From Acidobacteriota bacterium (lineage in GTDB: Bacteria; Acidobacteriota; Holophagae; Acanthopleuribacterales; Acanthopleuribacteraceae): a DNA stretch of 64,000 bases. The translations under genes and the position numbers were made by a program. Below are positions 1-64,000 of the stretch, in pieces. The first letter of the stretch is position 1. Every line of letters starts with the position of its first letter. Under the pieces are notes generated by a model. The model did not search any database. It saw only the letters and a program-made list of their open reading frames with translations, and had not been told where the DNA came from. The stretch spans positions 124,001 to 188,000 of the forward strand of contig JAGQSC010000025.1 in the NCBI GenBank assembly GCA_020439745.1, given 5' to 3'.

Positions 1-99
1 GTTCATGAAGGGTCCCTTTCCCAAAAACGGGGTCCAATTTTACCACGCTGCGCAATACATCGACGAATGGTTTCAGAACTGTTGCCCGGCGACATGTGC

Positions 100-129
100 T
101 TGGTTGAATGATTCTAGACGTTTAGAATC
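100..129 (+). promoter_or_regulatory. Putative murJ promoter overlapped by an inverted repeat
   Basis: A sigma70-like promoter can be read as TTGGTT (100-105), a 17-nt spacer and TAGAAT (123-128), 25 nt before the murJ start. A perfect 7-nt inverted repeat, GATTCTA (110-116) and TAGAATC (123-129), covers the -10 box. Outer TGAA (105-108) and TTCA (132-135) extend it imperfectly. The position suggests a repressor operator or a leader hairpin. The -35 match is only moderate. Confidence 0.4.
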
Positions 130-153
130 TGTTCAGAAGGGCGAGGGCAATCG

Positions 154-1707
154 ATGAGCGACACGCAAAAGGTACTGCGCAATTCGCGGACCATGGCCAT
201 TATGACGGCTATTTCTCGTGTGTTTGGGCTGGCACGTGAAATGCTCATTGCACTTCTTTTGGGTACCACTCGATTTGCGGATATCTGGAATATGGCGTTC
301 ATGGTACCCAACTTGTTTAGGCGTTTTTTGGCCGAAGGTGCCATGTCCAGCGCGCTGGTGCCTACCTTTTCTGAGATCCATGCTCAGGGTGACAAGAACC
401 AAGAACAAGCATTTACCCGCGCCTTTTTCACACTGATTTTGGTGAGTTCGGCTGTGATCACCATCCTAATGATCGTCATGATGCCCGTGGCGCTGCCAGC
501 GTTGGTCGAATTGATGACGCCTGGCAAAGCCAACCTTGCAATCAAAGATGCGGTTCTGCCGACGCAAGTGATGTTCCCATATTTGGTGTTTGTGAGTGTT
601 GCAGCCGTTTGCCAGGGCATCTTGAATGTCTATGATCGGTTCGGGCTACCCGCGGCCACACCTGTGTTCTTGAACATCTGTGTAATCGCTTTGGGTTATG
701 GATTGCGTCATCAGTTTGGCAACCCTGTCTGGGGTTTGTGCATCGGGGTCCTGGTGGGTGGGTTCCTTCAATTTGCGCTGCAGTGGGCGTATTTGGCGAG
801 AATGCAAATTTGGTTGTGGCCTTCGATGAAGGTTTGGACCCGAAAGACCGCAGAGGCCGTGGGTTTGTGGCTACCCATGACTTTGGCAGCGGGTGTCTAT
901 CAGATCAATGTTTTGGTGAGCCAATCCATTGCTTTTGGTCTTTTTGATGGCGCCATGGCTGCACTTAACTACGCTAACCGCCTGATTGAATTGGTGCTAG
1001 GCGTGTTTGCCACCGCGGTCAGCACCTCCATTTTGCCTATGCTTTCCGTGCAAAAACTGCTTCCCGACAGATCGGCAATGCGCCACAACCTGTGGCGGGG
1101 TCTGGAGGCACTATCCTTAATCACGTTACCGGCATCCGCCGGGCTTGTACTATGTGGCTACTCTTTGATTAGCTGGTTGTTTCAGCGCGGACGATTTGAC
1201 AGTCATAGTTTGAACCTGGTCTATGGAGCACTGTTGGTGCATGCCATGTCACTGCTGCCTGTTTCCTGGTATCGTGTGATCAGCCAGACATTCTTTGCCT
1301 TTAAACATGTGAGAACTAGCCTGGTACTCACGATTTTGGCGGCCACATTGAACATCGTGTTCTGTCTCTTGTTTCCAGGCCTTTTTGACCGAAGCTATGC
1401 GCACATCGGCATTGCGCTGGCTACGGTTTGCTATTCCTGGATTCTCGTTATCATTGCGATTCGATTGGTTGCCAAGCGCTACGCGTTGGCACCGGACCGT
1501 ACATTTTTGTGGGAACTGATGAAGATAACACTTGCAACCATCGCATTTGTCCCTGTGTGGCTCCCCCTGGAATTACAAAAGCTCGGTCTTGTGGAATTGG
1601 GTCTTCGACTGGCGGGCTCTATTGCGGTTTTTGTTGGAGTCGGTTATGTTTTGCGTATCAAGTCACTTCATGCACTTTGGCGCCAATTGCGCCGGAGGGT
1701 GGGGTAA
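154..1707 (+). CDS. murJ: Lipid II flippase MurJ (MviN family)
   Basis: This 517-residue protein flips the peptidoglycan precursor lipid II across the inner membrane. It has the usual length and hydrophobic profile of the multi-spanning MviN/MurJ family. The N-terminal signature is typical: SRVFGLARE near residue 25, followed by a segment with FLAEGAMSSALVPTF. The ATG start is preceded by GAGGG at good spacing. A coiled-coil gene follows after 27 nt and a PilZ gene overlaps that one, so the three are probably cotranscribed. The family call is secure. Confidence 0.96.
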   Translation: MSDTQKVLRNSRTMAIMTAISRVFGLAREMLIALLLGTTRFADIWNMAFMVPNLFRRFLAEGAMSSALVPTFSEIHAQGDKNQEQAFTRAFFTLILVSSAVITILMIVMMPVALPALVELMTPGKANLAIKDAVLPTQVMFPYLVFVSVAAVCQGILNVYDRFGLPAATPVFLNICVIALGYGLRHQFGNPVWGLCIGVLVGGFLQFALQWAYLARMQIWLWPSMKVWTRKTAEAVGLWLPMTLAAGVYQINVLVSQSIAFGLFDGAMAALNYANRLIELVLGVFATAVSTSILPMLSVQKLLPDRSAMRHNLWRGLEALSLITLPASAGLVLCGYSLISWLFQRGRFDSHSLNLVYGALLVHAMSLLPVSWYRVISQTFFAFKHVRTSLVLTILAATLNIVFCLLFPGLFDRSYAHIGIALATVCYSWILVIIAIRLVAKRYALAPDRTFLWELMKITLATIAFVPVWLPLELQKLGLVELGLRLAGSIAVFVGVGYVLRIKSLHALWRQLRRRVG

Positions 1708-1734
1708 TCAGTCCACGGCCTAAAGGGGGTTCAC

Positions 1735-2253
1735 ATGGAAGATCGTCATTTATTCGACAAGATCTGGGAAGCTACCAAGGACATCTCAGTCAAGGTCTCC
1801 CGTAAAGCCGAAAAACATTGGAAGATCAATACACTACGCGTAGAAATCGCCTCGCTTCGCCATCGAATCACGGTGAAACACCGCGAGCTTGGTCGTTTCG
1901 TGTACGAATCGATTAAGTACCAAACCGTGGACGAAGCTGATTACAAAGCTTCGGTCCAGGGACTGTACCAAGAGATCAGTGATATCGAAGGCGAGATCAA
2001 GGACCGCGAGCGCAGGATTGAGTCGCTTGAGGAAGAGTTTGGGCCAGATGAAGCCGACGAATCACAAGGCGAACCCGAGGGTTCAGAAGTGGCAGCCACC
2101 GCTGTAACCGAAGCGCCCGCTGAAAGTGCCGCCAGTGAGGAAAAACCTGAACTCGAAACGACACCCAAGAAGCCCACTGTCGCCAAAAAGTCGACAGCCG
2201 CCAAGAAGAGGACGACGGGGCGTAAGACAGCAAAACCCAAAGAAGAAAAGTGA
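1735..2253 (+). CDS. Coiled-coil protein with Lys/Ala/Thr-rich tail
   Basis: I do not recognise a named family for this 172-residue protein. Residues 1-105 are predicted helical and highly charged, with heptad-like patterns around RVEIASLRHRITVKHRELG and again around EIKDRERRIESLEEE. Residues 106-145 are acidic and Ala/Glu-rich. The last 30 residues repeat AKK/AAKK units like histone H1-type or AlgP-type tails, which may bind nucleic acid or polyanions. There is no signal peptide. The start has a good AAAGGGGG ribosome site. The stop overlaps the GTG start of the PilZ gene by 4 nt, so translation is probably coupled. Confidence 0.75.
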   Translation: MEDRHLFDKIWEATKDISVKVSRKAEKHWKINTLRVEIASLRHRITVKHRELGRFVYESIKYQTVDEADYKASVQGLYQEISDIEGEIKDRERRIESLEEEFGPDEADESQGEPEGSEVAATAVTEAPAESAASEEKPELETTPKKPTVAKKSTAAKKRTTGRKTAKPKEEK

Positions 2254-2589
2254 TTGAGCGCCGCAATACGGAACGCGTCCCGGTCGATGGCCAGGCGTGG
2301 ATAAGGCATGACGGTCGTTGGATCGAGTGCCGTTTATTGGATCTGAGTGAAGATGGGATTGGCTTGGTTCTGCCCGTGGATCTATGGGCTGGGCTCCAAT
2401 CAGAGGCGCAGATCAAGGGGAAGGTCTCCGTTCAGGATCAAAAATGCATGTTTGCGGCATCGATTTGTTGGGCTGTGTCCGGTTCCGATGAAGTGAAGAT
2501 CGGCGCGTCAATTGATGAATTCAGCAAGAATAACTTTCCCTCGTTGATTAGGGCCCATTTGCTGGTGGCGGATCACGATCCGCCTGAAT

Positions 2590-2600
<11 letters not shown>
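2250..2600 (+). CDS. PilZ-domain protein
   Basis: A 116-residue single-domain protein resembling PilZ cyclic-di-GMP receptors. The expected ligand signature is visible: an Arg-rich RRNTER at residues 4-9 (RxxxR) and DLSEDGIGL around residue 31 (D/NxSxxG). A hydrophobic beta-barrel core follows. The GTG start overlaps the previous stop (GTGA). The 3' end overlaps the convergent clpA stop region by 11 nt. It could link c-di-GMP level to the coiled-coil protein or to envelope synthesis next to murJ. That role is inference; the domain call is good. Confidence 0.82.
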
Positions 2601-4845
<2,245 letters not shown>

Positions 4846-5154
4846 CTATTCTTCCTCCATCAAACATTTCAAGGGAAATTCATGGTGGCGCGCCATGGCT
4901 TCAACCGTGGCTACCTTCATTTCTGCGATTTCGTAGGCAAAGACACCGCAAACACCCGAACCTGTCTGATGAATGCGCCACATGAGTGCCGTTGCTTCTT
5001 CAATACTCTTGTGGAACACCGTTTCCAAGACAAAGACCACGAACTCCATCGTCGTGTAGTCATCGTTGAGTAACAACACGCGATAGAGTTTGGGTTTCTT
5101 GGTTTCGGTCTTTTCTTTGACGACTACTTGGGTGTCTGGTGCCCGTTGGCTCAC
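4846..5154 (-). CDS. clpS: ClpS adaptor for N-end rule substrates
   Basis: A 102-residue ClpS that hands N-degron substrates to ClpA. The core signatures are present: LLNDDYTTMEFVV with the substrate-binding NDD, then IHQTGSGVCGVFAYEIAEMK. The start is GTG with GGAG upstream. A TATAAT on the minus strand (positions 5173-5178) may be the -10 box, although a convincing -35 is missing. It is adjacent to clpA with zero spacing, the classic clpS-clpA arrangement. Confidence 0.96.
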   Translation of the reverse strand: MSQRAPDTQVVVKEKTETKKPKLYRVLLLNDDYTTMEFVVFVLETVFHKSIEEATALMWRIHQTGSGVCGVFAYEIAEMKVATVEAMARHHEFPLKCLMEEE

Positions 5155-5216
5155 GATTCTGCTCCTTGCTCTATTATATAAGCAGGTTGGGGGTGAGGTT
5201 ATTCCCGAAAAAAGTG

Positions 5217-5245
5217 ATGACAGGGCTCATCCCTTTTGCTACAAT
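5217..5245 (+). promoter_or_regulatory. Sigma70-type promoter of rpsN-rpmJ
   Basis: ATGACA (5217-5222), a 17-nt spacer and TACAAT (5240-5245) give a near-consensus promoter about 90 nt upstream of rpsN. It is divergent from clpS. I looked in the leader for a Zur-type palindrome and saw none. Confidence 0.6.
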
Positions 5246-5332
5246 CCCGTCCTTGTGGTCGCGTTGCGCGCAGACGTATGACTTGTTTTCGCACGCGCGA
5301 CTGTATGGATCAACAAGGGTTTAGGAGTTTTC

Positions 5333-5638
5333 ATGGCAAAGAAGTCGATGGTCGCCAAGAATCTGAAGCGCATGCAGACGGTTGAGCGTTTTCGCGCTCG
5401 TCGCGCTGAATTGGTTAAGACCATGAACGATCCCAACTTGTCTTATGAGGAGCGCGAAGCCGCGCGCCGTCAATTTAACAACATCCCCCGTGATGCCAGC
5501 CCCACACGCGTGCGTGTGCGCTGCGATGTGACGGGTCGATCTCGCGGTAACTACCGCAAATACCGCCTGAGCCGCTTGACCTTCCGCGAATACGCATTGC
5601 GCGGGTTGCTGCCGGGCGTAACCAAGTCCAGCTGGTAA
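5333..5638 (+). CDS. rpsN: 30S ribosomal protein S14, zinc-independent (C-) form
   Basis: S14 is a 30S head protein near the A and P sites. This is the 101-residue long form that lacks the CxxC...CxxC zinc ribbon; only one Cys (RCDVTGR) is present. The conserved C-terminal stretch [15 protein letters not shown] is intact. A TAGGAG ribosome site precedes the ATG. It is followed after 10 nt by rpmJ and is not embedded in the main ribosomal (spc) cluster. The pairing with a zinc-free L36 suggests either the only S14 gene or a zinc-sparing set. Confidence 0.97.
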
Positions 5639-5648
5639 GAGGGTTATC

Positions 5649-5792
5649 ATGAAAGTTTTGAATTCATTGAAAACGGCGCGTAGTCGCCATAAGGACTGCA
5701 AAATAGTGCGCCGTCGCGGTGTGACCTTTGTGATTTGCAAATCCAACCCCAAGTTCAAGGCCCGTCAAGGAAAACCGTCGAAGACCCGTTAA
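5649..5792 (+). CDS. rpmJ: 50S ribosomal protein L36, alternative (type B, C-) form
   Basis: A 47-codon gene that translates from ATG at 5649 to TAA at 5790-5792. It starts [11 protein letters not shown], and the block [15 protein letters not shown] matches the YkgO-type alternative L36. It has only two cysteines instead of the full zinc-binding set, so it should not need zinc. It lies 10 nt after rpsN and ends 23 nt before a strong terminator, forming a two-gene operon. Confidence 0.93.
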
Positions 5793-5815
5793 CGTCGATC
5801 CTAAACCCTGAATGA

Positions 5816-5849
5816 AAAAGGCCCGGAGTGATCCGGGCCTTTTCTTGTT
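5816..5849. terminator. Intrinsic terminator between rpmJ and hsp20 (likely bidirectional)
   Basis: An 11-bp stem AAAAGGCCCGG (5816-5826) pairs with CCGGGCCTTTT (5833-5843) around a 6-nt loop. It is flanked by A-rich sequence on the left and T-rich sequence on the right. It fits termination of the rpmJ transcript and also of the convergent hsp20 operon, whose last stop codon begins at 5852. Confidence 0.88.
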
Positions 5850-6347
5850 TTAGCTGGATTTGACTTCAATCCGGCGTGCCTGATACTCAGGTAAGGCGAT
5901 GCGGTTGAATGAGACGGTCAAAACACCATTTTTGAATTGGGCATCCACACTGTCTTCATCGATATTGTCGGGCAGCGGGATAGCGCGCTGGAACGAACCG
6001 TAGCTGCGCTCCATTCGGTAGTAGTTTTTGTCCTCTTTTTCTTCCTCGCGTTTGTGCTCACCACTCAGGGTGAGCATGCCGTTGTGGACTTTGAGGCTGA
6101 TGTCTTCTGCTGTCATGCCTGGCAGTTCTGCACTTACTTCGAATCGATTTTCGGTTTCCGACACATCAATCGCAGGTGTGAATCCTGACCAGCTACGGAA
6201 GTCTTCGGCAGATGGGTCGCGGAAATCGTTAAAGAACGAGTCAAACATTCGGTTGATTTCCCGGTGCAGCGATACGACCGGGTGTTGGTCTGGTGTTTCG
6301 CTGCGTACCGGCTTCTTGGTCCAGGGTAAATGGGTTAAAAACGTCAT
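5850..6347 (-). CDS. Small heat-shock protein (Hsp20/alpha-crystallin family), copy 1
   Basis: An ATP-independent holdase chaperone. Of the possible starts, 6347 is preferred because AAGGAGG lies just upstream; it gives 165 residues. The alpha-crystallin domain spans about residues 55-150, with ELPGMTAEDISLKVHNGMLTLSGE and the closing GVLTVSF (GxLxxxx). An N-terminal arm of about 55 residues (REINRMFDSFFNDF) should drive oligomerisation, and a C-terminal tail IEVKSS follows. It is the last gene of a three-gene hsp20 operon and the most canonical class A-like member. Confidence 0.94.
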   Translation of the reverse strand: MTFLTHLPWTKKPVRSETPDQHPVVSLHREINRMFDSFFNDFRDPSAEDFRSWSGFTPAIDVSETENRFEVSAELPGMTAEDISLKVHNGMLTLSGEHKREEEKEDKNYYRMERSYGSFQRAIPLPDNIDEDSVDAQFKNGVLTVSFNRIALPEYQARRIEVKSS

Positions 6348-6357
6348 CTTTCCCTCC

Positions 6358-6726
6358 TTATTGCACCCGCACATCGATCTTGCGTGGCAGGGCTTTTTCT
6401 TTCTTGCACAGTTTGAGCGTCAATAGGCCGTTATTCAGATGGGCCTCAATTTGGTCGCTGTCCACATCTTCAGGCAGATTAAAACTGCAGCTGTAATTCT
6501 GTGGTTGGTACTCGCAATGAACCAAACGGCCTGGTGGCTCATCGGTTGAGGCTTGAACGGCGTTCAGGGTGAGCATGGATCCCTGGGCTTTCAGGTCGAT
6601 CCCACCCTCTTCCACGCCGGGTATTTCAATTTCAAGGACATAGGCATCGGTTGCATGCCAAATGTCAACCCGTGGGCGTACGGCAGGTTCCGTGTTTGTT
6701 TTTCTTTCCAGTGTCGTTGTGGTCAT
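6358..6726 (-). CDS. Small heat-shock protein (Hsp20 family), copy 2
   Basis: A 122-residue Hsp20-family protein with a very short N-terminal arm. The alpha-crystallin core is visible as IEIPGVEEGGIDLKAQGSMLTLNA and the closing NGLLTLKL. It has two cysteines, in VHCEYQ and YSCSF. AAGGAGAGG precedes the ATG. Its stop lies within the ribosome-binding region of the downstream hsp20 gene. The short arm predicts small oligomers or hetero-assembly with its neighbours; this is inference. Confidence 0.9.
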   Translation of the reverse strand: MTTTTLERKTNTEPAVRPRVDIWHATDAYVLEIEIPGVEEGGIDLKAQGSMLTLNAVQASTDEPPGRLVHCEYQPQNYSCSFNLPEDVDSDQIEAHLNNGLLTLKLCKKEKALPRKIDVRVQ

Positions 6727-6738
6727 GTCGTCCTCTCC

Positions 6739-7131
6739 TTAGGCTGTCTTTACAGGGATCACGCGAGGTTTTTCGCTCTCATGCATGTGCAACATCACAT
6801 GCAGCATGCCGTTCTTGTAGTGTGCCTCCACATTCGAATCATCGATTCGAAAGGGAATGCGAATACGTCGATCAAAGCGAACAGGACCGCGTTCTCTGCG
6901 CAGCACCTGACCTTGGCGCTCAATCTCGGGTGCGGAACCGGTCACGCGCAAAACATCGTCTTCCACGCTGATTTCAATATCGGACGGATCGAAACCGGGA
7001 ACACGGACATCGATGCGCGCTGTCTCTTCGTTTCGATACATATTCATGAGGGGTCCCATGGTTTGCCGTTTGGGCGTCAATTCATCCATGAGCCTGTAGG
7101 CGGTGAGTGGGTGTAACCAGTCAAACAACAT
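6739..7131 (-). CDS. Small heat-shock protein (Hsp20 family), copy 3 (promoter-proximal)
   Basis: A 130-residue Hsp20-family protein, first gene of the operon. The core is recognisable as VRVPGFDPSDIEISVEDDVLRVTG and the closing NGMLHVML. A short C-terminal tail contains PRVIPV, which resembles the I-x-I/V anchoring motif that docks into neighbouring crystallin domains. AAGGAG precedes the ATG. Spacing to the next hsp20 gene is 12 nt. Confidence 0.92.
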   Translation of the reverse strand: MLFDWLHPLTAYRLMDELTPKRQTMGPLMNMYRNEETARIDVRVPGFDPSDIEISVEDDVLRVTGSAPEIERQGQVLRRERGPVRFDRRIRIPFRIDDSNVEAHYKNGMLHVMLHMHESEKPRVIPVKTA

Positions 7132-7181
7132 GATGGTCTCCTTTTATTCTGTTCGGGCACGCTTCGCCCGTATCCATTCAC

Positions 7182-7210
7182 AATATATGATCTTAGTTTC
7201 AAGTTGTCAA
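7182..7210 (-). promoter_or_regulatory. Strong promoter of the triple hsp20 operon
   Basis: On the minus strand TTGACA (7205-7210), a 17-nt spacer and TATATT (7182-7187) form an almost perfect vegetative promoter. The sequence around and upstream of the -35 box repeats AACTTGA three times. One copy is CTTGAGT (7240-7246), identical to a half-site of the HspR HAIR operator. A short hairpin (CGGGC 7154-7158 with GCCCG 7166-7170) lies in the leader but does not pair with the ribosome site. Confidence 0.75.
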
Positions 7211-7269
7211 GTTTTTGTACAATAATATGAGCAATAAGCACTCAAGTTTAAATAGTCCAGTCTTTTGGC

Positions 7270-7299
7270 TTGGCATCGATCGGGGTTTTCGTCTATGCT
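7270..7299 (+). promoter_or_regulatory. Possible promoter of the EF-P family gene
   Basis: TTGGCA (7270-7275), an 18-nt spacer and TATGCT (7294-7299) lie just upstream of the gene, giving a very short leader before AGGAG at 7311. This is a moderate match only. Confidence 0.38.
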
Positions 7300-7321
7300 C
7301 CGCGCTGGTGAGGAGATAGGT

Positions 7322-7891
7322 ATGATTTCAACCAGCGATTTTAAAAAGGGATTCCGCTACGAAGATGAGGGTGCCCCGTTCCAAGTGATGGAATTTACGG
7401 TTCATAATCCTTCGGCGCGGGGAGCAGCTACTTTGGTGAAAGCGAAGGTACGTAACTTGATCACCGGTCAGGTGTTACAAAAAACCTACAAGTCGGGAGA
7501 GCTGTTCGAAGAGCCGGATCTTTCGGTTCGGCAGGCGAGTTACCTGTATGCGGAAGGGTCGGACTTTATCTTTATGGATGGCGAGACCTATGAGCAGTAT
7601 GTGGTGCCCGGTACCGTAATCGGTGATCTGGAGCCTTGGTTACAGGACGGCTTTGAAGTAAAGTTGATGAGCTACAACGGCGTTTTTATCCAGGTAGAGC
7701 CTCCCCAAAGCGTGGTGGTGACGGTCGACTATGTTGAGCCAGCTGCTAAAGGGGACACGGCTTCCGGCAAGGTATTATCCAAAGCCCGCCTGACCAATGG
7801 CGTGAATCTTCAGGTGCCTGCATTCATCAAAGAAGGCAGCGAAATCAAAGTGGACCCCAGTACGGGTGAGTATTTGGGACGTGTTTCTTAA
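7322..7891 (+). CDS. Elongation factor P family protein with an EfpL/YeiP-type loop
   Basis: A 189-residue EF-P family protein; family members bind between the ribosomal P and E sites and relieve stalling at polyproline and similar motifs. The start at 7322 has GAGGAG upstream; an earlier in-frame start lacks support. The three-domain length and the C-terminal EIKVDPSTGEYLGRVS are typical of EF-P. The tip loop is not: instead of PGKG with its modifiable Lys, it reads NPSARGAATLVK (residues 29-40) with Arg33 at the tip and two extra residues. That matches the loop of EfpL (YeiP). The body looks EF-P-like and the loop EfpL-like, so it is best called an EF-P/EfpL family protein. Confidence 0.93.
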   Translation: MISTSDFKKGFRYEDEGAPFQVMEFTVHNPSARGAATLVKAKVRNLITGQVLQKTYKSGELFEEPDLSVRQASYLYAEGSDFIFMDGETYEQYVVPGTVIGDLEPWLQDGFEVKLMSYNGVFIQVEPPQSVVVTVDYVEPAAKGDTASGKVLSKARLTNGVNLQVPAFIKEGSEIKVDPSTGEYLGRVS

Positions 7892-7941
7892 TAATGTGTC
7901 CTGGATGTCGAAAAATACTGGTCATTCTTTTGGCCATCTGT

Positions 7942-7979
7942 TAGAATTGCGGGCTTTGGGGCGTCCTGTGTGCGGACGC
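7942..7979 (+). promoter_or_regulatory. rpsD leader: possible -10 box and hairpin
   Basis: TAGAAT (7942-7947) could be a -10 box with a weak TGGTCA 17 nt upstream. Downstream, GCGTCC (7961-7966) and GGACGC (7974-7979) form a perfect 6-bp hairpin in the 5' leader of rpsD. S4 is a known translational autoregulator in other bacteria, so the hairpin may be part of an autoregulatory leader. This is inference. Confidence 0.4.
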
Positions 7980-8023
7980 ACCTGAAGCGATTCAGTAGAG
8001 TGACGAACGTTTAGGAGCAGTTA

Positions 8024-8650
8024 ATGGCAACCAATCGAGGGCCTAAAGCCCGCATTATGAGGCGTTTTGGCGAAGCGATGTTCCGCTCGCCCAAATACCA
8101 CGGCATTTTGGAAAGACGACCCAATCCTCCGGGCCAACATGGTCCCAAGGCACGCCGTGGCAAGAAAAGTGAATTTGGCAAGCGCCTTGAGGAAAAACAA
8201 AAATTGCGTTTTCAATACAATATTTTGGAAAAGCAAATGCGCCGTTATGTGGAACGTGCCTTCCGCAGTAAAGGTGTTTCCGGCACGATTTTGTTACAGA
8301 TGCTGGAAACGCGATTGGATAATCTGGTCTACCGGTTGGGTTATGCGTCCACCATATGGGGCGCCCGCCAGTTGGTGAACCATGGTCATGTTCAAGTCAA
8401 TGGAAAACGCGTCGACATTCCGTCCTTTGAATGTTCGGTGGGTGATGAGATTGTGCTCCACGAGAAGATGCGCACCAATGCGCACATTCTTGAAGCGCTC
8501 AACTATTGCCCGGCTGGCCTGGTACCTGGATATTTGGAATCCAATCGCGAGTCGTTTTCTGGGAAGCTGGTTTCGTTGCCGAACCGCGAAGACATCCCTG
8601 TGAAAATCGACGAACAACTGATCGTGGAATACTACTCCAAGTACGTATAA
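8024..8650 (+). CDS. rpsD: 30S ribosomal protein S4
   Basis: A primary 16S rRNA-binding assembly protein and known autoregulator. The 208-residue length is standard. The N-terminal extension contains NPPGQHGPKARRGKKSEFG, and the S4 RNA-binding domain has LETRLDNLVYRLGYA and HVQVNGKRVDIPSF. This is the type without the N-terminal Cys zinc motif. TAGGAG precedes the ATG. It stands alone here, away from the alpha operon, and ends in a strong terminator, so it appears monocistronic. Confidence 0.97.
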   Translation: MATNRGPKARIMRRFGEAMFRSPKYHGILERRPNPPGQHGPKARRGKKSEFGKRLEEKQKLRFQYNILEKQMRRYVERAFRSKGVSGTILLQMLETRLDNLVYRLGYASTIWGARQLVNHGHVQVNGKRVDIPSFECSVGDEIVLHEKMRTNAHILEALNYCPAGLVPGYLESNRESFSGKLVSLPNREDIPVKIDEQLIVEYYSKYV

Positions 8651-8671
8651 GCACGACACGCACACATAGGG

Positions 8672-8703
8672 AAAAGGGAGGCTTCGGCCTCCCTTTTTTT
8701 TTG
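8672..8703 (+). terminator. Intrinsic terminator of rpsD
   Basis: The 11-bp stem AAAAGGGAGGC (8672-8682) pairs with GCCTCCCTTTT (8687-8697) around a stable TTCG tetraloop, and a T-run continues to about 8702. Confidence 0.93.
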
Positions 8704-8783
8704 TCAAGTAGGGTTTCACACAGGCGGTGGCTGACCGATCCATTATTGTTGCAGCGCGGGCAAGTGGATTGGGACAAAACGGA

Positions 8784-9356
8784 TCAATCTAGTAAGCGCA
8801 TGCTCTCCACGATGTCTGGGTAGCGTTTCTTTTCGATGGCATAGTAAGCGCGAAGTAAAGGCTCTTCTATGCCAATTCGCTCTCGTGCATCGGCAATGGT
8901 CAGGGACATCAGGCTTTCGTAGTCCACACCTGCCAAGGGTTGGCAATCTGAAACATAGCCCAACCGAACGGCATCCTTAAACACCTGAATATCCGAATCA
9001 CTGAAGCGATATGGGTCTGGATACAGGTGCTTAGAGAACAGGGTGTACAACCATTCTTCGGTAGATGACACCCGGTTACTGGAGCCCATCGTAAAGCCAA
9101 TGACAAATGCCTCGTCCTTGGCCAACAATCCTCGGCCCAAGAGGATATGAATCAAGTCATGGGTTCTTAAATCAGTGGCACCGTGGAAGATGTCCAGCCC
9201 CGGAAGATCATACTTCGGGTTCTCGACCCATTGAATCAAGAGCGGGATGTCTTTCTGATTCACACCAATGCTTTTCAGTTCTTCATAGACATCTCCGAGC
9301 ACTCGACCGCCGGCACTCAATGGTATGAACCAAACAGGTAGATTGGGGTCGAACAA
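8784..9356 (-). CDS. Coq4-like protein (HDxxH(x11)E motif)
   Basis: A 190-residue protein with a His66-Asp67...His70...Glu82 pattern that matches exactly the HDxxH-x11-E zinc-binding signature of the ubiquinone-biosynthesis protein Coq4. Outside this motif similarity is not obvious by eye, so the function is inferred from one signature. The TTG start directly abuts the stop of the upstream gene (TAGTTG) and has no clear ribosome site, which suggests translational coupling. It is the last gene of a long minus-strand run. Coq4 family proteins have been tied to quinone C1 chemistry; whether this one acts on quinones is open. Confidence 0.6.
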   Translation of the reverse strand: MFDPNLPVWFIPLSAGGRVLGDVYEELKSIGVNQKDIPLLIQWVENPKYDLPGLDIFHGATDLRTHDLIHILLGRGLLAKDEAFVIGFTMGSSNRVSSTEEWLYTLFSKHLYPDPYRFSDSDIQVFKDAVRLGYVSDCQPLAGVDYESLMSLTIADARERIGIEEPLLRAYYAIEKKRYPDIVESMRLLD

Positions 9357-10307
9357 CTATTTGACCGCGTCTATCTTTTTGAGAATTTCAGCGTCGTCTG
9401 TTATGAATCCCGGTTTCACAAGACGTGGGACCAGACGGCGCAGACGTGGTTCGCCCTCGAAGGCAATTCTGAACAAGGGCAATGCCGCATCCACATGACC
9501 ATTGGATGCCATGGTAGCGGCGGACCAGAAGGCGATCTCTGCGTTTTGGGGCATAAGCGCCATGGCTGCTCGGTAAGCGTTCATGGCGCTATCCAGATCG
9601 CCAGCAGCGATGAAGCCATCGCCCTCGTCCATGTGATGGTATGCGCGGCTCACATTGATCAGACGATCCAGTTCAGCCAAAGGGTCCGGGTGATCCTCAA
9701 CCCGAAGATCCAAAATCTTGTCACGCCAAGGCATACCTGACGCGTCGGTCTTCACGACCAGCATTGCGGCGGATTGTTTCCCGCGTAAGTCGCCGCCTTG
9801 CGCTTCAGCGGCTTGAAGTGCGGCCAGCATGCGGGTCGCCAAGTCGCCTTGTGTTTGCTGAAATGCTTTGGCCATTTCCGGCCACACGGTGTTGCGATCC
9901 ATGATATTGGCTTGCACGGAAAAATGTGTGCCTGTCTGGTGACCGGCCTCAGCGATGCATTTGGCACCGGTATGAGCTGCGACGTCGCCCATGGCATTGG
10001 CAAAGGCTACCTGCCGTACATCAGCGTTTTCATCGGCAGCTAAAAGGCCCTCAAGCGCCTGAGCCGGGGTTTTACCGGCTCCCATGAGGGCCAATCCCAG
10101 CGGGCCATAGGACGGATCTACCAGTGATTGTGTGGCCACAACACCCACACCGGGTTCGGCCCAGGTTACGACACTGCCCACCGAGAACCAATGAGATTGA
10201 ACGGCAACCCCCATTTCGCCCCGCTCCGTATCGACTGCAACGATGGAATAGGTGTGGACGGGACGGATCACGTCACTTTGAGCACAAAACAATAGAGCCA
10301 ACAACAT
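9357..10307 (-). CDS. Secreted DUF1028 protein (Ntn-hydrolase-like) with TPR-like tail
   Basis: A 316-residue protein with a short N-terminal signal peptide (MLLALLFCAQS). Residues 17-220 match DUF1028, an Ntn-hydrolase-like family of unknown substrate; TYSIVAVDTERGEMGVAVQS and the later SAAMLVVK are typical. Residues 225-316 look like two TPR-type helical hairpins (AYRAAMALMPQNAEIAFWSA). The start has AGGAGG. It lies 9 nt after the exonuclease gene and directly abuts the Coq4-like gene. Confidence 0.83.
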   Translation of the reverse strand: MLLALLFCAQSDVIRPVHTYSIVAVDTERGEMGVAVQSHWFSVGSVVTWAEPGVGVVATQSLVDPSYGPLGLALMGAGKTPAQALEGLLAADENADVRQVAFANAMGDVAAHTGAKCIAEAGHQTGTHFSVQANIMDRNTVWPEMAKAFQQTQGDLATRMLAALQAAEAQGGDLRGKQSAAMLVVKTDASGMPWRDKILDLRVEDHPDPLAELDRLINVSRAYHHMDEGDGFIAAGDLDSAMNAYRAAMALMPQNAEIAFWSAATMASNGHVDAALPLFRIAFEGEPRLRRLVPRLVKPGFITDDAEILKKIDAVK

Positions 10308-10316
10308 GCGAGCCTC

Positions 10317-11051
10317 CTAGGCCAATTGATCAGCATGGTCCAATTCTAAATCAATGGACTCACCACAAAAATGAAGCATGATCTGTGCAGTGGCAACCAC
10401 ATCCAATTCACAATAGCGCTTGATGCGATTGAGGTCTTTGTCTTGCCAATAGACGGTACCCACATCAGCCCCGGTCATGTCGGACTTTGGTGAGGGAATG
10501 TTCAGGGTGTCAGCGAGTAGGTCGAGCGAGACATACGTGCGATGGTCTCCGAATCGCCAAAGATCCATGGTGTCCAAGAAAGGGATCTCCCAAGGTTTCT
10601 TGCCTTGAACCCTCAGCGCTCGAGGAAGTGGCAATCCATGCACCAAGAACCTCCGTCCTAAGTAAGGGAAATCGAATTCTTTGCCGTTGTGGGCGCATAG
10701 GTTCCGAATAGGACGCGTCATAAACTGGTCGGCAATCTGACCAAATTCCTGAAGCAGTTGGGCCTCGTCATGGCTGGCAAATGATTTCAAGCGCAGTTGG
10801 TATTTCTTGCCGAAAGCTCTGAGAAAACCTGCAGATATGCACACCACACGCCCGAACTCTGCGAAGATGGCGGCCCGATCGGTGTAGAGTTGATCGATAG
10901 CTACAGGCGTGTCCAATCCTCGTTGCAGGGTCTCAGCCTTTCGCGCCCATAGTGTTTGGTTTCGTTGCGGGACCGAGGCCCAATCGGGAAAACAAGAAAC
11001 AGTCTCGATATCAATAAAGAGAATATGTTCCAAATGTTCCGATTGAATCAT
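10317..11051 (-). CDS. Predicted 3'-5' exonuclease (PolB-like DEDDy family)
   Basis: A 244-residue single-domain protein of the DnaQ-like superfamily related to the proofreading domain of family B polymerases (DNA_pol_B_exo2). Exo I is FIDIET near residue 12, exo II is AHNGKEFDFPYL near residue 120, and exo III is YCELDVVAT near residue 210, where Tyr, Asp and the spacing fit the DEDDy class. It has no polymerase domain. The ATG overlaps the stop of the kinase-like gene upstream by ATGA. A role in DNA repair or end processing is likely but not shown. Confidence 0.87.
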   Translation of the reverse strand: MIQSEHLEHILFIDIETVSCFPDWASVPQRNQTLWARKAETLQRGLDTPVAIDQLYTDRAAIFAEFGRVVCISAGFLRAFGKKYQLRLKSFASHDEAQLLQEFGQIADQFMTRPIRNLCAHNGKEFDFPYLGRRFLVHGLPLPRALRVQGKKPWEIPFLDTMDLWRFGDHRTYVSLDLLADTLNIPSPKSDMTGADVGTVYWQDKDLNRIKRYCELDVVATAQIMLHFCGESIDLELDHADQLA

Positions 11052-11899
11052 GGGGGTGCCAAGAATAGAACTGAATAGGGTGCAAGCTCAATGTGTTCGA
11101 CGCATTCATTGATGGCATCGCCATCAAGCTGGTTGGGAACTGAGCCATGGGGGTAGGCCAGTCTAACATGGGAACACGAGATGCGAACAAAGCCATTCTT
11201 GTGACCGGTGCGCCCACGAATCAATGCCCAAAACATGGCCAACGAAGCCCACTTCCCAGATCGTTGATAAACCAATACCTCAAGGCCTTTGGGAGGGTGA
11301 GGGTGAATGGCAAAGTTCCCCCCATAACGGCGGATGCGCGAAACCACGGCCCATGTACCTTGAAAGGAACCGTGGTCGGTGATGATTTCAATCGTGGGAA
11401 ACGTGTAGGTGAACCAGGTTTTGAGACCTGACCAGGCGAATGCGGCTTTGCCTAATCGGTTCTTCAGGCGCTGCGTCGTGTTCTTCAAGGTCGCTGCATC
11501 TATGCCCGCACTCCACATCATCAGAAAAGGCTGTTGTCCGGCCAAGCCTGCGCGATGTTGATGGGTCACAAAACTGTCCCAATGCTTCGCTAGGTAAACC
11601 GGATTTCGCCTTAGCCCAAACTCGAAAGAAAGCACATTCGCGGTTCCTCGACCCAAAAAAGTGACAGCTTTGAAGTTTGAAGCCAGGGGTGCAAGCAGCC
11701 GCATGGTGCCATCCCCGCCGACTACGGTGAGGATGGCATCGCAGTCTCCGTCTCTGCATTCCAGAGCCGGTTCAGTCGGTTTGGTGGGGCGTTCGTCCAC
11801 CTGGTGTCCCGCCTCCATCAGGAATCGACGAAGACGGGATACCGTTTTGGTGGCGCCTCGTTTCCCGGACACAGGGTTAAAGGCAATGACGAATTTCAG
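11048..11899 (-). CDS. Diacylglycerol kinase catalytic-domain protein (YegS/DagK-like), probable CTG start
   Basis: A lipid-kinase-family protein that should phosphorylate diacylglycerol or a related lipid. VVGGDGTMRLLA carries the GGDGT nucleotide-binding motif, and GRGTANVLS follows. The first usual start codon in frame, GTG at 11872, would cut off the conserved first strand. The codons before it read LKFVIAFNPVSGKRGA, with the family's NPxSG motif, and run back to a CTG placed immediately after the icd stop (TAACTG). I therefore place the start at CTG 11899, giving 283 residues. There is no strong ribosome site, so coupling to icd is likely. The gene overlaps the exonuclease by ATGA. Confidence 0.82.
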   Translation of the reverse strand: MKFVIAFNPVSGKRGATKTVSRLRRFLMEAGHQVDERPTKPTEPALECRDGDCDAILTVVGGDGTMRLLAPLASNFKAVTFLGRGTANVLSFEFGLRRNPVYLAKHWDSFVTHQHRAGLAGQQPFLMMWSAGIDAATLKNTTQRLKNRLGKAAFAWSGLKTWFTYTFPTIEIITDHGSFQGTWAVVSRIRRYGGNFAIHPHPPKGLEVLVYQRSGKWASLAMFWALIRGRTGHKNGFVRISCSHVRLAYPHGSVPNQLDGDAINECVEHIELAPYSVLFLAPP

Positions 11900-13117
11900 T
11901 TAAGCGCCCAGTTTGGCACGCAGGCCCTTGTCGATTTGGTCCAGGAATGCATTGGTGTTCAGCCAGGGCTGGTCCTTGCCCACCAATAAGGCGAGGTCTT
12001 TGGTCATGTGGCCGGATTCCACGGTTTCCACACATACCTGCTCCAATGCGTTGGCGAAGTCACCCAGCTCTTTGTGATTGTCGAGTTTGGCACGATGTTG
12101 AAGGCCCCGAGTCCATGCGAAGATGGATGCGATGGGGTTGGTGGAAGTCTCCTTGCCTTGCTGGTGCTGACGGTAATGGCGTGTGACGGTGCCATGGGCT
12201 GCTTCTGCTTCGCAGATCTCGCCGTCGGGTGTCAGTAGAACCGACGTCATCAAACCCAACGAACCGAATCCCTGTGCCACGGTATCCGATTGCACGTCGC
12301 CGTCGTAGTTTTTGCATGCCCAGACAAACTGACCGTTCGTTTTGAGTGCAAATGCCACCATGTCGTCGATGAGGCGGTGCTCGTAGCTGATACCCGCCGA
12401 TTCAAAGCGGCTGGCGAACTCTGCGTCGTAGACTTCTTGGAAGAGGTCTTTGAATCGACCGTCGTAGGCCTTGAGGATGGTGTTTTTTGTGGACATGTAT
12501 AGCGGCCATTTACGAGCCAGTGCATAGTGCATACACGATCTTGCGAATCCGCGAATGGACTCGTCCAGGTTGTACATACCCATGGCAACCCCAGCGTGGG
12601 GGAACTTGAACACTTCAAATTCCTGAGGTGCGCTGCCGTCATCGGGTGTAAAGGTCATGGTGAGTGTGCCGGCACCGGGGACTTTGAAATCGGTTGCTCG
12701 ATATTGGTCGCCGAAGGCATGGCGTCCAATGACAATGGGGTATTCCCAACCTGGCACATAGCGCGGTACGTTGCGGCAGATGATCGGTTCTCGGAAAACG
12801 GTTCCTCCGATGATATTGCGAATGGTTCCGTTTGGGCTCTTCCACATCTTTTTGAGTTTGAACTCTTCCACCCGCGCTTCGTCAGGCGTGATGGTGGCAC
12901 ACTTGATGCCCACCTTGTGTTTGATGATGGCATGGGCTGCATCCACGGTAATTTGGTCGTTGGTTTGGTCCCGCGATTCAATGCCCAAATCAAAATACTC
13001 AATGGGCAGCTCCAGGTAGGGCGTAATCAATCGGTTCTTGATGAATGCCCATATGATGCGGGTCATTTCGTCGCCGTCGAGCTCGACAACGGGGTTCTTC
13101 ACTTGGATCTTAGTCAT
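11900..13117 (-). CDS. icd: NADP-dependent isocitrate dehydrogenase, type II (eukaryote-like)
   Basis: This enzyme converts isocitrate to 2-oxoglutarate with NADP in the TCA cycle. The 405-residue protein belongs to the homodimeric type II group typified by mammalian IDH1/2 rather than the E. coli Icd type. It has [14 protein letters not shown] at the start, the substrate loop [31 protein letters not shown], and the NADP region [12 protein letters not shown]. The start has AAGAGG upstream. The kinase-like gene abuts its stop codon. The call is secure. Confidence 0.96.
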
Positions 13118-13160
13118 GCATTTCCTCTTTCATTGATGGGTTGTTTGGATGGGGCGCTGC

Positions 13161-14936
13161 TCAAAAATGTTCGCGAAGGCTGTATGTGCGGCCTTCGTTC
13201 TGCTTCTTCAAATAATCGGTGAGTGGCGCAAAGTAATCGAGTAATGGCTTGGCTGACACGTCAGAGCCCAGATGTTCCTTCATCACGGCCCGCCAGTCTT
13301 GAGTGGCACCTAAGCGCAACACGCCATCTAGGAATTGACCGGTTTCCTTGCTGCCAAAGTAATTGGTGTTGCGCACATCTTGTTTCAACAGTTTGGTGGC
13401 AATGTGCGCATGAAACTGGTGAAGCAGCACGTAAGAAATAGCGTAGTCGTAATATTGTGCAGCGTCGTTATTAATGTGCGTTTTGGTGGCCGCATCACAA
13501 TAGGCTTCCCCGCGCTCGGATGGAGGTTGAATGCCTTGAAAGTCACGCACGTATTGCCACCACCGCTGGTTGTATTGGTCCACAGGTAGGTCGTCCGCAT
13601 ACAAATCGTGTTCAAAATGAGTCATCACGCCTGCAGACCAAGGTAGAAAGACCACATAGTCTAAGGCTTCTTTCAATAAGACCTGGATTTCGTCCGTCTG
13701 GGCGTCGGCAGGCAAAAGCTCACGTCCTTGTAAAAAAGCCTTTTGCATCGACGCCAGCCCAAGTAGTGAGCCAATGGCTTCGTGAAATCCGCGGTTGGCG
13801 CCTTCTCGCAGCAATGGGGGTACTTCGGGCCTGGTGTAACTGAGGTAGTAATAGATATGGCCCAGTTCGTGATGTGTGGTTTGGTACCAACGGGAGTTGG
13901 GTTGCACGCTCATCAATGAGCGGACATCGCGATCCAGATCCATGTGCCATGCGCTGGCGTGATTATTCTTCTTGTATGGGGCATCGGACGGCAACGGGTA
14001 AAGGGAAGACTTTTCATAGAACACGGCGGGTAGGGGCTCAAAGCCGAGGCTGACATAGAAATTCTCAGCCTGCTTGACAACCCATTCGGGTGTTTTCTGG
14101 GCAAGGATCCCGTCCAGATCAAACCCTTCCACGTCCACCATGGCCGTCCAGTCCTGTCCCCAGCGATTGGGAAGCCAGTGCGCAGGCAAGAGTTCGGGCA
14201 CTTGATCCACCTTGTACTTGCGAGCTAGCTCATAACGAGCCCAGGTGTGTAATTCTCGATAAAGGGGCCAGACTTCTTCAATGAACTGACGATTGAGTTT
14301 CATCATTTCGTCGGTGGACATGCCGTATGCAGAAACCTGATAGTCAAAATAGTTGGCGAAGCCAAGGGCCTTGACCGTCTCGTTTCGCAACTGAACCAAG
14401 TCGGCCAGTCCAGACTTGAGACTTCTACCGACCTCTTTGGACGATTCCCAAGCCACCAGCCGCTCGTCAATGTCTTTGGATGTGGCGAGTAAATCGTCCA
14501 GATCATTGGCGGAAACAGACTTGTCTTTCAATTTGAAATCGAAACCGAAAAGCGCGGCATTCTGTTTGGCTTCAGCGGCAATGCGTTTGGCTACCAATTC
14601 AGGAACGGTTTGAGGGTTGTTAGCTGCCAGATAAAGAATCTGCTCAATCTGTTTACGCTGTAACGGATCCAATTCCGTTTTCAGCAAAGCCCGAGCTTGC
14701 TCGATATGTTTCGTGGAGCCAGTAAACGCCGCTAATGCCTGGTTGGCAGCCTCGACCTTGGCCTGAGTCTGAGTGTCGCCTTCAACAATGCGGGTGTTGG
14801 CTTCCCACTCCGCTTGTGAAGAAGCGTAATAGAGTGCCATGTATTGTTTGTTGTAGGCTGCAATAAAGGTGTCAGCGTCATTTTCTGCGCCGATGCCTGG
14901 ATGTGCGCACAGGGCGAGCGCGAGTAAGAGCGTCAT
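13161..14936 (-). CDS. Secreted M2-family peptidase (ACE-like dipeptidyl carboxypeptidase)
   Basis: A zinc peptidase of 591 residues related to angiotensin-converting enzyme, which removes C-terminal dipeptides. The motif HHELGH is followed 23 residues later by GFHEAIG, giving the two His and the Glu zinc ligands. HASAWHMD, RWWQYVRDFQGI and the C-terminal YYDYAISYVLLHQFHAHI also match M2. The start at 14936 is chosen because GGAGG sits upstream and the protein then opens with a signal peptide (MTLLLALALCAHPGIGA). It is likely periplasmic or extracellular and is expressed with the neighbouring M28 peptidase. Confidence 0.93.
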   Translation of the reverse strand: MTLLLALALCAHPGIGAENDADTFIAAYNKQYMALYYASSQAEWEANTRIVEGDTQTQAKVEAANQALAAFTGSTKHIEQARALLKTELDPLQRKQIEQILYLAANNPQTVPELVAKRIAAEAKQNAALFGFDFKLKDKSVSANDLDDLLATSKDIDERLVAWESSKEVGRSLKSGLADLVQLRNETVKALGFANYFDYQVSAYGMSTDEMMKLNRQFIEEVWPLYRELHTWARYELARKYKVDQVPELLPAHWLPNRWGQDWTAMVDVEGFDLDGILAQKTPEWVVKQAENFYVSLGFEPLPAVFYEKSSLYPLPSDAPYKKNNHASAWHMDLDRDVRSLMSVQPNSRWYQTTHHELGHIYYYLSYTRPEVPPLLREGANRGFHEAIGSLLGLASMQKAFLQGRELLPADAQTDEIQVLLKEALDYVVFLPWSAGVMTHFEHDLYADDLPVDQYNQRWWQYVRDFQGIQPPSERGEAYCDAATKTHINNDAAQYYDYAISYVLLHQFHAHIATKLLKQDVRNTNYFGSKETGQFLDGVLRLGATQDWRAVMKEHLGSDVSAKPLLDYFAPLTDYLKKQNEGRTYSLREHF

Positions 14937-14962
14937 TTCATGTCCTCCGGAAGCAATGCGGG

Positions 14963-16345
14963 CTAGGGCAGCCACGTAGGCACGTCTGGCGAGTTGCCGA
15001 GGTCTGTGACGGCTTTCGAAAGGAATTCCGTCACGCGTGCCAAGTAATCATAATCTATTTGCTCGCGATGGTCAGTGGGTTGGTGATAATCAGGAAAGGA
15101 AAAACTAGCGCTGATCGTGTGGGCTGGAATCCCAGCATCCACAAATGGAGCATTGTCGCTGCGCCTGAAATAGGCTTCTGAGTACTCTGGGTGCGCATAG
15201 ACGGAGACGGTGCCCGACTCCGCGAGGCGCTGTATCTGTGCGGGCAAGGTGCTTCGGTAGAAACCGGTCATTGCCAATGCGCCTGGCTTGATCCCATCGG
15301 GCCTTGCCATGTCGTCTGTCCTCCCCAATTGTTCTAGATTGATCATGGCCATCATCGATTTGAGGGGAACGGGAGGGTTTTGGACAAAAGAGCTCGAACC
15401 CAGCAAACCCAGTTCTTCGCCGAAAAAGGCCACAAACAACACACTGCGTTTGGGTGGGTTCCTCCGCAAGAGACGTGCGCATTCAATAAGAGCGGCTATG
15501 CTGCTGGCATTATCGTTGGCGCCGTTCCAAATCAAATCTCCGTCTCCGTTCATGGGACCGCGAGGTATGTCGTCTGCCAGGGCATGGCCGACATGATCGT
15601 AGTGCGCCCCAACGACGACGTAGGTCTCAGCAAGGGAAGGGTCGCTTCCACGTAAGATACCGACGGGGTTAAGTAAATCTATGGGCGTGGTCTTGCTTGC
15701 GCCAAATTGAAAAGTCACAGTTCCCGAGGAACGCAACATGTTCCAGGTGTCTGAGTTGACAGCCACCAAAGGTGTTTCAGTGGCCAGTGGAGAAAGATGT
15801 GGGGATCCTTGTTCAGGGGCTTGAACGCGAATCACCATCAACCCACATTGTGTCTGATGGATGGCTGCAAATTCCGCCTGGGTTCGTGGACCCCGTGGTA
15901 GTGTGGCTGCCTCGTGTCTCAATAGGGTGTTAAGCGCTTTATAGTCATCGAGATGACGCCAAATGAGTTGGCTTGCGACCGTATCTTTTAGCGCACTGAT
16001 CAACAATCCCTGTGCGTCACGGAGGTCAGTGGACAACGTGATGGGCATGGGCACGTAAGCATCTGCTTGTACGTGATGTGCATATTCATCGTTGATGGGC
16101 TTGAGTCCCTCGCTTTTGAACTGGTCCATGATATAACTAGCGGCGCGGTCCAATCCACCTGAAGGCGTGGCTCGACCCAACAGCGCATCATCGGCCAGGA
16201 AATAGACATGCTGAGTCACCCGTTGCACAAGCGAGGGTTCGGCATCGTCGACGACGAGGAGTAGGGCAAATAGGGCCAGCAAAACAATCAGAGAATATCT
16301 ACGGTGCCTAAACTTTTCAAGGGTTTTGAACGTCTTGTTTTTCAA
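14963..16345 (-). CDS. M28-family zinc aminopeptidase, membrane-anchored or secreted
   Basis: A di-zinc exopeptidase of about 460 residues. The ligands are visible: HYDHVG, then GANDNASS, the general-base/ligand pair GEELGLLGS, and a final His in YHQPTD. A hydrophobic segment (YSLIVLLALFALLLVV) after a basic stretch acts as signal peptide or anchor. The open frame extends further upstream, but that sequence is not protein-like. I place the start at TTG 16345, just before the signal, without a strong ribosome site, so the start is uncertain. The M2 peptidase gene follows after 26 nt, suggesting stepwise peptide breakdown in the envelope. Confidence 0.88.
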   Translation of the reverse strand: MKNKTFKTLEKFRHRRYSLIVLLALFALLLVVDDAEPSLVQRVTQHVYFLADDALLGRATPSGGLDRAASYIMDQFKSEGLKPINDEYAHHVQADAYVPMPITLSTDLRDAQGLLISALKDTVASQLIWRHLDDYKALNTLLRHEAATLPRGPRTQAEFAAIHQTQCGLMVIRVQAPEQGSPHLSPLATETPLVAVNSDTWNMLRSSGTVTFQFGASKTTPIDLLNPVGILRGSDPSLAETYVVVGAHYDHVGHALADDIPRGPMNGDGDLIWNGANDNASSIAALIECARLLRRNPPKRSVLFVAFFGEELGLLGSSSFVQNPPVPLKSMMAMINLEQLGRTDDMARPDGIKPGALAMTGFYRSTLPAQIQRLAESGTVSVYAHPEYSEAYFRRSDNAPFVDAGIPAHTISASFSFPDYHQPTDHREQIDYDYLARVTEFLSKAVTDLGNSPDVPTWLP

Positions 16346-16425
16346 TAACCGGTTCCAGTGAATCTGTGCGGAAGATCTCAAGTTGCGATAACATAGTGAC
16401 GGTATGGGGTTTCGCAGAGAAGACG

Positions 16426-17457
16426 ATGAAACAAAGCTCCTTTTTTGATGTACCGCCGGCTCCAGACGCCGGGCTATTTGGCTATGAATACGACCCTGAT
16501 CATAGTTTGGTCGTGGTGATCGGTGTGCCCTGGGAGCCGACGGTTTCCTATGGCCGCGGAACGTCGCAAACGCCAAGAGCTTTGGTGCCGGCCTCTCACC
16601 AACTGGATCTGTTTGACCCGCTGGTGAATGGAAGTTTCGGGGCGTGCGTGGGCATGCTACCGCTCAACCCCAATTGGCTTGAGCTAAACGACCAGTGTTG
16701 TGGGAAAGCGGCACCGATTGTCGCAGCCGGAGGCGTGATCTCGGACGATCTTCAGTCGGATCTGGCGTTTATCAATGCTTGTTCCGAGCAGTTGAATCGC
16801 GAGCTGAAAGCTGAAGTCACTGCATTGTTGGACACAGGGAAGGTGGTCGGCATTCTTGGCGGCGATCACTCCAGTCCTTATGGTTCCATTTTGGCGCATT
16901 TCGATCGATATCCGCGCATGGGCGTGTTGCATATTGATGCACATGCAGATTTACGAGTTGCCTACGAAGGCTTTTTACATTCTCACGCCTCCATCATGTA
17001 CAACCTCATTCATGAAATACCGGAGTTGTCGCGTTTGGTGTCGGTTGGGATCCGTGATTATTCCGAAGACGAATTCAGGATCGCGGAGAATCACCCTTCC
17101 ATTCGGACGTATTATGATCGCGACCTCAAGCGTCAGTCTTATCGTGGGCGAACCTGGGATGATGTCTGCAGGGAAATTTGCGACCAGCTGCCCACTGACG
17201 TTTACGTTTCGTTTGATGTGGATGGACTCAATCAACAGTATTGTCCCCATACAGGGACGCCAGTGCCCGGTGGTCTTTCTTACGGGGAGGCCATTCACTT
17301 GCTGGAATCGGTGGTTCATTCCGGCAAGAGGATTATTGGCTTCGATTTGGTTGAGGTGGTGCCGAACCTCTCGTGCCCGACTGACGAGTGGGATCTAAAC
17401 GTGGGCGCCCGTTTGTTGCACAAACTATGTTGTTTGGCCTATGTCAGTCGACGTTGA
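16426..17457 (+). CDS. Ureohydrolase (arginase/agmatinase family)
   Basis: A binuclear manganese hydrolase of 343 residues that releases urea from a guanidino compound. GGDHS begins at residue 145, DAHAD at residue 171, and SFDVDG ends with Asp264 and Asp266 followed by TGTPVPGG. The usual D-P after DxDG is replaced by N-Q-Q, a mild deviation. Candidate substrates are agmatine, 4-guanidinobutyrate, formiminoglutamate or arginine; the sequence alone does not decide. A polyamine/GABA operon sits 3.4 kb away. The start at 16426 is chosen over an upstream ATG because the family-like sequence begins there. Its 3' end overlaps convergent ndh by 33 nt. Confidence 0.9.
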   Translation: MKQSSFFDVPPAPDAGLFGYEYDPDHSLVVVIGVPWEPTVSYGRGTSQTPRALVPASHQLDLFDPLVNGSFGACVGMLPLNPNWLELNDQCCGKAAPIVAAGGVISDDLQSDLAFINACSEQLNRELKAEVTALLDTGKVVGILGGDHSSPYGSILAHFDRYPRMGVLHIDAHADLRVAYEGFLHSHASIMYNLIHEIPELSRLVSVGIRDYSEDEFRIAENHPSIRTYYDRDLKRQSYRGRTWDDVCREICDQLPTDVYVSFDVDGLNQQYCPHTGTPVPGGLSYGEAIHLLESVVHSGKRIIGFDLVEVVPNLSCPTDEWDLNVGARLLHKLCCLAYVSRR

Positions 17458-18738
17458 GCCAACAGATTCTGAAATTATTCGGGCACCGCGCTTACGGGTG
17501 AAGTAATTCCACGCCCATTGCGTCATGACCAGGATCTTGTTGTCGAACTCGATCAGGTAAGCGATATGAATGATGGCCCAGATTACCCAAGCCATGAATC
17601 CCGACGCACGGACGGTGCCTAGGTCCGCGACAGCAGCGTTGCGTCCAATCACTGCAAGTATGCCCTTATTCCAGTACCTAAACGGCTCGTTGTCGCGTTG
17701 AGTCATGTGGTTGGTGATGTATTGGCCCGCATAGCGACCCTGTTGCATGGCCACGGGTGCGATCCCAGGCAGTACTTTTCCTTTAGCGTCTTTGACATGG
17801 ATCATATCGCCCAGAAACAGAACCCGATCATCGCCGGGTGCCGTTAATTGGGGCGTGGTGAACAGACGTCCAGACCGATCGCGTTCACAGCCAAAGGCAG
17901 ACGCGAGATGTTCGGAGATCTTAAGGCCCTGAACGCCTGCTGCCCAAAGCGCTGTCTGGCATGGCACCCATTGGGTGCCCTGATCGTTCTGTATGGAAAT
18001 GCCCTCGGCCGTGATGTTGGTGACCCGCGTATGGGTGCGTACCGTCACACCCAATCGGGACAGTGAAGCCTTGCCCTTGTCTGATAATTTTCGGGGAAAA
18101 CCAGAGAGAATTGAGGGGCCGGCTTCCAGTAATAGGATTTCTACTTGGGCGGGATTGATGTTGCGGAAATTGTTCTTGAGTGTCGCGTGCGCCAATTCCC
18201 CAATGGCACCGGCAAGCTCCACACCCGTGGGACCGCCACCAATGATAGCAAACGTCATCAAAGCCTTGCGCGCAGCGGCGTCCGTTTCCAATTCGGCGCG
18301 TTCAAAGGCATCTAGGATACGTGACCTCATATCAAGCGCATCTTGGAGTGTCTTCAGAGACGGGGCGTGGTTGCGCCATCCGTCATGCCCGAAATAGGCG
18401 TATTTTGCACCGATCGCAATGATCAAGTAATCGTAGGGATAATGCCTTTGATGTCCGATGACTTCACGATTTTCGCCATCCACCGAGACCATTTCGTCTT
18501 GGTAGATGGTGATGTTCTTTTGTCGGCTAAGAACCGCTCGAATAGGAGATGCAATATCGCCAGGTGACAGACCTCCCGTAGCAACCTGGTAGAGTAACGG
18601 CTGAAATAGATGATAATTGTGTTTGTCGATCAAAGTGATTTGAACGTTTTTGTTCTTGAGGCTACGGGCGGCCTGCAGTCCAGCAAAACCACCACCCACA
18701 ATCACCACGCGTGGTTGCACATTAGGGAGTTGATTCAT
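17425..18738 (-). CDS. ndh: Type II NADH dehydrogenase (NDH-2)
   Basis: A single-subunit, non-proton-pumping flavoprotein that passes electrons from NADH to quinone. In 437 residues it has the FAD motif VVIVGGGFAGLQAA, the second nucleotide motif FAIIGGGPTGVELAG, and FLGDM near residue 305. The C-terminal amphipathic/hydrophobic region (WVIWAIIHIAYLIEF) anchors it to the membrane. Its ATG overlaps the divergent pdxH ATG within a CATG. The ribosome site AAGGG lies inside the pdxH coding sequence. Confidence 0.95.
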   Translation of the reverse strand: MNQLPNVQPRVVIVGGGFAGLQAARSLKNKNVQITLIDKHNYHLFQPLLYQVATGGLSPGDIASPIRAVLSRQKNITIYQDEMVSVDGENREVIGHQRHYPYDYLIIAIGAKYAYFGHDGWRNHAPSLKTLQDALDMRSRILDAFERAELETDAAARKALMTFAIIGGGPTGVELAGAIGELAHATLKNNFRNINPAQVEILLLEAGPSILSGFPRKLSDKGKASLSRLGVTVRTHTRVTNITAEGISIQNDQGTQWVPCQTALWAAGVQGLKISEHLASAFGCERDRSGRLFTTPQLTAPGDDRVLFLGDMIHVKDAKGKVLPGIAPVAMQQGRYAGQYITNHMTQRDNEPFRYWNKGILAVIGRNAAVADLGTVRASGFMAWVIWAIIHIAYLIEFDNKILVMTQWAWNYFTRKRGARIISESVGSTSTDIGQTT

Positions 18739-19333
18739 GGATAGTTTCCCTTCTGATTTGAAAGCGATCCCCCAAGACCCTTACGCATTGTTTTCGCAAT
18801 GGTATGAAGCAGCCGAACGCGAAGATCCAGACTGTTTCAATGCTGTTTCGTTAGCGACCGCCGACCAGCAGGGCCGGCCCAGCAACCGCATGGTTCTGCT
18901 GAAGCGTTACACGCAGCAGGGCTTCGTATTTGCGACCAATTACGAAAGTCGCAAAGGCAGGGAGCTCGGTGCCAACCCCTTCGGGGCCCTCTTGTTTTGG
19001 TGGTCTGGGCTAGGCAGACAAGTACGCATTGAGGGTCGGGTTGAGAAAACCGATCGATCGGTAAGCGAATCCATTTTTGATGAACGGCCCCGTGCCAGTC
19101 GTTGGGCGGCGATGGCCTCCCATCAGTCCAAACCCTTGCAATCCCGTGATTCGCTACTGAAACGATTTGAGTCTCTTTCAGGGACGGAACCGCAATGTCC
19201 ACCACATTGGGGTGGATTCCTACTTCGTCCAGAGGCGTTTGAGTTTTGGATACATGTCCCGTCACGTTTACACGATCGTGTCCAGTTTCTATGGCGAGAC
19301 GACGGATGGCAATTGAGTCGCTTGTCGCCCTAA
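18737..19333 (+). CDS. pdxH: Pyridoxamine 5'-phosphate oxidase
   Basis: An FMN enzyme that oxidises PNP/PMP to pyridoxal phosphate. The 198-residue length is near normal. Signature blocks are RMVLLKRY, NYESRKGRELGANPFGALLFWW, RQVRIEGRVEK, and a C-terminal RLHDRVQF. PLP is needed by the nearby decarboxylase, the aminotransferase and HisC. The ATG at 18737 shares two bases with the start codon of divergent ndh; its GGGAG ribosome site lies in the ndh coding region. The last 4 nt overlap the convergent hypothetical gene. Confidence 0.95.
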   Translation: MDSFPSDLKAIPQDPYALFSQWYEAAEREDPDCFNAVSLATADQQGRPSNRMVLLKRYTQQGFVFATNYESRKGRELGANPFGALLFWWSGLGRQVRIEGRVEKTDRSVSESIFDERPRASRWAAMASHQSKPLQSRDSLLKRFESLSGTEPQCPPHWGGFLLRPEAFEFWIHVPSRLHDRVQFLWRDDGWQLSRLSP

Positions 19334-19833
19334 AGGTAAAAGTGTTTGAAAACCCAAACGCTTGGCGCGTTCGTAAGACAGGCGTCTTCAATCACGAATT
19401 CATGGGGAAAATAGGTTTCGGGAATCTCGAATGAGGTCTGCGGTAGAGAGCCTGATGCGTCCCGCAGAAAGAGGCGAAGATATGCCTTGCCCTTTTTGAT
19501 CTCGCTGCGAAGCGAACGCAGCTCATCGTCGAGGTCTTCACGACTGAATCCAAGTGAAGAAAGCGTATCGATGGTGACTTCGTCCGTGCGATCTAATGTC
19601 TCTTGATCGATTTTGAAGCGCAGGTCCAGGATGCCGTATTTGATCAGCGTCATTTCACATTCCGGAAGTGTGGGTCCGTCAAACGTCAAAGAAGATCGGA
19701 TACGCTTTTCCAGATGGGGCGTTACATCGTGGGGCATCGATCGCAGGGATTCAATCGTGGTGGTAAGACCAATTAATGGTCGAAATGAAGCATAGCGAAG
19801 GTTTTTAGTCAGTTTTGTAATGCTTGCGTTCAT
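19330..19833 (-). CDS. Hypothetical protein
   Basis: I do not recognise this 167-residue protein. It is soluble, with no signal peptide or membrane segment, and has a mixed alpha/beta look. Residues 75-115 are charged and helical (SREDLDDELRSLRSEIKKGKAYL). The C-terminal half has alternating hydrophobic strands (AYLRLFLRD, HEFVIEDACL, VWVFKHFYL). There is no good ribosome site. The stop overlaps the pdxH stop by 4 nt. Codon use looks like that of its neighbours, so it is likely real. Confidence 0.6.
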   Translation of the reverse strand: MNASITKLTKNLRYASFRPLIGLTTTIESLRSMPHDVTPHLEKRIRSSLTFDGPTLPECEMTLIKYGILDLRFKIDQETLDRTDEVTIDTLSSLGFSREDLDDELRSLRSEIKKGKAYLRLFLRDASGSLPQTSFEIPETYFPHEFVIEDACLTNAPSVWVFKHFYL

Positions 19834-19880
19834 GGTGGTACACCTATAGTTCTTCCACCCCTTACCGTCCTTATCGGAGC

Positions 19881-19897
19881 CAAGTGTCGCGCACTTG
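19881..19897. promoter_or_regulatory. 17-nt palindrome between the hypothetical gene and the K+ channel gene
   Basis: CAAGTG (19881-19886) and CACTTG (19892-19897) flank TCGCG. It lies just after the end of the potassium channel gene and about 50 nt upstream of the hypothetical gene start, so it could be an operator or a weak terminator hairpin. There is no T-run. Confidence 0.35.
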
Positions 19898-19934
19898 AGC
19901 TATATGGAGGAACGCTCATCCTTCGTGATTTGTT

Positions 19935-20735
19935 TCATAAACGTGCACCGCAACGCCTGCAAAACAGGGCATCTCTAGCGTGGATCTCGCACGCGCACGA
20001 GGGACAGGCCTGTGTGGTTTCATCAACCGGAGGCAACCGCGTCAGTTCCGCAGTGACGATTCCGGTCGGTACCGCAATAATGCCGTAGCCCAGGACCATG
20101 ACTATGGCTGCCAACGCCTGTCCCAAAGGGGTGTTTGGCGCGATATCGCCGTAGCCCACAGTCGTGAGTGTCACGACAGCCCAATAAATACTTAGGGGTA
20201 TGGAAGAAAAGCCATTGCGTTCCCCTTCAACCACATACATCAATGACCCCAGCACGACGACCAAAACGGCTACCGAAAACAAAAACACCGTGATCTTGCG
20301 CCGACTGGCATGTAGAGCGGCCCTCAATTGATGGGCTTCTTGTAAATAGGTGACGAGTTTGAACACACGAAACACACGCAGCACGCGTAGAACGCGAATT
20401 ACGGTCAAGTATTTGGTGCCCGGTATGAATAAGCTCAAGTAGGTGGGAAGAATGGCCAATAGGTCGACGACACCAAAAAAACTGGCTGCATAGCGCAGTG
20501 GTTTCCGCACGCAATAAAGCCTAAATACATACTCAATCGTGAATAAGATGGTAAACGCCCACTCGAGTTGGTCCAATAAGGGGCCATACTGTGATGTAAA
20601 AGGCTGAACGCTGTCTAACATCACGACCAAAACGCTGGCCAGGATCGTGCCAATGAGAATGGTGTCAAACCATTTTCCAGCTGGCGTATCCGCCTCAAAA
20701 ATTATTTGATGGAGTTCTTCTTTGAGCCGAGACAT
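19935..20735 (-). CDS. Voltage-gated-type potassium channel with C-terminal zinc ribbon
   Basis: A 266-residue ion channel subunit with six membrane segments. S4 carries regularly spaced arginines (RVLRVLRVFRVFK), the pore loop holds TLTTVGYGD, and S6 ends near TGIVTAEL. It resembles KvAP-type Kv channels. Instead of an RCK/TrkA domain, the last 25 residues form a small zinc-ribbon-like tail (CPSCACEIHARDALFCRRCGARL, two CxxC pairs). The function of that tail is unknown. There is no clear ribosome site. The gene stands alone. Confidence 0.93.
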   Translation of the reverse strand: MSRLKEELHQIIFEADTPAGKWFDTILIGTILASVLVVMLDSVQPFTSQYGPLLDQLEWAFTILFTIEYVFRLYCVRKPLRYAASFFGVVDLLAILPTYLSLFIPGTKYLTVIRVLRVLRVFRVFKLVTYLQEAHQLRAALHASRRKITVFLFSVAVLVVVLGSLMYVVEGERNGFSSIPLSIYWAVVTLTTVGYGDIAPNTPLGQALAAIVMVLGYGIIAVPTGIVTAELTRLPPVDETTQACPSCACEIHARDALFCRRCGARL

Positions 20736-20879
20736 GGCGCTATATTGCCACAGCCGTTGGATGTTGGCGAAGGCGTTTACACCTTGGACGCCAATGTCCG
20801 ATGGGAATCTGGGGGTGCACCGGGCAGCATGACCAACAATGGTGACCTTCCGCTCCTACATAAAAAAGACTGCTAAGGT

Positions 20880-22265
20880 CTAGACAAAGTGGGCTCGGAT
20901 CGCGCGGATCCAGGCTTGTGTTCGATCGGTAAGTTGCCCATTTTCAGTGAGTAATCTCCCCGGAACCACCAAAATACCCAAATCGTCGCCGAAGGTGATT
21001 TGGTCACTGGCCTCAGGAATACGCAAAAAGAAAGCTTCGTTGTGTCCATCCACAGTACGTCGATGCGTTTGCGGATAGCGAAACGATGCGGAGCCATCAG
21101 CGTTCAAGCGCCAAACGCCACTGGCGGGTGCAGACTTTAGTACCACGTCGGTTTGCTCCGTGTGCTTGATGATCAGTTGTCCCCAATTATCGTTTTCATC
21201 AAGATCCGACCATCTTTGATTCAACTCTTGTAAGTTGAAATCGAGTTTCAGATTGCGGTATTCGGCGAGATGGAACAGAAATAGGGGCGCGTCGGCGTGG
21301 GCAAACGCCGCGAGATTGGTCAGTGGACTCAAACCCGTCAGCCGGGGATTGAGTTCACCTAAGTACAAGGTGTCTGTATCTTGGTCAATCAGCCAGTCCA
21401 CTTCAAAATAGCCGCGGTAACCCAAAGCCTGAATCGCATTTCCGATCAGCATGGTTTGATGGCTTGCTTGCTTGCGTTGGGCATCACTGAAGGCGCCGGC
21501 AGCGATTTCGTTGCCAGCCCAACCTCCTTTGTACGGTGTGAGCTCGCCGAATCCAACGATTTCTGTGGAAAGTGGGCCCACAACCGTACCACTGCTGGTC
21601 ACACAACCTTCCACGGCCGCTTGACGCGGGCGAATGCGTTTCATGATCTTGACTTCACGCTCGGCGGCTATGTGCGATTGGACGAGATCAAAATCGTCCC
21701 TGGACGAAATAAAGAACGTCGTCTCGCCGCTATCGCCGTAAGGAGTCTGAACCACCAGATCGGGGCCCAAATGCTTGGACAGTGAGCGTAGGTCATCATA
21801 GGTTTGGACGCTGCCGAGCACGTTAGGCACCGATGAGACGCCCGCGCTGTCCGCGATGCGCGTGGTTTCCAGTTTATCGTCAATGCGTCGGCGCAAGTCA
21901 GCGGGCGGAAAGATCAACTGCAGGTCCAACTCACGGGCCAATGATTCGGTTTCCTCATCAAAAAAGAGCAGCGTTAAAAGGCCGGGCCCAAATGACCGAA
22001 TATGATTGCGGACTTGTGGCAGTTTCAATAGGTGATTGTTCATCGCTTCCAGCGTGTCGAAGGGAAACGTATTGGCCACGGGTTGTGGCGGCACCAGAAT
22101 TCTTGGATGGAGACTGTCAAAACAATCGGAATAATTGACCCAGCGAAAACCCCGAACCCACTCGTCCATGCCCAAAAGCGTATAGGGCGTGGCGCACACA
22201 TGCCAGATCGGTGTGGTGTCGCGGTAGAAAAAACGTCTCAGTGAGGATAAGTCTTTGATGATCAT
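20880..22265 (-). CDS. ATP-grasp ligase linked to the decarboxylase operon
   Basis: A 461-residue ATP-grasp enzyme, the class that activates a carboxylate as acyl phosphate and joins it to an amine or thiol. The central fold shows KLETTRIADSAGV, the flexible Gly-rich loop TPYGDSGETTFF, IMKRIRP and the metal-binding YLGELNPRLTG. No biotin-carboxylase domains follow, so it is not a carboxylase subunit. Its ATG overlaps the decarboxylase stop (ATGA), so the two are made together. Joining an amino acid or other acid to a polyamine, or using the decarboxylase substrate, is possible; the actual substrate cannot be read from the sequence. Confidence 0.8.
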   Translation of the reverse strand: MIIKDLSSLRRFFYRDTTPIWHVCATPYTLLGMDEWVRGFRWVNYSDCFDSLHPRILVPPQPVANTFPFDTLEAMNNHLLKLPQVRNHIRSFGPGLLTLLFFDEETESLARELDLQLIFPPADLRRRIDDKLETTRIADSAGVSSVPNVLGSVQTYDDLRSLSKHLGPDLVVQTPYGDSGETTFFISSRDDFDLVQSHIAAEREVKIMKRIRPRQAAVEGCVTSSGTVVGPLSTEIVGFGELTPYKGGWAGNEIAAGAFSDAQRKQASHQTMLIGNAIQALGYRGYFEVDWLIDQDTDTLYLGELNPRLTGLSPLTNLAAFAHADAPLFLFHLAEYRNLKLDFNLQELNQRWSDLDENDNWGQLIIKHTEQTDVVLKSAPASGVWRLNADGSASFRYPQTHRRTVDGHNEAFFLRIPEASDQITFGDDLGILVVPGRLLTENGQLTDRTQAWIRAIRAHFV

Positions 22266-24964
22266 CGTGTCTCCAAAAGATCGTCTTGCATCAGCCTGAG
22301 TCCCATTTCCGGGTTATAACCGTGTATCTCGTTCACATCCACTGCCATTAAGAACTCCAATATTTCCTCCGAAATGATTTGGCCTGGTACAAGTACGGGA
22401 AAGCCCGGCGGATAGGGCGTTACAAAATTGGCGGAAACCAAAGTGCTGCCTGTAGCCATCGCCAATTTGATTTCGGAAAGCGGCAGATAGGTAATGCGGT
22501 TTTCGTTGGCCGAGAGGAAAAACGCTCGACGCATGTTCCCTACATTCAGGTGCGCATCATCTGCATCTTTGAAGGCCGGGTGGAAATCTGAGAAATTGGG
22601 CAGTAGGGGTGGGTTGGATGTGAGTCTTAGTATACTTTTTTGAACCACGGCGGCTTTATGTGGGTTCAGTTGGTCATTGCGTTCGTCAGTTTCTTGTGCC
22701 ATTTGAGCAAGAACTTCCATCAAATGCGCCACCGCTCCACGGGTCGTGCCAATGTGCGTCATGAACAGGATGGTATTTCTCGTAGTCTTGTTGACTTGAA
22801 TATCGTGTTCCTCAATGAGCTTCTTTTTGTAGGTGGTTCCCTCAATACCCGATCTACCGACATACAGTGTGAGTCGTGTGGGGTCCAGGCAAAACTCGTC
22901 CTGAAGCCATGATTTGTCCATCAGAGACCAATTGGTGCGGGCCTCGCGATAGCTGGCAAAACCAGATTGTCTGAATTCGGCCGGTATCAAGTCGCCGGTC
23001 GTCAAGAGGTCGAAATACTTAGAGATGGACTTGTGGTTACGTAGTCGTTCTCGAAGCGTCAGTGCCAATTGAATGGCATTCTGTACCAATTCATATCCCT
23101 CGAATTCCACTTGCCGCCGGCCCAGATCCAGCGACGCCAGAATGGGGTAATTGGCAGAGGTAGAAGTGTGGGTAAGGTATGCTTGATGAAACGACTCCTC
23201 CACAGAACGCTCAAATTCCTCGTCGTAGATGTGAATCATCGAACCTTGGCGGAAACTCGTTAATGTCTTATGTGTGGATTGCGTGACATAAACCCTGATC
23301 TTAGCGCGATCGGGATCAGCCTTGAGACGGCCCATCCACTTGTCTGGGTCTGGATTGGCATCAAAAGCATGCTTCCACTTCTTGTATTTGTGGCGATAGT
23401 CTTCCGATGCGAACTTTTCCTGCAGTGACTTGGCTGCCGCCATGCCTGTTCGCTGCCGGTAAATAGGGGTGAAATACGCAAAAGCAAACCAAGCCTCATC
23501 CCAAATGAAGATGAGGTCAGGATGGATTGCCAGCATTTCTTCCATGACCTGTTCGGGATTGTAGACAATGCCATCGAACGTGCAGTTAGTGAGAAGTAGC
23601 ACTTTGACCCTGTGAAGCTGGCCTTGATCGCGCAGATTTAGGAGGTGACGCTTCATCTCGCGGAGCGGAACACCACCGTAGAACGAATAGTCGGCAATGG
23701 GGTAGGGGTTCATGTAGAGCGGTGTAGCACCGGTCAGCACCATCCCGTAGTGATGGGACTGATGGCAATCTCTCGTCGCCATCACGATGTCACCCGGCCC
23801 CGAAATGGCTTGCAGGACGATCTTATTCGCGGTTGATGTACCGTTGGTAACAAAAAAACTTCGTTTGGCACCGAATGCGCGGGCAGCAGCAGTTTGAGCA
23901 TCCTTGAGGCTTCCCACCGGCTGCAACAACGAGTCGAGTCCGGCGGTGGTGGCTGAGGTCTCGGCCATGAATACCCGTGGGCCGAAGAAATCTTCCATCT
24001 CCCGAATCCAGTGAGATTTAGAGACCGACTTACCTCGAGCAATGGGCAGGGCATGGAAGACACCTGTAGGACGGGCGCTGTAGGTCTTTAGTGCCGTGAA
24101 GAACGGCGTCGCATAACGGGCTCTAATTCCCTTCAGAATGGAAAGATGGAGCTCGCGATAATCTTCCTGTCTAAAAAAGACTCTTCGAAACTTTTGGCCT
24201 GTTTTCCCTGCGAATTTCTCTATGGGAGCGTCGGTCACCAGGAACAGGTCTAGATTGGGTCGCAAGCGATTAAGTGCAAGACCCAACTCGATTCCAATCT
24301 CCGCATCTTCCTTGCGAGACATATGGTGCAAAGATTGGGTCGGGTCAAAAAAGGGGAAGGTGTTTTTGGATTCGATTGGGAAACCATAACGGATCACAAC
24401 CGATTGGATGTGGAAGTTAAGCGAAGTGGCAATGAGGGCGTCTTCAAATGACGGTACCACCACCAGGTCATAGACAAACTCATCGTCGTCGGTTTGAAAA
24501 TCGCGCAACATGCTGCGCAGTTTGTCCACCTCGTCCTCGGGCAGGTCGTCGACAACCAATACTTCGAAGTAAGGACGTTCGTCTAACATCAAGGTTGGCT
24601 GAGGGAGACGATCGGGGTTTTGCGGGTCTGGCCAGGGCTCGTTTTCGTCCAGATACACGCGATAGGCGTGAGAGACCAACATGCGCACGACAAAACTTGC
24701 CAGCATGGACATTTCGTGGCGTTCGTTCGCCTCGAAATAGGCCATCAGACGCTGAACGATGCGTACACCGGGATAGCAAAAATAGGATTCGATGAGCGCT
24801 AATTCGTGAAGCGTCTCAGTAAGGGTCTTAATGAGCGTTTTGGTCGGCTTTTCTGATTCCACCCACTCCGCTGCCAGTGTTTTTACGTCTTGCCATTTGT
24901 CCGTACGCAATCGAGTGGCAGTGAAATAGGAAGCCAGTGATGGTTTGGTGACGGTCTTGGTCAT
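22262..24964 (-). CDS. Orn/Lys/Arg decarboxylase (PLP fold type I), long form
   Basis: A PLP enzyme of 900 residues in the CadA/AdiA/SpeF family that removes CO2 from a basic amino acid to give cadaverine, agmatine or putrescine. The Lys that binds PLP is in STHKTLTSFRQGS near residue 567; RDCHQSHHYG and FVTNGTSTANK are family blocks. It is longer than the usual 710-760 residues because of a helical N-terminal extension of about 120 residues before the response-regulator-like wing domain (FEVLVVDDLPEDE). The start at 24964 is fixed by the ATGA overlap with the upstream hydrolase gene. Its exact substrate is not clear. Confidence 0.9.
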   Translation of the reverse strand: MTKTVTKPSLASYFTATRLRTDKWQDVKTLAAEWVESEKPTKTLIKTLTETLHELALIESYFCYPGVRIVQRLMAYFEANERHEMSMLASFVVRMLVSHAYRVYLDENEPWPDPQNPDRLPQPTLMLDERPYFEVLVVDDLPEDEVDKLRSMLRDFQTDDDEFVYDLVVVPSFEDALIATSLNFHIQSVVIRYGFPIESKNTFPFFDPTQSLHHMSRKEDAEIGIELGLALNRLRPNLDLFLVTDAPIEKFAGKTGQKFRRVFFRQEDYRELHLSILKGIRARYATPFFTALKTYSARPTGVFHALPIARGKSVSKSHWIREMEDFFGPRVFMAETSATTAGLDSLLQPVGSLKDAQTAAARAFGAKRSFFVTNGTSTANKIVLQAISGPGDIVMATRDCHQSHHYGMVLTGATPLYMNPYPIADYSFYGGVPLREMKRHLLNLRDQGQLHRVKVLLLTNCTFDGIVYNPEQVMEEMLAIHPDLIFIWDEAWFAFAYFTPIYRQRTGMAAAKSLQEKFASEDYRHKYKKWKHAFDANPDPDKWMGRLKADPDRAKIRVYVTQSTHKTLTSFRQGSMIHIYDEEFERSVEESFHQAYLTHTSTSANYPILASLDLGRRQVEFEGYELVQNAIQLALTLRERLRNHKSISKYFDLLTTGDLIPAEFRQSGFASYREARTNWSLMDKSWLQDEFCLDPTRLTLYVGRSGIEGTTYKKKLIEEHDIQVNKTTRNTILFMTHIGTTRGAVAHLMEVLAQMAQETDERNDQLNPHKAAVVQKSILRLTSNPPLLPNFSDFHPAFKDADDAHLNVGNMRRAFFLSANENRITYLPLSEIKLAMATGSTLVSANFVTPYPPGFPVLVPGQIISEEILEFLMAVDVNEIHGYNPEMGLRLMQDDLLETR

Positions 24965-25842
24965 TTGGGTCTCTTGTTGATACCGCAAGGGGTGCCACGT
25001 TTGGGTTTTTCGAGCCGACCCAAGGCGTTGAGGTACTGAGATCGGTAGCCTTTTTGGTAACAAGGGAAATCAAATGCCCGGTCCCTGAAACTCTTGAGCG
25101 GTTGTCCCAATCCACGCAATCCGAGTTCACGCCCGCGCGAGACGCGGTCCAAATCTATTTCGATGGGAACGTCTTCAGAATGAGTGCCGCACTGGTGGAG
25201 GACATCTCCCGACGGACCGACAAAAATCGAACGGCCGTTTCCGCCATCGTCCAAACCATTGACGTCGATCACGAAGCACTGGTTCTGGGCAGCCGTCGCA
25301 CGAACAATTGCCAGCTCCACATCGCGGTCAATAGTATCCGTAAATGTGGGATGAATGATGACTTCAGCACCCTGGCAAACCAGCCAGCGTGTGGTTTCAG
25401 GAAACCACATGTCGTAGCAAATGGATACGCCAAATCGACCCACATCTGGGACGTCAAAAACAAACGGCTCTGTACCTGGAGTGATGCCTTGTTCGTAAGG
25501 GGCAAAGGGAAACATCTTTTTGTGCCGACCCACCACCTCGCCTTCTGGATTAATCACGGGTGCCACATTGAAAAGTTGATGATCCTTGACTTGGTACATG
25601 GAACCTGGGATCAGCCAGATTCCATGTTTTTTGGCCATTTGGCAAAACGCCTGTTCAAGTGGACCGTCCTCGGGCTGTGCGTTCTGAACGTCATGACCGC
25701 AAGCTGCCAGTTCGGACAACACAACCATCTGGACCCAGGGAAACTGGTCCAGCAGGTTGTCCAGGTGTGCTCGTATCTTGATCATGTTGTCGGCGTTGTT
25801 CTTGATTTCCAGTTGAATCCCGGCGATGGCAAAATGTCTCAT
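24961..25842 (-). CDS. Carbon-nitrogen hydrolase (nitrilase superfamily amidase)
   Basis: A 293-residue cytoplasmic amidase of the nitrilase superfamily. The catalytic triad is visible as Glu44 (LSELAACGH), Lys108 or Lys109 (GRHKKMFPF) and Cys142 (ICYDMWFPE). The length and the operon suggest N-carbamoylputrescine amidase, 4-guanidinobutyramide amidase or an omega-amidase as candidates. An ATG further upstream adds 45 unrelated residues, so I choose 25842. It lies 10 nt after the dehydrogenase gene and overlaps the decarboxylase by ATGA. Confidence 0.88.
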   Translation of the reverse strand: MRHFAIAGIQLEIKNNADNMIKIRAHLDNLLDQFPWVQMVVLSELAACGHDVQNAQPEDGPLEQAFCQMAKKHGIWLIPGSMYQVKDHQLFNVAPVINPEGEVVGRHKKMFPFAPYEQGITPGTEPFVFDVPDVGRFGVSICYDMWFPETTRWLVCQGAEVIIHPTFTDTIDRDVELAIVRATAAQNQCFVIDVNGLDDGGNGRSIFVGPSGDVLHQCGTHSEDVPIEIDLDRVSRGRELGLRGLGQPLKSFRDRAFDFPCYQKGYRSQYLNALGRLEKPKRGTPCGINKRPK

Positions 25843-25852
25843 GAAATACTCA

Positions 25853-27217
25853 CTAGGCGATCCATACGGTTTTGAGGTTGATGAACTCGAACAACCCTTC
25901 GGCGGCCAGTTCCCGACCAAACCCCGATTGCTTGGTGCCTCCAAAGGGAAGTCTCGGGTCAGACTTGACGAGTCCATTCACGAAAATTGAACCTGAATCC
26001 AGCCTGGGGGCGAGCCATTCTATCCGTGAGAGGTCCCGGGTCCAAACGGATGCACCCAATCCAAACGAGGTGCAATTGGCCAATTCCACGGCGTTTTGTT
26101 CATCGGTAAACGAGAAAACCTGGGCTACCGGACCAAAAAATTCTTGTTGCGCGGGCACCGATAGATGACTGTGTCCTGACAGGACTATGGCGGGATGGAA
26201 GTACCCCACTTCAGGTACATGCTGGGTCTGACCTTGAATCAATGCGCCGTGTTTTTGGGCTTCATCCACCTGATGAACGAGTTGATCCCGCAAATCGGCT
26301 CTGGCGAGTGGACCCATGTTGCACCCTTCCAAGGGATCACCAATGGTCAACTCGGTCATTGCTTGGGTCAATCGTTCTGTGAATTCCGCATAAGCACTTG
26401 CCGCTACCAGAAATCGTTTTGCGGCAATACAACTCTGACCACTGTTCAGGCAGCGAGAAAAGGTGCCGATTTTGACTGCCTGTTCCATGTCGGCATCATC
26501 AAACACGATAAAAGGATCACTACCTCCCAGTTCTAGCACCATGGGCTTCAAGGCACGTCCTGCTTGTGCGCCTATTTCTTGTCCAGCGCGTGTGCTGCCA
26601 GTAAGACTGACGCCCCGAATCCGAGGGTCTGCAATCAACAAGGATGCCTGTTGGTTGGACAGAAACAGATTCTGGAACACACCTTTGGGCAAGTGACGCT
26701 TGCCTAGGTTTTCGATTGCAAGGGCACATTGGGGGGTATTCGGCGCGTGCTTCAAGATCACGGTATTACCCGCAGCCAGAGCAGGGGCAGCGCAACGAAA
26801 CACCTGCCAGAATGGAAAATTCCAAGGCATGATGGCCAGAATCGTACCCAGGGGGTCCTTTCGCGCATAAGCTGCAGACCCGTCGGATTCCAAGGGCTCT
26901 GTGGCCAGGAAATCGGCCGCCTGTTCGGCGTAAAAACGACATACCCAGGCACATTTCTTGGCTTCAGCTATGCCTTCACTCAGTGGTTTGCCCATTTCCG
27001 ACGCCATGAGTGCTGCTAAATCTTCAGCGTGTGATTCAAGATCTTGAGCGATGGCCAACAGGGCCTGAGTTCGAGTGCCAAGGCGCTCATGACGCCATGT
27101 CAAAAACGCCTGATGTGCTCGAGCAAGTGTTGCTTCAAGTTGTGGGTCGCTGTGACATGGGAATTCTTTGACCAACTTTTCAGTGGTTGGATTCAAGCTT
27201 CGATAGGTACTAGTCAT
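25853..27217 (-). CDS. NAD(P)-dependent semialdehyde dehydrogenase (succinate-semialdehyde type)
   Basis: A 454-residue aldehyde dehydrogenase with MPWNFPFWQVFRCAAPALAAGN, the Glu motif LELGGSDP and the catalytic Cys in NSGQSC near residue 260. It is close in size and motifs to bacterial Sad/GabD-type succinate-semialdehyde dehydrogenases, which finish GABA breakdown to succinate; glutarate semialdehyde is an alternative. It overlaps the aminotransferase stop by 8 nt, so aminotransferase and dehydrogenase act as a pair. Confidence 0.9.
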   Translation of the reverse strand: MTSTYRSLNPTTEKLVKEFPCHSDPQLEATLARAHQAFLTWRHERLGTRTQALLAIAQDLESHAEDLAALMASEMGKPLSEGIAEAKKCAWVCRFYAEQAADFLATEPLESDGSAAYARKDPLGTILAIMPWNFPFWQVFRCAAPALAAGNTVILKHAPNTPQCALAIENLGKRHLPKGVFQNLFLSNQQASLLIADPRIRGVSLTGSTRAGQEIGAQAGRALKPMVLELGGSDPFIVFDDADMEQAVKIGTFSRCLNSGQSCIAAKRFLVAASAYAEFTERLTQAMTELTIGDPLEGCNMGPLARADLRDQLVHQVDEAQKHGALIQGQTQHVPEVGYFHPAIVLSGHSHLSVPAQQEFFGPVAQVFSFTDEQNAVELANCTSFGLGASVWTRDLSRIEWLAPRLDSGSIFVNGLVKSDPRLPFGGTKQSGFGRELAAEGLFEFINLKTVWIA

Positions 27218-28493
27218 GAACGTCGCTCACTGCTAGGGACAGCGCTTCCAATCCCTCAACGAGGGTTTGGTCTTGGATGGTCAGCGGCATGAGGAGACGG
27301 ATAACATAACCCGAAGCGGTCATAATCATCAAACCGCGAGCTAAAGCAGCCTTAACAATCCTGCTCGCCATCTTTTTGTCGGGCTCGCCACTTGGCGTGA
27401 CCACGTCCATGGCGCACATGGCACCTAACCGCCGCGGGTTGGCAATGAAGGTATACCTGTCGCTGAGTTCCTGCAGCATATGCTCGGTTTTTTCACCAAT
27501 CCATTCGGCACGGGCACAAAGATTCTCGGTTTCAAAGACATCGAGTACCGCAAGCGCCGCTGCACAGGAAACTGGGTTACCGCCATAGGTTCCTCCGATA
27601 CCCCCTATTTGTGGCGCGTCCATAATGGCCGATTTCCCCGTAACCGCTGACAGTGGCAAACCGCCCGCCAGTGATTTCGCCATGGTAATCAGATCTGGCT
27701 GCACACCGTAGCGTTCCACGGCAAACATGGATCCGCAGCGACCAAAACCGCTTTGGATTTCGTCGGCAATCAAAACGATACCGTGTTGGTTGCACACATC
27801 CCGCAGGTAACGCATGGCATGGGGCTTCATGGGCAAGAAACCGCCCTCGCCTAAGACGGGCTCAAATACGATGGCTGCAATTTCATGGGGTTCGATATGG
27901 TAACTGAATAACCGATCGATGGCCTTTTTCACTGGGGCGAGGTCATCAGCCATCCATTGCAGTTGATGGGTGTAAAAGGGTGCATAGGGCAGACGGTAGA
28001 TTTCTGGCGCGAAAGGGCCAAAACCAGAGGTGTATGGCTGCACTTTGCCTGTGAGCGTCATGGAAAGTAGCGTGCGGCCGTGGAATCCCCGCTCAAAAGC
28101 GATGACGGCCGGGCGTTTGGTGGCGCTGCGCGCGATTTTCACTGCGTTTTCGACGGCTTCCGCGCCGCTATTGAACAGAACGGTCTTGTTAGGTCCTGGA
28201 ATAGGCGCCAAAGCGTTGAGACGTTCCGCCAATTCTAAGTACGGCTCGTACATGGCCACGTGCCAGCAAGCATGTAGGAGTGAATCGGCCTGTTGGCGAA
28301 TGGCCGCGACCACCTTGGGGTGATTGTGGCCCACGTTCAAGGTGCCGATGCCGCCACAAAAATCGAGATAGCGCTTGCCGTTGGGGTCCCAAACATAAGC
28401 GCCCTCGGCGCGCTGCACCACAAGAGGCGACACGTGGAAAGGGCCGCGGGGTATCGCCTGCTCCCTGCGTTTGAGAAAATCGTTTTGCGACAT
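27210..28493 (-). CDS. gabT: 4-aminobutyrate-type aminotransferase (class III)
   Basis: A 427-residue class III PLP aminotransferase. YLDFCGGIGTLNVGHNHPKV, IADEIQSGFGR and the PLP Lys in TMAKSLAGG (about residue 272) are diagnostic. The closest functional fit is GABA or 5-aminovalerate transaminase, given the adjacent semialdehyde dehydrogenase. The start at 28493 has AAGGAG; the frame stays open far upstream but is not protein-like there. It is the first gene of a five-gene minus-strand operon ending at 20880. Confidence 0.9.
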   Translation of the reverse strand: MSQNDFLKRREQAIPRGPFHVSPLVVQRAEGAYVWDPNGKRYLDFCGGIGTLNVGHNHPKVVAAIRQQADSLLHACWHVAMYEPYLELAERLNALAPIPGPNKTVLFNSGAEAVENAVKIARSATKRPAVIAFERGFHGRTLLSMTLTGKVQPYTSGFGPFAPEIYRLPYAPFYTHQLQWMADDLAPVKKAIDRLFSYHIEPHEIAAIVFEPVLGEGGFLPMKPHAMRYLRDVCNQHGIVLIADEIQSGFGRCGSMFAVERYGVQPDLITMAKSLAGGLPLSAVTGKSAIMDAPQIGGIGGTYGGNPVSCAAALAVLDVFETENLCARAEWIGEKTEHMLQELSDRYTFIANPRRLGAMCAMDVVTPSGEPDKKMASRIVKAALARGLMIMTASGYVIRLLMPLTIQDQTLVEGLEALSLAVSDVHD

Positions 28494-28536
28494 GAGCGCT
28501 CCTTGATCCCGTAGGGCGTCCCTGGGAATGAGCTGA

Positions 28537-28565
28537 AATATATGTGTTTCCCATAGGCAACGCAA
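28537..28565 (-). promoter_or_regulatory. Promoter of the aminotransferase-to-ATP-grasp operon
   Basis: On the minus strand TTGCGT (28560-28565), a 17-nt spacer and TATATT (28537-28542) form a plausible sigma70 promoter, 43 nt upstream of gabT. The divergent macro-domain gene lies on the other side. Confidence 0.5.
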
Positions 28566-28676
28566 TGAGATCGTTGTGTTTGTCTTTGACCACCATAACA
28601 TGACGAAAAGAGGTATCTTAGTGGGGCCGCAACAACTGGGATGGATATGGACCGAATCGCCGACAGTAAGGACAAA

Positions 28677-29204
28677 ATGGATCGAATACGCATTATCTTG
28701 GGAGACATTACCGCAGCCGACGTAGACGCAATCGTCAATGCGGCAAACCCCGTGATGCTGGGCGGTGGCGGTGTGGATGGTGCCATTCATCGCGCAGCGG
28801 GTCCCAGCTTGGTCGAGGCATGTCGCAGGGTGCCAGCCCACGGGGGGGTGCGTTGTCCATTTGGCGAGGCGCGTATCACCGAAGCAGGCAACTTGAATGC
28901 TCGTTACGTGATTCATGCAGTAGGTCCCATCTACCGTCGTGAACGCGAACCCGGCCGTGTGTTGCGATCAGCCTACGAACAAGCATGCCATCTTGCGCTG
29001 ACGCACCAGTGCCGATCAATTGCGTTTCCCGCCATTTCCTGTGGTGCCTACGGTTACCCACACCGGGAAGCCGCTGAGATAGCGCTCAGCACCTGCGGTT
29101 CAAAAGCGTTTTCGGCGTTGGAAGTTTCCTTTTATGTGATTGAACGAAAACTCTACGATTTGTTTTGCGAAATTCTGGATGACGTATGTCCAGGCGATGG
29201 ATAG
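28677..29204 (+). CDS. Macro-domain protein (O-acetyl-ADP-ribose deacetylase, YmdB-like)
   Basis: A 175-residue macro domain that binds ADP-ribose and usually hydrolyses O-acetyl-ADP-ribose or ADP-ribosyl esters. It shows GDIT, DAIVNAANPVMLGGGGVDGAIH, and PAISCGAYGYP. The Asn-Ala-Ala-Asn and GGGGVD elements of the active MacroD-type site are intact. Start choice: ATG 28677 has AAGGA at good spacing and gives the usual short N-terminus; ATG 28641 or 28647 would add up to 12 residues. It is followed after 9 nt by a VOC-family gene. Confidence 0.92.
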   Translation: MDRIRIILGDITAADVDAIVNAANPVMLGGGGVDGAIHRAAGPSLVEACRRVPAHGGVRCPFGEARITEAGNLNARYVIHAVGPIYRREREPGRVLRSAYEQACHLALTHQCRSIAFPAISCGAYGYPHREAAEIALSTCGSKAFSALEVSFYVIERKLYDLFCEILDDVCPGDG

Positions 29205-29213
29205 GAAAGACGG

Positions 29214-29621
29214 ATGACGCGCAGATTGATGCATGTGTCGCTGGTTGTCGATGATTACGATCGGGCCCTTGATTTTTATGTGGGTACCCTGGGCTTTGAA
29301 TTGGTTGAAGACAGCTACATTCCGGAGCAGGACAAGCGCTGGGTGTTGGTCAGTCCCTCCCCAGGCAGTTGTCAGATCTTACTGGCCCGCGCGGCCAATG
29401 ACCACCAATCGAGTAGAATCGGTAACCAGACGGGTGGTCGCGTCTTCTTGTTTCTTCGCACGGACGATTTTTGGCGTGACTACCATGCGTATCGAAAACG
29501 AGGCGTGGTATTTGTGCGCGAACCTCAGGACGCACCCTATGGCATCGTAGCCGTGTTTAAAGACCTTTACGGCAACTTGTGGGATTTGATACAGCCATCA
29601 CAGGACTTGATGGCCACTTGA
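29214..29621 (+). CDS. VOC-superfamily (glyoxalase/bleomycin-resistance-like) protein
   Basis: A 135-residue vicinal-oxygen-chelate protein made of two beta-alpha-beta-beta-beta modules. MHVSLVVDDYDRALDFYVGTLGFEL starts module 1, with His as first metal ligand; FKDLYGNLWDLIQP closes module 2. The usual Glu in the last strand (GN.WEL) is Asp, so metal binding may be altered. It lies 9 nt after the macro-domain gene in a likely two-gene unit. The substrate is unknown. Confidence 0.87.
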   Translation: MTRRLMHVSLVVDDYDRALDFYVGTLGFELVEDSYIPEQDKRWVLVSPSPGSCQILLARAANDHQSSRIGNQTGGRVFLFLRTDDFWRDYHAYRKRGVVFVREPQDAPYGIVAVFKDLYGNLWDLIQPSQDLMAT

Positions 29622-29681
29622 TCCAGGTGCGTTGCCAATTGGGGCAAAGGGACATCACTCAGGCAATGAGATCGAGGTCCA

Positions 29682-32600
29682 TTAAGGTTGGCATCCGTCG
29701 ACATTGATATACAGAAAATCCCGGATGTCCATGAACCCGTCGTCGTTGGGATCACCCGCATACACCTGGCGCCAAAACTGTATGGCGTCCCACAAATCCT
29801 GCATTTCGCTACATCCACTGGCGTTCCAGTCCAGAATGTTGAAATGGTGCACCAGAACGGGCACAATTCGTGTCGCGGTGCTACCAAGTCCATCGGTGAT
29901 GCGAAACTCAAAAAAGCTGGTTTCGGTAAGTACCGGACGGATGTCGATGGGGTTTTGATTGACGGGGTACGTGAATCCACTCGTGAGGTTGCGCCACTGA
30001 ACGTCATAGGGTGGAACCGCACAGACGCTTTGCCCTAAGAGCTGCAGTTCGTGCACGCCTTGAGCCGCTGCAGGAGGCGTGAGTGTGGTTTCTAGTGGGG
30101 TGATCGTTACCGGCAAGGCTTGTGCGACACTTGGGCCGCATAAATTGTCGGCCGTGACTTGGACTTGGCCCGACAATGCGCCAAACATCACCGTCACGGA
30201 CGTGGTTCCCTGGCCAGCAGCCACAAACGCGTCAGCAGGTACCGTCCAACTGTAGAACATGGCTCCTGAGACCGCTGGTACAGTGTAGGTTTGCGATGCG
30301 CCCACGCAGGTACTGGTCGGTCCGTTGATTGGGCCGGGTGCGCTGGGCGGAGACAGGGTAAGGGACACGTTGAGCATGGCCGGTGAACTGCTGCCACAGC
30401 TGTTGTTTGCAGTCACCATCACTGGTCCGGGAGTCGATCCAAAAGTCACAGTGATTGATGCGGTTCCCTGACCCGATGAGATGGTTGACCCGGTTGGGAC
30501 GGTCCAGGTGTAGTCGTTTGCGCCACTGACTGGGGTAATGCTGTAAGGGACGCTTGTGTTTCCAGCACAGACCAGATTGGGTCCAGAAACAGCGCCGGGC
30601 TGATTCGGCAGGCTTAACACGTCGATGGGCAATTGCTGTGGCAAGCTGGTTCCACAGGAGTTTTGGGCCGTCACCGTTACGGAACCCAGTGTCGCACCAA
30701 AGGACACTTCGATGGATGGGGTGCCTTGACCGCTAGTGATATTGGTACCGGTCGGTACAGACCAGTTGTAGGCAGTTGCTCCAGCAATGGGCGCAATACT
30801 ATAAACAACGCCGGAATCGCCCGCACAAACGGATATGGGCCCGGAGATGGATGATGGTTGGCTGGGTGCGCTTCTGATGCTAACGCCTAGGGATTGAACA
30901 GCACTTGCGCCGCAAGGATTGGTCGCCGTGACTGTGATATCGCCACCCGTCGTGTCAAAGGTTACCGTAATGGCGTTGGTACCCTGACCGGACGTGATCG
31001 TAGCCCCTATGGGCACCGTCCACGCATATGAACTGGCCCCCGTGACCGGTGGGATGCTGAATACGTGACCTGACGTACCGGAGCAGATGGATGTCGCCCC
31101 TGCGATCATGCCAGGCATTTCTGGCGTCCAACATAGACTGAAGAGAAAAGCGTCTGTCGAGCCGAGTTGGGTCGTGATGTAACCATTGGTCGGAAAATCG
31201 GATGAGTCCGTGTAGCCCGCGATGTAAGCATTTCCCGTGTTGTTGAGTGTCAGAGCGGTGGCGGAATCGTCGCGGGAACCGCCCATGTAGGTGCTGGAGT
31301 GCAGGTTGGAAAGGGTTACATCGAATGTGCTGACAAATGCGTCGATCTGTCCATTGTGACTCGCGTCAGGCGGTGAACCTGCTGTAGGAAAATCGACCGA
31401 ATCGGTTTGGCCGGTCACGTAGGCATTGAGCGACATATCCAGAGCGATCCCAAATGCTGCATCGGAACCGGACCCGCCCAATAGCGTGCTAGCCGGGAGC
31501 GCCGATCCAGACGCATCGACAAGTGCTATGAAGGCATCGGACGGACCGTTGCGTGTGGTATCGAAACCGTTGACAGGGAAGTCGTTGGAATCTGTTTCTC
31601 CGGCAACATACACGCTACCGGTAGGCGTCAACGCGAGCGCATAGCCAAAATCGACGCCAGTCCCTCCCAGAAAAGTGCTGAAATTTAGTGCTGAGCCGTC
31701 ACTGTTGAGCGCAGTCAGAAACACATCGGATCCGCCCTGGTGAATTTCCGCGTAGGCACCTGGAGTGGAGGGGTAATCGTAGGAAAGTGTGGATCCCACG
31801 GTGATCACATTTCCCGATGGGTCGACCACAACATCGACGGCCGCATCGTAGTCCGACCCCCCTAGGAACGTGCTGAAATTCAAGGATGTACCCGCAGCAT
31901 CCAATTGGGTGATGAACCCATCGTAGTTACCCCCTATGGTTTGTGAAAACGCACCCATGGTTGTAGGAAACATGGGCGAGTTGGTGTAGCCCGATACCGT
32001 GGGTACGTCGCTTGTTCCTAGTGCCACCGCAGTTGCGCTATCGTCACCCGCGCCGCCTAAGAAGGTACTGTACACGAGGCTTGTCCCTGCGGCGTTCAAC
32101 ACACACAAAAAGGCATCATTGTTCCCGTTGCACGTTACGTCAAACACCCCGCTGGTGGTGGGAAAGTTGGGGGAAGCTGTAGAGCCCACGACAAACGCCT
32201 GACCCAGACTGTCGACGGCAATTCCGTGACCGCTGTCGTCACCGGATCCCCCGATAAACGTGATATAGGCGGGGTTTCCTGCTTGGTCAAATTTGGCAAC
32301 AAAAGCGTCGTATCCGCCGCTGTTGAATACGGAAAAGGGCGTGCCGAATCCAAAACTCAATACCGACTCCGAGGTACCGGTCATATACACATTCCCCAAT
32401 GAGTCCAAGGTCACGTCGCGACCATATTCGTGCGTGGTTGCGCCGAGAAAAGTGCCGTACACCAGAGATGATCCGCTTGGATGGATTTTGCACACAAACG
32501 CCACTAAAGAGTCTGGTCTGATTTCCTGAAACGAACCCGGCGTTGCGGGAAAATCGACTGACGCAGTGGACCCCGCAACAAACGCATGACCAGACGCGTC

Positions 32601-34499
32601 CACAGCGATGCTTCCTGTGTACTCGTAGCCTGATCCACCGAGGTAGGTACTGAAGACCATACTGGTTCCTGCGGCGTTGAGGACGCTGATGAATGCGTCT
32701 CGAACCGTTCCATAACTGGTATCTAAGGCACCGGTCGTCGTTGGGTAATCACTGGAATCCGTGAGGCCAAAAACATAGACCCGATCACTCGTATCCACAT
32801 CCAATCCATACGCGCTGTCGTCAGAAGTACCGCCTAGAAAGGTGCTGAATATCAAGGCGGTACCTGCGTTGTTTAGTTTTGTGACAAAGGGGTTGAGGCT
32901 GTTGACGGCCCCATTCCACGACGTATCATACGCGCCCATGGTTGTTGGGAAAAAATACGAGGCTGTCTCGCCAGTAATGACCGGGTTTCCGCTGCTATCC
33001 AGGACCACGTCGCGTGCGCGGTCAAAGGCATTGTCGCCCACCAGCGTGCTGAAGATCAGTCCTGTACCGGTTGCGTTGACTTTGGTGACAAACACATCCC
33101 TGTTAAAAGAGTAGGTCGTATCGTAGGCCCCCATGGTGGTTGGGAAGTCACTGGAGTCGGTATCACCCGCACACACGGCGTTTCCTGAACTGTCAACTGC
33201 GACCGACCAAGCATTGTCACTGCTGCTACCCCCAAGGTATGTTCCATAGTTTAGCGCCGTGCCTGATGAATTAATGGCTGCGCAAAAGGCATCGGAAGGT
33301 CCTGTACGTGTCGTGTCGTAAGCCCCTGTGGTTGTAGGAAAATCAAATGACTCGGTCCAACCGACCACATATGCAGTGCCAGCACTGTCGATATCTAGGC
33401 CTGTGATGTAGTCTTCGTTAGCACCACCGACAAAGGTGCCAAAGAGGAGGGCTGAACCCGTAGGGTTCAGCTTGGCCACAAAACCATCTAAGTCACCTCC
33501 CAAGGTGGTATCTAATGCGCCCATACTTGTAGGAAAGTCGACCGAGCTGGTGGTTCCTACGACGGTGACGTTGCCCGCGCTGTCTACCTTGATGCGGGCG
33601 GGACTGTCTTCGGCTGAACCGCCCAGAAAAGTACTGTAAACCAGATCCGTACCCAATGGATTCAGTTTGCTCACAAACACATCGTTGAATGAATTGTTGG
33701 TATGGTTGGGGTCGAATGCGCCTGGAGTGGTTGGAAATGAGCCTGAGGCGGTACTGCCTGCCACGTAGCTGGCGCCTGTGCTGTCGATGTCAATCGCATA
33801 GGCGTTCGACGAATGATTTCGACCGTTCACATAGGTTCCCCAGGTCACGGTGGGATCGATCACCAGCGCAATGTGAGGGTCGAACTTGCCGAGTTTGAAT
33901 TGGTATCGCCCGTGAGCCATGGGCAAGAATACGACGGGGACGTCGTGATGCACACCGTTGATTATTTGGAACGCACGAGGGGCTGATATGCGCAGTTTCT
34001 GTGCCCCTACATTCACCGTTAGGTGACCATCAGGTGCTAATTCCAAAGACCTGGCTCCGGTGCACATGATAATTTGCGAGGCATCTGATCCAGGAGCGAT
34101 ATCGATGCGGAAAGTCAAATCACCATCATCTATTTGATAGGTCACATCAATTCCGGGCCAGACATTAGGGTAAACGAGCGTCATCCACGTCGATTGATGG
34201 GTGAGCCAATCATCAGGTTTTCCAATCAAATAGTTGACCACCCCGGACTTTGGCTGTGTCAGTTTGGGCGTGACTTGTCGGTCGGTCTCAAAACCTATGC
34301 GCAGCTTGTAGGGCATTGCGCCGCTGGTGAGTAGCAAGGCTCCTTCGCCCGTAAAATGGGCCGACCCAGATTGGGTGTAGGCTAAAGCCACGACGGATGG
34401 GTCATGGACGATTCGTTGCTGGGCGTTGGCGACAAAGAACCGGGGCGCGGAGTTCGGTACCGACCCTAACAAGAAACTCACGAACAACCATATGGCCAT
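29682..34499 (-). CDS. Giant secreted SBBP-repeat protein with PKD-like domains and C-terminal dockerin-like segment
   Basis: A 1605-residue exported protein. Residues 1-25 form a signal peptide. About 25-225 form the globular N-terminal domain that often precedes SBBP repeats. About 230-1125 hold some 14 SBBP beta-propeller repeats of about 60 residues (core LxYSTFLGG...VDSxGNxYVxGxT...DFPTT). About 1130-1475 hold four PKD-like/Ig-like modules, each with a Cys pair (SICSG...NPCG). The last 50 residues contain DPNDDGFMDIRDFL and end near a Cys, like a dockerin or sorting tail. GGGAGG precedes the ATG. An adhesive or cell-surface role is inference. Confidence 0.92.
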   Translation of the reverse strand: MAIWLFVSFLLGSVPNSAPRFFVANAQQRIVHDPSVVALAYTQSGSAHFTGEGALLLTSGAMPYKLRIGFETDRQVTPKLTQPKSGVVNYLIGKPDDWLTHQSTWMTLVYPNVWPGIDVTYQIDDGDLTFRIDIAPGSDASQIIMCTGARSLELAPDGHLTVNVGAQKLRISAPRAFQIINGVHHDVPVVFLPMAHGRYQFKLGKFDPHIALVIDPTVTWGTYVNGRNHSSNAYAIDIDSTGASYVAGSTASGSFPTTPGAFDPNHTNNSFNDVFVSKLNPLGTDLVYSTFLGGSAEDSPARIKVDSAGNVTVVGTTSSVDFPTSMGALDTTLGGDLDGFVAKLNPTGSALLFGTFVGGANEDYITGLDIDSAGTAYVVGWTESFDFPTTTGAYDTTRTGPSDAFCAAINSSGTALNYGTYLGGSSSDNAWSVAVDSSGNAVCAGDTDSSDFPTTMGAYDTTYSFNRDVFVTKVNATGTGLIFSTLVGDNAFDRARDVVLDSSGNPVITGETASYFFPTTMGAYDTSWNGAVNSLNPFVTKLNNAGTALIFSTFLGGTSDDSAYGLDVDTSDRVYVFGLTDSSDYPTTTGALDTSYGTVRDAFISVLNAAGTSMVFSTYLGGSGYEYTGSIAVDASGHAFVAGSTASVDFPATPGSFQEIRPDSLVAFVCKIHPSGSSLVYGTFLGATTHEYGRDVTLDSLGNVYMTGTSESVLSFGFGTPFSVFNSGGYDAFVAKFDQAGNPAYITFIGGSGDDSGHGIAVDSLGQAFVVGSTASPNFPTTSGVFDVTCNGNNDAFLCVLNAAGTSLVYSTFLGGAGDDSATAVALGTSDVPTVSGYTNSPMFPTTMGAFSQTIGGNYDGFITQLDAAGTSLNFSTFLGGSDYDAAVDVVVDPSGNVITVGSTLSYDYPSTPGAYAEIHQGGSDVFLTALNSDGSALNFSTFLGGTGVDFGYALALTPTGSVYVAGETDSNDFPVNGFDTTRNGPSDAFIALVDASGSALPASTLLGGSGSDAAFGIALDMSLNAYVTGQTDSVDFPTAGSPPDASHNGQIDAFVSTFDVTLSNLHSSTYMGGSRDDSATALTLNNTGNAYIAGYTDSSDFPTNGYITTQLGSTDAFLFSLCWTPEMPGMIAGATSICSGTSGHVFSIPPVTGASSYAWTVPIGATITSGQGTNAITVTFDTTGGDITVTATNPCGASAVQSLGVSIRSAPSQPSSISGPISVCAGDSGVVYSIAPIAGATAYNWSVPTGTNITSGQGTPSIEVSFGATLGSVTVTAQNSCGTSLPQQLPIDVLSLPNQPGAVSGPNLVCAGNTSVPYSITPVSGANDYTWTVPTGSTISSGQGTASITVTFGSTPGPVMVTANNSCGSSSPAMLNVSLTLSPPSAPGPINGPTSTCVGASQTYTVPAVSGAMFYSWTVPADAFVAAGQGTTSVTVMFGALSGQVQVTADNLCGPSVAQALPVTITPLETTLTPPAAAQGVHELQLLGQSVCAVPPYDVQWRNLTSGFTYPVNQNPIDIRPVLTETSFFEFRITDGLGSTATRIVPVLVHHFNILDWNASGCSEMQDLWDAIQFWRQVYAGDPNDDGFMDIRDFLYINVDGCQP
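31130..33810 (-). repeat. Array of about 14 SBBP-coding tandem repeats (~180 nt period)
   Basis: Imperfect direct repeats of about 180-190 nt encode the SBBP blades within the 1605-residue protein. I counted 14 blades by the recurring (D/N/S)FPT(T/S)xGA(Y/F/L) segment. Divergence between copies is high, so the array is old rather than recently expanded. Confidence 0.8.
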
Positions 34500-34592
34500 G
34501 GCAACCTCCCACGAACAGCATGCTCAGATACGCGACAAATTGGTGGATGGGAGGCCAAACCAGGGGCCTGGATGTGACGAAGGGTAGGGCGA

Positions 34593-34622
34593 TTGATCTG
34601 ATGGTCCGTGTTTGGCTATACT
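34593..34622 (+). promoter_or_regulatory. Possible promoter of the FIST-kinase pair
   Basis: TTGATC (34593-34598), an 18-nt spacer and TATACT (34617-34622) lie 33 nt before the FIST gene start. Confidence 0.45.
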
Positions 34623-34654
34623 GCTATGAATCTTTTTGGCGTGAACAAAGGAAC

Positions 34655-35794
34655 ATGCGCTTAGCCATAGCTCATAGTGTTTCGTTTGAGGCGAATGAAG
34701 CCGCCCAGTCGTTGATTCAACAATTGGATCACCAGTTGGGTGGCGAAACGCCCCAGGCTGGTCTTTTATTCGCAGCCATAGACTTGGAGCATCAGCTATT
34801 GCTGCGTGAACTTACGGACAGATACCGCATTCCGTTCATCGGCTGCACAACCGACGGCGAAATGACCTCTTCGGGTGAGTTCCAAGAGGATAGTTGTTGT
34901 GTGGGCATCTTTGCAGGAGACGACATGAAGGTAACGGCAGCCCTCGGTCGTAATATCAGTGCTGACCACGTTTCGGCAGCTTCCGAAATTCGCAAGCAGT
35001 GCGATGCCAACTTAACTCCTTGCATGATGATTGCCACACCGGAGGCACTTACCACCAGTTCTGTGGGCATCATGACGGCTTTACAACATGAATTTGGCCG
35101 GTCATTTCCCATATTTGGTGGGTTGGCCGCCGACCAGTGGCGCTTCAAGCAAACGGTCCAATTCTTTGAACGCGAAACGTTGACCGATGCCCTTCCCGTA
35201 TTGATCTTCTACGGCAATCTAAAGCTGGGATTTGGCGTCGCAAGTGGCTGGAAACCCATGGGCGAGAAGAGGCAAGTCACTCAGTCTGACAGCCATGTCG
35301 TATTAAGAATTGGCGATCAAACAGCGACGGACTTTTACGGTTACTATTTGGGTGGTGGCGGTGAGCCTTTGGGTGAATACCCATTGGCTGTGTTTGAGGA
35401 TGGCCATGAATTCTATTTGCGGGCGCCACTTCAAGTGGATATGGAGAGCGAGTGTGTCGCATTTGCTGGAGATGTCCCTGAAGGCGCTGCAGTACAAATT
35501 ACCCATGCGACCCGAGATTCTATCCTCGAAGCCGCCAGAGCTTCCGTGGAACAGGCAAAACGCACCTACCCGGGTTCGAGGCCCGCTGCTTCAATTCTAA
35601 TATCTTGTGCGGCTCGAAAGCAGCTCTTAGGTACCCGTACGGTGGAGGAGTTCCGTCTCGCCCGAGCCATTCTCGGTGAGTCCATACCCATCATCGGCTT
35701 CTATGCTTACGGTGAGATGTCACCTCTTTCGAAGGCGGAACCGTCCCGATTTCACAATGAGACCTTTGTCACACTCATCATGGGCCAAGAGTAG
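34655..35794 (+). CDS. FIST-domain sensor protein
   Basis: A 379-residue protein with FIST_N (about 20-210) followed by FIST_C (about 215-360). FIST domains are thought to sense small molecules, perhaps amino acids, for signal transduction. Typical features are the N-terminal LLFAAIDLEHQLLLRELTDRY, FIGCTTDGEMTSSGEF (GCTTxGE), FGGLAADQW and the C-terminal IIGFYAYGEMSP. There is no membrane segment, so it is cytoplasmic. AAAGGA precedes the ATG; a longer frame upstream is not protein-like. A histidine kinase follows after 4 nt, so the two probably form one sensing unit. Confidence 0.92.
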   Translation: MRLAIAHSVSFEANEAAQSLIQQLDHQLGGETPQAGLLFAAIDLEHQLLLRELTDRYRIPFIGCTTDGEMTSSGEFQEDSCCVGIFAGDDMKVTAALGRNISADHVSAASEIRKQCDANLTPCMMIATPEALTTSSVGIMTALQHEFGRSFPIFGGLAADQWRFKQTVQFFERETLTDALPVLIFYGNLKLGFGVASGWKPMGEKRQVTQSDSHVVLRIGDQTATDFYGYYLGGGGEPLGEYPLAVFEDGHEFYLRAPLQVDMESECVAFAGDVPEGAAVQITHATRDSILEAARASVEQAKRTYPGSRPAASILISCAARKQLLGTRTVEEFRLARAILGESIPIIGFYAYGEMSPLSKAEPSRFHNETFVTLIMGQE

Positions 35795-35798
35795 CAGC

Positions 35799-36890
35799 GT
35801 GAACCAGAACGAAGTCGAAGCTCACAACCGGTATCTCACCAGGAAGTTGGAAAGATGCATGATCAATCGGCGTCGTACCGAAGAGTTAAAGGAACGTAAC
35901 GATCTGTTACTTCATCGGGTTATTGCCGAAGCCCATGCCATGAGTGACGAATTGAAATCAAAAAATGATGCGCTTTTGGCGGCCAATGCCCAATTGCGCT
36001 CAGAGGCAGAAGCCAAACAAGAGGCATTACAGGAAAGGGACGCATTACAGGCTGAACTCGTCGAAATTGCCAGGCGTGTGGGTTTGGAAGAGCTGACCAC
36101 CAACATCTTGCATAACGTGAGCAATACGCTCAATTCGGTCAATGTGGCTCTGTCCAGGGTAGAACAACAAATTATCGCTTCCAAAATCAGTTCCATACCC
36201 CAGTTGGCAGGGCTGTTGGCACAGAATCACGACCAATTGGTCTGGTTTTTGACTCAAGACGAGCGCGGAAAAAAGGTGCCGGAATACTTATTGCGGTTGA
36301 GTGATCTGTTGCAGACGGAACAAAAAGATATCGAGTCTGAGATCGAGGTTATGCGGAAGAGTGTGGATCACATCAATCAAATCGTAAGTTACCAGCAAGA
36401 ATATTCGAAGCTGGTCGAGTTTCGCGAAACACTGAATGTGTGTGATCTTATTCAAGATGCCATAGCCATCACCCAGGCTGAGCTGCAACGACAACACATT
36501 GTGGTTTGCTGTGATTTTGAGCCGGTTCCAGAGGTCAGCGTCGATCGTCGGAAGCTGATCCAAATACTGCTCAACCTAATATCCAATGCGAAACATTCAC
36601 TGATGGATTGCGCACCTGATCATCCTGAGATCCGCATTGCCGTGGCATTGGACAATCGAGATGTGCTGCGTATTTCGGTCGCGGACAACGGGATGGGCAT
36701 ACCGAGCGAGCATATGTCGCGATTGTTTACCTTTGGTTTCACGACCCGTGAGGAAGGACATGGCTTCGGTCTTCACGGTTGTGCCAATCATGCGCGAGAA
36801 ATGGATGGCCGCATTTATGCGCAAAGTGAAGGTGTGAACAAGGGTGCTCAGTTCATTCTAGAACTGCCTGTGAAGTCAGAAAAACCTTGA
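35799..36890 (+). CDS. Cytoplasmic sensor histidine kinase partnered with FIST protein
   Basis: A 363-residue kinase with no membrane segment. Residues 1-100 are coiled coil; the phospho-acceptor region is ILHNVSNTLNSV, the LHN-type H-box that differs from the common HExxxP. The catalytic domain has an N box (LINLISNAKHSL), DNGMGI and GHGFGLHGCANHAREMDG. There is no receiver domain, and no response regulator lies next to it. The GTG start at 35799, 4 nt past the FIST stop, is inferred because upstream sequence overlaps FIST. Its stop overlaps the -35 box of the histidine operon. Confidence 0.9.
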   Translation: MNQNEVEAHNRYLTRKLERCMINRRRTEELKERNDLLLHRVIAEAHAMSDELKSKNDALLAANAQLRSEAEAKQEALQERDALQAELVEIARRVGLEELTTNILHNVSNTLNSVNVALSRVEQQIIASKISSIPQLAGLLAQNHDQLVWFLTQDERGKKVPEYLLRLSDLLQTEQKDIESEIEVMRKSVDHINQIVSYQQEYSKLVEFRETLNVCDLIQDAIAITQAELQRQHIVVCCDFEPVPEVSVDRRKLIQILLNLISNAKHSLMDCAPDHPEIRIAVALDNRDVLRISVADNGMGIPSEHMSRLFTFGFTTREEGHGFGLHGCANHAREMDGRIYAQSEGVNKGAQFILELPVKSEKP

Positions 36891-36914
36891 CAACGAAATT
36901 CTCTGTGACATAAG
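36887..36914 (+). promoter_or_regulatory. Promoter of the histidine operon
   Basis: A perfect TTGACA (36887-36892) overlaps the kinase stop codon. With a 16-nt spacer the -10 is CATAAG (36909-36914), a 4/6 match. The predicted start is only a few bases before the hisL start codon, so the leader peptide may be translated from a nearly leaderless RNA, or initiation may also occur further upstream. Confidence 0.5.
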
Positions 36915-36925
36915 TTGTGCACATT

Positions 36926-36991
36926 ATGACTGTCATTCGTCACCACCACCATCATGGAAACAAGTTGCAGGACCTGATGCTGCTTAGGTGA
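36926..36991 (+). CDS. hisL: Histidine operon leader peptide with five consecutive His codons
   Basis: A 21-codon reading frame ATG...TGA that encodes MTVIRHHHHHGNKLQDLMLLR. Five His codons (CAC CAC CAC CAT CAT, 36941-36955) lie before a terminator 22 nt past the stop. GTCACC (36939-36944) can pair with GGTGAC (36987-36992), and CATCA (36950-36954) with TGATG (36975-36979). TTCGTT (36994-36999) can pair with AACGAA (37009-37014), overlapping the terminator base. This is the layout of a classical his attenuator, in which ribosome stalling at His codons under low His-tRNA allows readthrough. Confidence 0.87.
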   Translation: MTVIRHHHHHGNKLQDLMLLR

Positions 36992-37012
36992 CGTTCGTTC
37001 AGAAAATTAACG

Positions 37013-37052
37013 AAAGCCCCGTCGGCAACATCGCCGGCGGGGCTTTTTTTTT
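37013..37052 (+). terminator. Attenuator terminator of the histidine operon
   Basis: AAAGCCCCG (37013-37021) pairs with CGGGGCTTT (37038-37046), and the stem continues inward as TCGGC/GCCGG around a 6-nt loop. Uninterrupted T residues run to 37052. It lies between hisL and hisG; the hisG ribosome site GGAG begins right after the T-run. Confidence 0.93.
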
Positions 37053-37063
37053 GGAGTGTTTCC

Positions 37064-37915
37064 ATGAAAACCAAAATGGTCTTACCTAAAGGCCGCATGT
37101 TGGATAAAGTCATCGAGCTTCTCGACGAGTGCGGCATCTCTGTAGCCGGAAACGGACGTAACTATCGCCCCAATTGCAGTGATGCCAATCTGGAACTCAA
37201 ATTGTTGAAATCTCAGAACATTCCCCAATTAGTCAGCTTGGGTCAACACCACTGTGGCTTTGCAGGAAGCGATTGGGTCGAAGAACAAGCAGCCGATGTC
37301 ATCAACGTGCTTGATTTGGAGTTAGATCCGGTCTCAATTGTTGCGGCTATTCCCGAAGACTCGAATTGGGAACAGATGAAGAAGCGGAAATTGATCGCCG
37401 TTTCCGAGTACGAGCGTTTGTGTTGCCAGTTTTTGGATCGCGAAGGTGTTGAATACACATTTGTGCGCTCATTCGGCGCAACGGAAGTGTTTCCTCCGGA
37501 AGATGCTGATTTGGTGGTCGACAATACAGCCACAGGAACGACGTTGGTTGAGAACAGGTTGAAAGTCGTGGCGACGTTGATGAAGAGCTCGACGCAGTTC
37601 ATTGCCAATCGCGCAGCTATGGAAGACCCCCGTCAGCGAGATCGCATCGAAAATATCGCACTCATTTTTCGCAGTATTCTGGATGGCCGGTCCCGGGTCC
37701 TCTTGGAGATGAATTGTGCGGAAAGCTGTCTATCTGAATTGGTGCAGCTTCTGCCGGCTATGAAGGCGCCCAGTGTGGCCAAACTATTCGGCGATCAAGG
37801 GTTTGCTGTGAAGGCCGCGGTACCACGCCGTGAAGTTAAGGACTTGGTACCTCTGCTCAGATCGGCGGGCGCTACCGACATTCTGGAACTCGATATTCGC
37901 AAGGTCATAGCCTGA
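37064..37915 (+). CDS. hisG: ATP phosphoribosyltransferase, long form
   Basis: Catalyses the first, feedback-controlled step of histidine synthesis (ATP + PRPP). The 283-residue length includes the C-terminal ACT-like regulatory domain of the long form (about 210-283, PSVAKLFGDQGFAVKAAVPRREV), so no HisZ is needed. Conserved blocks are LPKGRM at the N-terminus, GFAGSDWVEE and the PRPP loop DLVVDNTATGTTL. It is the first structural gene after the attenuator and is followed after 6 nt by the hisC fusion. Confidence 0.96.
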   Translation: MKTKMVLPKGRMLDKVIELLDECGISVAGNGRNYRPNCSDANLELKLLKSQNIPQLVSLGQHHCGFAGSDWVEEQAADVINVLDLELDPVSIVAAIPEDSNWEQMKKRKLIAVSEYERLCCQFLDREGVEYTFVRSFGATEVFPPEDADLVVDNTATGTTLVENRLKVVATLMKSSTQFIANRAAMEDPRQRDRIENIALIFRSILDGRSRVLLEMNCAESCLSELVQLLPAMKAPSVAKLFGDQGFAVKAAVPRREVKDLVPLLRSAGATDILELDIRKVIA

Positions 37916-37921
37916 GGTGAT

Positions 37922-39580
37922 GTGATGTTTGGAACCTGGATCAATCAGGCTGATATTTTGAAAGTGGACCAAAACGAGCGCAGTGAAGCACCGCCTGCTT
38001 GGGCCGAGTCCACGTTACGCGAACTGACCCCTTTTGTCCTGAACAGATACCCACGCCGCCAGCGTCTCGAGTCTCTGCTAGCCCAAACAAATGGGCTTGA
38101 AGCAGACCAGGTGCTGGTGACCAATGGCAGCGATGAAGCCATTCAATACCTTTTCCAGTCACTGGCAGTCAATCAACGCATCATTCTTCCGCTCCCCACT
38201 TTTGGCATCTATCAGGACCAAATAAGACGTTGGCCTGTAGATGCGGTGGTGATTCCGCCACTTGCTGGTCTCAGACTTAATATGGATGCGACCATTGATT
38301 CCATTAAGCAGCGTGATCTTGTGATTATCGTGCGACCCAACAACCCAACTGGGGAAATGGTCGGCGACAACCAAATGAACCGTCTTTGGCGCGTTTGTCA
38401 TGAGCGAGGGGCGCGATTGCTGCTTGACGAAGCATATACGGATTTCTGCGGAACCAGCTGGATAGACCGCGTTACAAAGGGATCACCGCTTATGGTGTTG
38501 CGCACCTTTTCGAAGGCATACGGCCTGGCTGGAATGCGCGTGGGTTACGCCGCTGCCGATGCACTCTGGCTAAACCAACTGCGTGGCCGCTGCATGCCCT
38601 ACAATGTATCCACACCCGCGTTAATGCTGGCCGAGCGAGGGTTGGAGGCCGATGCGCAACGAGACGTAGCCAACTACACAAAATCCGTGCGCGCCAATCG
38701 CATGGCTTTATGTCGTTTATTGGATGACCTCAAGATTCCTTATGTACCCAGCGAGGCGAACTTTGTGATGATCCAACTCGGATTGGAAAGGGCACAGTTC
38801 TTTCGCAGTGCCATGGCCCATCAAAACGTGGCTGTGCGCATGTTTGATCGGCCTGAACTTGTAGGCTGGGTGCGCGTTTCCATTCCCTTGAATATTGAAC
38901 GATTGCTGCATGCGGTGAAGATGGCGCTGAGCCCTCAACTGGTGTGTTTGGATGTGGATGGCTGTCTGGTTGATGTTCGCACCAGCTTTGAACAGGCCAT
39001 CGTCGAAGCGGTTCGCCGACTCGGGGGCGGAGAGGTGACGCGGGAAGAGATCGTCGCCAAACGTCGATTGGGAGGCTACAACGACGATTGGGTGCTTACT
39101 CATGCGCTGTTGATTGATCGAGGCTGCTCGGTTCCGATGGCACTCGTCCGCAAAACATGCGATGCGATCTACTGGGGCACTGGCGATTGTTTGGGAACTG
39201 CAGCCAACGAAACACCCTTGCTGGAACAAGAAACGCGTGAATATCTCTGCAGTCGAGCCACCTTGTCACTTGTCACTGGGCGCTCACGGCGGGAATTAGG
39301 CCCAGCCATTGAGTTACTGGGATTAGAGCCCCTGATACCGGCCGCAACAATAGATTCTGTTTCGAACGGAAAACCTGACCCGGAAGGCATCTTGATGATG
39401 ATGCAGAAAACCAACTGCCAACGGGCCTGGATGGTTGGCGATAATGTGGACGACATAGCCGCTGCGGTCGCCGCGGGTGCCATACCCATTGGTGTCGGCT
39501 CGGATCTTGGAGACGCACTCATGGCTGCCGGTGCCATTTACGTTTTGGACGATATCAACAAGATAAGGAGCATCTTATGA
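37922..39580 (+). CDS. hisC: Histidinol-phosphate aminotransferase fused to a HAD phosphatase
   Basis: A 552-residue two-domain protein. Residues 1-335 are HisC, with PLP Lys198 in RTFSKAYGLAGMRVG. Residues 340-552 are a HAD-superfamily hydrolase with nucleophile Asp344 and Asp346 (CLDVDGCLVD), the Thr motif SLVTGR, KPDPEG and the acidic motif MVGDNVDDIAAA. HisB in this operon lacks a phosphatase domain, so the HAD half is a strong candidate for the histidinol-phosphate phosphatase, the step right after HisC. It overlaps hisB by ATGA. No frameshift or linker stop is visible. Confidence 0.93.
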   Translation: MMFGTWINQADILKVDQNERSEAPPAWAESTLRELTPFVLNRYPRRQRLESLLAQTNGLEADQVLVTNGSDEAIQYLFQSLAVNQRIILPLPTFGIYQDQIRRWPVDAVVIPPLAGLRLNMDATIDSIKQRDLVIIVRPNNPTGEMVGDNQMNRLWRVCHERGARLLLDEAYTDFCGTSWIDRVTKGSPLMVLRTFSKAYGLAGMRVGYAAADALWLNQLRGRCMPYNVSTPALMLAERGLEADAQRDVANYTKSVRANRMALCRLLDDLKIPYVPSEANFVMIQLGLERAQFFRSAMAHQNVAVRMFDRPELVGWVRVSIPLNIERLLHAVKMALSPQLVCLDVDGCLVDVRTSFEQAIVEAVRRLGGGEVTREEIVAKRRLGGYNDDWVLTHALLIDRGCSVPMALVRKTCDAIYWGTGDCLGTAANETPLLEQETREYLCSRATLSLVTGRSRRELGPAIELLGLEPLIPAATIDSVSNGKPDPEGILMMMQKTNCQRAWMVGDNVDDIAAAVAAGAIPIGVGSDLGDALMAAGAIYVLDDINKIRSIL

Positions 39581-40143
39581 TTGAGCGGAAGCGGACGACA
39601 CACGAAACGGACATCTCATTAAAGCTCCGCCTGAAAGGCGCGGGTCGTGTGGATGTGACAACGGGACATGGCTTTTTTGACCATATGCTGCATCAGTTGG
39701 CTTATCACGCAGGGATGGACTTGAACTTGAAAGCGATTGGCGATCAGACAGGGGATCACCACCTGGTTGAAGACGTGGCCATTTGTTTGGGTGACGCATT
39801 TCAGGAAGGGTGGCGCAATCAAAACGGCCTCAATCGTTTTGGACATACCATTTTGCCCATGGATGATGCGCTGGTGATGTGCGCAACCGACCTATGTGGA
39901 CGCGCCTATTGTGAGGTTGATCTGAAGCTCACACGGGAAACCGTGGGTGGTTTGGATACAGAAATGGTCCCACATTTCTTTCGCAGTTTCAGTTCAGCAT
40001 CCATGATCAACCTGCATTTAAAAACATTGTCTGGAACCAATCATCACCACGTGATCGAAGCCGCATTTAAGGCGACTGCACGTGCATTGCGCCAAGCCTT
40101 GAGCCAAGACATGATCACCTTCAGTACCAAGGGGGCTCTGTGA
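39577..40143 (+). CDS. hisB: Imidazoleglycerol-phosphate dehydratase
   Basis: A monofunctional IGPD of 188 residues, manganese-dependent. The metal-binding repeats are HGFFDHMLHQLAYHAG and GDHHLVEDVAICLG in the first half and FFRSFSSAS...GTNHHHVIEAAFKA in the second. There is no HAD domain, unlike the bifunctional E. coli HisB. It overlaps hisC by ATGA and hisH by 4 nt. Confidence 0.97.
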   Translation: MIERKRTTHETDISLKLRLKGAGRVDVTTGHGFFDHMLHQLAYHAGMDLNLKAIGDQTGDHHLVEDVAICLGDAFQEGWRNQNGLNRFGHTILPMDDALVMCATDLCGRAYCEVDLKLTRETVGGLDTEMVPHFFRSFSSASMINLHLKTLSGTNHHHVIEAAFKATARALRQALSQDMITFSTKGAL

Positions 40144-40709
40144 TTGGTATTGTGGATTGTGGCTCCGGAAACATTGCATCGGTTCGTTTAGCTTTCGATC
40201 GATTGGGTGTTCCTACCGATATCCGCACCCTGCCGGACGTATCTGATTTGCAGGCCTTGGTCTTGCCAGGACAAGGTCGGTTCGGGACGGTGATGAACGC
40301 TTTGACCGAACGAGGATGGGATGATGTTTTGAAGGGTTGGATCGAAGCAGATCGCAAGTTTCTGGGTATCTGTGTGGGCATGCAGGTTCTGTTTGAAGGG
40401 TCTGAAGAAGATCCAGGCGTTTCGGGACTGGGGATGTTAACAGGAACAGTCAAGCGGCTTCGGGCTCCCAAAAACCCGATGATGGGTTGGGCAAGGGTCT
40501 GTTGGCGCGATTCGATTTTTTCGGACGGGTCCGCGTTCTTCGTCAATGGGTATGCCGTGGCCAAGTCCGATGTGTGTTGTGCCACCACTGAATATGGTGA
40601 GCCGTTTTGCTGCGCCGTACAGCGTGGGCACATGTTTGCCACACAGTTTCACCCAGAAAAGTCCGGAAAATGGGGACAGGAGGTTCTACGCCAATGGATC
40701 AACTCCTGA
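40140..40709 (+). CDS. hisH: Imidazole glycerol phosphate synthase, glutamine amidotransferase subunit
   Basis: A class I glutaminase of 189 residues that supplies ammonia to HisF. The nucleophile Cys is in GICVGMQVLFEGSEE; the catalytic His and Glu are in QFHPEKSG. The GTG start overlaps the hisB stop. The 3' end overlaps hisF by 16 nt, keeping the two subunits of the heterodimer tightly coupled. Confidence 0.96.
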   Translation: MIGIVDCGSGNIASVRLAFDRLGVPTDIRTLPDVSDLQALVLPGQGRFGTVMNALTERGWDDVLKGWIEADRKFLGICVGMQVLFEGSEEDPGVSGLGMLTGTVKRLRAPKNPMMGWARVCWRDSIFSDGSAFFVNGYAVAKSDVCCATTEYGEPFCCAVQRGHMFATQFHPEKSGKWGQEVLRQWINS

Positions 40710-41461
40710 AACGCATCATTCCGTGTCTTGACGTAGACGGAGGACGCGTCGTCAAAGGTACTCATTTTGTCAATCTCAGGGATATGGGTGACCCGGTGGA
40801 ACTGGCAGTCCGATACGAGACACAAGGCGCAGATGAAGTCGTATTTCTCGATATCAATGCCTCTGCTGAACATCGACCAACGGCTCTGGATATGGTGCGC
40901 AGAGTCGCTGAGTCTCTTTCGATTCCGTTTACCTTGGGAGGAGGCCTTCGAAGCGTGGATGACATGTATGCGTTCCTTGATGCTGGGGCAGATAAAGTGG
41001 CGCTGAACTCAGCCGCCCTCCATGACCCGGGACTGGTGGAACTGGGGGCCCGTCAGTTCGGCTCGCAGTGCATGGTGGTAGCGATGGATGTCAAGTTAGA
41101 ACCGGCCGGATACCACGGTGTCTATTCCCACGGCGGACGGAAACAAACCCGTTGGACAGCCAAATCATGGGCTCGGGAAATGGTGAACCGTGGCGCTGGC
41201 GAGCTGTTGCTTACCAGCATTGACCGTGATGGAACAGGGTGCGGATTCGATATGGACATCATTGAACCCATCGCGCGTACCCTACCCATTCCCGTGATTG
41301 CGTCTGGCGGCGCAGTGAACGACGATCATTTCATCACCGCGTTCCGGCGTGGCGCCGATGCGGCGCTTGCAGCAACCATGTTCCACTCGGGCGACGTGAT
41401 CATCGGCGATCTGAAACGCGCATTGAACCGTGCGGGCATCCCCGTACGATTGGATTATTAG
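40694..41461 (+). CDS. hisF: Imidazole glycerol phosphate synthase, cyclase subunit
   Basis: A 255-residue TIM barrel that forms imidazoleglycerol phosphate and AICAR. The catalytic Asp residues are in [15 protein letters not shown] and [13 protein letters not shown]; phosphate sites are GGGLRS and ASGGA. The start at 40694 is chosen by homology and GGAGG upstream; a longer frame overlapping hisH is a shadow. The start lies inside hisH. Confidence 0.97.
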
Positions 41462-41473
41462 GGAGAGTCCCAT

Positions 41474-42709
41474 ATGTTTATTCCGAGCATCGATCTATTT
41501 GACGGAAAGGCTGTCCAATGGCGTCAAGGTCAACAGGCAGTACTTGAAAGGGATGATGTGTTCGAGTTGCTCGACGCGTTTTCACTTTTTGGGGAAGTGG
41601 CGATTGTCGACCTCAATGCGGCCCTTGGCAAAGCAGACAATCGCGACTTGATTCACCAGCTCTTACGAAGGCATCCTTGCCGCGTTGGGGGCGGTATCCG
41701 CGATAAGCAATCGGCCATGGACTACATCAAGGCGGGCGCAAGCAAGGTGGTCCTGGGAACAGCTGCCCGGGAACCATTTGTGCGAGAGCTGCCTCGTGAA
41801 GCTGTGGTCGTGGCATTGGACTCAAAAGCTGACACTTGGGTGACCCACGGATGGACAGAGTCCAGCCCCTTGACCACTCAGGACGCCATGGCTGCCTTGG
41901 GAAGTGTGTGTAGCGAGTTCCTATATACCCAGGTCGAAAAGGAAGGCATGATGTCGGGCCTGGATCGCGAACGGGTGGAAAGGGTGGTTACGACATCACC
42001 TGTGCCAGTCACGGTTGCAGGAGGCGTGACCACGGCAGATGATATTTCATACCTGCATCGTTTGGGTGCAAAGGCACAAATCGGTATGGCCATTTACACC
42101 GGTGCGCTCAGCTTGACCGATTGTCTCTTGGCCTGCCTCGATTTTGACAAGGCGCCACTGGTCCCCACGGTGGTTCAAGACGTTCACTCAAGGGAAGTGC
42201 TTATGGTGGCCTATTCTTCACAGGAATCCCTGTCCCGAGCATTGGCAAGCAAAGCAGGAGTCTATTACAGTCGAAGTAGGCAAGCACTTTGGACCAAAGG
42301 CGAAACTTCCGGCCATCGACAAAAACTGGTTCGAGTGGATGTGGACTGTGATGGTGACAGCCTTTTGTTTCAAGTGGAGCAAACAGGCCCCGCCTGTCAT
42401 CTGAACCGACCTAGCTGTTTTTCAACCGTTCAGCCCGGATTCGACCTAACGTCGCTTGATCGCGTTATTCAAGCGCGCCGCTGCCACGCGCCTGAAGGTT
42501 CTTACACGGCGACGCTTTTTGAGTCTCAGACACTAAGAGAGTCGAAGCTCAATGAGGAAGTAGCCGAGCTTATTGAAGCGACTTCCTTTTCTGAGAAGCG
42601 CTGGGAGGCGGCTGATCTGCTCTATTTCACACTTGTTGAGGCTGCAGCACACGACGTCCGATTAATCGACATCATCAGTGAATTAAGGAGTCGTCATGCG
42701 GATCATTGA
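41474..42709 (+). CDS. hisA: HisA-HisI-HisE trifunctional fusion
   Basis: A 411-residue fusion for three consecutive steps. Residues 1-222 are a HisA-type isomerase barrel (FIPSIDLFDGKAVQ with the first catalytic Asp, RVGGGIRD, VVALDS with the second Asp). Residues 225-325 are HisI, PR-AMP cyclohydrolase (DVDCDGDSLLF...GPACHLNRPSCF with zinc ligands). Residues 335-411 are HisE, PR-ATP pyrophosphohydrolase (KLNEEVAELIEA...WEAADLLYF). In the HisA half the usual TDIxRDG reads TQVEKEG around residues 151-157; the essential Asp pair is kept. It overlaps hisD by 14 nt. Confidence 0.93.
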   Translation: MFIPSIDLFDGKAVQWRQGQQAVLERDDVFELLDAFSLFGEVAIVDLNAALGKADNRDLIHQLLRRHPCRVGGGIRDKQSAMDYIKAGASKVVLGTAAREPFVRELPREAVVVALDSKADTWVTHGWTESSPLTTQDAMAALGSVCSEFLYTQVEKEGMMSGLDRERVERVVTTSPVPVTVAGGVTTADDISYLHRLGAKAQIGMAIYTGALSLTDCLLACLDFDKAPLVPTVVQDVHSREVLMVAYSSQESLSRALASKAGVYYSRSRQALWTKGETSGHRQKLVRVDVDCDGDSLLFQVEQTGPACHLNRPSCFSTVQPGFDLTSLDRVIQARRCHAPEGSYTATLFESQTLRESKLNEEVAELIEATSFSEKRWEAADLLYFTLVEAAAHDVRLIDIISELRSRHADH

Positions 42710-43907
42710 TCACCCGGACGCTTGGCGACGTCCCCAGAACGTCGATTCCAAAGAACTCGAGCAGCGCGTGCAGCAAATTGTTGACAGAATCCAGGTCCAT
42801 GGCGAACAGGCGCTTCGAATACTCAGCCAAGAGATTGATGGATTCATGCCTCGCGTCATCGAGTTATTGCCCTGGACTCAATATCCTTTGGCTCGCAAGG
42901 AACTGGATTGGATCCAAAACGCCGGAAAACGGATCGAACGATTTGCCAAGAAACAGCGAGCCTGCCTAAAAGATCTTACCTTTTCGGACCATTGCGGATC
43001 CTATGGACATCGGTGGCTACCGCTCGACCGTATGGGTGCATACATTCCGGGCGGTCGTTACCCCTTGGTTTCGACCGCTTTGATGACGTTGGTTCCCGCT
43101 CGAGTAGCAGGGGTGGTGCAACGAGTGGCTGTATCTCCCAGCGATGACGCGGGCGTTCTGGCAGCTGCCAGTTGGGCTGGTGCAACGCATTTTGTACAGG
43201 TAGGTGGGGCCCAAGCCATTGCAGCTCTAGCCTTTGGCACCGAGTGTGTGCCCCGAGTAGACATGATCGTGGGACCGGGAAACGCTTACGTGAATATGGC
43301 GAAACGGGTCGTTCAATCCCATGTGAAAATAGACAGCCTTGCAGGACCCAGCGAGTTGTTGGTTCTGTGTGATCAAAGTAGCCGAGCCGAATGGGTTGCC
43401 TACGACTTGTTGGCGCAGGGAGAACACGATCCCTTGGCGCTGGCGATGTGCGCCAGCACCTGCCGCAATCAATTGGAACAGGTCATGTCGGTGATTCAAC
43501 GGGAGCTTGGACCGGATCCAAAAGGTCGGGGTTCATTCCAATTTGTCTTTTGCGAATCACGTGATGACGCCTTGCACTTTGCGAATCAGGTCGCTGCCGA
43601 GCACCTCTCGCTAGCTTGGCAAGATCCCGAAAGCGACATAGAGATTCTGCGACATTATGGTTCCTTGTTCATCGGCCTAGGAAGCCCAGTGGCTTTGGGA
43701 GACTATTGCAGTGGACCTAATCACACCTTACCGACTCTGGGTAACGCCCGCATGAAGGCAGGCCTGTCGGTACTCGATTTTTTGCGGCCGCTTACCTGGC
43801 AGCGCATCGAATCAAGTGGTTACGACAAGCTCGCCGAGATTGGCATGGGACTCGCGAAATTGGAAGGACTGGACTACCATTACGCCAGCTTAAAAAAACG
43901 GAGATGA
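42696..43907 (+). CDS. hisD: Histidinol dehydrogenase
   Basis: A zinc enzyme that performs the last two oxidations to histidine. It has GAYIPGGRYPLVSTALM, VDMIVGPGNAYVN, IDSLAGPSELLV and the zinc ligands in QGEHDPLA, GDYCSGPNHTLPT and EGLDYH. At 403 residues it is slightly shorter than average because of a short N-terminus. AAGGAG precedes the ATG. It ends 4 nt before the EVE gene, so the operon may continue. Confidence 0.96.
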   Translation: MRIIDHPDAWRRPQNVDSKELEQRVQQIVDRIQVHGEQALRILSQEIDGFMPRVIELLPWTQYPLARKELDWIQNAGKRIERFAKKQRACLKDLTFSDHCGSYGHRWLPLDRMGAYIPGGRYPLVSTALMTLVPARVAGVVQRVAVSPSDDAGVLAAASWAGATHFVQVGGAQAIAALAFGTECVPRVDMIVGPGNAYVNMAKRVVQSHVKIDSLAGPSELLVLCDQSSRAEWVAYDLLAQGEHDPLALAMCASTCRNQLEQVMSVIQRELGPDPKGRGSFQFVFCESRDDALHFANQVAAEHLSLAWQDPESDIEILRHYGSLFIGLGSPVALGDYCSGPNHTLPTLGNARMKAGLSVLDFLRPLTWQRIESSGYDKLAEIGMGLAKLEGLDYHYASLKKRR

Positions 43908-43911
43908 ATGC

Positions 43912-44370
43912 GTGCAATATTGGTTGATGAAAACGGAGCCGGACGTTTTTTCTATCGATGACTTGAAAAAAGGGGGTGTGGAACCTTGGGACGGCATCCG
44001 CAATTATCAGGCCCGAAACTATATGCGCGATCAGATGGAAGTAGGTGATAGGGTGCTCATTTACCACAGCCGCAGCAAACCCATGGGCGTGGTAGGTGAA
44101 GCAGAAGTCGCGTCGGCAGCTTATCCTGATGCCAGTCAATTCGACGCCAAGAGCAAGTATTTTGACCCTGGCGCCACGCCTGACAATCCGCGCTGGATGT
44201 TGGTGGATATTAAGTACTTACGTCATTTTCCGCGCGTCGTTACGCTTGCAGAAATGAAGGCAGAACCCGGTCTGGAAGGGATGTTGGTCATCAAACGTGG
44301 CATGCGGTTGTCCATTCAACCTGTGGCGCAGTCTCACTACGAAACAGTTTGTGCCCTGGCCGAAGAATGA
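43912..44370 (+). CDS. EVE-domain protein (THYN1-like)
   Basis: A 152-residue single EVE domain, a PUA-related fold that binds modified bases in DNA or RNA. WLMKTEPDVFSIDDL, WDGIRNYQARNYMRD and GDRVLIYHS form the family signature. The start is GTG, with GGAG in the hisD tail. It overlaps the RNase gene by ATGA. A role in RNA or modified-nucleotide recognition would fit the RNase partner, but this is inference. Confidence 0.93.
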   Translation: MQYWLMKTEPDVFSIDDLKKGGVEPWDGIRNYQARNYMRDQMEVGDRVLIYHSRSKPMGVVGEAEVASAAYPDASQFDAKSKYFDPGATPDNPRWMLVDIKYLRHFPRVVTLAEMKAEPGLEGMLVIKRGMRLSIQPVAQSHYETVCALAEE

Positions 44371-45716
44371 ACGTGGTGATTAGCGAATCTCCGGTGGACT
44401 TGCGCATAGCAGTCACGGTTGACGGAGCACTGAGACGTTACTATGCCCTGAACAAAGGCGACCTTAATCCCGGGGTCATCGCGGTAGGTCTGGTTACTAA
44501 AGTGTTGCCAGGTCTTAAGAGCGCCTTCGTGAAAATAGGATCAGAACAACAGGTATTTGTGCCATTTGATAGGGGAAGTGATTCCTTGAAGGCGGGTCAA
44601 ACCGTGTTGGTGTCAGTGTACCGCAAGGCCGAAGCCGGAAAAGAACCCATGGCCCGGCTTGGTGTGACACTGCGTGGTATTCAGGCGATTGTATTACCAG
44701 GAAATGGAGTCCGACACAGTAAAGGTCTTCGAGTGGATGGTTCTGTAAGGGAATGGTCAGACCTGTGTGAACAACAAGGCATGGAAGTCTTGCTTCGCAC
44801 ATCATCAAGCTGGAGTAGCTTACAACAGGTGGCTAAAGAATGTGCCTTCCTGAAGCAACAGGTCGATTCATGGAGCTTGGAAATGGCGCGTTCCGGCGAG
44901 CCTAGGATATTGTCTGATGGTTTGGTTGCATATGTCTTGGATGTCATAGCACGTGCGTCGCGCTCGGAGCCGGCACGGGTGGTGTGTGATGACAGTCATT
45001 TGGCCCACAAATTGAGAGATTATCTGGTGGCTTGTGCGCCCCAGATCGCAAGCCAATGCAGTTTTCATAGGGGCCCAACCATGGCTTTTGATGCGTTGAA
45101 GATCACATCCCAGATCGATGCCTTTCAAAAGCCTAAAGTCTGGCTTAAGTCTGGTGGTTTCCTATTGTTCCATGATGCCAATGGTATTACCACCATCGAT
45201 GTCAATAGTGGAAAATCCAGCCAGCGTCTCAAGAACAGGCTGACTTTGAATCTAGAAGCGGCAGCAGAATCAGCTCGTCAAATTCAGCTCCGTGACATTG
45301 GCGGATTGATCGTGATGGATTTCCTGGACCTCTCTTCCGATGGCGACCGGGCACAAGTGGAGCGATGCTTTCGTGCGGGCATGGCCGACGACTCCAGCAA
45401 ATGGCGTATGGAACCCTTAAATGGCTTAGGTGTCGGCGTCATGAGCCGCGAAAAAACTGGTGGTCCGGCAGCGGTTCGTTGTCCCAAATGCAAGGGCTCC
45501 GGGTCGCTAATAGCTGTGGACGAACAGGCCCGAGCCATGGCTCGTACCTTATGGCAGCAGTCCAAGACGAGCTCAGCGGGTTCGTTCCTTTTGGAAGTCT
45601 CAAAACCCATTCGCCGGCACTTGGACCAACATCCCGACATGCTAACTTGGGCCGCACACTTGAAACTCACATGGTCACTGGGCCACGATACCTGGCAAGT
45701 CACGCCCGACGATTGA
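44367..45716 (+). CDS. rng: Ribonuclease G/E family endoribonuclease
   Basis: A 449-residue RNase G-like enzyme for 5'-monophosphate-assisted cleavage in rRNA and mRNA processing. The S1 domain spans about 35-120 (VTKVLPGLKSAFVKIG). The catalytic Asp residues are in TTIDVNSGKS and LIVMDFLDL; the zinc-link is CPKCKGSG. The long C-terminal scaffold of RNase E is absent. The start at 44367 overlaps the EVE stop by ATGA. Confidence 0.93.
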   Translation: MNVVISESPVDLRIAVTVDGALRRYYALNKGDLNPGVIAVGLVTKVLPGLKSAFVKIGSEQQVFVPFDRGSDSLKAGQTVLVSVYRKAEAGKEPMARLGVTLRGIQAIVLPGNGVRHSKGLRVDGSVREWSDLCEQQGMEVLLRTSSSWSSLQQVAKECAFLKQQVDSWSLEMARSGEPRILSDGLVAYVLDVIARASRSEPARVVCDDSHLAHKLRDYLVACAPQIASQCSFHRGPTMAFDALKITSQIDAFQKPKVWLKSGGFLLFHDANGITTIDVNSGKSSQRLKNRLTLNLEAAAESARQIQLRDIGGLIVMDFLDLSSDGDRAQVERCFRAGMADDSSKWRMEPLNGLGVGVMSREKTGGPAAVRCPKCKGSGSLIAVDEQARAMARTLWQQSKTSSAGSFLLEVSKPIRRHLDQHPDMLTWAAHLKLTWSLGHDTWQVTPDD

Positions 45717-45847
45717 TTAAAATTCAACATGCGACATGATGAATATTAATCATATGGTGAAAAATAATCAGGCACCCTTTTTTCGTGCCTCACAATAATG
45801 TGTGGGTAAGTGCTTGTAATAAAGTTGGTTAGATGTCTTTTGGGGCA

Positions 45848-45864
45848 TTGGCACGGCTCTTGAT
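45848..45864 (+). promoter_or_regulatory. Sigma-54-like (-24/-12) promoter
   Basis: TTGGCACG (45848-45855), 4 nt, TTGAT (45860-45864). The -24 element is perfect and the spacing between GG and the -12 G is the canonical 10 nt. The -12 dinucleotide is GA instead of GC. It ends 19 nt before the start of the next gene. An NtrC-type sigma-54 activator lies at the end of the cluster that follows. A separate short hairpin (AGGCAC 45770-45775, GTGCCT 45785-45790) lies upstream after rng. Confidence 0.55.
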
Positions 45865-45883
45865 CTCCTGTTAGGTGGATCGA

Positions 45884-46225
45884 ATGATGGAGGTTCATGT
45901 GCAACGAATGCTGTTCCAGTTAATCGCGCAAAACAACGCGCTCTTCGTCAGGGAGGCCCAAGCTGCGGGGCTGTCTGCAAGTGATGCAGCCGAACTGGTT
46001 TCTTTTTTGCGCGTGTATTTATCAGACATCCAACTATGCACATTTCAAGCTGCATTGCCGACACCTGCCGAAATGTTTTGTATTTTGTATGCATCCATCG
46101 ATAATCAAGCGATAGCAGCTCAACTTACCGCTCTGCCTCAAGTCACATCGCGTGCCTTGATGCGTGTCATGAATCTGATTGCCGATCACATGTGTGAATC
46201 ACCTGACCACATGTGTGTCCGTTGA
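45884..46225 (+). CDS. Hypothetical small protein
   Basis: I do not recognise this protein of about 113 residues. It is mostly alpha-helical, without signal peptide or membrane segment, and rich in Ala, Leu and Met (RMLFQLIAQNNALFVREAQAAGL). Several starts are possible: GTG 45875, ATG 45884 and ATG 45887. ATG 45884 has AGGTGG at good spacing. It lies just behind a sigma-54-like promoter and 22 nt before a DUF4332 gene. Confidence 0.6.
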   Translation: MMEVHVQRMLFQLIAQNNALFVREAQAAGLSASDAAELVSFLRVYLSDIQLCTFQAALPTPAEMFCILYASIDNQAIAAQLTALPQVTSRALMRVMNLIADHMCESPDHMCVR

Positions 46226-46247
46226 ATGAAGGAAAGAAGGAGACATC

Positions 46248-46649
46248 ATGAAAATCGAAGCGATTGAAGGAATTGGACCTGTATATGGGCAGAAGTTAAG
46301 AAGTGCAGGCGTCACTTCGGTGGCTAAACTGCTCAAGGCGGGTGCTGGTCGTTCAGACCGAAAAAAACTGGCCGAAGCCAGTGGCATTGACGAAAAGAAG
46401 CTATTGGATTTGGTCAACATGGCGGACCTATTTCGCATTAAAGGCATCGCGAGTCAATATGCTGAACTGTTGAAAGCTGTGGGCGTGGACACCGTCAAAG
46501 AACTGAAGATGCGCAATTGTGGCAACCTGTGCGCCAAGATGAAAGAAGTCAACGACGCACGCAAACTGGTACGCCAGCTTCCCAGCCAAAGTGTGGTTGA
46601 TGGTTGGATCCACGAGGCCGCTTCTTTGCCTCCTGTTATTACCCACTAA
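46248..46649 (+). CDS. DUF4332 helix-hairpin-helix protein
   Basis: A 133-residue protein with two helix-hairpin-helix-like modules: IEGIGPVYGQKLRSAGV near the N-terminus and FRIKGIASQYAELLKAVGV around residue 65. This arrangement is DUF4332, which resembles DNA-binding HhH repeats but has no known function. GAAGGAG precedes the ATG. A strong GC-rich hairpin lies downstream, so it may be cotranscribed with the preceding small gene and partly separated from the Hpt gene. Confidence 0.85.
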   Translation: MKIEAIEGIGPVYGQKLRSAGVTSVAKLLKAGAGRSDRKKLAEASGIDEKKLLDLVNMADLFRIKGIASQYAELLKAVGVDTVKELKMRNCGNLCAKMKEVNDARKLVRQLPSQSVVDGWIHEAASLPPVITH

Positions 46650-46655
46650 TACATC

Positions 46656-46685
46656 CAGGCCAGGTCGCGTAGGCGGCCTGGCCTG
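46656..46685. terminator. GC-rich hairpin without T-run between DUF4332 and Hpt genes
   Basis: CAGGCCAGG (46656-46664) and CCTGGCCTG (46677-46685) form a perfect 9-bp stem with a 12-nt loop. There is no T-run, so it may act as a partial terminator or an RNA stabiliser. Confidence 0.45.
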
Positions 46686-46699
46686 TCTAGGCTAAACCC

Positions 46700-47029
46700 A
46701 TGAACCAGCTTTCAGAACAGGCGCAATTAAGGGTTGCCGATATCCGACGGCGATTTATCGAAAATCTTCCTGAGCTGATCCAGCAGCTCAAAAGTGATGC
46801 GCAAAAAGGCGATGCCGAATCCATCGAGCGTTTGCAGGGTACCGCGCACCGGCTCGTGGGTTCCGCAGGTACGTTTGGACTCAAAGCCGTTTCGACAGCA
46901 GGAATGGAACTGGAACGACGGATACGCGCCTGTGCTAGTGAGCACGATACCTTGAAGGCGATTGGCGTTTTGGAGCAGGCACTGAACACAGACATGAGCA
47001 ACCTACCTGGCGTTTCCAGCGACAAATAA
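46700..47029 (+). CDS. Stand-alone histidine phosphotransfer (Hpt) protein
   Basis: A 109-residue four-helix Hpt domain with phospho-accepting His50 in AHRLVGSAGTFGL. Hpt proteins shuttle phosphate between receiver domains. The only receiver-bearing proteins nearby are the hybrid kinase at 50004 and the NtrC-type regulator at 51491, so it may carry phosphate between them. No clear ribosome site is seen. Confidence 0.9.
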   Translation: MNQLSEQAQLRVADIRRRFIENLPELIQQLKSDAQKGDAESIERLQGTAHRLVGSAGTFGLKAVSTAGMELERRIRACASEHDTLKAIGVLEQALNTDMSNLPGVSSDK

Positions 47030-47050
47030 TTAATGTTGTGCTGTGATTGT

Positions 47051-47095
47051 CCGAAAAGTTGAGTAGACTTCTTGTTGAAAAATCAACGTTTTCGG
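47051..47095 (+). promoter_or_regulatory. Long inverted repeat upstream of the coiled-coil/OmpA/GTPase operon
   Basis: CCGAAAAGTTGA (47051-47062) is complementary to TCAACGTTTTCGG (47083-47095) with one bulged base. The repeat sits in the 82-nt gap before the operon start at 47112. It could be an operator for a dimeric regulator or a leader hairpin. Confidence 0.45.
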
Positions 47096-47111
47096 GGGAT
47101 TGGTAGTTGTT

Positions 47112-47660
47112 ATGGCAACCAAAGCTAAAGACACGAAAGTTCTTGAAGAAGGTGGTAACGTCGATAAGATTCGCGAGATTCTCTTCGGCGGACAAATGCG
47201 TCAATATGAACGCCGGTTTGAGGAAATGGAAGCACGGATCAAATCAGAACTGGATGAATTAAGGGCCCTTATTAACAAGCAGGTTTCCAGCTTGGACGAG
47301 TGGGCCCGGCGTGAAGTGGATCGACTAGACGCTCGTAACCAGGACGAAAAGAAGGAACGATACGAAGCCGTAAAGAAGCTTGAAGACAGTTTGCGAGAAT
47401 CCTCGGATCAAGCGCATAAGACCGTGCAAATTCTGGACGAGCGTATGACCTCTGAACAACGCGAACTTAGAGCCCAAATGCGTTCTCAGGCACAGTCCTT
47501 TGAGGCGTCTTTGGCAGACTGGCGCGAGTCATTGAAGCACGACACGACGCAACTCGGACAGAGATTGGAGCAGGACAAGGTCTCCAAACAAGACCTTGCC
47601 GGGTTCCTGTCCGAAATGGCGCTGCGCCTGCAAGGGGAATTCGAACTTCCAGAATCCTGA
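47112..47660 (+). CDS. Coiled-coil protein encoded with the OmpA/GTPase genes
   Basis: A 182-residue soluble protein that is almost entirely predicted coiled coil (about 18-165), with strong heptads in ERRFEEMEARIKSELDELRALI and KKLEDSLRESSDQAHKTVQILDERM. The segment IREILFGGQM near residue 20 precedes the coil. I recall similar coiled-coil proteins beside Rab-like GTPases and OmpA-family proteins in other bacteria, but I know no function. The start at 47112 is chosen over TTG 47100. It ends 2 nt before the OmpA gene. Confidence 0.8.
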   Translation: MATKAKDTKVLEEGGNVDKIREILFGGQMRQYERRFEEMEARIKSELDELRALINKQVSSLDEWARREVDRLDARNQDEKKERYEAVKKLEDSLRESSDQAHKTVQILDERMTSEQRELRAQMRSQAQSFEASLADWRESLKHDTTQLGQRLEQDKVSKQDLAGFLSEMALRLQGEFELPES

Positions 47661-47662
47661 AA

Positions 47663-49522
47663 ATGACACAAACGGACCAAGACCAGGCGCTGCGTGAACT
47701 GCAGAATATTCTGTTATCAGAACAGGAGGAGGCTTTGCGGTTGTTGCGCAACCGCATCGCCGATTTGGAGTCACGAACGACTGATGTAGCCGAAGTGCTC
47801 CCACAGGCATTGAATCGCGCGGCGCCTTCAGGTCTCTCCTCGGCGCTAACGGGTCCGATTGCCGCAAGTCTGAGACGAGTAGCTCGTCGTGAGCGCAAGA
47901 TGCTGGCCGAAGTCATGTTTCCCGTCATGATGCCAGCCATTCGGCGCGCTGTCTTGGAGACCTTGCGCGCCTGGGTTAAGACCGTTAACCAGGTCATCGA
48001 TCACAGTTTCTCAATACGGGGCATGAGTTGGCGTTGGCAAGCGCTTCGAACGGGCGTTCCCTTTTCAGAGATCGTACTCAAACATACGCTGATTTATCGC
48101 GTGGAACAGGTCTTTCTCATCCATCGTGAGTTGGGCTTGCTCCTAGCCCATCAGTTTCACCCTGACGTGGTGACCCGAGACAGTAATGCCGTGTCCGCTA
48201 TGCTCACTGCGATCCAAGATTTCATGCATGACAGTTTTGATGCTTCGGGTGAGACCGAACTGGCTTCCGTGGATGTGGGTGCCCTGACTTTATGGGTCGA
48301 ACATGACGAGTTTGCCTACTTAGCGTGTGCCATTCGAGGCGTACCACCTGAATCCCTACGCAGTGCCATGCGCGACTTGCTCGATAACGTCCTCAACGCA
48401 TTCGGCTCACAAATTCGGTCCTTTTCCGGTGATACCAAGGACTTGGATGGCGTGGAATTACTCATGGAGGAAGCTCTAGATTCCATGGGAGCGGAATCGC
48501 AGCCCGGAAGCCTCACACCCTACCTGCTCGCTGTTTTGGCAATGGTCCTGTTGGGCTGGGTCGGTTTGAGAACCTACCGTATGTTTACCGATCGCAGCAG
48601 TCATGTAGCCCATGTGACTCAGGTGTTACGCAAGGAACCGGGCTATTTGGTACAGTCCGTCGAAATTTCAGATGGATCTATGATGGTGCGAGGTTTAAAA
48701 GATCCACTGGCCCGACCCTTAAATGAGGTGTTGGGTCATGATGATGTATCCGGCGACTTTAAGCCCTTCATGTCGCTGGACAGCGCCATGGTGACTGAGA
48801 GACTCAGGCAGTGGCTTGAAGTGCCTGATACCGTTGACATGGAGCTCACACCAAAGCTCATTACCTTTCGCGGGGCCGCACCCGCTGAATGGTTGGCGTC
48901 TCTCCACCAGAGCAGGGCATCGGACAGGCTGGGGTACAGCTTGAATGCGGATCAGGTATATTTACAGGACGAATGGTTAGCCTCGCTGCGTGCCCTTGAA
49001 TTGCCGGAACGAGTTCAACTCTTAGACGAGGGCCATTTGAGTGGCCAGATCAGTTGGCAGGAATGGTTGGATCTCAAACCCCATCTTGCCGAATTGAATC
49101 CACCCCCTGAAACGTTCCATGCATTAATGGTTGACGAATGGCAGCAGATTGAGGACTTGCGCCAACAAATAGATGGTGTATTTATGTCCTTTGAGAGCGA
49201 TACGAGACCAAGTGAGGACGTCGAAGTCAAGGCAAACGCCATTCAGAAAGTCATGCATCTGGCCCAAACACTTAACCTTTCTGTGACCGTCGAGGTCTCG
49301 CCATTCACCGATGGACTGGGATCGGAGCGGTTCAACCTTGGCCTGCAGCAACGCCGGGCCCAACTAGCCATTGAAAAACTCACAAGCCATGGCATCCCCA
49401 ATACCGTATTCGAAATTGTACCTACGCAGATTACGTCTATTAACGAGCGCAATGAGGACCTGCGGCGCGTGGATCTCACCGTAAAAGTGGACGAACTGGC
49501 GTTAGATTTGGAGCAGCCATGA
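47663..49522 (+). CDS. OmpA-family envelope protein with large cytoplasmic N-terminal domain
   Basis: A 619-residue inner-membrane protein. Residues 1-280 look cytoplasmic and carry conserved blocks (MFPVMMPAIRRAV, RTGVPFSEIVLKHTLIYRVEQVFLIH, AMLTAIQDFMHDSF) typical of an uncharacterised OmpA-containing family I recall near small GTPases. One membrane helix lies at about 285-303. The periplasmic part ends in an OmpA-like peptidoglycan-binding domain (about 505-615: VEVSPFTDGLGSERFNLGLQQRRAQLAIEKL). The topology could carry a signal from wall to cytoplasm or the reverse. It overlaps the GTPase gene by ATGA. Confidence 0.9.
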   Translation: MTQTDQDQALRELQNILLSEQEEALRLLRNRIADLESRTTDVAEVLPQALNRAAPSGLSSALTGPIAASLRRVARRERKMLAEVMFPVMMPAIRRAVLETLRAWVKTVNQVIDHSFSIRGMSWRWQALRTGVPFSEIVLKHTLIYRVEQVFLIHRELGLLLAHQFHPDVVTRDSNAVSAMLTAIQDFMHDSFDASGETELASVDVGALTLWVEHDEFAYLACAIRGVPPESLRSAMRDLLDNVLNAFGSQIRSFSGDTKDLDGVELLMEEALDSMGAESQPGSLTPYLLAVLAMVLLGWVGLRTYRMFTDRSSHVAHVTQVLRKEPGYLVQSVEISDGSMMVRGLKDPLARPLNEVLGHDDVSGDFKPFMSLDSAMVTERLRQWLEVPDTVDMELTPKLITFRGAAPAEWLASLHQSRASDRLGYSLNADQVYLQDEWLASLRALELPERVQLLDEGHLSGQISWQEWLDLKPHLAELNPPPETFHALMVDEWQQIEDLRQQIDGVFMSFESDTRPSEDVEVKANAIQKVMHLAQTLNLSVTVEVSPFTDGLGSERFNLGLQQRRAQLAIEKLTSHGIPNTVFEIVPTQITSINERNEDLRRVDLTVKVDELALDLEQP

Positions 49523-50007
49523 GTATCGCTCGCAAAATCTGCATGGTGGGTGATTTTGGCGTAGGGAAAACCAGCCTGATCGAGCAGTTTGTCCATAAAC
49601 AATTCTCCGATCGGTATCTGACCACGATAGGGGTGAAGATCGACACCAAAGACATGAGTATTCACGGTCAAAACCTGCGTCTGGTGATATGGGACCTTGC
49701 CGGAAAATCATCGTTCTCCAAATTGGACCATTCTTTTCTCAAGGGGGCGGCTGGGTACTTACTGGTAGCCGATGGAACGCGATCCGAGACTATTGCTACG
49801 GCGCAATCCCTTGCTGAGGAAATAGCCGGACAGTGGGGAGACCTGCCATTCTGCTTCCTGATCAATAAATCAGACCTCGAAGACCAATGGGAAGCCAATG
49901 ATTCAAAAACCACCTCATTCGCCCAATGCGTATTCAAAACAAGCGCCAAGACAGGCGAGGGGGTCGACGACGCATTTGATGCCCTGGCAGAACGGGTGGC
50001 ACCATGA
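49519..50007 (+). CDS. Small Ras/Rab-like GTPase
   Basis: A 162-residue P-loop GTPase of the Ras superfamily, similar in size to eukaryotic Rab proteins. G1 is GDFGVGKT (11-18), G2 Thr is in TTIG (35-38), G3 is DLAG (59-62), G4 is NKSD (116-119) and G5 is TSAK (141-144). The residue after DxxG, normally the catalytic Gln61 of Ras, is Lys63, so intrinsic hydrolysis may be slow or depend on a partner. There is no lipidation motif. ATGA overlaps on both sides place it between the OmpA protein and a hybrid kinase. Confidence 0.92.
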   Translation: MSIARKICMVGDFGVGKTSLIEQFVHKQFSDRYLTTIGVKIDTKDMSIHGQNLRLVIWDLAGKSSFSKLDHSFLKGAAGYLLVADGTRSETIATAQSLAEEIAGQWGDLPFCFLINKSDLEDQWEANDSKTTSFAQCVFKTSAKTGEGVDDAFDALAERVAP

Positions 50008-51494
50008 GTTTGCCCGAGTTCGTGCATAACCTGTTGCAGGCAGTTTTTCATGAGCATCACGAACAGGTGACGGCTATCTGTGACGACCAAGGCGTGGTGC
50101 AGCAAGTTTGGGGAGCCCAGGACTTCTTGAGTGAACCATTGAGGGCAGGCGCTTCGGTTTCCTTGAGTCTGCCTGAATTCACGACACACGACTTGAGGGA
50201 ACCCTTAAGACTACCTGTGGTGAGTGGCCGTGAAGGGTACTTTTATTCACTGGATTACAAATCAGTTCACGGTGGGGGCGTACTTTTGGTGCGCAATCAA
50301 ACTGATCACGTCGCAGAACTGCAACAGAAACAACAGATGGCCCATGACTTGGCTCTGATGTTTCGCGCCCAGTCTCGATTGATGTCGCACCTGCAGGCCA
50401 GTCATGAACGACTGGCAGAAACGGAACGGCACCTTTCGGAAACCAATCGATTGAAAAGCCAGTTCATGGCGAATTTGGCACATGAGCTGAAGACGCCGTT
50501 AACTGCAATCCTTGGCTACGCTGAAATGATGGGGGCCTCGTCTGAACCCGACCGAGAACACGCCTCCAAGATTGAACGATCCGCCCGTCAACTAATGACA
50601 CTGTTGGAAAATCTGTTAGACCAGAATCTGCTCAATATCGCAACCGTCGAATTGCATGATGTACCCACCGCCCTGACCAACGTGATGGAAGACATCAAGA
50701 CCATCTTTATGCCTATTGCGTCACGGGGCCAATTGGCGTTTCATGTGCGGCACGGCGATCTTCCTGTGGTGACAGCTGACGATGTCAGACTTAGGCAGAT
50801 CTTAGTGAACCTAGTCGGCAATGCGCTCAAATTCACGAAGCAAGGCTCTGTGCGCGTCGAAGCGAATTATGGAGACAACCTGTTCCAGGTGGACGTGATA
50901 GATACCGGACCCGGTATACCCATGCGAGAACAGCAACGGATCTTCCAACCCTATCAACGCCTGAACCCCCAATCACCGGGCGCAGGGCTGGGCCTGGCCA
51001 TTGTGAAGCAACTGGTGGAAACCATGTCAGGTGAACTGAGTGTGCGATCGGTGGAGGGTGAGGGCAGCACGTTCATGTTGCGCCTTCCGCTACTCCAGGT
51101 TACGTCCAAAACGACAGAAACGACGCGGCAAGGTCTCATCGGCATTGCCGAGGACGATCCCGATATCAGAGACCTGATCGCCGTGGTGCTCGCAGATCTT
51201 GGTTATTGTGTTGAAGCATTTGGCGATGGCCTTGAATTATGCGAATGGGCCAGCAACGCAAAGCCGGATATGGTCATTACCGACTTGAATCTGCCGCGAA
51301 TGGCAGGCATTGAACTCATCATGGCCTTACGTCAATTGGGACACATATTCCCGATCGTGGTGCTTTCGGCCTCCTCTAAATCTGAGGATAGGCGTCGTGC
51401 TCGTGAGGCTGGCTGTAGTTTGTTCCTCAAGAAGCCGGTGCACATGCTTCATCTGGTCAATGAAGTGGACCGATTGTTGGAGTCTCATTCTTGA
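50004..51494 (+). CDS. Hybrid sensor histidine kinase with C-terminal receiver
   Basis: A 496-residue soluble kinase. Residues 1-105 form a PAS-like sensor; 106-150 are coiled coil. HisKA holds His160 in ANLAHELKTPL; the ATPase domain has the N box NLVGNALKFT (269-278), DTGPGI and GAGLGLAI. The C-terminal receiver (about 375-494) has Asp427 in VITDLNLP and a conserved Lys in FLKKP. No membrane segment is present, so it probably reads the state of the GTPase or other cytoplasmic partners. Overlaps with its neighbours (ATGA, TTGA) show tight coupling. Confidence 0.94.
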   Translation: MSLPEFVHNLLQAVFHEHHEQVTAICDDQGVVQQVWGAQDFLSEPLRAGASVSLSLPEFTTHDLREPLRLPVVSGREGYFYSLDYKSVHGGGVLLVRNQTDHVAELQQKQQMAHDLALMFRAQSRLMSHLQASHERLAETERHLSETNRLKSQFMANLAHELKTPLTAILGYAEMMGASSEPDREHASKIERSARQLMTLLENLLDQNLLNIATVELHDVPTALTNVMEDIKTIFMPIASRGQLAFHVRHGDLPVVTADDVRLRQILVNLVGNALKFTKQGSVRVEANYGDNLFQVDVIDTGPGIPMREQQRIFQPYQRLNPQSPGAGLGLAIVKQLVETMSGELSVRSVEGEGSTFMLRLPLLQVTSKTTETTRQGLIGIAEDDPDIRDLIAVVLADLGYCVEAFGDGLELCEWASNAKPDMVITDLNLPRMAGIELIMALRQLGHIFPIVVLSASSKSEDRRRAREAGCSLFLKKPVHMLHLVNEVDRLLESHS

Positions 51495-52855
51495 GCTCAG
51501 TGAACTTGTTGATTGTAGAAGACGATGACTTTGTAGCAGAGCTGCTTTCTGTCTATCTCGAAGACCAACAATGGAGAGCCGTACGTGCAAATAGTGTCGC
51601 TCAGGCACTCAGACTGCTGCACCAGCAGGAATTTGATGCCGCTCTTTGCGACTATCAACTCCCCGACGGCAACGGGATCAACTTAATCCGACAGGTCAAG
51701 CAACATGACCGAGAATTGCCCATAATCTTCATGACAGGCCATGGTTCCATCGATACAGCCGTTGCAGCCATGCAGGCAGGTGCCTTCGAGTACCTCGCCA
51801 AACCGCTCAACATGGACGAAGTCTTGATTAAGGTGAAGAACGCGCTTGATTTGACGCATCTAAGGCGCAACCTTCGACAGGCTCAAGATGAACTGGAAAG
51901 ACGTGATATCGACTTTGGCATCATTGGCCGTTCTGATGCCATGCGTAGCGTTTTGCGGACTGTTCGCATTGTGGCGCGTTCCGAAGTGGACAGCGTGTTG
52001 ATTACCGGAGAAAGCGGTGTCGGAAAAAACCTGGTGGCGCTCGCGATACACAAGGGCAGTGAGCGTCATAAACGGGCTTTTGTAGAGATCACCTGTACGG
52101 CCCTTCCCGATCATTTGCTTGAAAGTGAATTGTTTGGGCATGAACGAGGCGCCTTTACCGACGCGCGCCAGCCAAAAACCGGTCTCCTGGAAACAGCTGA
52201 TGGCGGTACGGCGTTTCTCGATGAAATTGGGGATATGTCTTTGCCGCTCCAGTCTAAGTTGCTGGGATTCCTGGAAAGCCGACGACTACGTCGCGTGGGG
52301 TCTACCAAGGAACGCGAGATTGATGTTCGGGTCATTGCGGCATCCAATCGCAGCCTACAGCAAAGAGTCGCCGAACAACATTTTCGCGAGGATCTGCTGT
52401 ACCGACTTAACGTCATTGAAATACATATTCCAGCTTTGAGGCAGCGCAGACAGGATATCCCTTTGTTAGCCATGCACTTTCTGAAGGCATTTGCTCAAAA
52501 ACAAAAGAAGAGCATCAATTCCCTGACTGATTCGGCCATTGAACTGCTGACACAGTACCCCTGGCCCGGTAATGTGAGGCAACTGCGCAATGCCGTGGAG
52601 CGGGCCGTCGTTTTTTGTCAAGGTAACGTTTTGGACGCTCGCGATTTCAGTCTGGAGGGTCCAGCAGCGTTACCAAACCCATCAGTTGCATTGCTGGATG
52701 TTGACGTTCTGAATGGGATGTCGCTTGCCGATTTGGATCGTGAATGTGTGCGCCGTGCCTTGAAACAAACAAATGGCAACAAATCAGCGGCCGCTCGGTT
52801 GTTGGGGATAACCCGAAATCAGATCATGTATCGCGTCAAAAAATATGGGTTCTGA
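51491..52855 (+). CDS. NtrC-family sigma-54-dependent response regulator
   Basis: A 454-residue transcription activator. The receiver (1-120) has Asp54 in CDYQLPDG. The AAA+ domain has Walker A GESGVGKN (173-180), Walker B FLDEIGD and the sigma-54 contact loop GAFTDA (220-225), a common variant of GAFTGA. A Fis-type HTH ends the protein (GNKSAAARLLGITRNQIMYRVKK). The start is TTG, overlapping the kinase stop. It is the likely output of the cluster; a sigma-54-like promoter lies at 45848. Confidence 0.95.
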   Translation: MSSVNLLIVEDDDFVAELLSVYLEDQQWRAVRANSVAQALRLLHQQEFDAALCDYQLPDGNGINLIRQVKQHDRELPIIFMTGHGSIDTAVAAMQAGAFEYLAKPLNMDEVLIKVKNALDLTHLRRNLRQAQDELERRDIDFGIIGRSDAMRSVLRTVRIVARSEVDSVLITGESGVGKNLVALAIHKGSERHKRAFVEITCTALPDHLLESELFGHERGAFTDARQPKTGLLETADGGTAFLDEIGDMSLPLQSKLLGFLESRRLRRVGSTKEREIDVRVIAASNRSLQQRVAEQHFREDLLYRLNVIEIHIPALRQRRQDIPLLAMHFLKAFAQKQKKSINSLTDSAIELLTQYPWPGNVRQLRNAVERAVVFCQGNVLDARDFSLEGPAALPNPSVALLDVDVLNGMSLADLDRECVRRALKQTNGNKSAAARLLGITRNQIMYRVKKYGF

Positions 52856-52856
52856 G

Positions 52857-52877
52857 GGGCGGGTTGTTACACCGCCC
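52857..52877. terminator. GC-rich hairpin between two convergent genes
   Basis: GGGCGG (52857-52862) and CCGCCC (52872-52877) form a 6-bp stem just after the NtrC stop and before the convergent secreted-protein gene end. No T-run follows on either strand, so this is a weak candidate. Confidence 0.35.
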
Positions 52878-52897
52878 GTCAATAACAAAGATCGATA

Positions 52898-55800
52898 TTA
52901 GAGACCATTGAGCCCGTTCAGCCAGGCAAAGTCGCGTGGACCATACAACTGAAAGCCAACCACGCCCGAACCATCGGCCTGAACGCGAATGTATCCTCGT
53001 TCCGGTGGGGCTTCGAATAGCTGCTCACCGAGGGCCAACACCTTGCCAAATGCTTGGACGGTTTGAACCGAGCTCGATAGCTCGATGCCGTGCTCTGAGA
53101 ACAACGTGAGCGTGACCTCCTGAGGCGTATCGGTTGGATTAATGATCGCCAATCCGGACCAATGATCTTCATCTCCTGAAACTGGGAACACCATCGACGC
53201 TCGCGATTCAGCTGTGGCTTGAAATCCCGCGAACTGGCGTCCGCTGTGGTCACCAAATATTTCATAGCCAGTGATGGGCTGATCACAGGTGAGTTTGAGC
53301 CAAACGGCAGATGAAGGTACACCGGCAGCAATTAAGCTTTCCATGGCATGGCTGCCGTCGCGTAATCCTAAGATCTTGGCACCCGGGCTCAAGTTAACTG
53401 TGCCCGTCGCCACTTCAGTTCCGAAGGCGTCATACGCAGTGGTTGTCAATACGGCGGATTCAGTTCCCGGATAGGTGATGGCCACACCGGTCCACCAACC
53501 GTTGTCAACCACCGCAAGGTGCGCAAAATACAGGGTTTGACTGGTTTCTTGTTTCAGGGTCAATCCTGCTATGCGCGTGTTGTCTTGGTAACCGATGAGT
53601 GCAGCACCGGCCAGCGCCGTTTCACCGGCCACGGTACGGTACGTAAATGCCGAGTTTGATGAATCAACGGTTCCCAAATAGGTTTCGTAATCTAGGAAAA
53701 CGCCGGAGTAGGGGTCTCCTAGCTCAAACTGATTGATGACACCGGCCAGATTCTCAGATTGTGTGTTGATAGCGGCGCTGGTGCCATTTACCATGCCCAG
53801 TTTGGTGAAGAACTGTTCGGTATCCTGTGCCACATGCGGCACAATTAGGCTGGGTGCCAGTTGGTCAACCGCGGGAATTGCAAATCCACGGTCGGAACTA
53901 CGTGAGTCCATGGCACCCAGTAGCGGCAGATCACTGGCTACGTGTATCCATAGAACCCGTTCCGGATTAATGTCAAATCCCTCCAGGGACCAGTCAATGC
54001 GGCCATTGGCCACGATCAATGGACGACTCAATGCCACAGCAATGCCATCGACTGTCACAGCCGTCAAGTCTGCCAGTACCGCATGGTCATTGAGGTTGAT
54101 CAACATTAGTGTGGTGTTGTCCAGCAATTGCATTCCGTTTAGTGGGAAGTAGAGGTTGTTTCTTCGGTCATCGATGTCCAGATTTGCGGTCGCCTTGTGG
54201 GCACTGAACAACAGATCACTTCCCGCTTGTTGCCCTGGATTCAGTAGGCCTTCCATTCTGAACGCGAGAAAAAACGAGCGTCCCTTGGAAACGGCAACCA
54301 CATCGCCATCGGGTGTCTCCAATGCTGACGAACCGCTGCCCACGGTCAATGCGTCGGGAAAATCTTGCCCTTCACTGAGCGCAAAAGTCATGTCACCCAG
54401 GAAGCTCAACCTACCCGTGCCGGTCAACGATGAGAAGGTGTCGAAATCTGCCGTCACATCGCTTACACCCAGCGCTTCAAGAAACTCCGTTTGAATGCCT
54501 CGGTCCCGAACATAATCTTGAGAGGAGAGGACTAGGCCGCCGCCTCCGGCCATGTAATCGATAAGAGCCAACTCGTCGGCTTCGTTGGGACCAGCTTCAG
54601 GCGGCCCATCGGAGGTTTGAAACTGATCGCCGGAAAACCAAACCACCAGTTTGTGTTTGCGCAACCGATCCAGGCTGGGCCCGTTAGCACCGCCACCCAT
54701 AATGTCAAACAACTCGTAGGGAATTCCCAGATCATTCAGCGCTTGTGTGTAAATACCCTGCACGTCGGGAAGATTGTCATCGTCATCTACCAGCAGCAGT
54801 TTTACGCCATTGGAGAATATAACCGATGTTGGAGTGGTACTGCTCAAACCGCAGGGATTCGTAGCTGTTACGCGCCAATAAATGGGCGCGTTCTCGGGAA
54901 GACCCGATACCGTGACTGATGCTTGGTCGGTGTTTGCACTGAAGAGAAGTGTTGAAAAATCCAGCGACGTAGATACCTCAACGAAGTAGGTCCGCGCAGG
55001 TCCCATGTCGGTCCACTGTAGGAAGGCCTTGCTAGCTAGGGACGTCGTTCCATTGGCCGGAGACAGTAGGGCAACCGGTCCATCGGCACCGTCCAATACT
55101 TCAATATCGAAGACCCGAGTCTGTGGATCGGTTCCTGCGGCCGTCACTTCAAGAACGATCGGATAGATACCCGCCGCAAGCGTGGATTCGGCCTCGAACT
55201 GAATCGTAGCTGTTCCCGAAGATGCAAAATCGTTATTCGTGATGACCGCCTTGATTCCTTGTGGTAGTTCCGAGGCTTCCAGGTGGAATGTGCCATTGTA
55301 GGCACCTGAGACTTGGACTGAGACCGAAACTGGTGTGCCACTTCCGCCGGCGCACACAGCGCCCATTTCCTCAGACGTACTCACACTGAAGCTGAATTCC
55401 GTCCCGGGATTGAATACGAGCAGACCTGATTGAATGTCACTGATGACGACGATGCCGCTCTCATAGAAGGGATAACATCCCCAGGCACCATTGAAACCGG
55501 GACTATCGTTGGGCGGGAAAGTGTCGTAGTTGCCAGCTTCAAAGGGATTCGTGGGGTCCGAGATGTCGATAACGGTATAGCCGCGATTGTAATTGGAGAG
55601 GTGTACATAGGAACCGCGCACAAAGCCGTTATGGTCTGTGGCTCTTGTGTTACCGTGCCATTCGGCTACCTTCACCGGTTGGTCCAAGTCGATCAAATCG
55701 AACACGATAGAACGGGTATTGGGTTCCCCCGCCAGCTCGTCGATTTCGTCGAAAGCAAATAGATATCGACCGTCTTCACTGACCCAACCCGAATGTGAAT

Positions 55801-56512
55801 AGGTGATATTCGGGTAGGTGATGGTTTTGAGTGTACGTGGCGATGTCTTGTCGCTGAAGTCAATGATAGAAATATTGACTTGGCCACAAAAAGCAATACC
55901 GATGTCTTTACCATCGAATTCGGGATCCGCCCATTTGTCGTGAAGAAAGAAATCATGGGTGTAGAGGTCGTGCCAGCCACCAACGCGTATGGGACCCTCA
56001 GGATTGGAAATATCCAATATGTCGACGCCGCCACTCTCCAAGTTACTTCCCAACACATAAGCAAAGGGATCTTTGGAGAAGGGGTGTATGAAAATGTTGT
56101 GGGCGGTAAGAATACCTTCGTAGTCCGGTATCTCGCGAATAGATTCCGGAACGTTACTCAGATCAACAATTTGAATACCTTGTGCCGACTCTGTGGTGAT
56201 AAATGCATAGGCAGAGAAGGAATCGGCGGAATCGTCATATACAAAAGTTTTGATGTCGCGCCAAATACTGGAGGCGCCCGCTACTGAGCCAATTTCACGG
56301 GGCTGAGTTGGATTAGAAAGGTCAAAAAATACGGTTCCGTTTTGGGTGCCCATAATGGCATATTCACGGCCAGATCCATCAGTGAACCCCCAGATATCAC
56401 TTCCTGCTGAAGGACTCAAAGACATCTGATTCAAGGGTACTTGTCCCAGCATCTCAATATCTAACTGTGACAAACCGAATAGACTTGTCATCAAAAGGCA
56501 ACACACACGCAT
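52898..56512 (-). CDS. Secreted choice-of-anchor B family protein with LVIVD-type propeller
   Basis: A 1204-residue exported protein. A signal peptide (MRVCCLLMTSLFGLS) is followed by a beta-propeller of about 370 residues with LVIVD-like repeats (GIQIVDLSNV, GGVDILDISNPEG, GYTVIDISDPTNP), typical of choice-of-anchor B proteins. A fibronectin-like segment with YWRVTATNPCGLSS (about 505-590), a possible flavodoxin-like segment KLLLVDDDDNLPDVQGIY (about 600-760) and beta-rich C-terminal modules follow. The start at 56512 has GGGAGG. No classical sorting tail is visible. The function is unknown, probably surface or matrix related. Confidence 0.88.
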   Translation of the reverse strand: MRVCCLLMTSLFGLSQLDIEMLGQVPLNQMSLSPSAGSDIWGFTDGSGREYAIMGTQNGTVFFDLSNPTQPREIGSVAGASSIWRDIKTFVYDDSADSFSAYAFITTESAQGIQIVDLSNVPESIREIPDYEGILTAHNIFIHPFSKDPFAYVLGSNLESGGVDILDISNPEGPIRVGGWHDLYTHDFFLHDKWADPEFDGKDIGIAFCGQVNISIIDFSDKTSPRTLKTITYPNITYSHSGWVSEDGRYLFAFDEIDELAGEPNTRSIVFDLIDLDQPVKVAEWHGNTRATDHNGFVRGSYVHLSNYNRGYTVIDISDPTNPFEAGNYDTFPPNDSPGFNGAWGCYPFYESGIVVISDIQSGLLVFNPGTEFSFSVSTSEEMGAVCAGGSGTPVSVSVQVSGAYNGTFHLEASELPQGIKAVITNNDFASSGTATIQFEAESTLAAGIYPIVLEVTAAGTDPQTRVFDIEVLDGADGPVALLSPANGTTSLASKAFLQWTDMGPARTYFVEVSTSLDFSTLLFSANTDQASVTVSGLPENAPIYWRVTATNPCGLSSTTPTSVIFSNGVKLLLVDDDDNLPDVQGIYTQALNDLGIPYELFDIMGGGANGPSLDRLRKHKLVVWFSGDQFQTSDGPPEAGPNEADELALIDYMAGGGGLVLSSQDYVRDRGIQTEFLEALGVSDVTADFDTFSSLTGTGRLSFLGDMTFALSEGQDFPDALTVGSGSSALETPDGDVVAVSKGRSFFLAFRMEGLLNPGQQAGSDLLFSAHKATANLDIDDRRNNLYFPLNGMQLLDNTTLMLINLNDHAVLADLTAVTVDGIAVALSRPLIVANGRIDWSLEGFDINPERVLWIHVASDLPLLGAMDSRSSDRGFAIPAVDQLAPSLIVPHVAQDTEQFFTKLGMVNGTSAAINTQSENLAGVINQFELGDPYSGVFLDYETYLGTVDSSNSAFTYRTVAGETALAGAALIGYQDNTRIAGLTLKQETSQTLYFAHLAVVDNGWWTGVAITYPGTESAVLTTTAYDAFGTEVATGTVNLSPGAKILGLRDGSHAMESLIAAGVPSSAVWLKLTCDQPITGYEIFGDHSGRQFAGFQATAESRASMVFPVSGDEDHWSGLAIINPTDTPQEVTLTLFSEHGIELSSSVQTVQAFGKVLALGEQLFEAPPERGYIRVQADGSGVVGFQLYGPRDFAWLNGLNGL

Positions 56513-56723
56513 TTCAACTCCTCCCATGTCCACTTCTGTAACCCATACGTAAAAAACGACGACCAGTTCCCTTTTCTTGAGACGGGTCCACCTGCGGCCA
56601 CCACGCATTCATGAGACGAAATAGACAGGCAGGTGCCCACTCGTGGCAAGAATCATTCCAGCGAGATCGTGTGACAAAGCTGTGGTTGGGTTATGATATC
56701 TCTCCAATTTGGAGGACCATCGG

Positions 56724-57485
56724 TTGTTTAACTGGGTTGGAAAAACGACACTACACCTTGCCGATGGCGTGGGTGCCTATTCGGTTTTGATAGGGCAGAC
56801 CATGCGCCAGTCCTTACGACGTCCGTTTGAGTTGCGTGAAATGGTCAAGCAATTGGAGCAAGTAGGTGTGAACAGCTTGCCTGTAGTGGCGGTGACGGCC
56901 CTGTTTACAGGTATGGTTTTGGCCCTCCAAACCTACGATGGTTTTCGCCGCTTCCAAGCCGAAGGCTACGTGCCCGCCCTATTGGGTTTGGCCTTAGTAC
57001 GAGAGTTGGTTCCTGTACTCGGCGGCATGATGGTCGCTGGACGGGTAGGTTCCGCCATGGCCGCCGAAGTAGGTACGATGAAGGTGACGAGCCAGATTGA
57101 TGCGCTACAAGTGATGGCCGCAGATCCGGTCCAGTTCTTGGTGGTTCCTCGTGTTTGGGCCACGGCGATCATGCTTCCGCTGTTGATTGCCATTGGCGAT
57201 CTGATTGGCATATGGGGAGGACAGTTTCTCATCACTTCTGTCTTGGGCGAACCCCAACCTGGTTTCATGGATCGCGTGTTTGAGTTTGTCGATGCCAAAG
57301 ATTTCTGGTCGGGCATGATCAAGGCCTTCACGTTCGGCGCCATTGTGGCCTCAGTTGGGTGCTATCAGGGTCTTGCGACACGCGGTGGCGCTGAAGGTGT
57401 CGGCAAAGCCACCACAGCGGCCGTGGTTCAAGGTTCCTTGGGAATCTTGGTGGCTGACTTTTTCTTGACGAAGGTGCTGTTTTGA
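56724..57485 (+). CDS. mlaE: MlaE-family ABC transporter permease
   Basis: A lipid-transport permease of about 253 residues. RELVPVLGGMMVAGRVGSAMAAEVGTMKVTSQIDAL is the family signature, followed by membrane helices. TTG at 56724 is chosen as start because GGAGG lies 8 nt upstream. It overlaps mlaF by TTGA. With the ATPase and MCE protein it should move phospholipids between inner and outer membranes. Confidence 0.94.
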   Translation: MFNWVGKTTLHLADGVGAYSVLIGQTMRQSLRRPFELREMVKQLEQVGVNSLPVVAVTALFTGMVLALQTYDGFRRFQAEGYVPALLGLALVRELVPVLGGMMVAGRVGSAMAAEVGTMKVTSQIDALQVMAADPVQFLVVPRVWATAIMLPLLIAIGDLIGIWGGQFLITSVLGEPQPGFMDRVFEFVDAKDFWSGMIKAFTFGAIVASVGCYQGLATRGGAEGVGKATTAAVVQGSLGILVADFFLTKVLF

Positions 57486-58252
57486 CCGTGCCATTGCTCA
57501 CTCTGAAAGGAATCAGGAAATCATTTTCCGGAAAACCCGTGCTTCAAGGGATCGACCTAGACGTGTACCAGGGCGACTCGCTGGTAATCCTAGGTGGGTC
57601 CGGTGCGGGTAAGAGCGTCTTGATGCGCCATCTGATTGGTTTGATGCAGCCCGATGAGGGGTATGTCTTATTTAAAGGCGCGAACATGGCGGACATGACC
57701 AGCAGCGAGGTATATGAAACTCGTCGACATTTTGGGATGTCGTTTCAAGAAGGGGCCTTATTCGACTCGCTCAATGTGTTCGAGAACATTGCGTTTCCCA
57801 TTCGCCGCCATCGCCGTCATTGGTCCCTGGCCAAAATTACGGCACGTGTGCAGGAGTGTCTGGAGATGGTCGGCATGCCCAACGTGGCGAAACTCATGCC
57901 CAGTGAATTGTCGGGAGGCATGCGCCGTCGCGTCGGATTTGCGCGCAGCATCGCGCTCGAACCGGACATCCTTCTGTTTGATGAACCCACTACAGGCTTG
58001 GACCCAGTGATGACTTCCGTGCTGAACGATGTGATTATTTCCCTGCGAACACAACTCAATGCGACATCCATCACAATCACACACGACATGAGTTCGGCAC
58101 GCGCCATTGCAACGCGTCTCGCCATGTTGTTTCAAGGACAATTGGTCTTTGAAGCGGACCGCGACGCGTTTTTTGAAACGGATCACGCCATTGTGCGTCA
58201 GTTCGTGGAAGGCAATGCTACGGGCCCCCTAACCGAAGCGCTGATGAAATAG
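57482..58252 (+). CDS. mlaF: MlaF-family ABC transporter ATPase
   Basis: A 256-residue ATPase with Walker A GGSGAGKS, signature LSGGMRRRVGFARSI and Walker B LLFDEPTTGLDP. The LSGGMRRR form is typical for MlaF/Ttg2A rather than nutrient importers. The start is TTG at 57482, overlapping the mlaE stop; GTG 57488 is an alternative. Confidence 0.95.
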   Translation: MTVPLLTLKGIRKSFSGKPVLQGIDLDVYQGDSLVILGGSGAGKSVLMRHLIGLMQPDEGYVLFKGANMADMTSSEVYETRRHFGMSFQEGALFDSLNVFENIAFPIRRHRRHWSLAKITARVQECLEMVGMPNVAKLMPSELSGGMRRRVGFARSIALEPDILLFDEPTTGLDPVMTSVLNDVIISLRTQLNATSITITHDMSSARAIATRLAMLFQGQLVFEADRDAFFETDHAIVRQFVEGNATGPLTEALMK

Positions 58253-58260
58253 GAGTTTCC

Positions 58261-59748
58261 ATGAAACGCGAATCGAAAATAGGTCTTTTTGTGTGTCTCG
58301 CTGCGGTGGTGATTGGCTATTTCATCATGCGCACCGAAGATGACGGTACCGGCGGACAGTTTTGGAAAAGACAGGCCGTTCAAAGAGTGGAAATGCAGAT
58401 GGAAGACGCGTCTGGCTTACGCGTGGGCACGGCCGTTCGAGTCTCCGGTGTGCGCGTTGGTGAAGTAGAAGACCTGAAATTAAAAGACGGATTGGCGATC
58501 GCGGTACTGAAAATCGCTGCGGATCTGGAATTGAAGGACGGTGCGACGGCGCATTTGCAAAGCCAGGGGGTTTTGGGTGAGCGATTTGTGGCGTTGGATT
58601 TGGGGGAAGGATCTCTTTTGGCGGGTCGCACGATCAAAGCGCAACCCAGCGGCGCATCGCTGGATCAGGTCACCGACATCATCCATCAGATTGGGCAAGA
58701 GTTGTTGGTGGTCACGCGCAGTCTGAAAGAAAGCGCCAAAACGGCTGATGGTGGTAATCGCCTGGACGTGATTGCCGCCAATCTTGAGCGTCTTTCCACC
58801 GTGCTGGTCGAGATGATGGAACAGAACAAGGGACACGTGAATACCACCATGAGCGAGTTTGCCGCACTGTCTCAAGATCTTCGCGTATCGATACCGCCGA
58901 TGGTCGAGGAAATGACGGCCTTGGTAAAAGACATGAGGGCCTTTGCACATGACAATCGTGAAAACGCCGACGCCAGCATCGAACATATCCGTTCATTGAC
59001 GAATCAATTGGATGAAACCATGTCCTCGGTGAAGTCGGTGGCTACAAAGGTGGACAACGGGCAGGGGATGATCGGCAAGCTCATCAACGATGACAATACG
59101 GCCGCCAAACTGGATACGCTGTTGGATGAAGCCAATGCGTCGTTGAAGGAAGTCAAGAACTACCTGGGTCAGGTGAATCGCATCGAGTTGGACTTGGGTT
59201 TTTATTCGGATTACTTGGAAAAGCACGAAGCGTTTTCCGGGGCTTTCCAGCTGCGCATTTCACCTTCGGACAACAAGTACTACATGGTGGAAGCCTACTC
59301 GCGCGAGACGGACCATCTACCGTTTCGTACCATCACGACCACCGAAACCACGTATGACGCCGACGACAACTTGATATCCACCACGGTCATAGAAGAACCG
59401 GACGAGGAAGATCGATTTGGTCTGGGCGGTCAAATTGCTTATCGCTTTGGCGATGTCTATGTGAGAGGGGGTCTGATTGAAGGATCCGCGGGTGGTGGCT
59501 TGGACTATCTGTTTTTACAGGATCGTGCCATGCTCACTGTAGACGCCTGGCAGTTCAATCGGCCGCAAGATACCAGCCCCCATCTGAAGGCCGGCGCGTC
59601 CTACGAGTTGGGCAAAGGTCTGCGTTTTCGATTGGGTTGGGACGACCTGTTGGAAAGCGATCTATCTTCGCTCTACATGGGTTTGGGCATCCGCTGGAAA
59701 GACGATGACCTGAAACCGCTACTGGGAACTTTGGGCCGCGCCTTTTAG
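58261..59748 (+). CDS. mlaD: MlaD-like MCE-domain protein with long beta-rich C-terminal extension
   Basis: A 495-residue protein. An N-terminal membrane anchor (IGLFVCLAAVVIGYFI) is followed by one MCE domain (about 40-120, ASGLRVGTAVRVSGVRVGEV). Residues 125-305 are helical/coiled. Residues 310-495 are beta-rich with alternating residues and a terminal aromatic (LGTLGRAF), resembling an outer-membrane barrel segment. The tail could let one protein bridge both membranes. AGGAG precedes the ATG. It follows mlaF by 8 nt. Confidence 0.9.
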   Translation: MKRESKIGLFVCLAAVVIGYFIMRTEDDGTGGQFWKRQAVQRVEMQMEDASGLRVGTAVRVSGVRVGEVEDLKLKDGLAIAVLKIAADLELKDGATAHLQSQGVLGERFVALDLGEGSLLAGRTIKAQPSGASLDQVTDIIHQIGQELLVVTRSLKESAKTADGGNRLDVIAANLERLSTVLVEMMEQNKGHVNTTMSEFAALSQDLRVSIPPMVEEMTALVKDMRAFAHDNRENADASIEHIRSLTNQLDETMSSVKSVATKVDNGQGMIGKLINDDNTAAKLDTLLDEANASLKEVKNYLGQVNRIELDLGFYSDYLEKHEAFSGAFQLRISPSDNKYYMVEAYSRETDHLPFRTITTTETTYDADDNLISTTVIEEPDEEDRFGLGGQIAYRFGDVYVRGGLIEGSAGGGLDYLFLQDRAMLTVDAWQFNRPQDTSPHLKAGASYELGKGLRFRLGWDDLLESDLSSLYMGLGIRWKDDDLKPLLGTLGRAF

Positions 59749-59796
59749 ATATCCATTGCTCAGTTTCTGGTGACTTTTGTCGATCGGAGGTTGGCC

Positions 59797-60201
59797 GTGT
59801 TAGCGGAAAATCGGGTGTATTTTGCAATCGATGGCGATTTCAACGTAGATGAATGGACGCGTCTGATTGGAATTGAACCAACCCGTGTGATTCGAAAAGG
59901 CACGATCCACGCTCGGTTGTTGGCCAAGGAATCATCATGGATGATCGAAAGAAATCGTCGATCCGATGAGTACATGGACGTCTACGAATTGGCAGATGAA
60001 ATAGTCACCCTCTTGGGGCCATCAAAAGATGCGATACGTGAGTTTTGCCAGGAACTCGATTTGAACGTGCGGCTGCAAGTTGTAATTTGGTTTGTCGACG
60101 ATCCCAATCTGTCCACTCCTGCCCTTGGTTTCTCCAATAAAGTTCTGTGTTTTCTAGCTGACATTGGAGCCTACATCGATGTGGATACCTATTTGGACTA
60201 G
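59797..60201 (+). CDS. DUF4279-like protein
   Basis: A 134-residue soluble protein that looks like DUF4279: an N-terminal YFAIDGDFNVDEWTRLIGIEPTRV (the LGIxPT block), a central SSWMIERN, then alternating strands in the second half. The function of the family is unknown. The start is GTG 59797 with GGAGG upstream; an earlier GTG at 59770 lacks such a site. It lies 48 nt after mlaD and may be cotranscribed. Confidence 0.72.
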   Translation: MLAENRVYFAIDGDFNVDEWTRLIGIEPTRVIRKGTIHARLLAKESSWMIERNRRSDEYMDVYELADEIVTLLGPSKDAIREFCQELDLNVRLQVVIWFVDDPNLSTPALGFSNKVLCFLADIGAYIDVDTYLD

Positions 60202-60542
60202 TCATCGGTTTTCAACGGAAATGGGGGACCAAGTGTTTTTTGTCATTGTGATCTTGGGGATGGCTAGCTTGCCATTAGCAAAATGGACGTCGTTCTTCAT
60301 CCGCCGGCCTGGGTGCATGGCACTTGGCACAAAGGTTATGAATCCAACTCGAACTTTTCACGCGGAATTGGTCATTGATCATTAAGATTGCGCAGCACGC
60401 TTTTGGCCCCGACGGAACGTTATAAACACGAAGGTAGAAGAGTGACCGAGATTTCGCAACACGCGACCTATGGTCCGTTTGGGTGATTGATCATCGTGCC
60501 AGGCGACTGAGGCATCACACCTCAGTCGCTGAGCTGTTTTGG
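60202..60542. other. Gene-free stretch between the DUF4279-like and M36 genes
   Basis: No convincing gene is seen here. A short open frame on the plus strand (60164-60385) shows no family resemblance and has poor start context. The only clear structure is the hairpin at 60503-60529. Confidence 0.6.
60503..60529. terminator. Strong hairpin downstream of the M36 gene
   Basis: GCGACTGAGG (60503-60512) and CCTCAGTCGC (60520-60529) form a perfect 10-bp stem with a 7-nt loop, 13 nt beyond the M36 stop codon. On the plus strand TGAGCTGTTTTGG follows; on the minus strand no T-run follows. It probably ends or stabilises the M36 transcript. Confidence 0.5.
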
Positions 60543-63500
60543 TTAGATACACACGCCCCCTAGGATACTTATCAGGTTCCTGATGTCCAGGGTGATGGCC
60601 CAATCCGGGAGGCTGGGTAGCACGCTGCCAATGCCTCCCGATTCGTCGATGGGTTCTGGAAACAATGGATCAACGGTGGGGAACGATATGTCGTCCAGCC
60701 ACCAGCCTTGCCCCCCAACCGCGCCGTCACAACCTTCACGGAATCGGATCCAAACCGTTTGTCCTGCATAGGTGTTGGCCAGATTCACGTTCACTGTGGT
60801 GAAGGCGGGCCAGTCGGGACTGTTGTTGACAAATGCCGGACGGTCGGTAATCGGGCTGGCAGGGTTCGTGGTGATGGTTCCGTTATAACCCGGTGATGCG
60901 GAGGCTCCGATGTCAATCCAATTAATACCATCGGTACTCAACTCCAGAACCCCACCGTCCCAGGAACCAGACTCAAAAGAGTGCCTGTGGTTGAAGCTGA
61001 ATGTGAAGTCTCCAACTGGGTTGACGTCGATTGCAGGACTTGTGAGAAAGGAGTCCAAAGCGGTGGTGATATCCGGCACAAAGTAGGCATGCGTGCCACT
61101 GGTTGAAAACCCATCCTCAACCACCGACCACAGTTGTGTGCCTGTATCCACGGATACGTCCCAAGCTACCAATCCTTCAGCGTCGTCTGTTTGTCGGGTG
61201 AACACGCGGTCAAAGTGGACGACCCACGACTCCGAGGTCATTTGGGGTGCGATCTGCATCGTGTCTTCATAGCTGATATCCAGATTCAGCAGTTCTTGTC
61301 CCGCCGCACTATTCAAGGTTACTTCAATGGAGCCTGTCACTGAATCGCCCGCGGCTGTACTGCCAAACATCATTACCCCGCCATTGGAAAAGCTCACGTC
61401 GTTCAAAGAACTCATAGTCGCTTGTAGATTGTCCAAATTGCCAATGCCTGAGTTTTTCAAGGTGATTTGTAGGAGACCTGTCTCACCGGCGTCTAAGATG
61501 CCGTCGTTGTCACAGGAATTGATGCTGTCATCCAACTCAGCCGATACAAATTCCACCACATAGCTAACCGGCACAGGATTGTAGTCTTCCACAACTCCGA
61601 CCAGGGTCGTGGAATCCCGAGGTGGCGATACGGCTGTTTCGCCCATTCCTCTCCTGGCAAAGGCATTCGAAAAGACGCTGAAATCGGCGGGATCGTTGGC
61701 ATAAGCTGCCATTAGTAGGGCGTCGCGCGCTTCCGTGTAGGTTGGGTTGGATGGGCTGAGTTTCAGCGAAGTCACCAAATAGGTTTGCATGAGGTTCTTC
61801 ACGTCTTGAAAGGGTTCCATCGAGTGGGCCACCAATAGGTCGTGGTAACACTCCCAAATCATTTGACACCACACCTCGCCAGCATTGTGCACTTCTGCGT
61901 TACCGTTGTTCTCCCATCCCAGTGGTGAGATAGGTGCGCCACCTGGTATCCCGAATGTAGGATCAATGTGGCCAAACGTAAGGGGATTCTTGGTCATATC
62001 GACCGAGTAGGGAAAGCGCCGAATGCCGAAATAGAAATTGTCCACGAATGCGGGTGGAGCGAACAGGTCGCGGGTCGCGTAAGCGCCTGAAGCGTAGGCA
62101 CCGGCAAGATTGTCACCTTCTTCCACGGCCATGATCAGCGCTATCACGTCACCCCAGCCTTCGCTCATGGCACCCGACTGACGGTTACCTGCCACGGGGA
62201 CCAATCGGTGGTGCCAGTAATGGCCCCACTCGTGACCAGAGATGCCATTATCAATGGTCCCATCCCTGTCGGGTGTAGGTCCCGTAAATACAAACATTTG
62301 CATACGCGGGCGTGCGCCGTCTGAAGGTGTGGACATGTTGGCATTATTGGTGCCGGTACCATCTTGACATTCTGAACGCATACTATCGCTGTCGTTACCG
62401 CCACGTCCAAAGTTGTCAGCCTGAGCATTACCAGCAGCTTCGTTGAAACCTGCGTCGTAATAGTCGTCATGAAGGTAATTGCACACATAGAATAGTTGGG
62501 TGATGGCCGCGTTTTGCTGGGTAGTGTTTGCCGTGGGTGCGAGACCGAAGTCGTAGGTGTAGTCAAATGTGCCAGGAGACGAAACAGCTGCCCTGAAATC
62601 GCCGCTACCGGGTGAATATCCGTCGCCGCCGAACCGATCGATATAGGCATCCACATTGTTACCTACCGTCTCGGTAGCTGCGGGCGGGAGCCATGGGTCG
62701 TTCATGCTGAAAGGCAGGTTCTGCAAGGTGACGAGTGCTGGAGATTGAAACGGCTCTTGAAAACCGTCGGGCATACCCGTGGGATGTGGTGTGCCACCGT
62801 TTCCTTGAGGGCCGTCCCATGGTTCAAACCCCGGTGCCCCATTGGCCATCACGCGATAGGTGTATGAGTCTGAAACGGTGAGATTAGTGCGTTCCAACAG
62901 TTGCCCGTCTTCGGCCGAAATGACATAGGCAAACATCTCGGAAGATGTCGCATTAGCGGTGCCCGCATCCACCTCTAAGTAATAGGCGGGAATGAGGCGG
63001 GTGCTCGTGCCATAGAAAACAGGTTTGATTCGGGAAGGCGTGATAAAAAAATGATCCTGTGGGGCTCGTGTTCCTTCGCGAAAATCAAAGAGGAGGTATT
63101 CGTCTTTCTGAGTGATGAAGACAAAATCATCGGCAGAAACTATATCGTGAGTCAAATCAGTAAAGGCTGTTGCAATGGCCTGCATTTCGTTTAAGTTCCA
63201 AATGTAAGCCTTGTGGATCTCATGCGGGAAAAGGTATCCCGTAATGCCCTGCAAATTCATGTGCCGGTCCATCAAAACGCTGGTTTGAGCTCCGTAGACA
63301 CCGATGCCGTCTAACGATTGTTCGAATTTCACTACAATCGGTCCCTTACCAAGGTCATGTATGTACTTCACTTGAGCAGTATTAAGGGTGTCGGTCGTGT
63401 AGCCATATAACAGGCGGTACATGCTCAAGTAGTTTTTTGCCTGTGTCTCGTGGCTGCGTGATTTCGCGGCCGCATCCGCAGCTTTAGTTATCCAGGCTAT

Positions 63501-63680
63501 GGTTGGGATGCCCAATCTGGGTTCAAATGCCAATCGGTTGATATGTCCAGGCAGATCTTGGGGTGTGCGTAGCGGGGTCGATACCTGCTCACTCATGAAC
63601 GCACTGAAATTAATGGGTGCATGTTTCGTGGCCAGGTTGGAACTTTGAAAGCATGTGAAGGCGATCATCAAGAAGTGCAT
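60543..63680 (-). CDS. Secreted M36 fungalysin-type metalloprotease with C-terminal tail
   Basis: A 1045-residue exported zinc protease. A short signal peptide and an FTP-type propeptide precede the M36 domain. The zinc motif is GHEWGHYWHH with the third ligand in SEGWGDV. After about residue 690 come beta-sandwich modules (GLLQITLKNSGIGNLDNLQ; a module with WWLDDISF). The last residues, DIRNLISILGGVCI, resemble the DIRDFL...C tail of the SBBP protein. AAGGA precedes the ATG. It likely digests extracellular protein. Confidence 0.94.
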   Translation of the reverse strand: MHFLMIAFTCFQSSNLATKHAPINFSAFMSEQVSTPLRTPQDLPGHINRLAFEPRLGIPTIAWITKAADAAAKSRSHETQAKNYLSMYRLLYGYTTDTLNTAQVKYIHDLGKGPIVVKFEQSLDGIGVYGAQTSVLMDRHMNLQGITGYLFPHEIHKAYIWNLNEMQAIATAFTDLTHDIVSADDFVFITQKDEYLLFDFREGTRAPQDHFFITPSRIKPVFYGTSTRLIPAYYLEVDAGTANATSSEMFAYVISAEDGQLLERTNLTVSDSYTYRVMANGAPGFEPWDGPQGNGGTPHPTGMPDGFQEPFQSPALVTLQNLPFSMNDPWLPPAATETVGNNVDAYIDRFGGDGYSPGSGDFRAAVSSPGTFDYTYDFGLAPTANTTQQNAAITQLFYVCNYLHDDYYDAGFNEAAGNAQADNFGRGGNDSDSMRSECQDGTGTNNANMSTPSDGARPRMQMFVFTGPTPDRDGTIDNGISGHEWGHYWHHRLVPVAGNRQSGAMSEGWGDVIALIMAVEEGDNLAGAYASGAYATRDLFAPPAFVDNFYFGIRRFPYSVDMTKNPLTFGHIDPTFGIPGGAPISPLGWENNGNAEVHNAGEVWCQMIWECYHDLLVAHSMEPFQDVKNLMQTYLVTSLKLSPSNPTYTEARDALLMAAYANDPADFSVFSNAFARRGMGETAVSPPRDSTTLVGVVEDYNPVPVSYVVEFVSAELDDSINSCDNDGILDAGETGLLQITLKNSGIGNLDNLQATMSSLNDVSFSNGGVMMFGSTAAGDSVTGSIEVTLNSAAGQELLNLDISYEDTMQIAPQMTSESWVVHFDRVFTRQTDDAEGLVAWDVSVDTGTQLWSVVEDGFSTSGTHAYFVPDITTALDSFLTSPAIDVNPVGDFTFSFNHRHSFESGSWDGGVLELSTDGINWIDIGASASPGYNGTITTNPASPITDRPAFVNNSPDWPAFTTVNVNLANTYAGQTVWIRFREGCDGAVGGQGWWLDDISFPTVDPLFPEPIDESGGIGSVLPSLPDWAITLDIRNLISILGGVCI

Positions 63681-63728
63681 GGTGGGTATCCTTATTGGGG
63701 CGTTAAGTCTAGGGAGCGAAACAGCCGC

Positions 63729-63734
63729 ATTATA
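63729..63734 (-). promoter_or_regulatory. Possible -10 box of the M36 gene
   Basis: A perfect TATAAT on the minus strand about 50 nt upstream of the M36 start. No good -35 box is seen at 16-18 nt, so an activator may be needed. Confidence 0.35.
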
Positions 63735-63895
63735 GATGAATCAAAGCGCTACAAGCGACCTAATTCAAAGGTCATAAGGCAAATGCAAGATCAGTAACTT
63801 TGGATGCGTCGGCAACTGTCAGTCACAAAGGTGTGTTTTCGTGGCTTACGTCCCAGCAGCAGATACGCTTGATTATCACGTCGCAAAATATTGAA

Positions 63896-63924
63896 TTGAC
63901 ATTGAGACGCAGTCTCATTATCAT
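63896..63924 (+). promoter_or_regulatory. Promoter with a Fur-box-like palindrome in the spacer
   Basis: TTGACA (63896-63901), a 17-nt spacer and TATCAT (63919-63924) form a near-consensus promoter. The spacer contains the perfect palindrome TGAGAC-GCA-GTCTCA (63903-63917), which matches 11 of 14 defined positions of the Fur-box form TGAGAAT-N-ATTCTCA. A repressor bound here would block RNA polymerase. Confidence 0.6.
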
Positions 63925-63954
63925 GCCATCCCAATGTCTGTTGGAGGTTGCGTG

Positions 63955-64000
63955 ATGCGGGAGATGGTGTGTATCTGTTTGGTGATTTTGGCCATGAATG
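63955..64000 (+). CDS. Start of a secreted or outer-membrane protein gene (partial)
   Basis: ATG at 63955 with GGAGG 8 nt upstream begins MREMVCICLVILAMN and runs off the window. The short hydrophobic stretch looks like a signal peptide. With the Fur-like operator upstream, an iron-related receptor or lipoprotein is a reasonable guess, not a call. Confidence 0.5.
   Translation, partial: MREMVCICLVILAMN

Follow-up and report, generated by a model that had tools for sequence, protein, structure and literature searches.

Does one open reading frame in the his operon of this acidobacterial genome encode a single working enzyme for three consecutive steps of histidine biosynthesis and, if so, how did such a gene come about? 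The frame, here called hisAIE, lies in a stretch of 64,000 nucleotides that was analysed as a whole (the window); the host is a relative of Acanthopleuribacter and Sulfidibacter. We are largely confident in predicting that its product carries out steps 2-4 as a working trifunctional enzyme, descended from one fusion of an 'EG'-type hisA with hisIE that subsequently spread.

The hisAIE gene and its operon

The frame starts with ATG downstream of a purine-rich GGGAGAG and contains zero internal stops (Table 1). Its His_biosynth, PRA-CH and PRA-PH matches all exceed the Pfam gathering scores (for PF00977, 138.3 bits against 23.6), which bears out the original prediction that enzymes for three consecutive steps are joined in one 411-residue protein; its further claims, a TQVEKEG motif in the HisA half (T152 to G158) and a domain order opposite to that of the pathway, hold as well, HisA-HisI-HisE corresponding to steps 4, 3 and 2. 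The product passes the NCBIfam equivalog for HisIE (NF002747, 188.1 bits, cut-off 187) and falls short of that for HisA (TIGR00007, 151.3 bits, cut-off 228.95), and NCBIfam therefore names a bifunctional HisIE and leaves the HisA half unnamed. Across 49 fused proteins the HisI residues D291-C-D-x-D295, C308, H309 and C315 and the HisE residues E361, E362, E365, E378 and D381 are invariant. We take D291, C292, D293, D295, C308 and C315 to be the metal site, and assign roles to these and to the HisE acidic residues from solved families.

Table 1. Features of hisAIE and the surrounding his operon (positions in the window).
Feature	Position	Strand	Details
hisG, long form with C-terminal regulatory domain	37064..37915	+	PF01634 + PF08029
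hisC fused to HAD hydrolase domain (candidate histidinol-phosphatase)	37922..39580	+	PF00155 19-331, PF00702 340-519
hisB, dehydratase domain alone	39577..40143	+	PF00475
hisH	40140..40709	+	TIGR01855 over cut-off
hisF, usual TSIDRDG motif	40694..41461	+	TIGR00735 over cut-off
hisAIE, predicted trifunctional ProFAR isomerase / PR-AMP cyclohydrolase / PR-ATP pyrophosphohydrolase	41474..42709	+	411 aa
HisA (His_biosynth) domain, residues 3-212	41480..42109	+	PF00977 E 3.4e-40; Foldseek best PDB match PriA 3zs4
TQVEKEG motif, T152-G158	41927..41947	+	E157 aligns with catalytic Asp176 of Salmonella HisA
HisI (PRA-CH) domain, residues 244-316	42203..42421	+	PF01502 E 1.2e-31
HisE (PRA-PH) domain, residues 326-408	42449..42697	+	PF01503 E 1e-17
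hisD	42696..43907	+	TIGR00069 over cut-off

Structure prediction, which had been proposed as a check, gave a confident AlphaFold2 model (49 fused sequences as input; mean pLDDT 92.5, pTM 0.87), in which Foldseek matches the barrel to PriA and HisA (3zs4, 5ahe, 5a5w) and the C-terminal half to HisIE (6j22) and HISN2 (7bgm/7bgn). The last helix of the predicted barrel (214-220) nearly abuts the first strand of HisI (230-236) with no spacer domain between them, and LDFDK in the product is the counterpart of E. coli HisI LDWEK, which lies close to the N-terminus. The protein thus shares with bifunctional HisIE (E. coli HisI, plant HISN2; PDB 6j22, 7bgm) the arrangement of PRA-CH followed by PRA-PH, the metal-site and acidic residues and a passing NF002747 score, but differs from it in carrying a full HisA barrel at the N-terminus.

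The gene is the sixth of a compact seven-gene operon, hisG-hisC/HAD-hisB-hisH-hisF-hisAIE-hisD (37064-43907, + strand), in which hisC/HAD overlaps hisB by 4 nt, hisB overlaps hisH by 4 nt, hisH overlaps hisF by 16 nt and the 3' end of hisAIE overlaps hisD by 14 nt. The hisC/HAD protein matches TIGR01548 below its cut-off. Its HAD domain may be the histidinol-phosphatase, since hisB has no phosphatase domain and a search for a PHP-type phosphatase (TIGR01856) found none; inositol-phosphatase-like genes are present and score under the HisN cut-off. Of 10 HisC proteins from other operons with hisAIE that were tested, 9 also had a HAD domain at the C-terminus. Elsewhere in the window, both on the minus strand, are a protein of 1605 aa that contains four PKD-like domains, SBBP repeats and DUF7948 (29682-34499) and one of 1045 aa that has an M36 metallopeptidase domain of the fungalysin type (60543-63680); Rfam and tRNA scans of the 64,000 nt returned no matches.

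Residues and predicted function of the HisA domain

All three activities of the hisAIE product are predicted from conserved domains and residues. The C-terminal HisE domain would convert PR-ATP to PR-AMP, the middle HisI domain would open the PR-AMP ring to give ProFAR, and the N-terminal HisA barrel would isomerise ProFAR to PRFAR, the substrate handed to the HisF/HisH synthase encoded just upstream. With E. coli HisA as the reference for numbering, the catalytic D7 and also R83, D129, T171 and G177 are kept in all 115 fused HisA domains and W145 in 114, but Asp176 is replaced by Glu and Ser202 by Ala in every one, and Arg15 by Gln in 114 of 115. D176 (D175 in PriA), in the RDG motif, is the catalytic aspartic acid of HisA, and Arg19 of PriA, at the position of HisA Arg15, is required to recruit it (PMC9088769; PMC13055916). 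The domain therefore has the barrel, D7, D129, W145 and R83 in common with monofunctional HisA (PDB 5ahe) and PriA (PDB 3zs4), and is set apart from them by Glu176, Gln15, shorter loops, the attached HisIE and a TIGR00007 score under the cut-off.

One candidate explanation, that the KEG motif arose together with the fusion, was rejected: standalone HisA relatives have the motif too, so it is not a product of fusion. Eleven unfused relatives (L125, L128, L134-L141, L153), from other Acidobacteriota and one DPANN genome, likewise carry Gln15 and Glu176, while a further unfused relative (L016) has Asp at 176 and so stands outside this set. The EG-type HisA that occur unfused in other Acidobacteriota (L125, L136, L138 and others) share with hisAIE the signature VVQL, CRVGGG and T-x-V-D-x-EG, but are standalone genes that follow hisH-hisF, mostly in operons whose 5' end carries hisI as a gene of its own. 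The two of them scored against TIGR00007 reach 157.5 and 186.7 bits, both under 228.95; because tested members of the subfamily score below the NCBIfam cut-off, a HisA of this type is easily missed. Glu176 and Gln15 co-occur throughout the fused and EG-type unfused clade, which has one common ancestor, and their co-occurrence is therefore not independent evidence that the two are coupled. We infer that Glu157 of the hisAIE product acts as the general acid in place of Asp.

Is the barrel instead catalytically dead or weak, kept for a structural or regulatory role while another enzyme isomerises? We consider this improbable. Loss of activity would agree with the replacement of Asp176 and Arg15 in the whole clade, with the missed isomerase equivalog cut-off and with the second HisA-like gene of some fusion-bearing genomes, but D7, D129, R83, W145 and T171 are strictly or almost strictly conserved, and standalone EG-type HisA genes sit in normal his operons of other Acidobacteriota, so that the EG motif accompanies an ordinary operon context. 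Nor is a substitute at hand in the host genome (5.1 Mb, 97% complete), where hisF and hisAIE are the two PF00977 genes and where the whole fused protein, used as query, retrieved itself and HisF, with no other HisA, HisI or HisE match. By full-length PF00977 matches, 13 of 18 other fusion-bearing genomes hold no further HisA, which makes a dead domain unlikely; an additional HisA-like gene is present in HR33, in a MAG of the Holophagaceae and in three genomes of Pleionea, so the fused HisA is not the sole candidate everywhere. The second gene of the Pleionea genomes (L198, L199, L200) is diverged, lies outside the his operon and scores 114-124 bits on TIGR00007.

Slightly less probable still is a barrel with shifted or double specificity, acting as a PriA-like HisA plus TrpF or on another aminoaldose. 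HisA relatives do switch readily between HisA and TrpF (PriA literature, PMC13055916), and loop residues differ in the fused HisA; however, Trp145, which stacks on ProFAR, is retained, the position of PriA Arg143, which binds PRA, is not Arg in most fused proteins, and that of PriA Arg19 is Gln in all fused domains except one. The host genome, moreover, has two PF00697 (TrpF) matches over the cut-off.

Distribution and origin of the fusion

The HisA half of fused proteins was used as query against 84,980 species genomes. Out of the 583 relatives retrieved, the best 80 were examined by translation. HisA is joined to HisI in all 80 of these best relatives, and HisE is in the same frame in most of them. 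Three full-length frames of 405-409 aa (L061, L072, L086) have no scored HisE, one locus has HisE in a separate short frame (L045), and one frame ends at the end of its contig (L097). In all, an uninterrupted fused frame occurs at 115 loci. These come from many phyla and assemblies, among them the genome of Sulfidibacter corallicola, which is a single contig. Separate hisA and hisIE genes do neighbour each other elsewhere, as a frameshift or missed stop merging the two would need, but with the same intact frame at so many loci, and no spacer between the domains, we give an artefact practically no weight; a sequencing error that joined two genes, raised with the original prediction as what would undo it, is excluded.

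The bacterial carriers are Acidobacteriota, Gammaproteobacteria (Pleionea, Marinicella), Gastranaerophilales/Melainabacteria (gut relatives of Cyanobacteria), Gemmatimonadota, Sumerlaeota, Planctomycetota, Myxococcota and one MAG labelled Bacteroidetes; the archaeal ones are the DPANN groups Woesearchaeota, Diapherotrites and Nanoarchaeota. Among 396 Acidobacteriota genomes sampled, at least 20 have the fusion, an uninterrupted full-length match was found in a single one of 229 sampled genomes of the class of Pleionea (Pleionea itself), and in the phylum of the Woesearchaeota genome the fused protein is present in 5 of 193 genomes and an unfused relative in one. The spread of the fusion is thus wide but patchy. 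Among mobile elements, a scan of IMG/VR for relatives of the fusion confirmed none, and a plasmid search found only separate his genes among the matches listed, each match being in two pieces.

In most loci outside the gut Cyanobacteria group the fused gene lies between hisF and hisD, whereas in that group hisD usually comes next after it and the remaining operon genes do not adjoin. At eight fusion-bearing loci (L094, L098, L104, L106, L108, L110, L118, L119) a single frame scored as both HisH and HisF, a possible bacterial HisHF fusion that is tentative, as GC-rich DNA gives long frames. The unfused EG-type relatives have the order hisH-hisF-hisA, and in most of them hisI stands by itself at the 5' end; the placement of hisA downstream of hisF therefore seems to predate the fusion.

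Both halves of the protein were examined phylogenetically. In a careful HisA-domain tree of 73 rows a single branch separates the 52 fused sequences from all others (bootstrap 93, SH-aLRT 88; present in 94% of the bootstrap trees); they are adjoined by 13 unfused HisA with the same signature, and the usual type of HisA, that of E. coli included, lies outside this combined group (100/100). The HisIE tree splits fused from unfused proteins with an SH-aLRT of 100, its unfused sample being mainly gammaproteobacterial and from Holophagae, and a tree of HisI only, which takes in the standalone HisI of unfused relatives, supports the fused split at 97 on a short alignment; neither the HisI tree nor the careful HisA tree includes L152, a diverged archaeal fused protein. 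Subgroups match between the halves: the window's protein groups with the Acanthopleuribacter-type, Pleionea and Marinicella proteins, and DPANN with Melainabacteria. Since fused proteins cluster in both trees and their subgroups agree, the data fit one fusion with later joint transfer, for which support from the HisA half is moderate. The fusion would have been made once, end to end, from a hisA of the distinct 'EG' subfamily and a hisIE gene, and the fused gene would then have spread, often with its operon, over bacterial phyla and into DPANN archaea; these transfers and their direction we infer. To the fuller proposal, in which the EG subfamily, common in Acidobacteriota and present in many phyla and in DPANN archaea, works with Glu and Gln15 in spite of a catalytic Asp supposed to be fixed, and one of its branches fused once to HisIE to give a trifunctional enzyme that crossed domains of life, often with the whole operon, we would give an even chance.

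Relation to known his fusions

Multi-enzyme fusions are familiar from the his pathway, as in yeast HIS4 (HisI-HisE-HisD) and HIS7 (HisH-HisF), but the partners there differ and neither contains HisA (PMC1963479). The survey of Fani et al. 2007 gives the hisA/hisF elongation, hisIE, hisHF, hisNB and hisIED, and no HisA-HisIE (PMC1963479). A single sentence, on cluster 787.1, records HisA/F-HisIE fusions in four archaeal assemblies (PMC11237513); this is probably the same protein family as hisAIE, whose members include DPANN, though that sentence leaves HisA or HisF open and draws no tie to bacterial genes, the operon or the HisA motif. Beyond PMC11237513 we found no report of HisA-HisIE in the open-licence literature, where 'hisAIE' as a name returns unrelated acronyms. 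The original prediction's view of the added HisA as unusual therefore stands against published lists of his fusions and fails in genomes, where the fusion is already widespread across phyla; the literature has hardly registered it. The enzymes themselves are known; what is new is how they are arranged, which has hardly been described.

The 2007 list holds five his fusions; hisAIE adds another, which apparently originated a single time and occurs in at least eight phyla, archaea included. It also explains why hisA can seem to be missing from such genomes: the protein is recognised, or almost recognised, as HisIE, but the score of its HisA part stays under the HisA cut-off. Finally, it offers a natural test of whether Glu can replace the catalytic Asp of HisA, whose barrel is a common model in studies of enzyme evolution.
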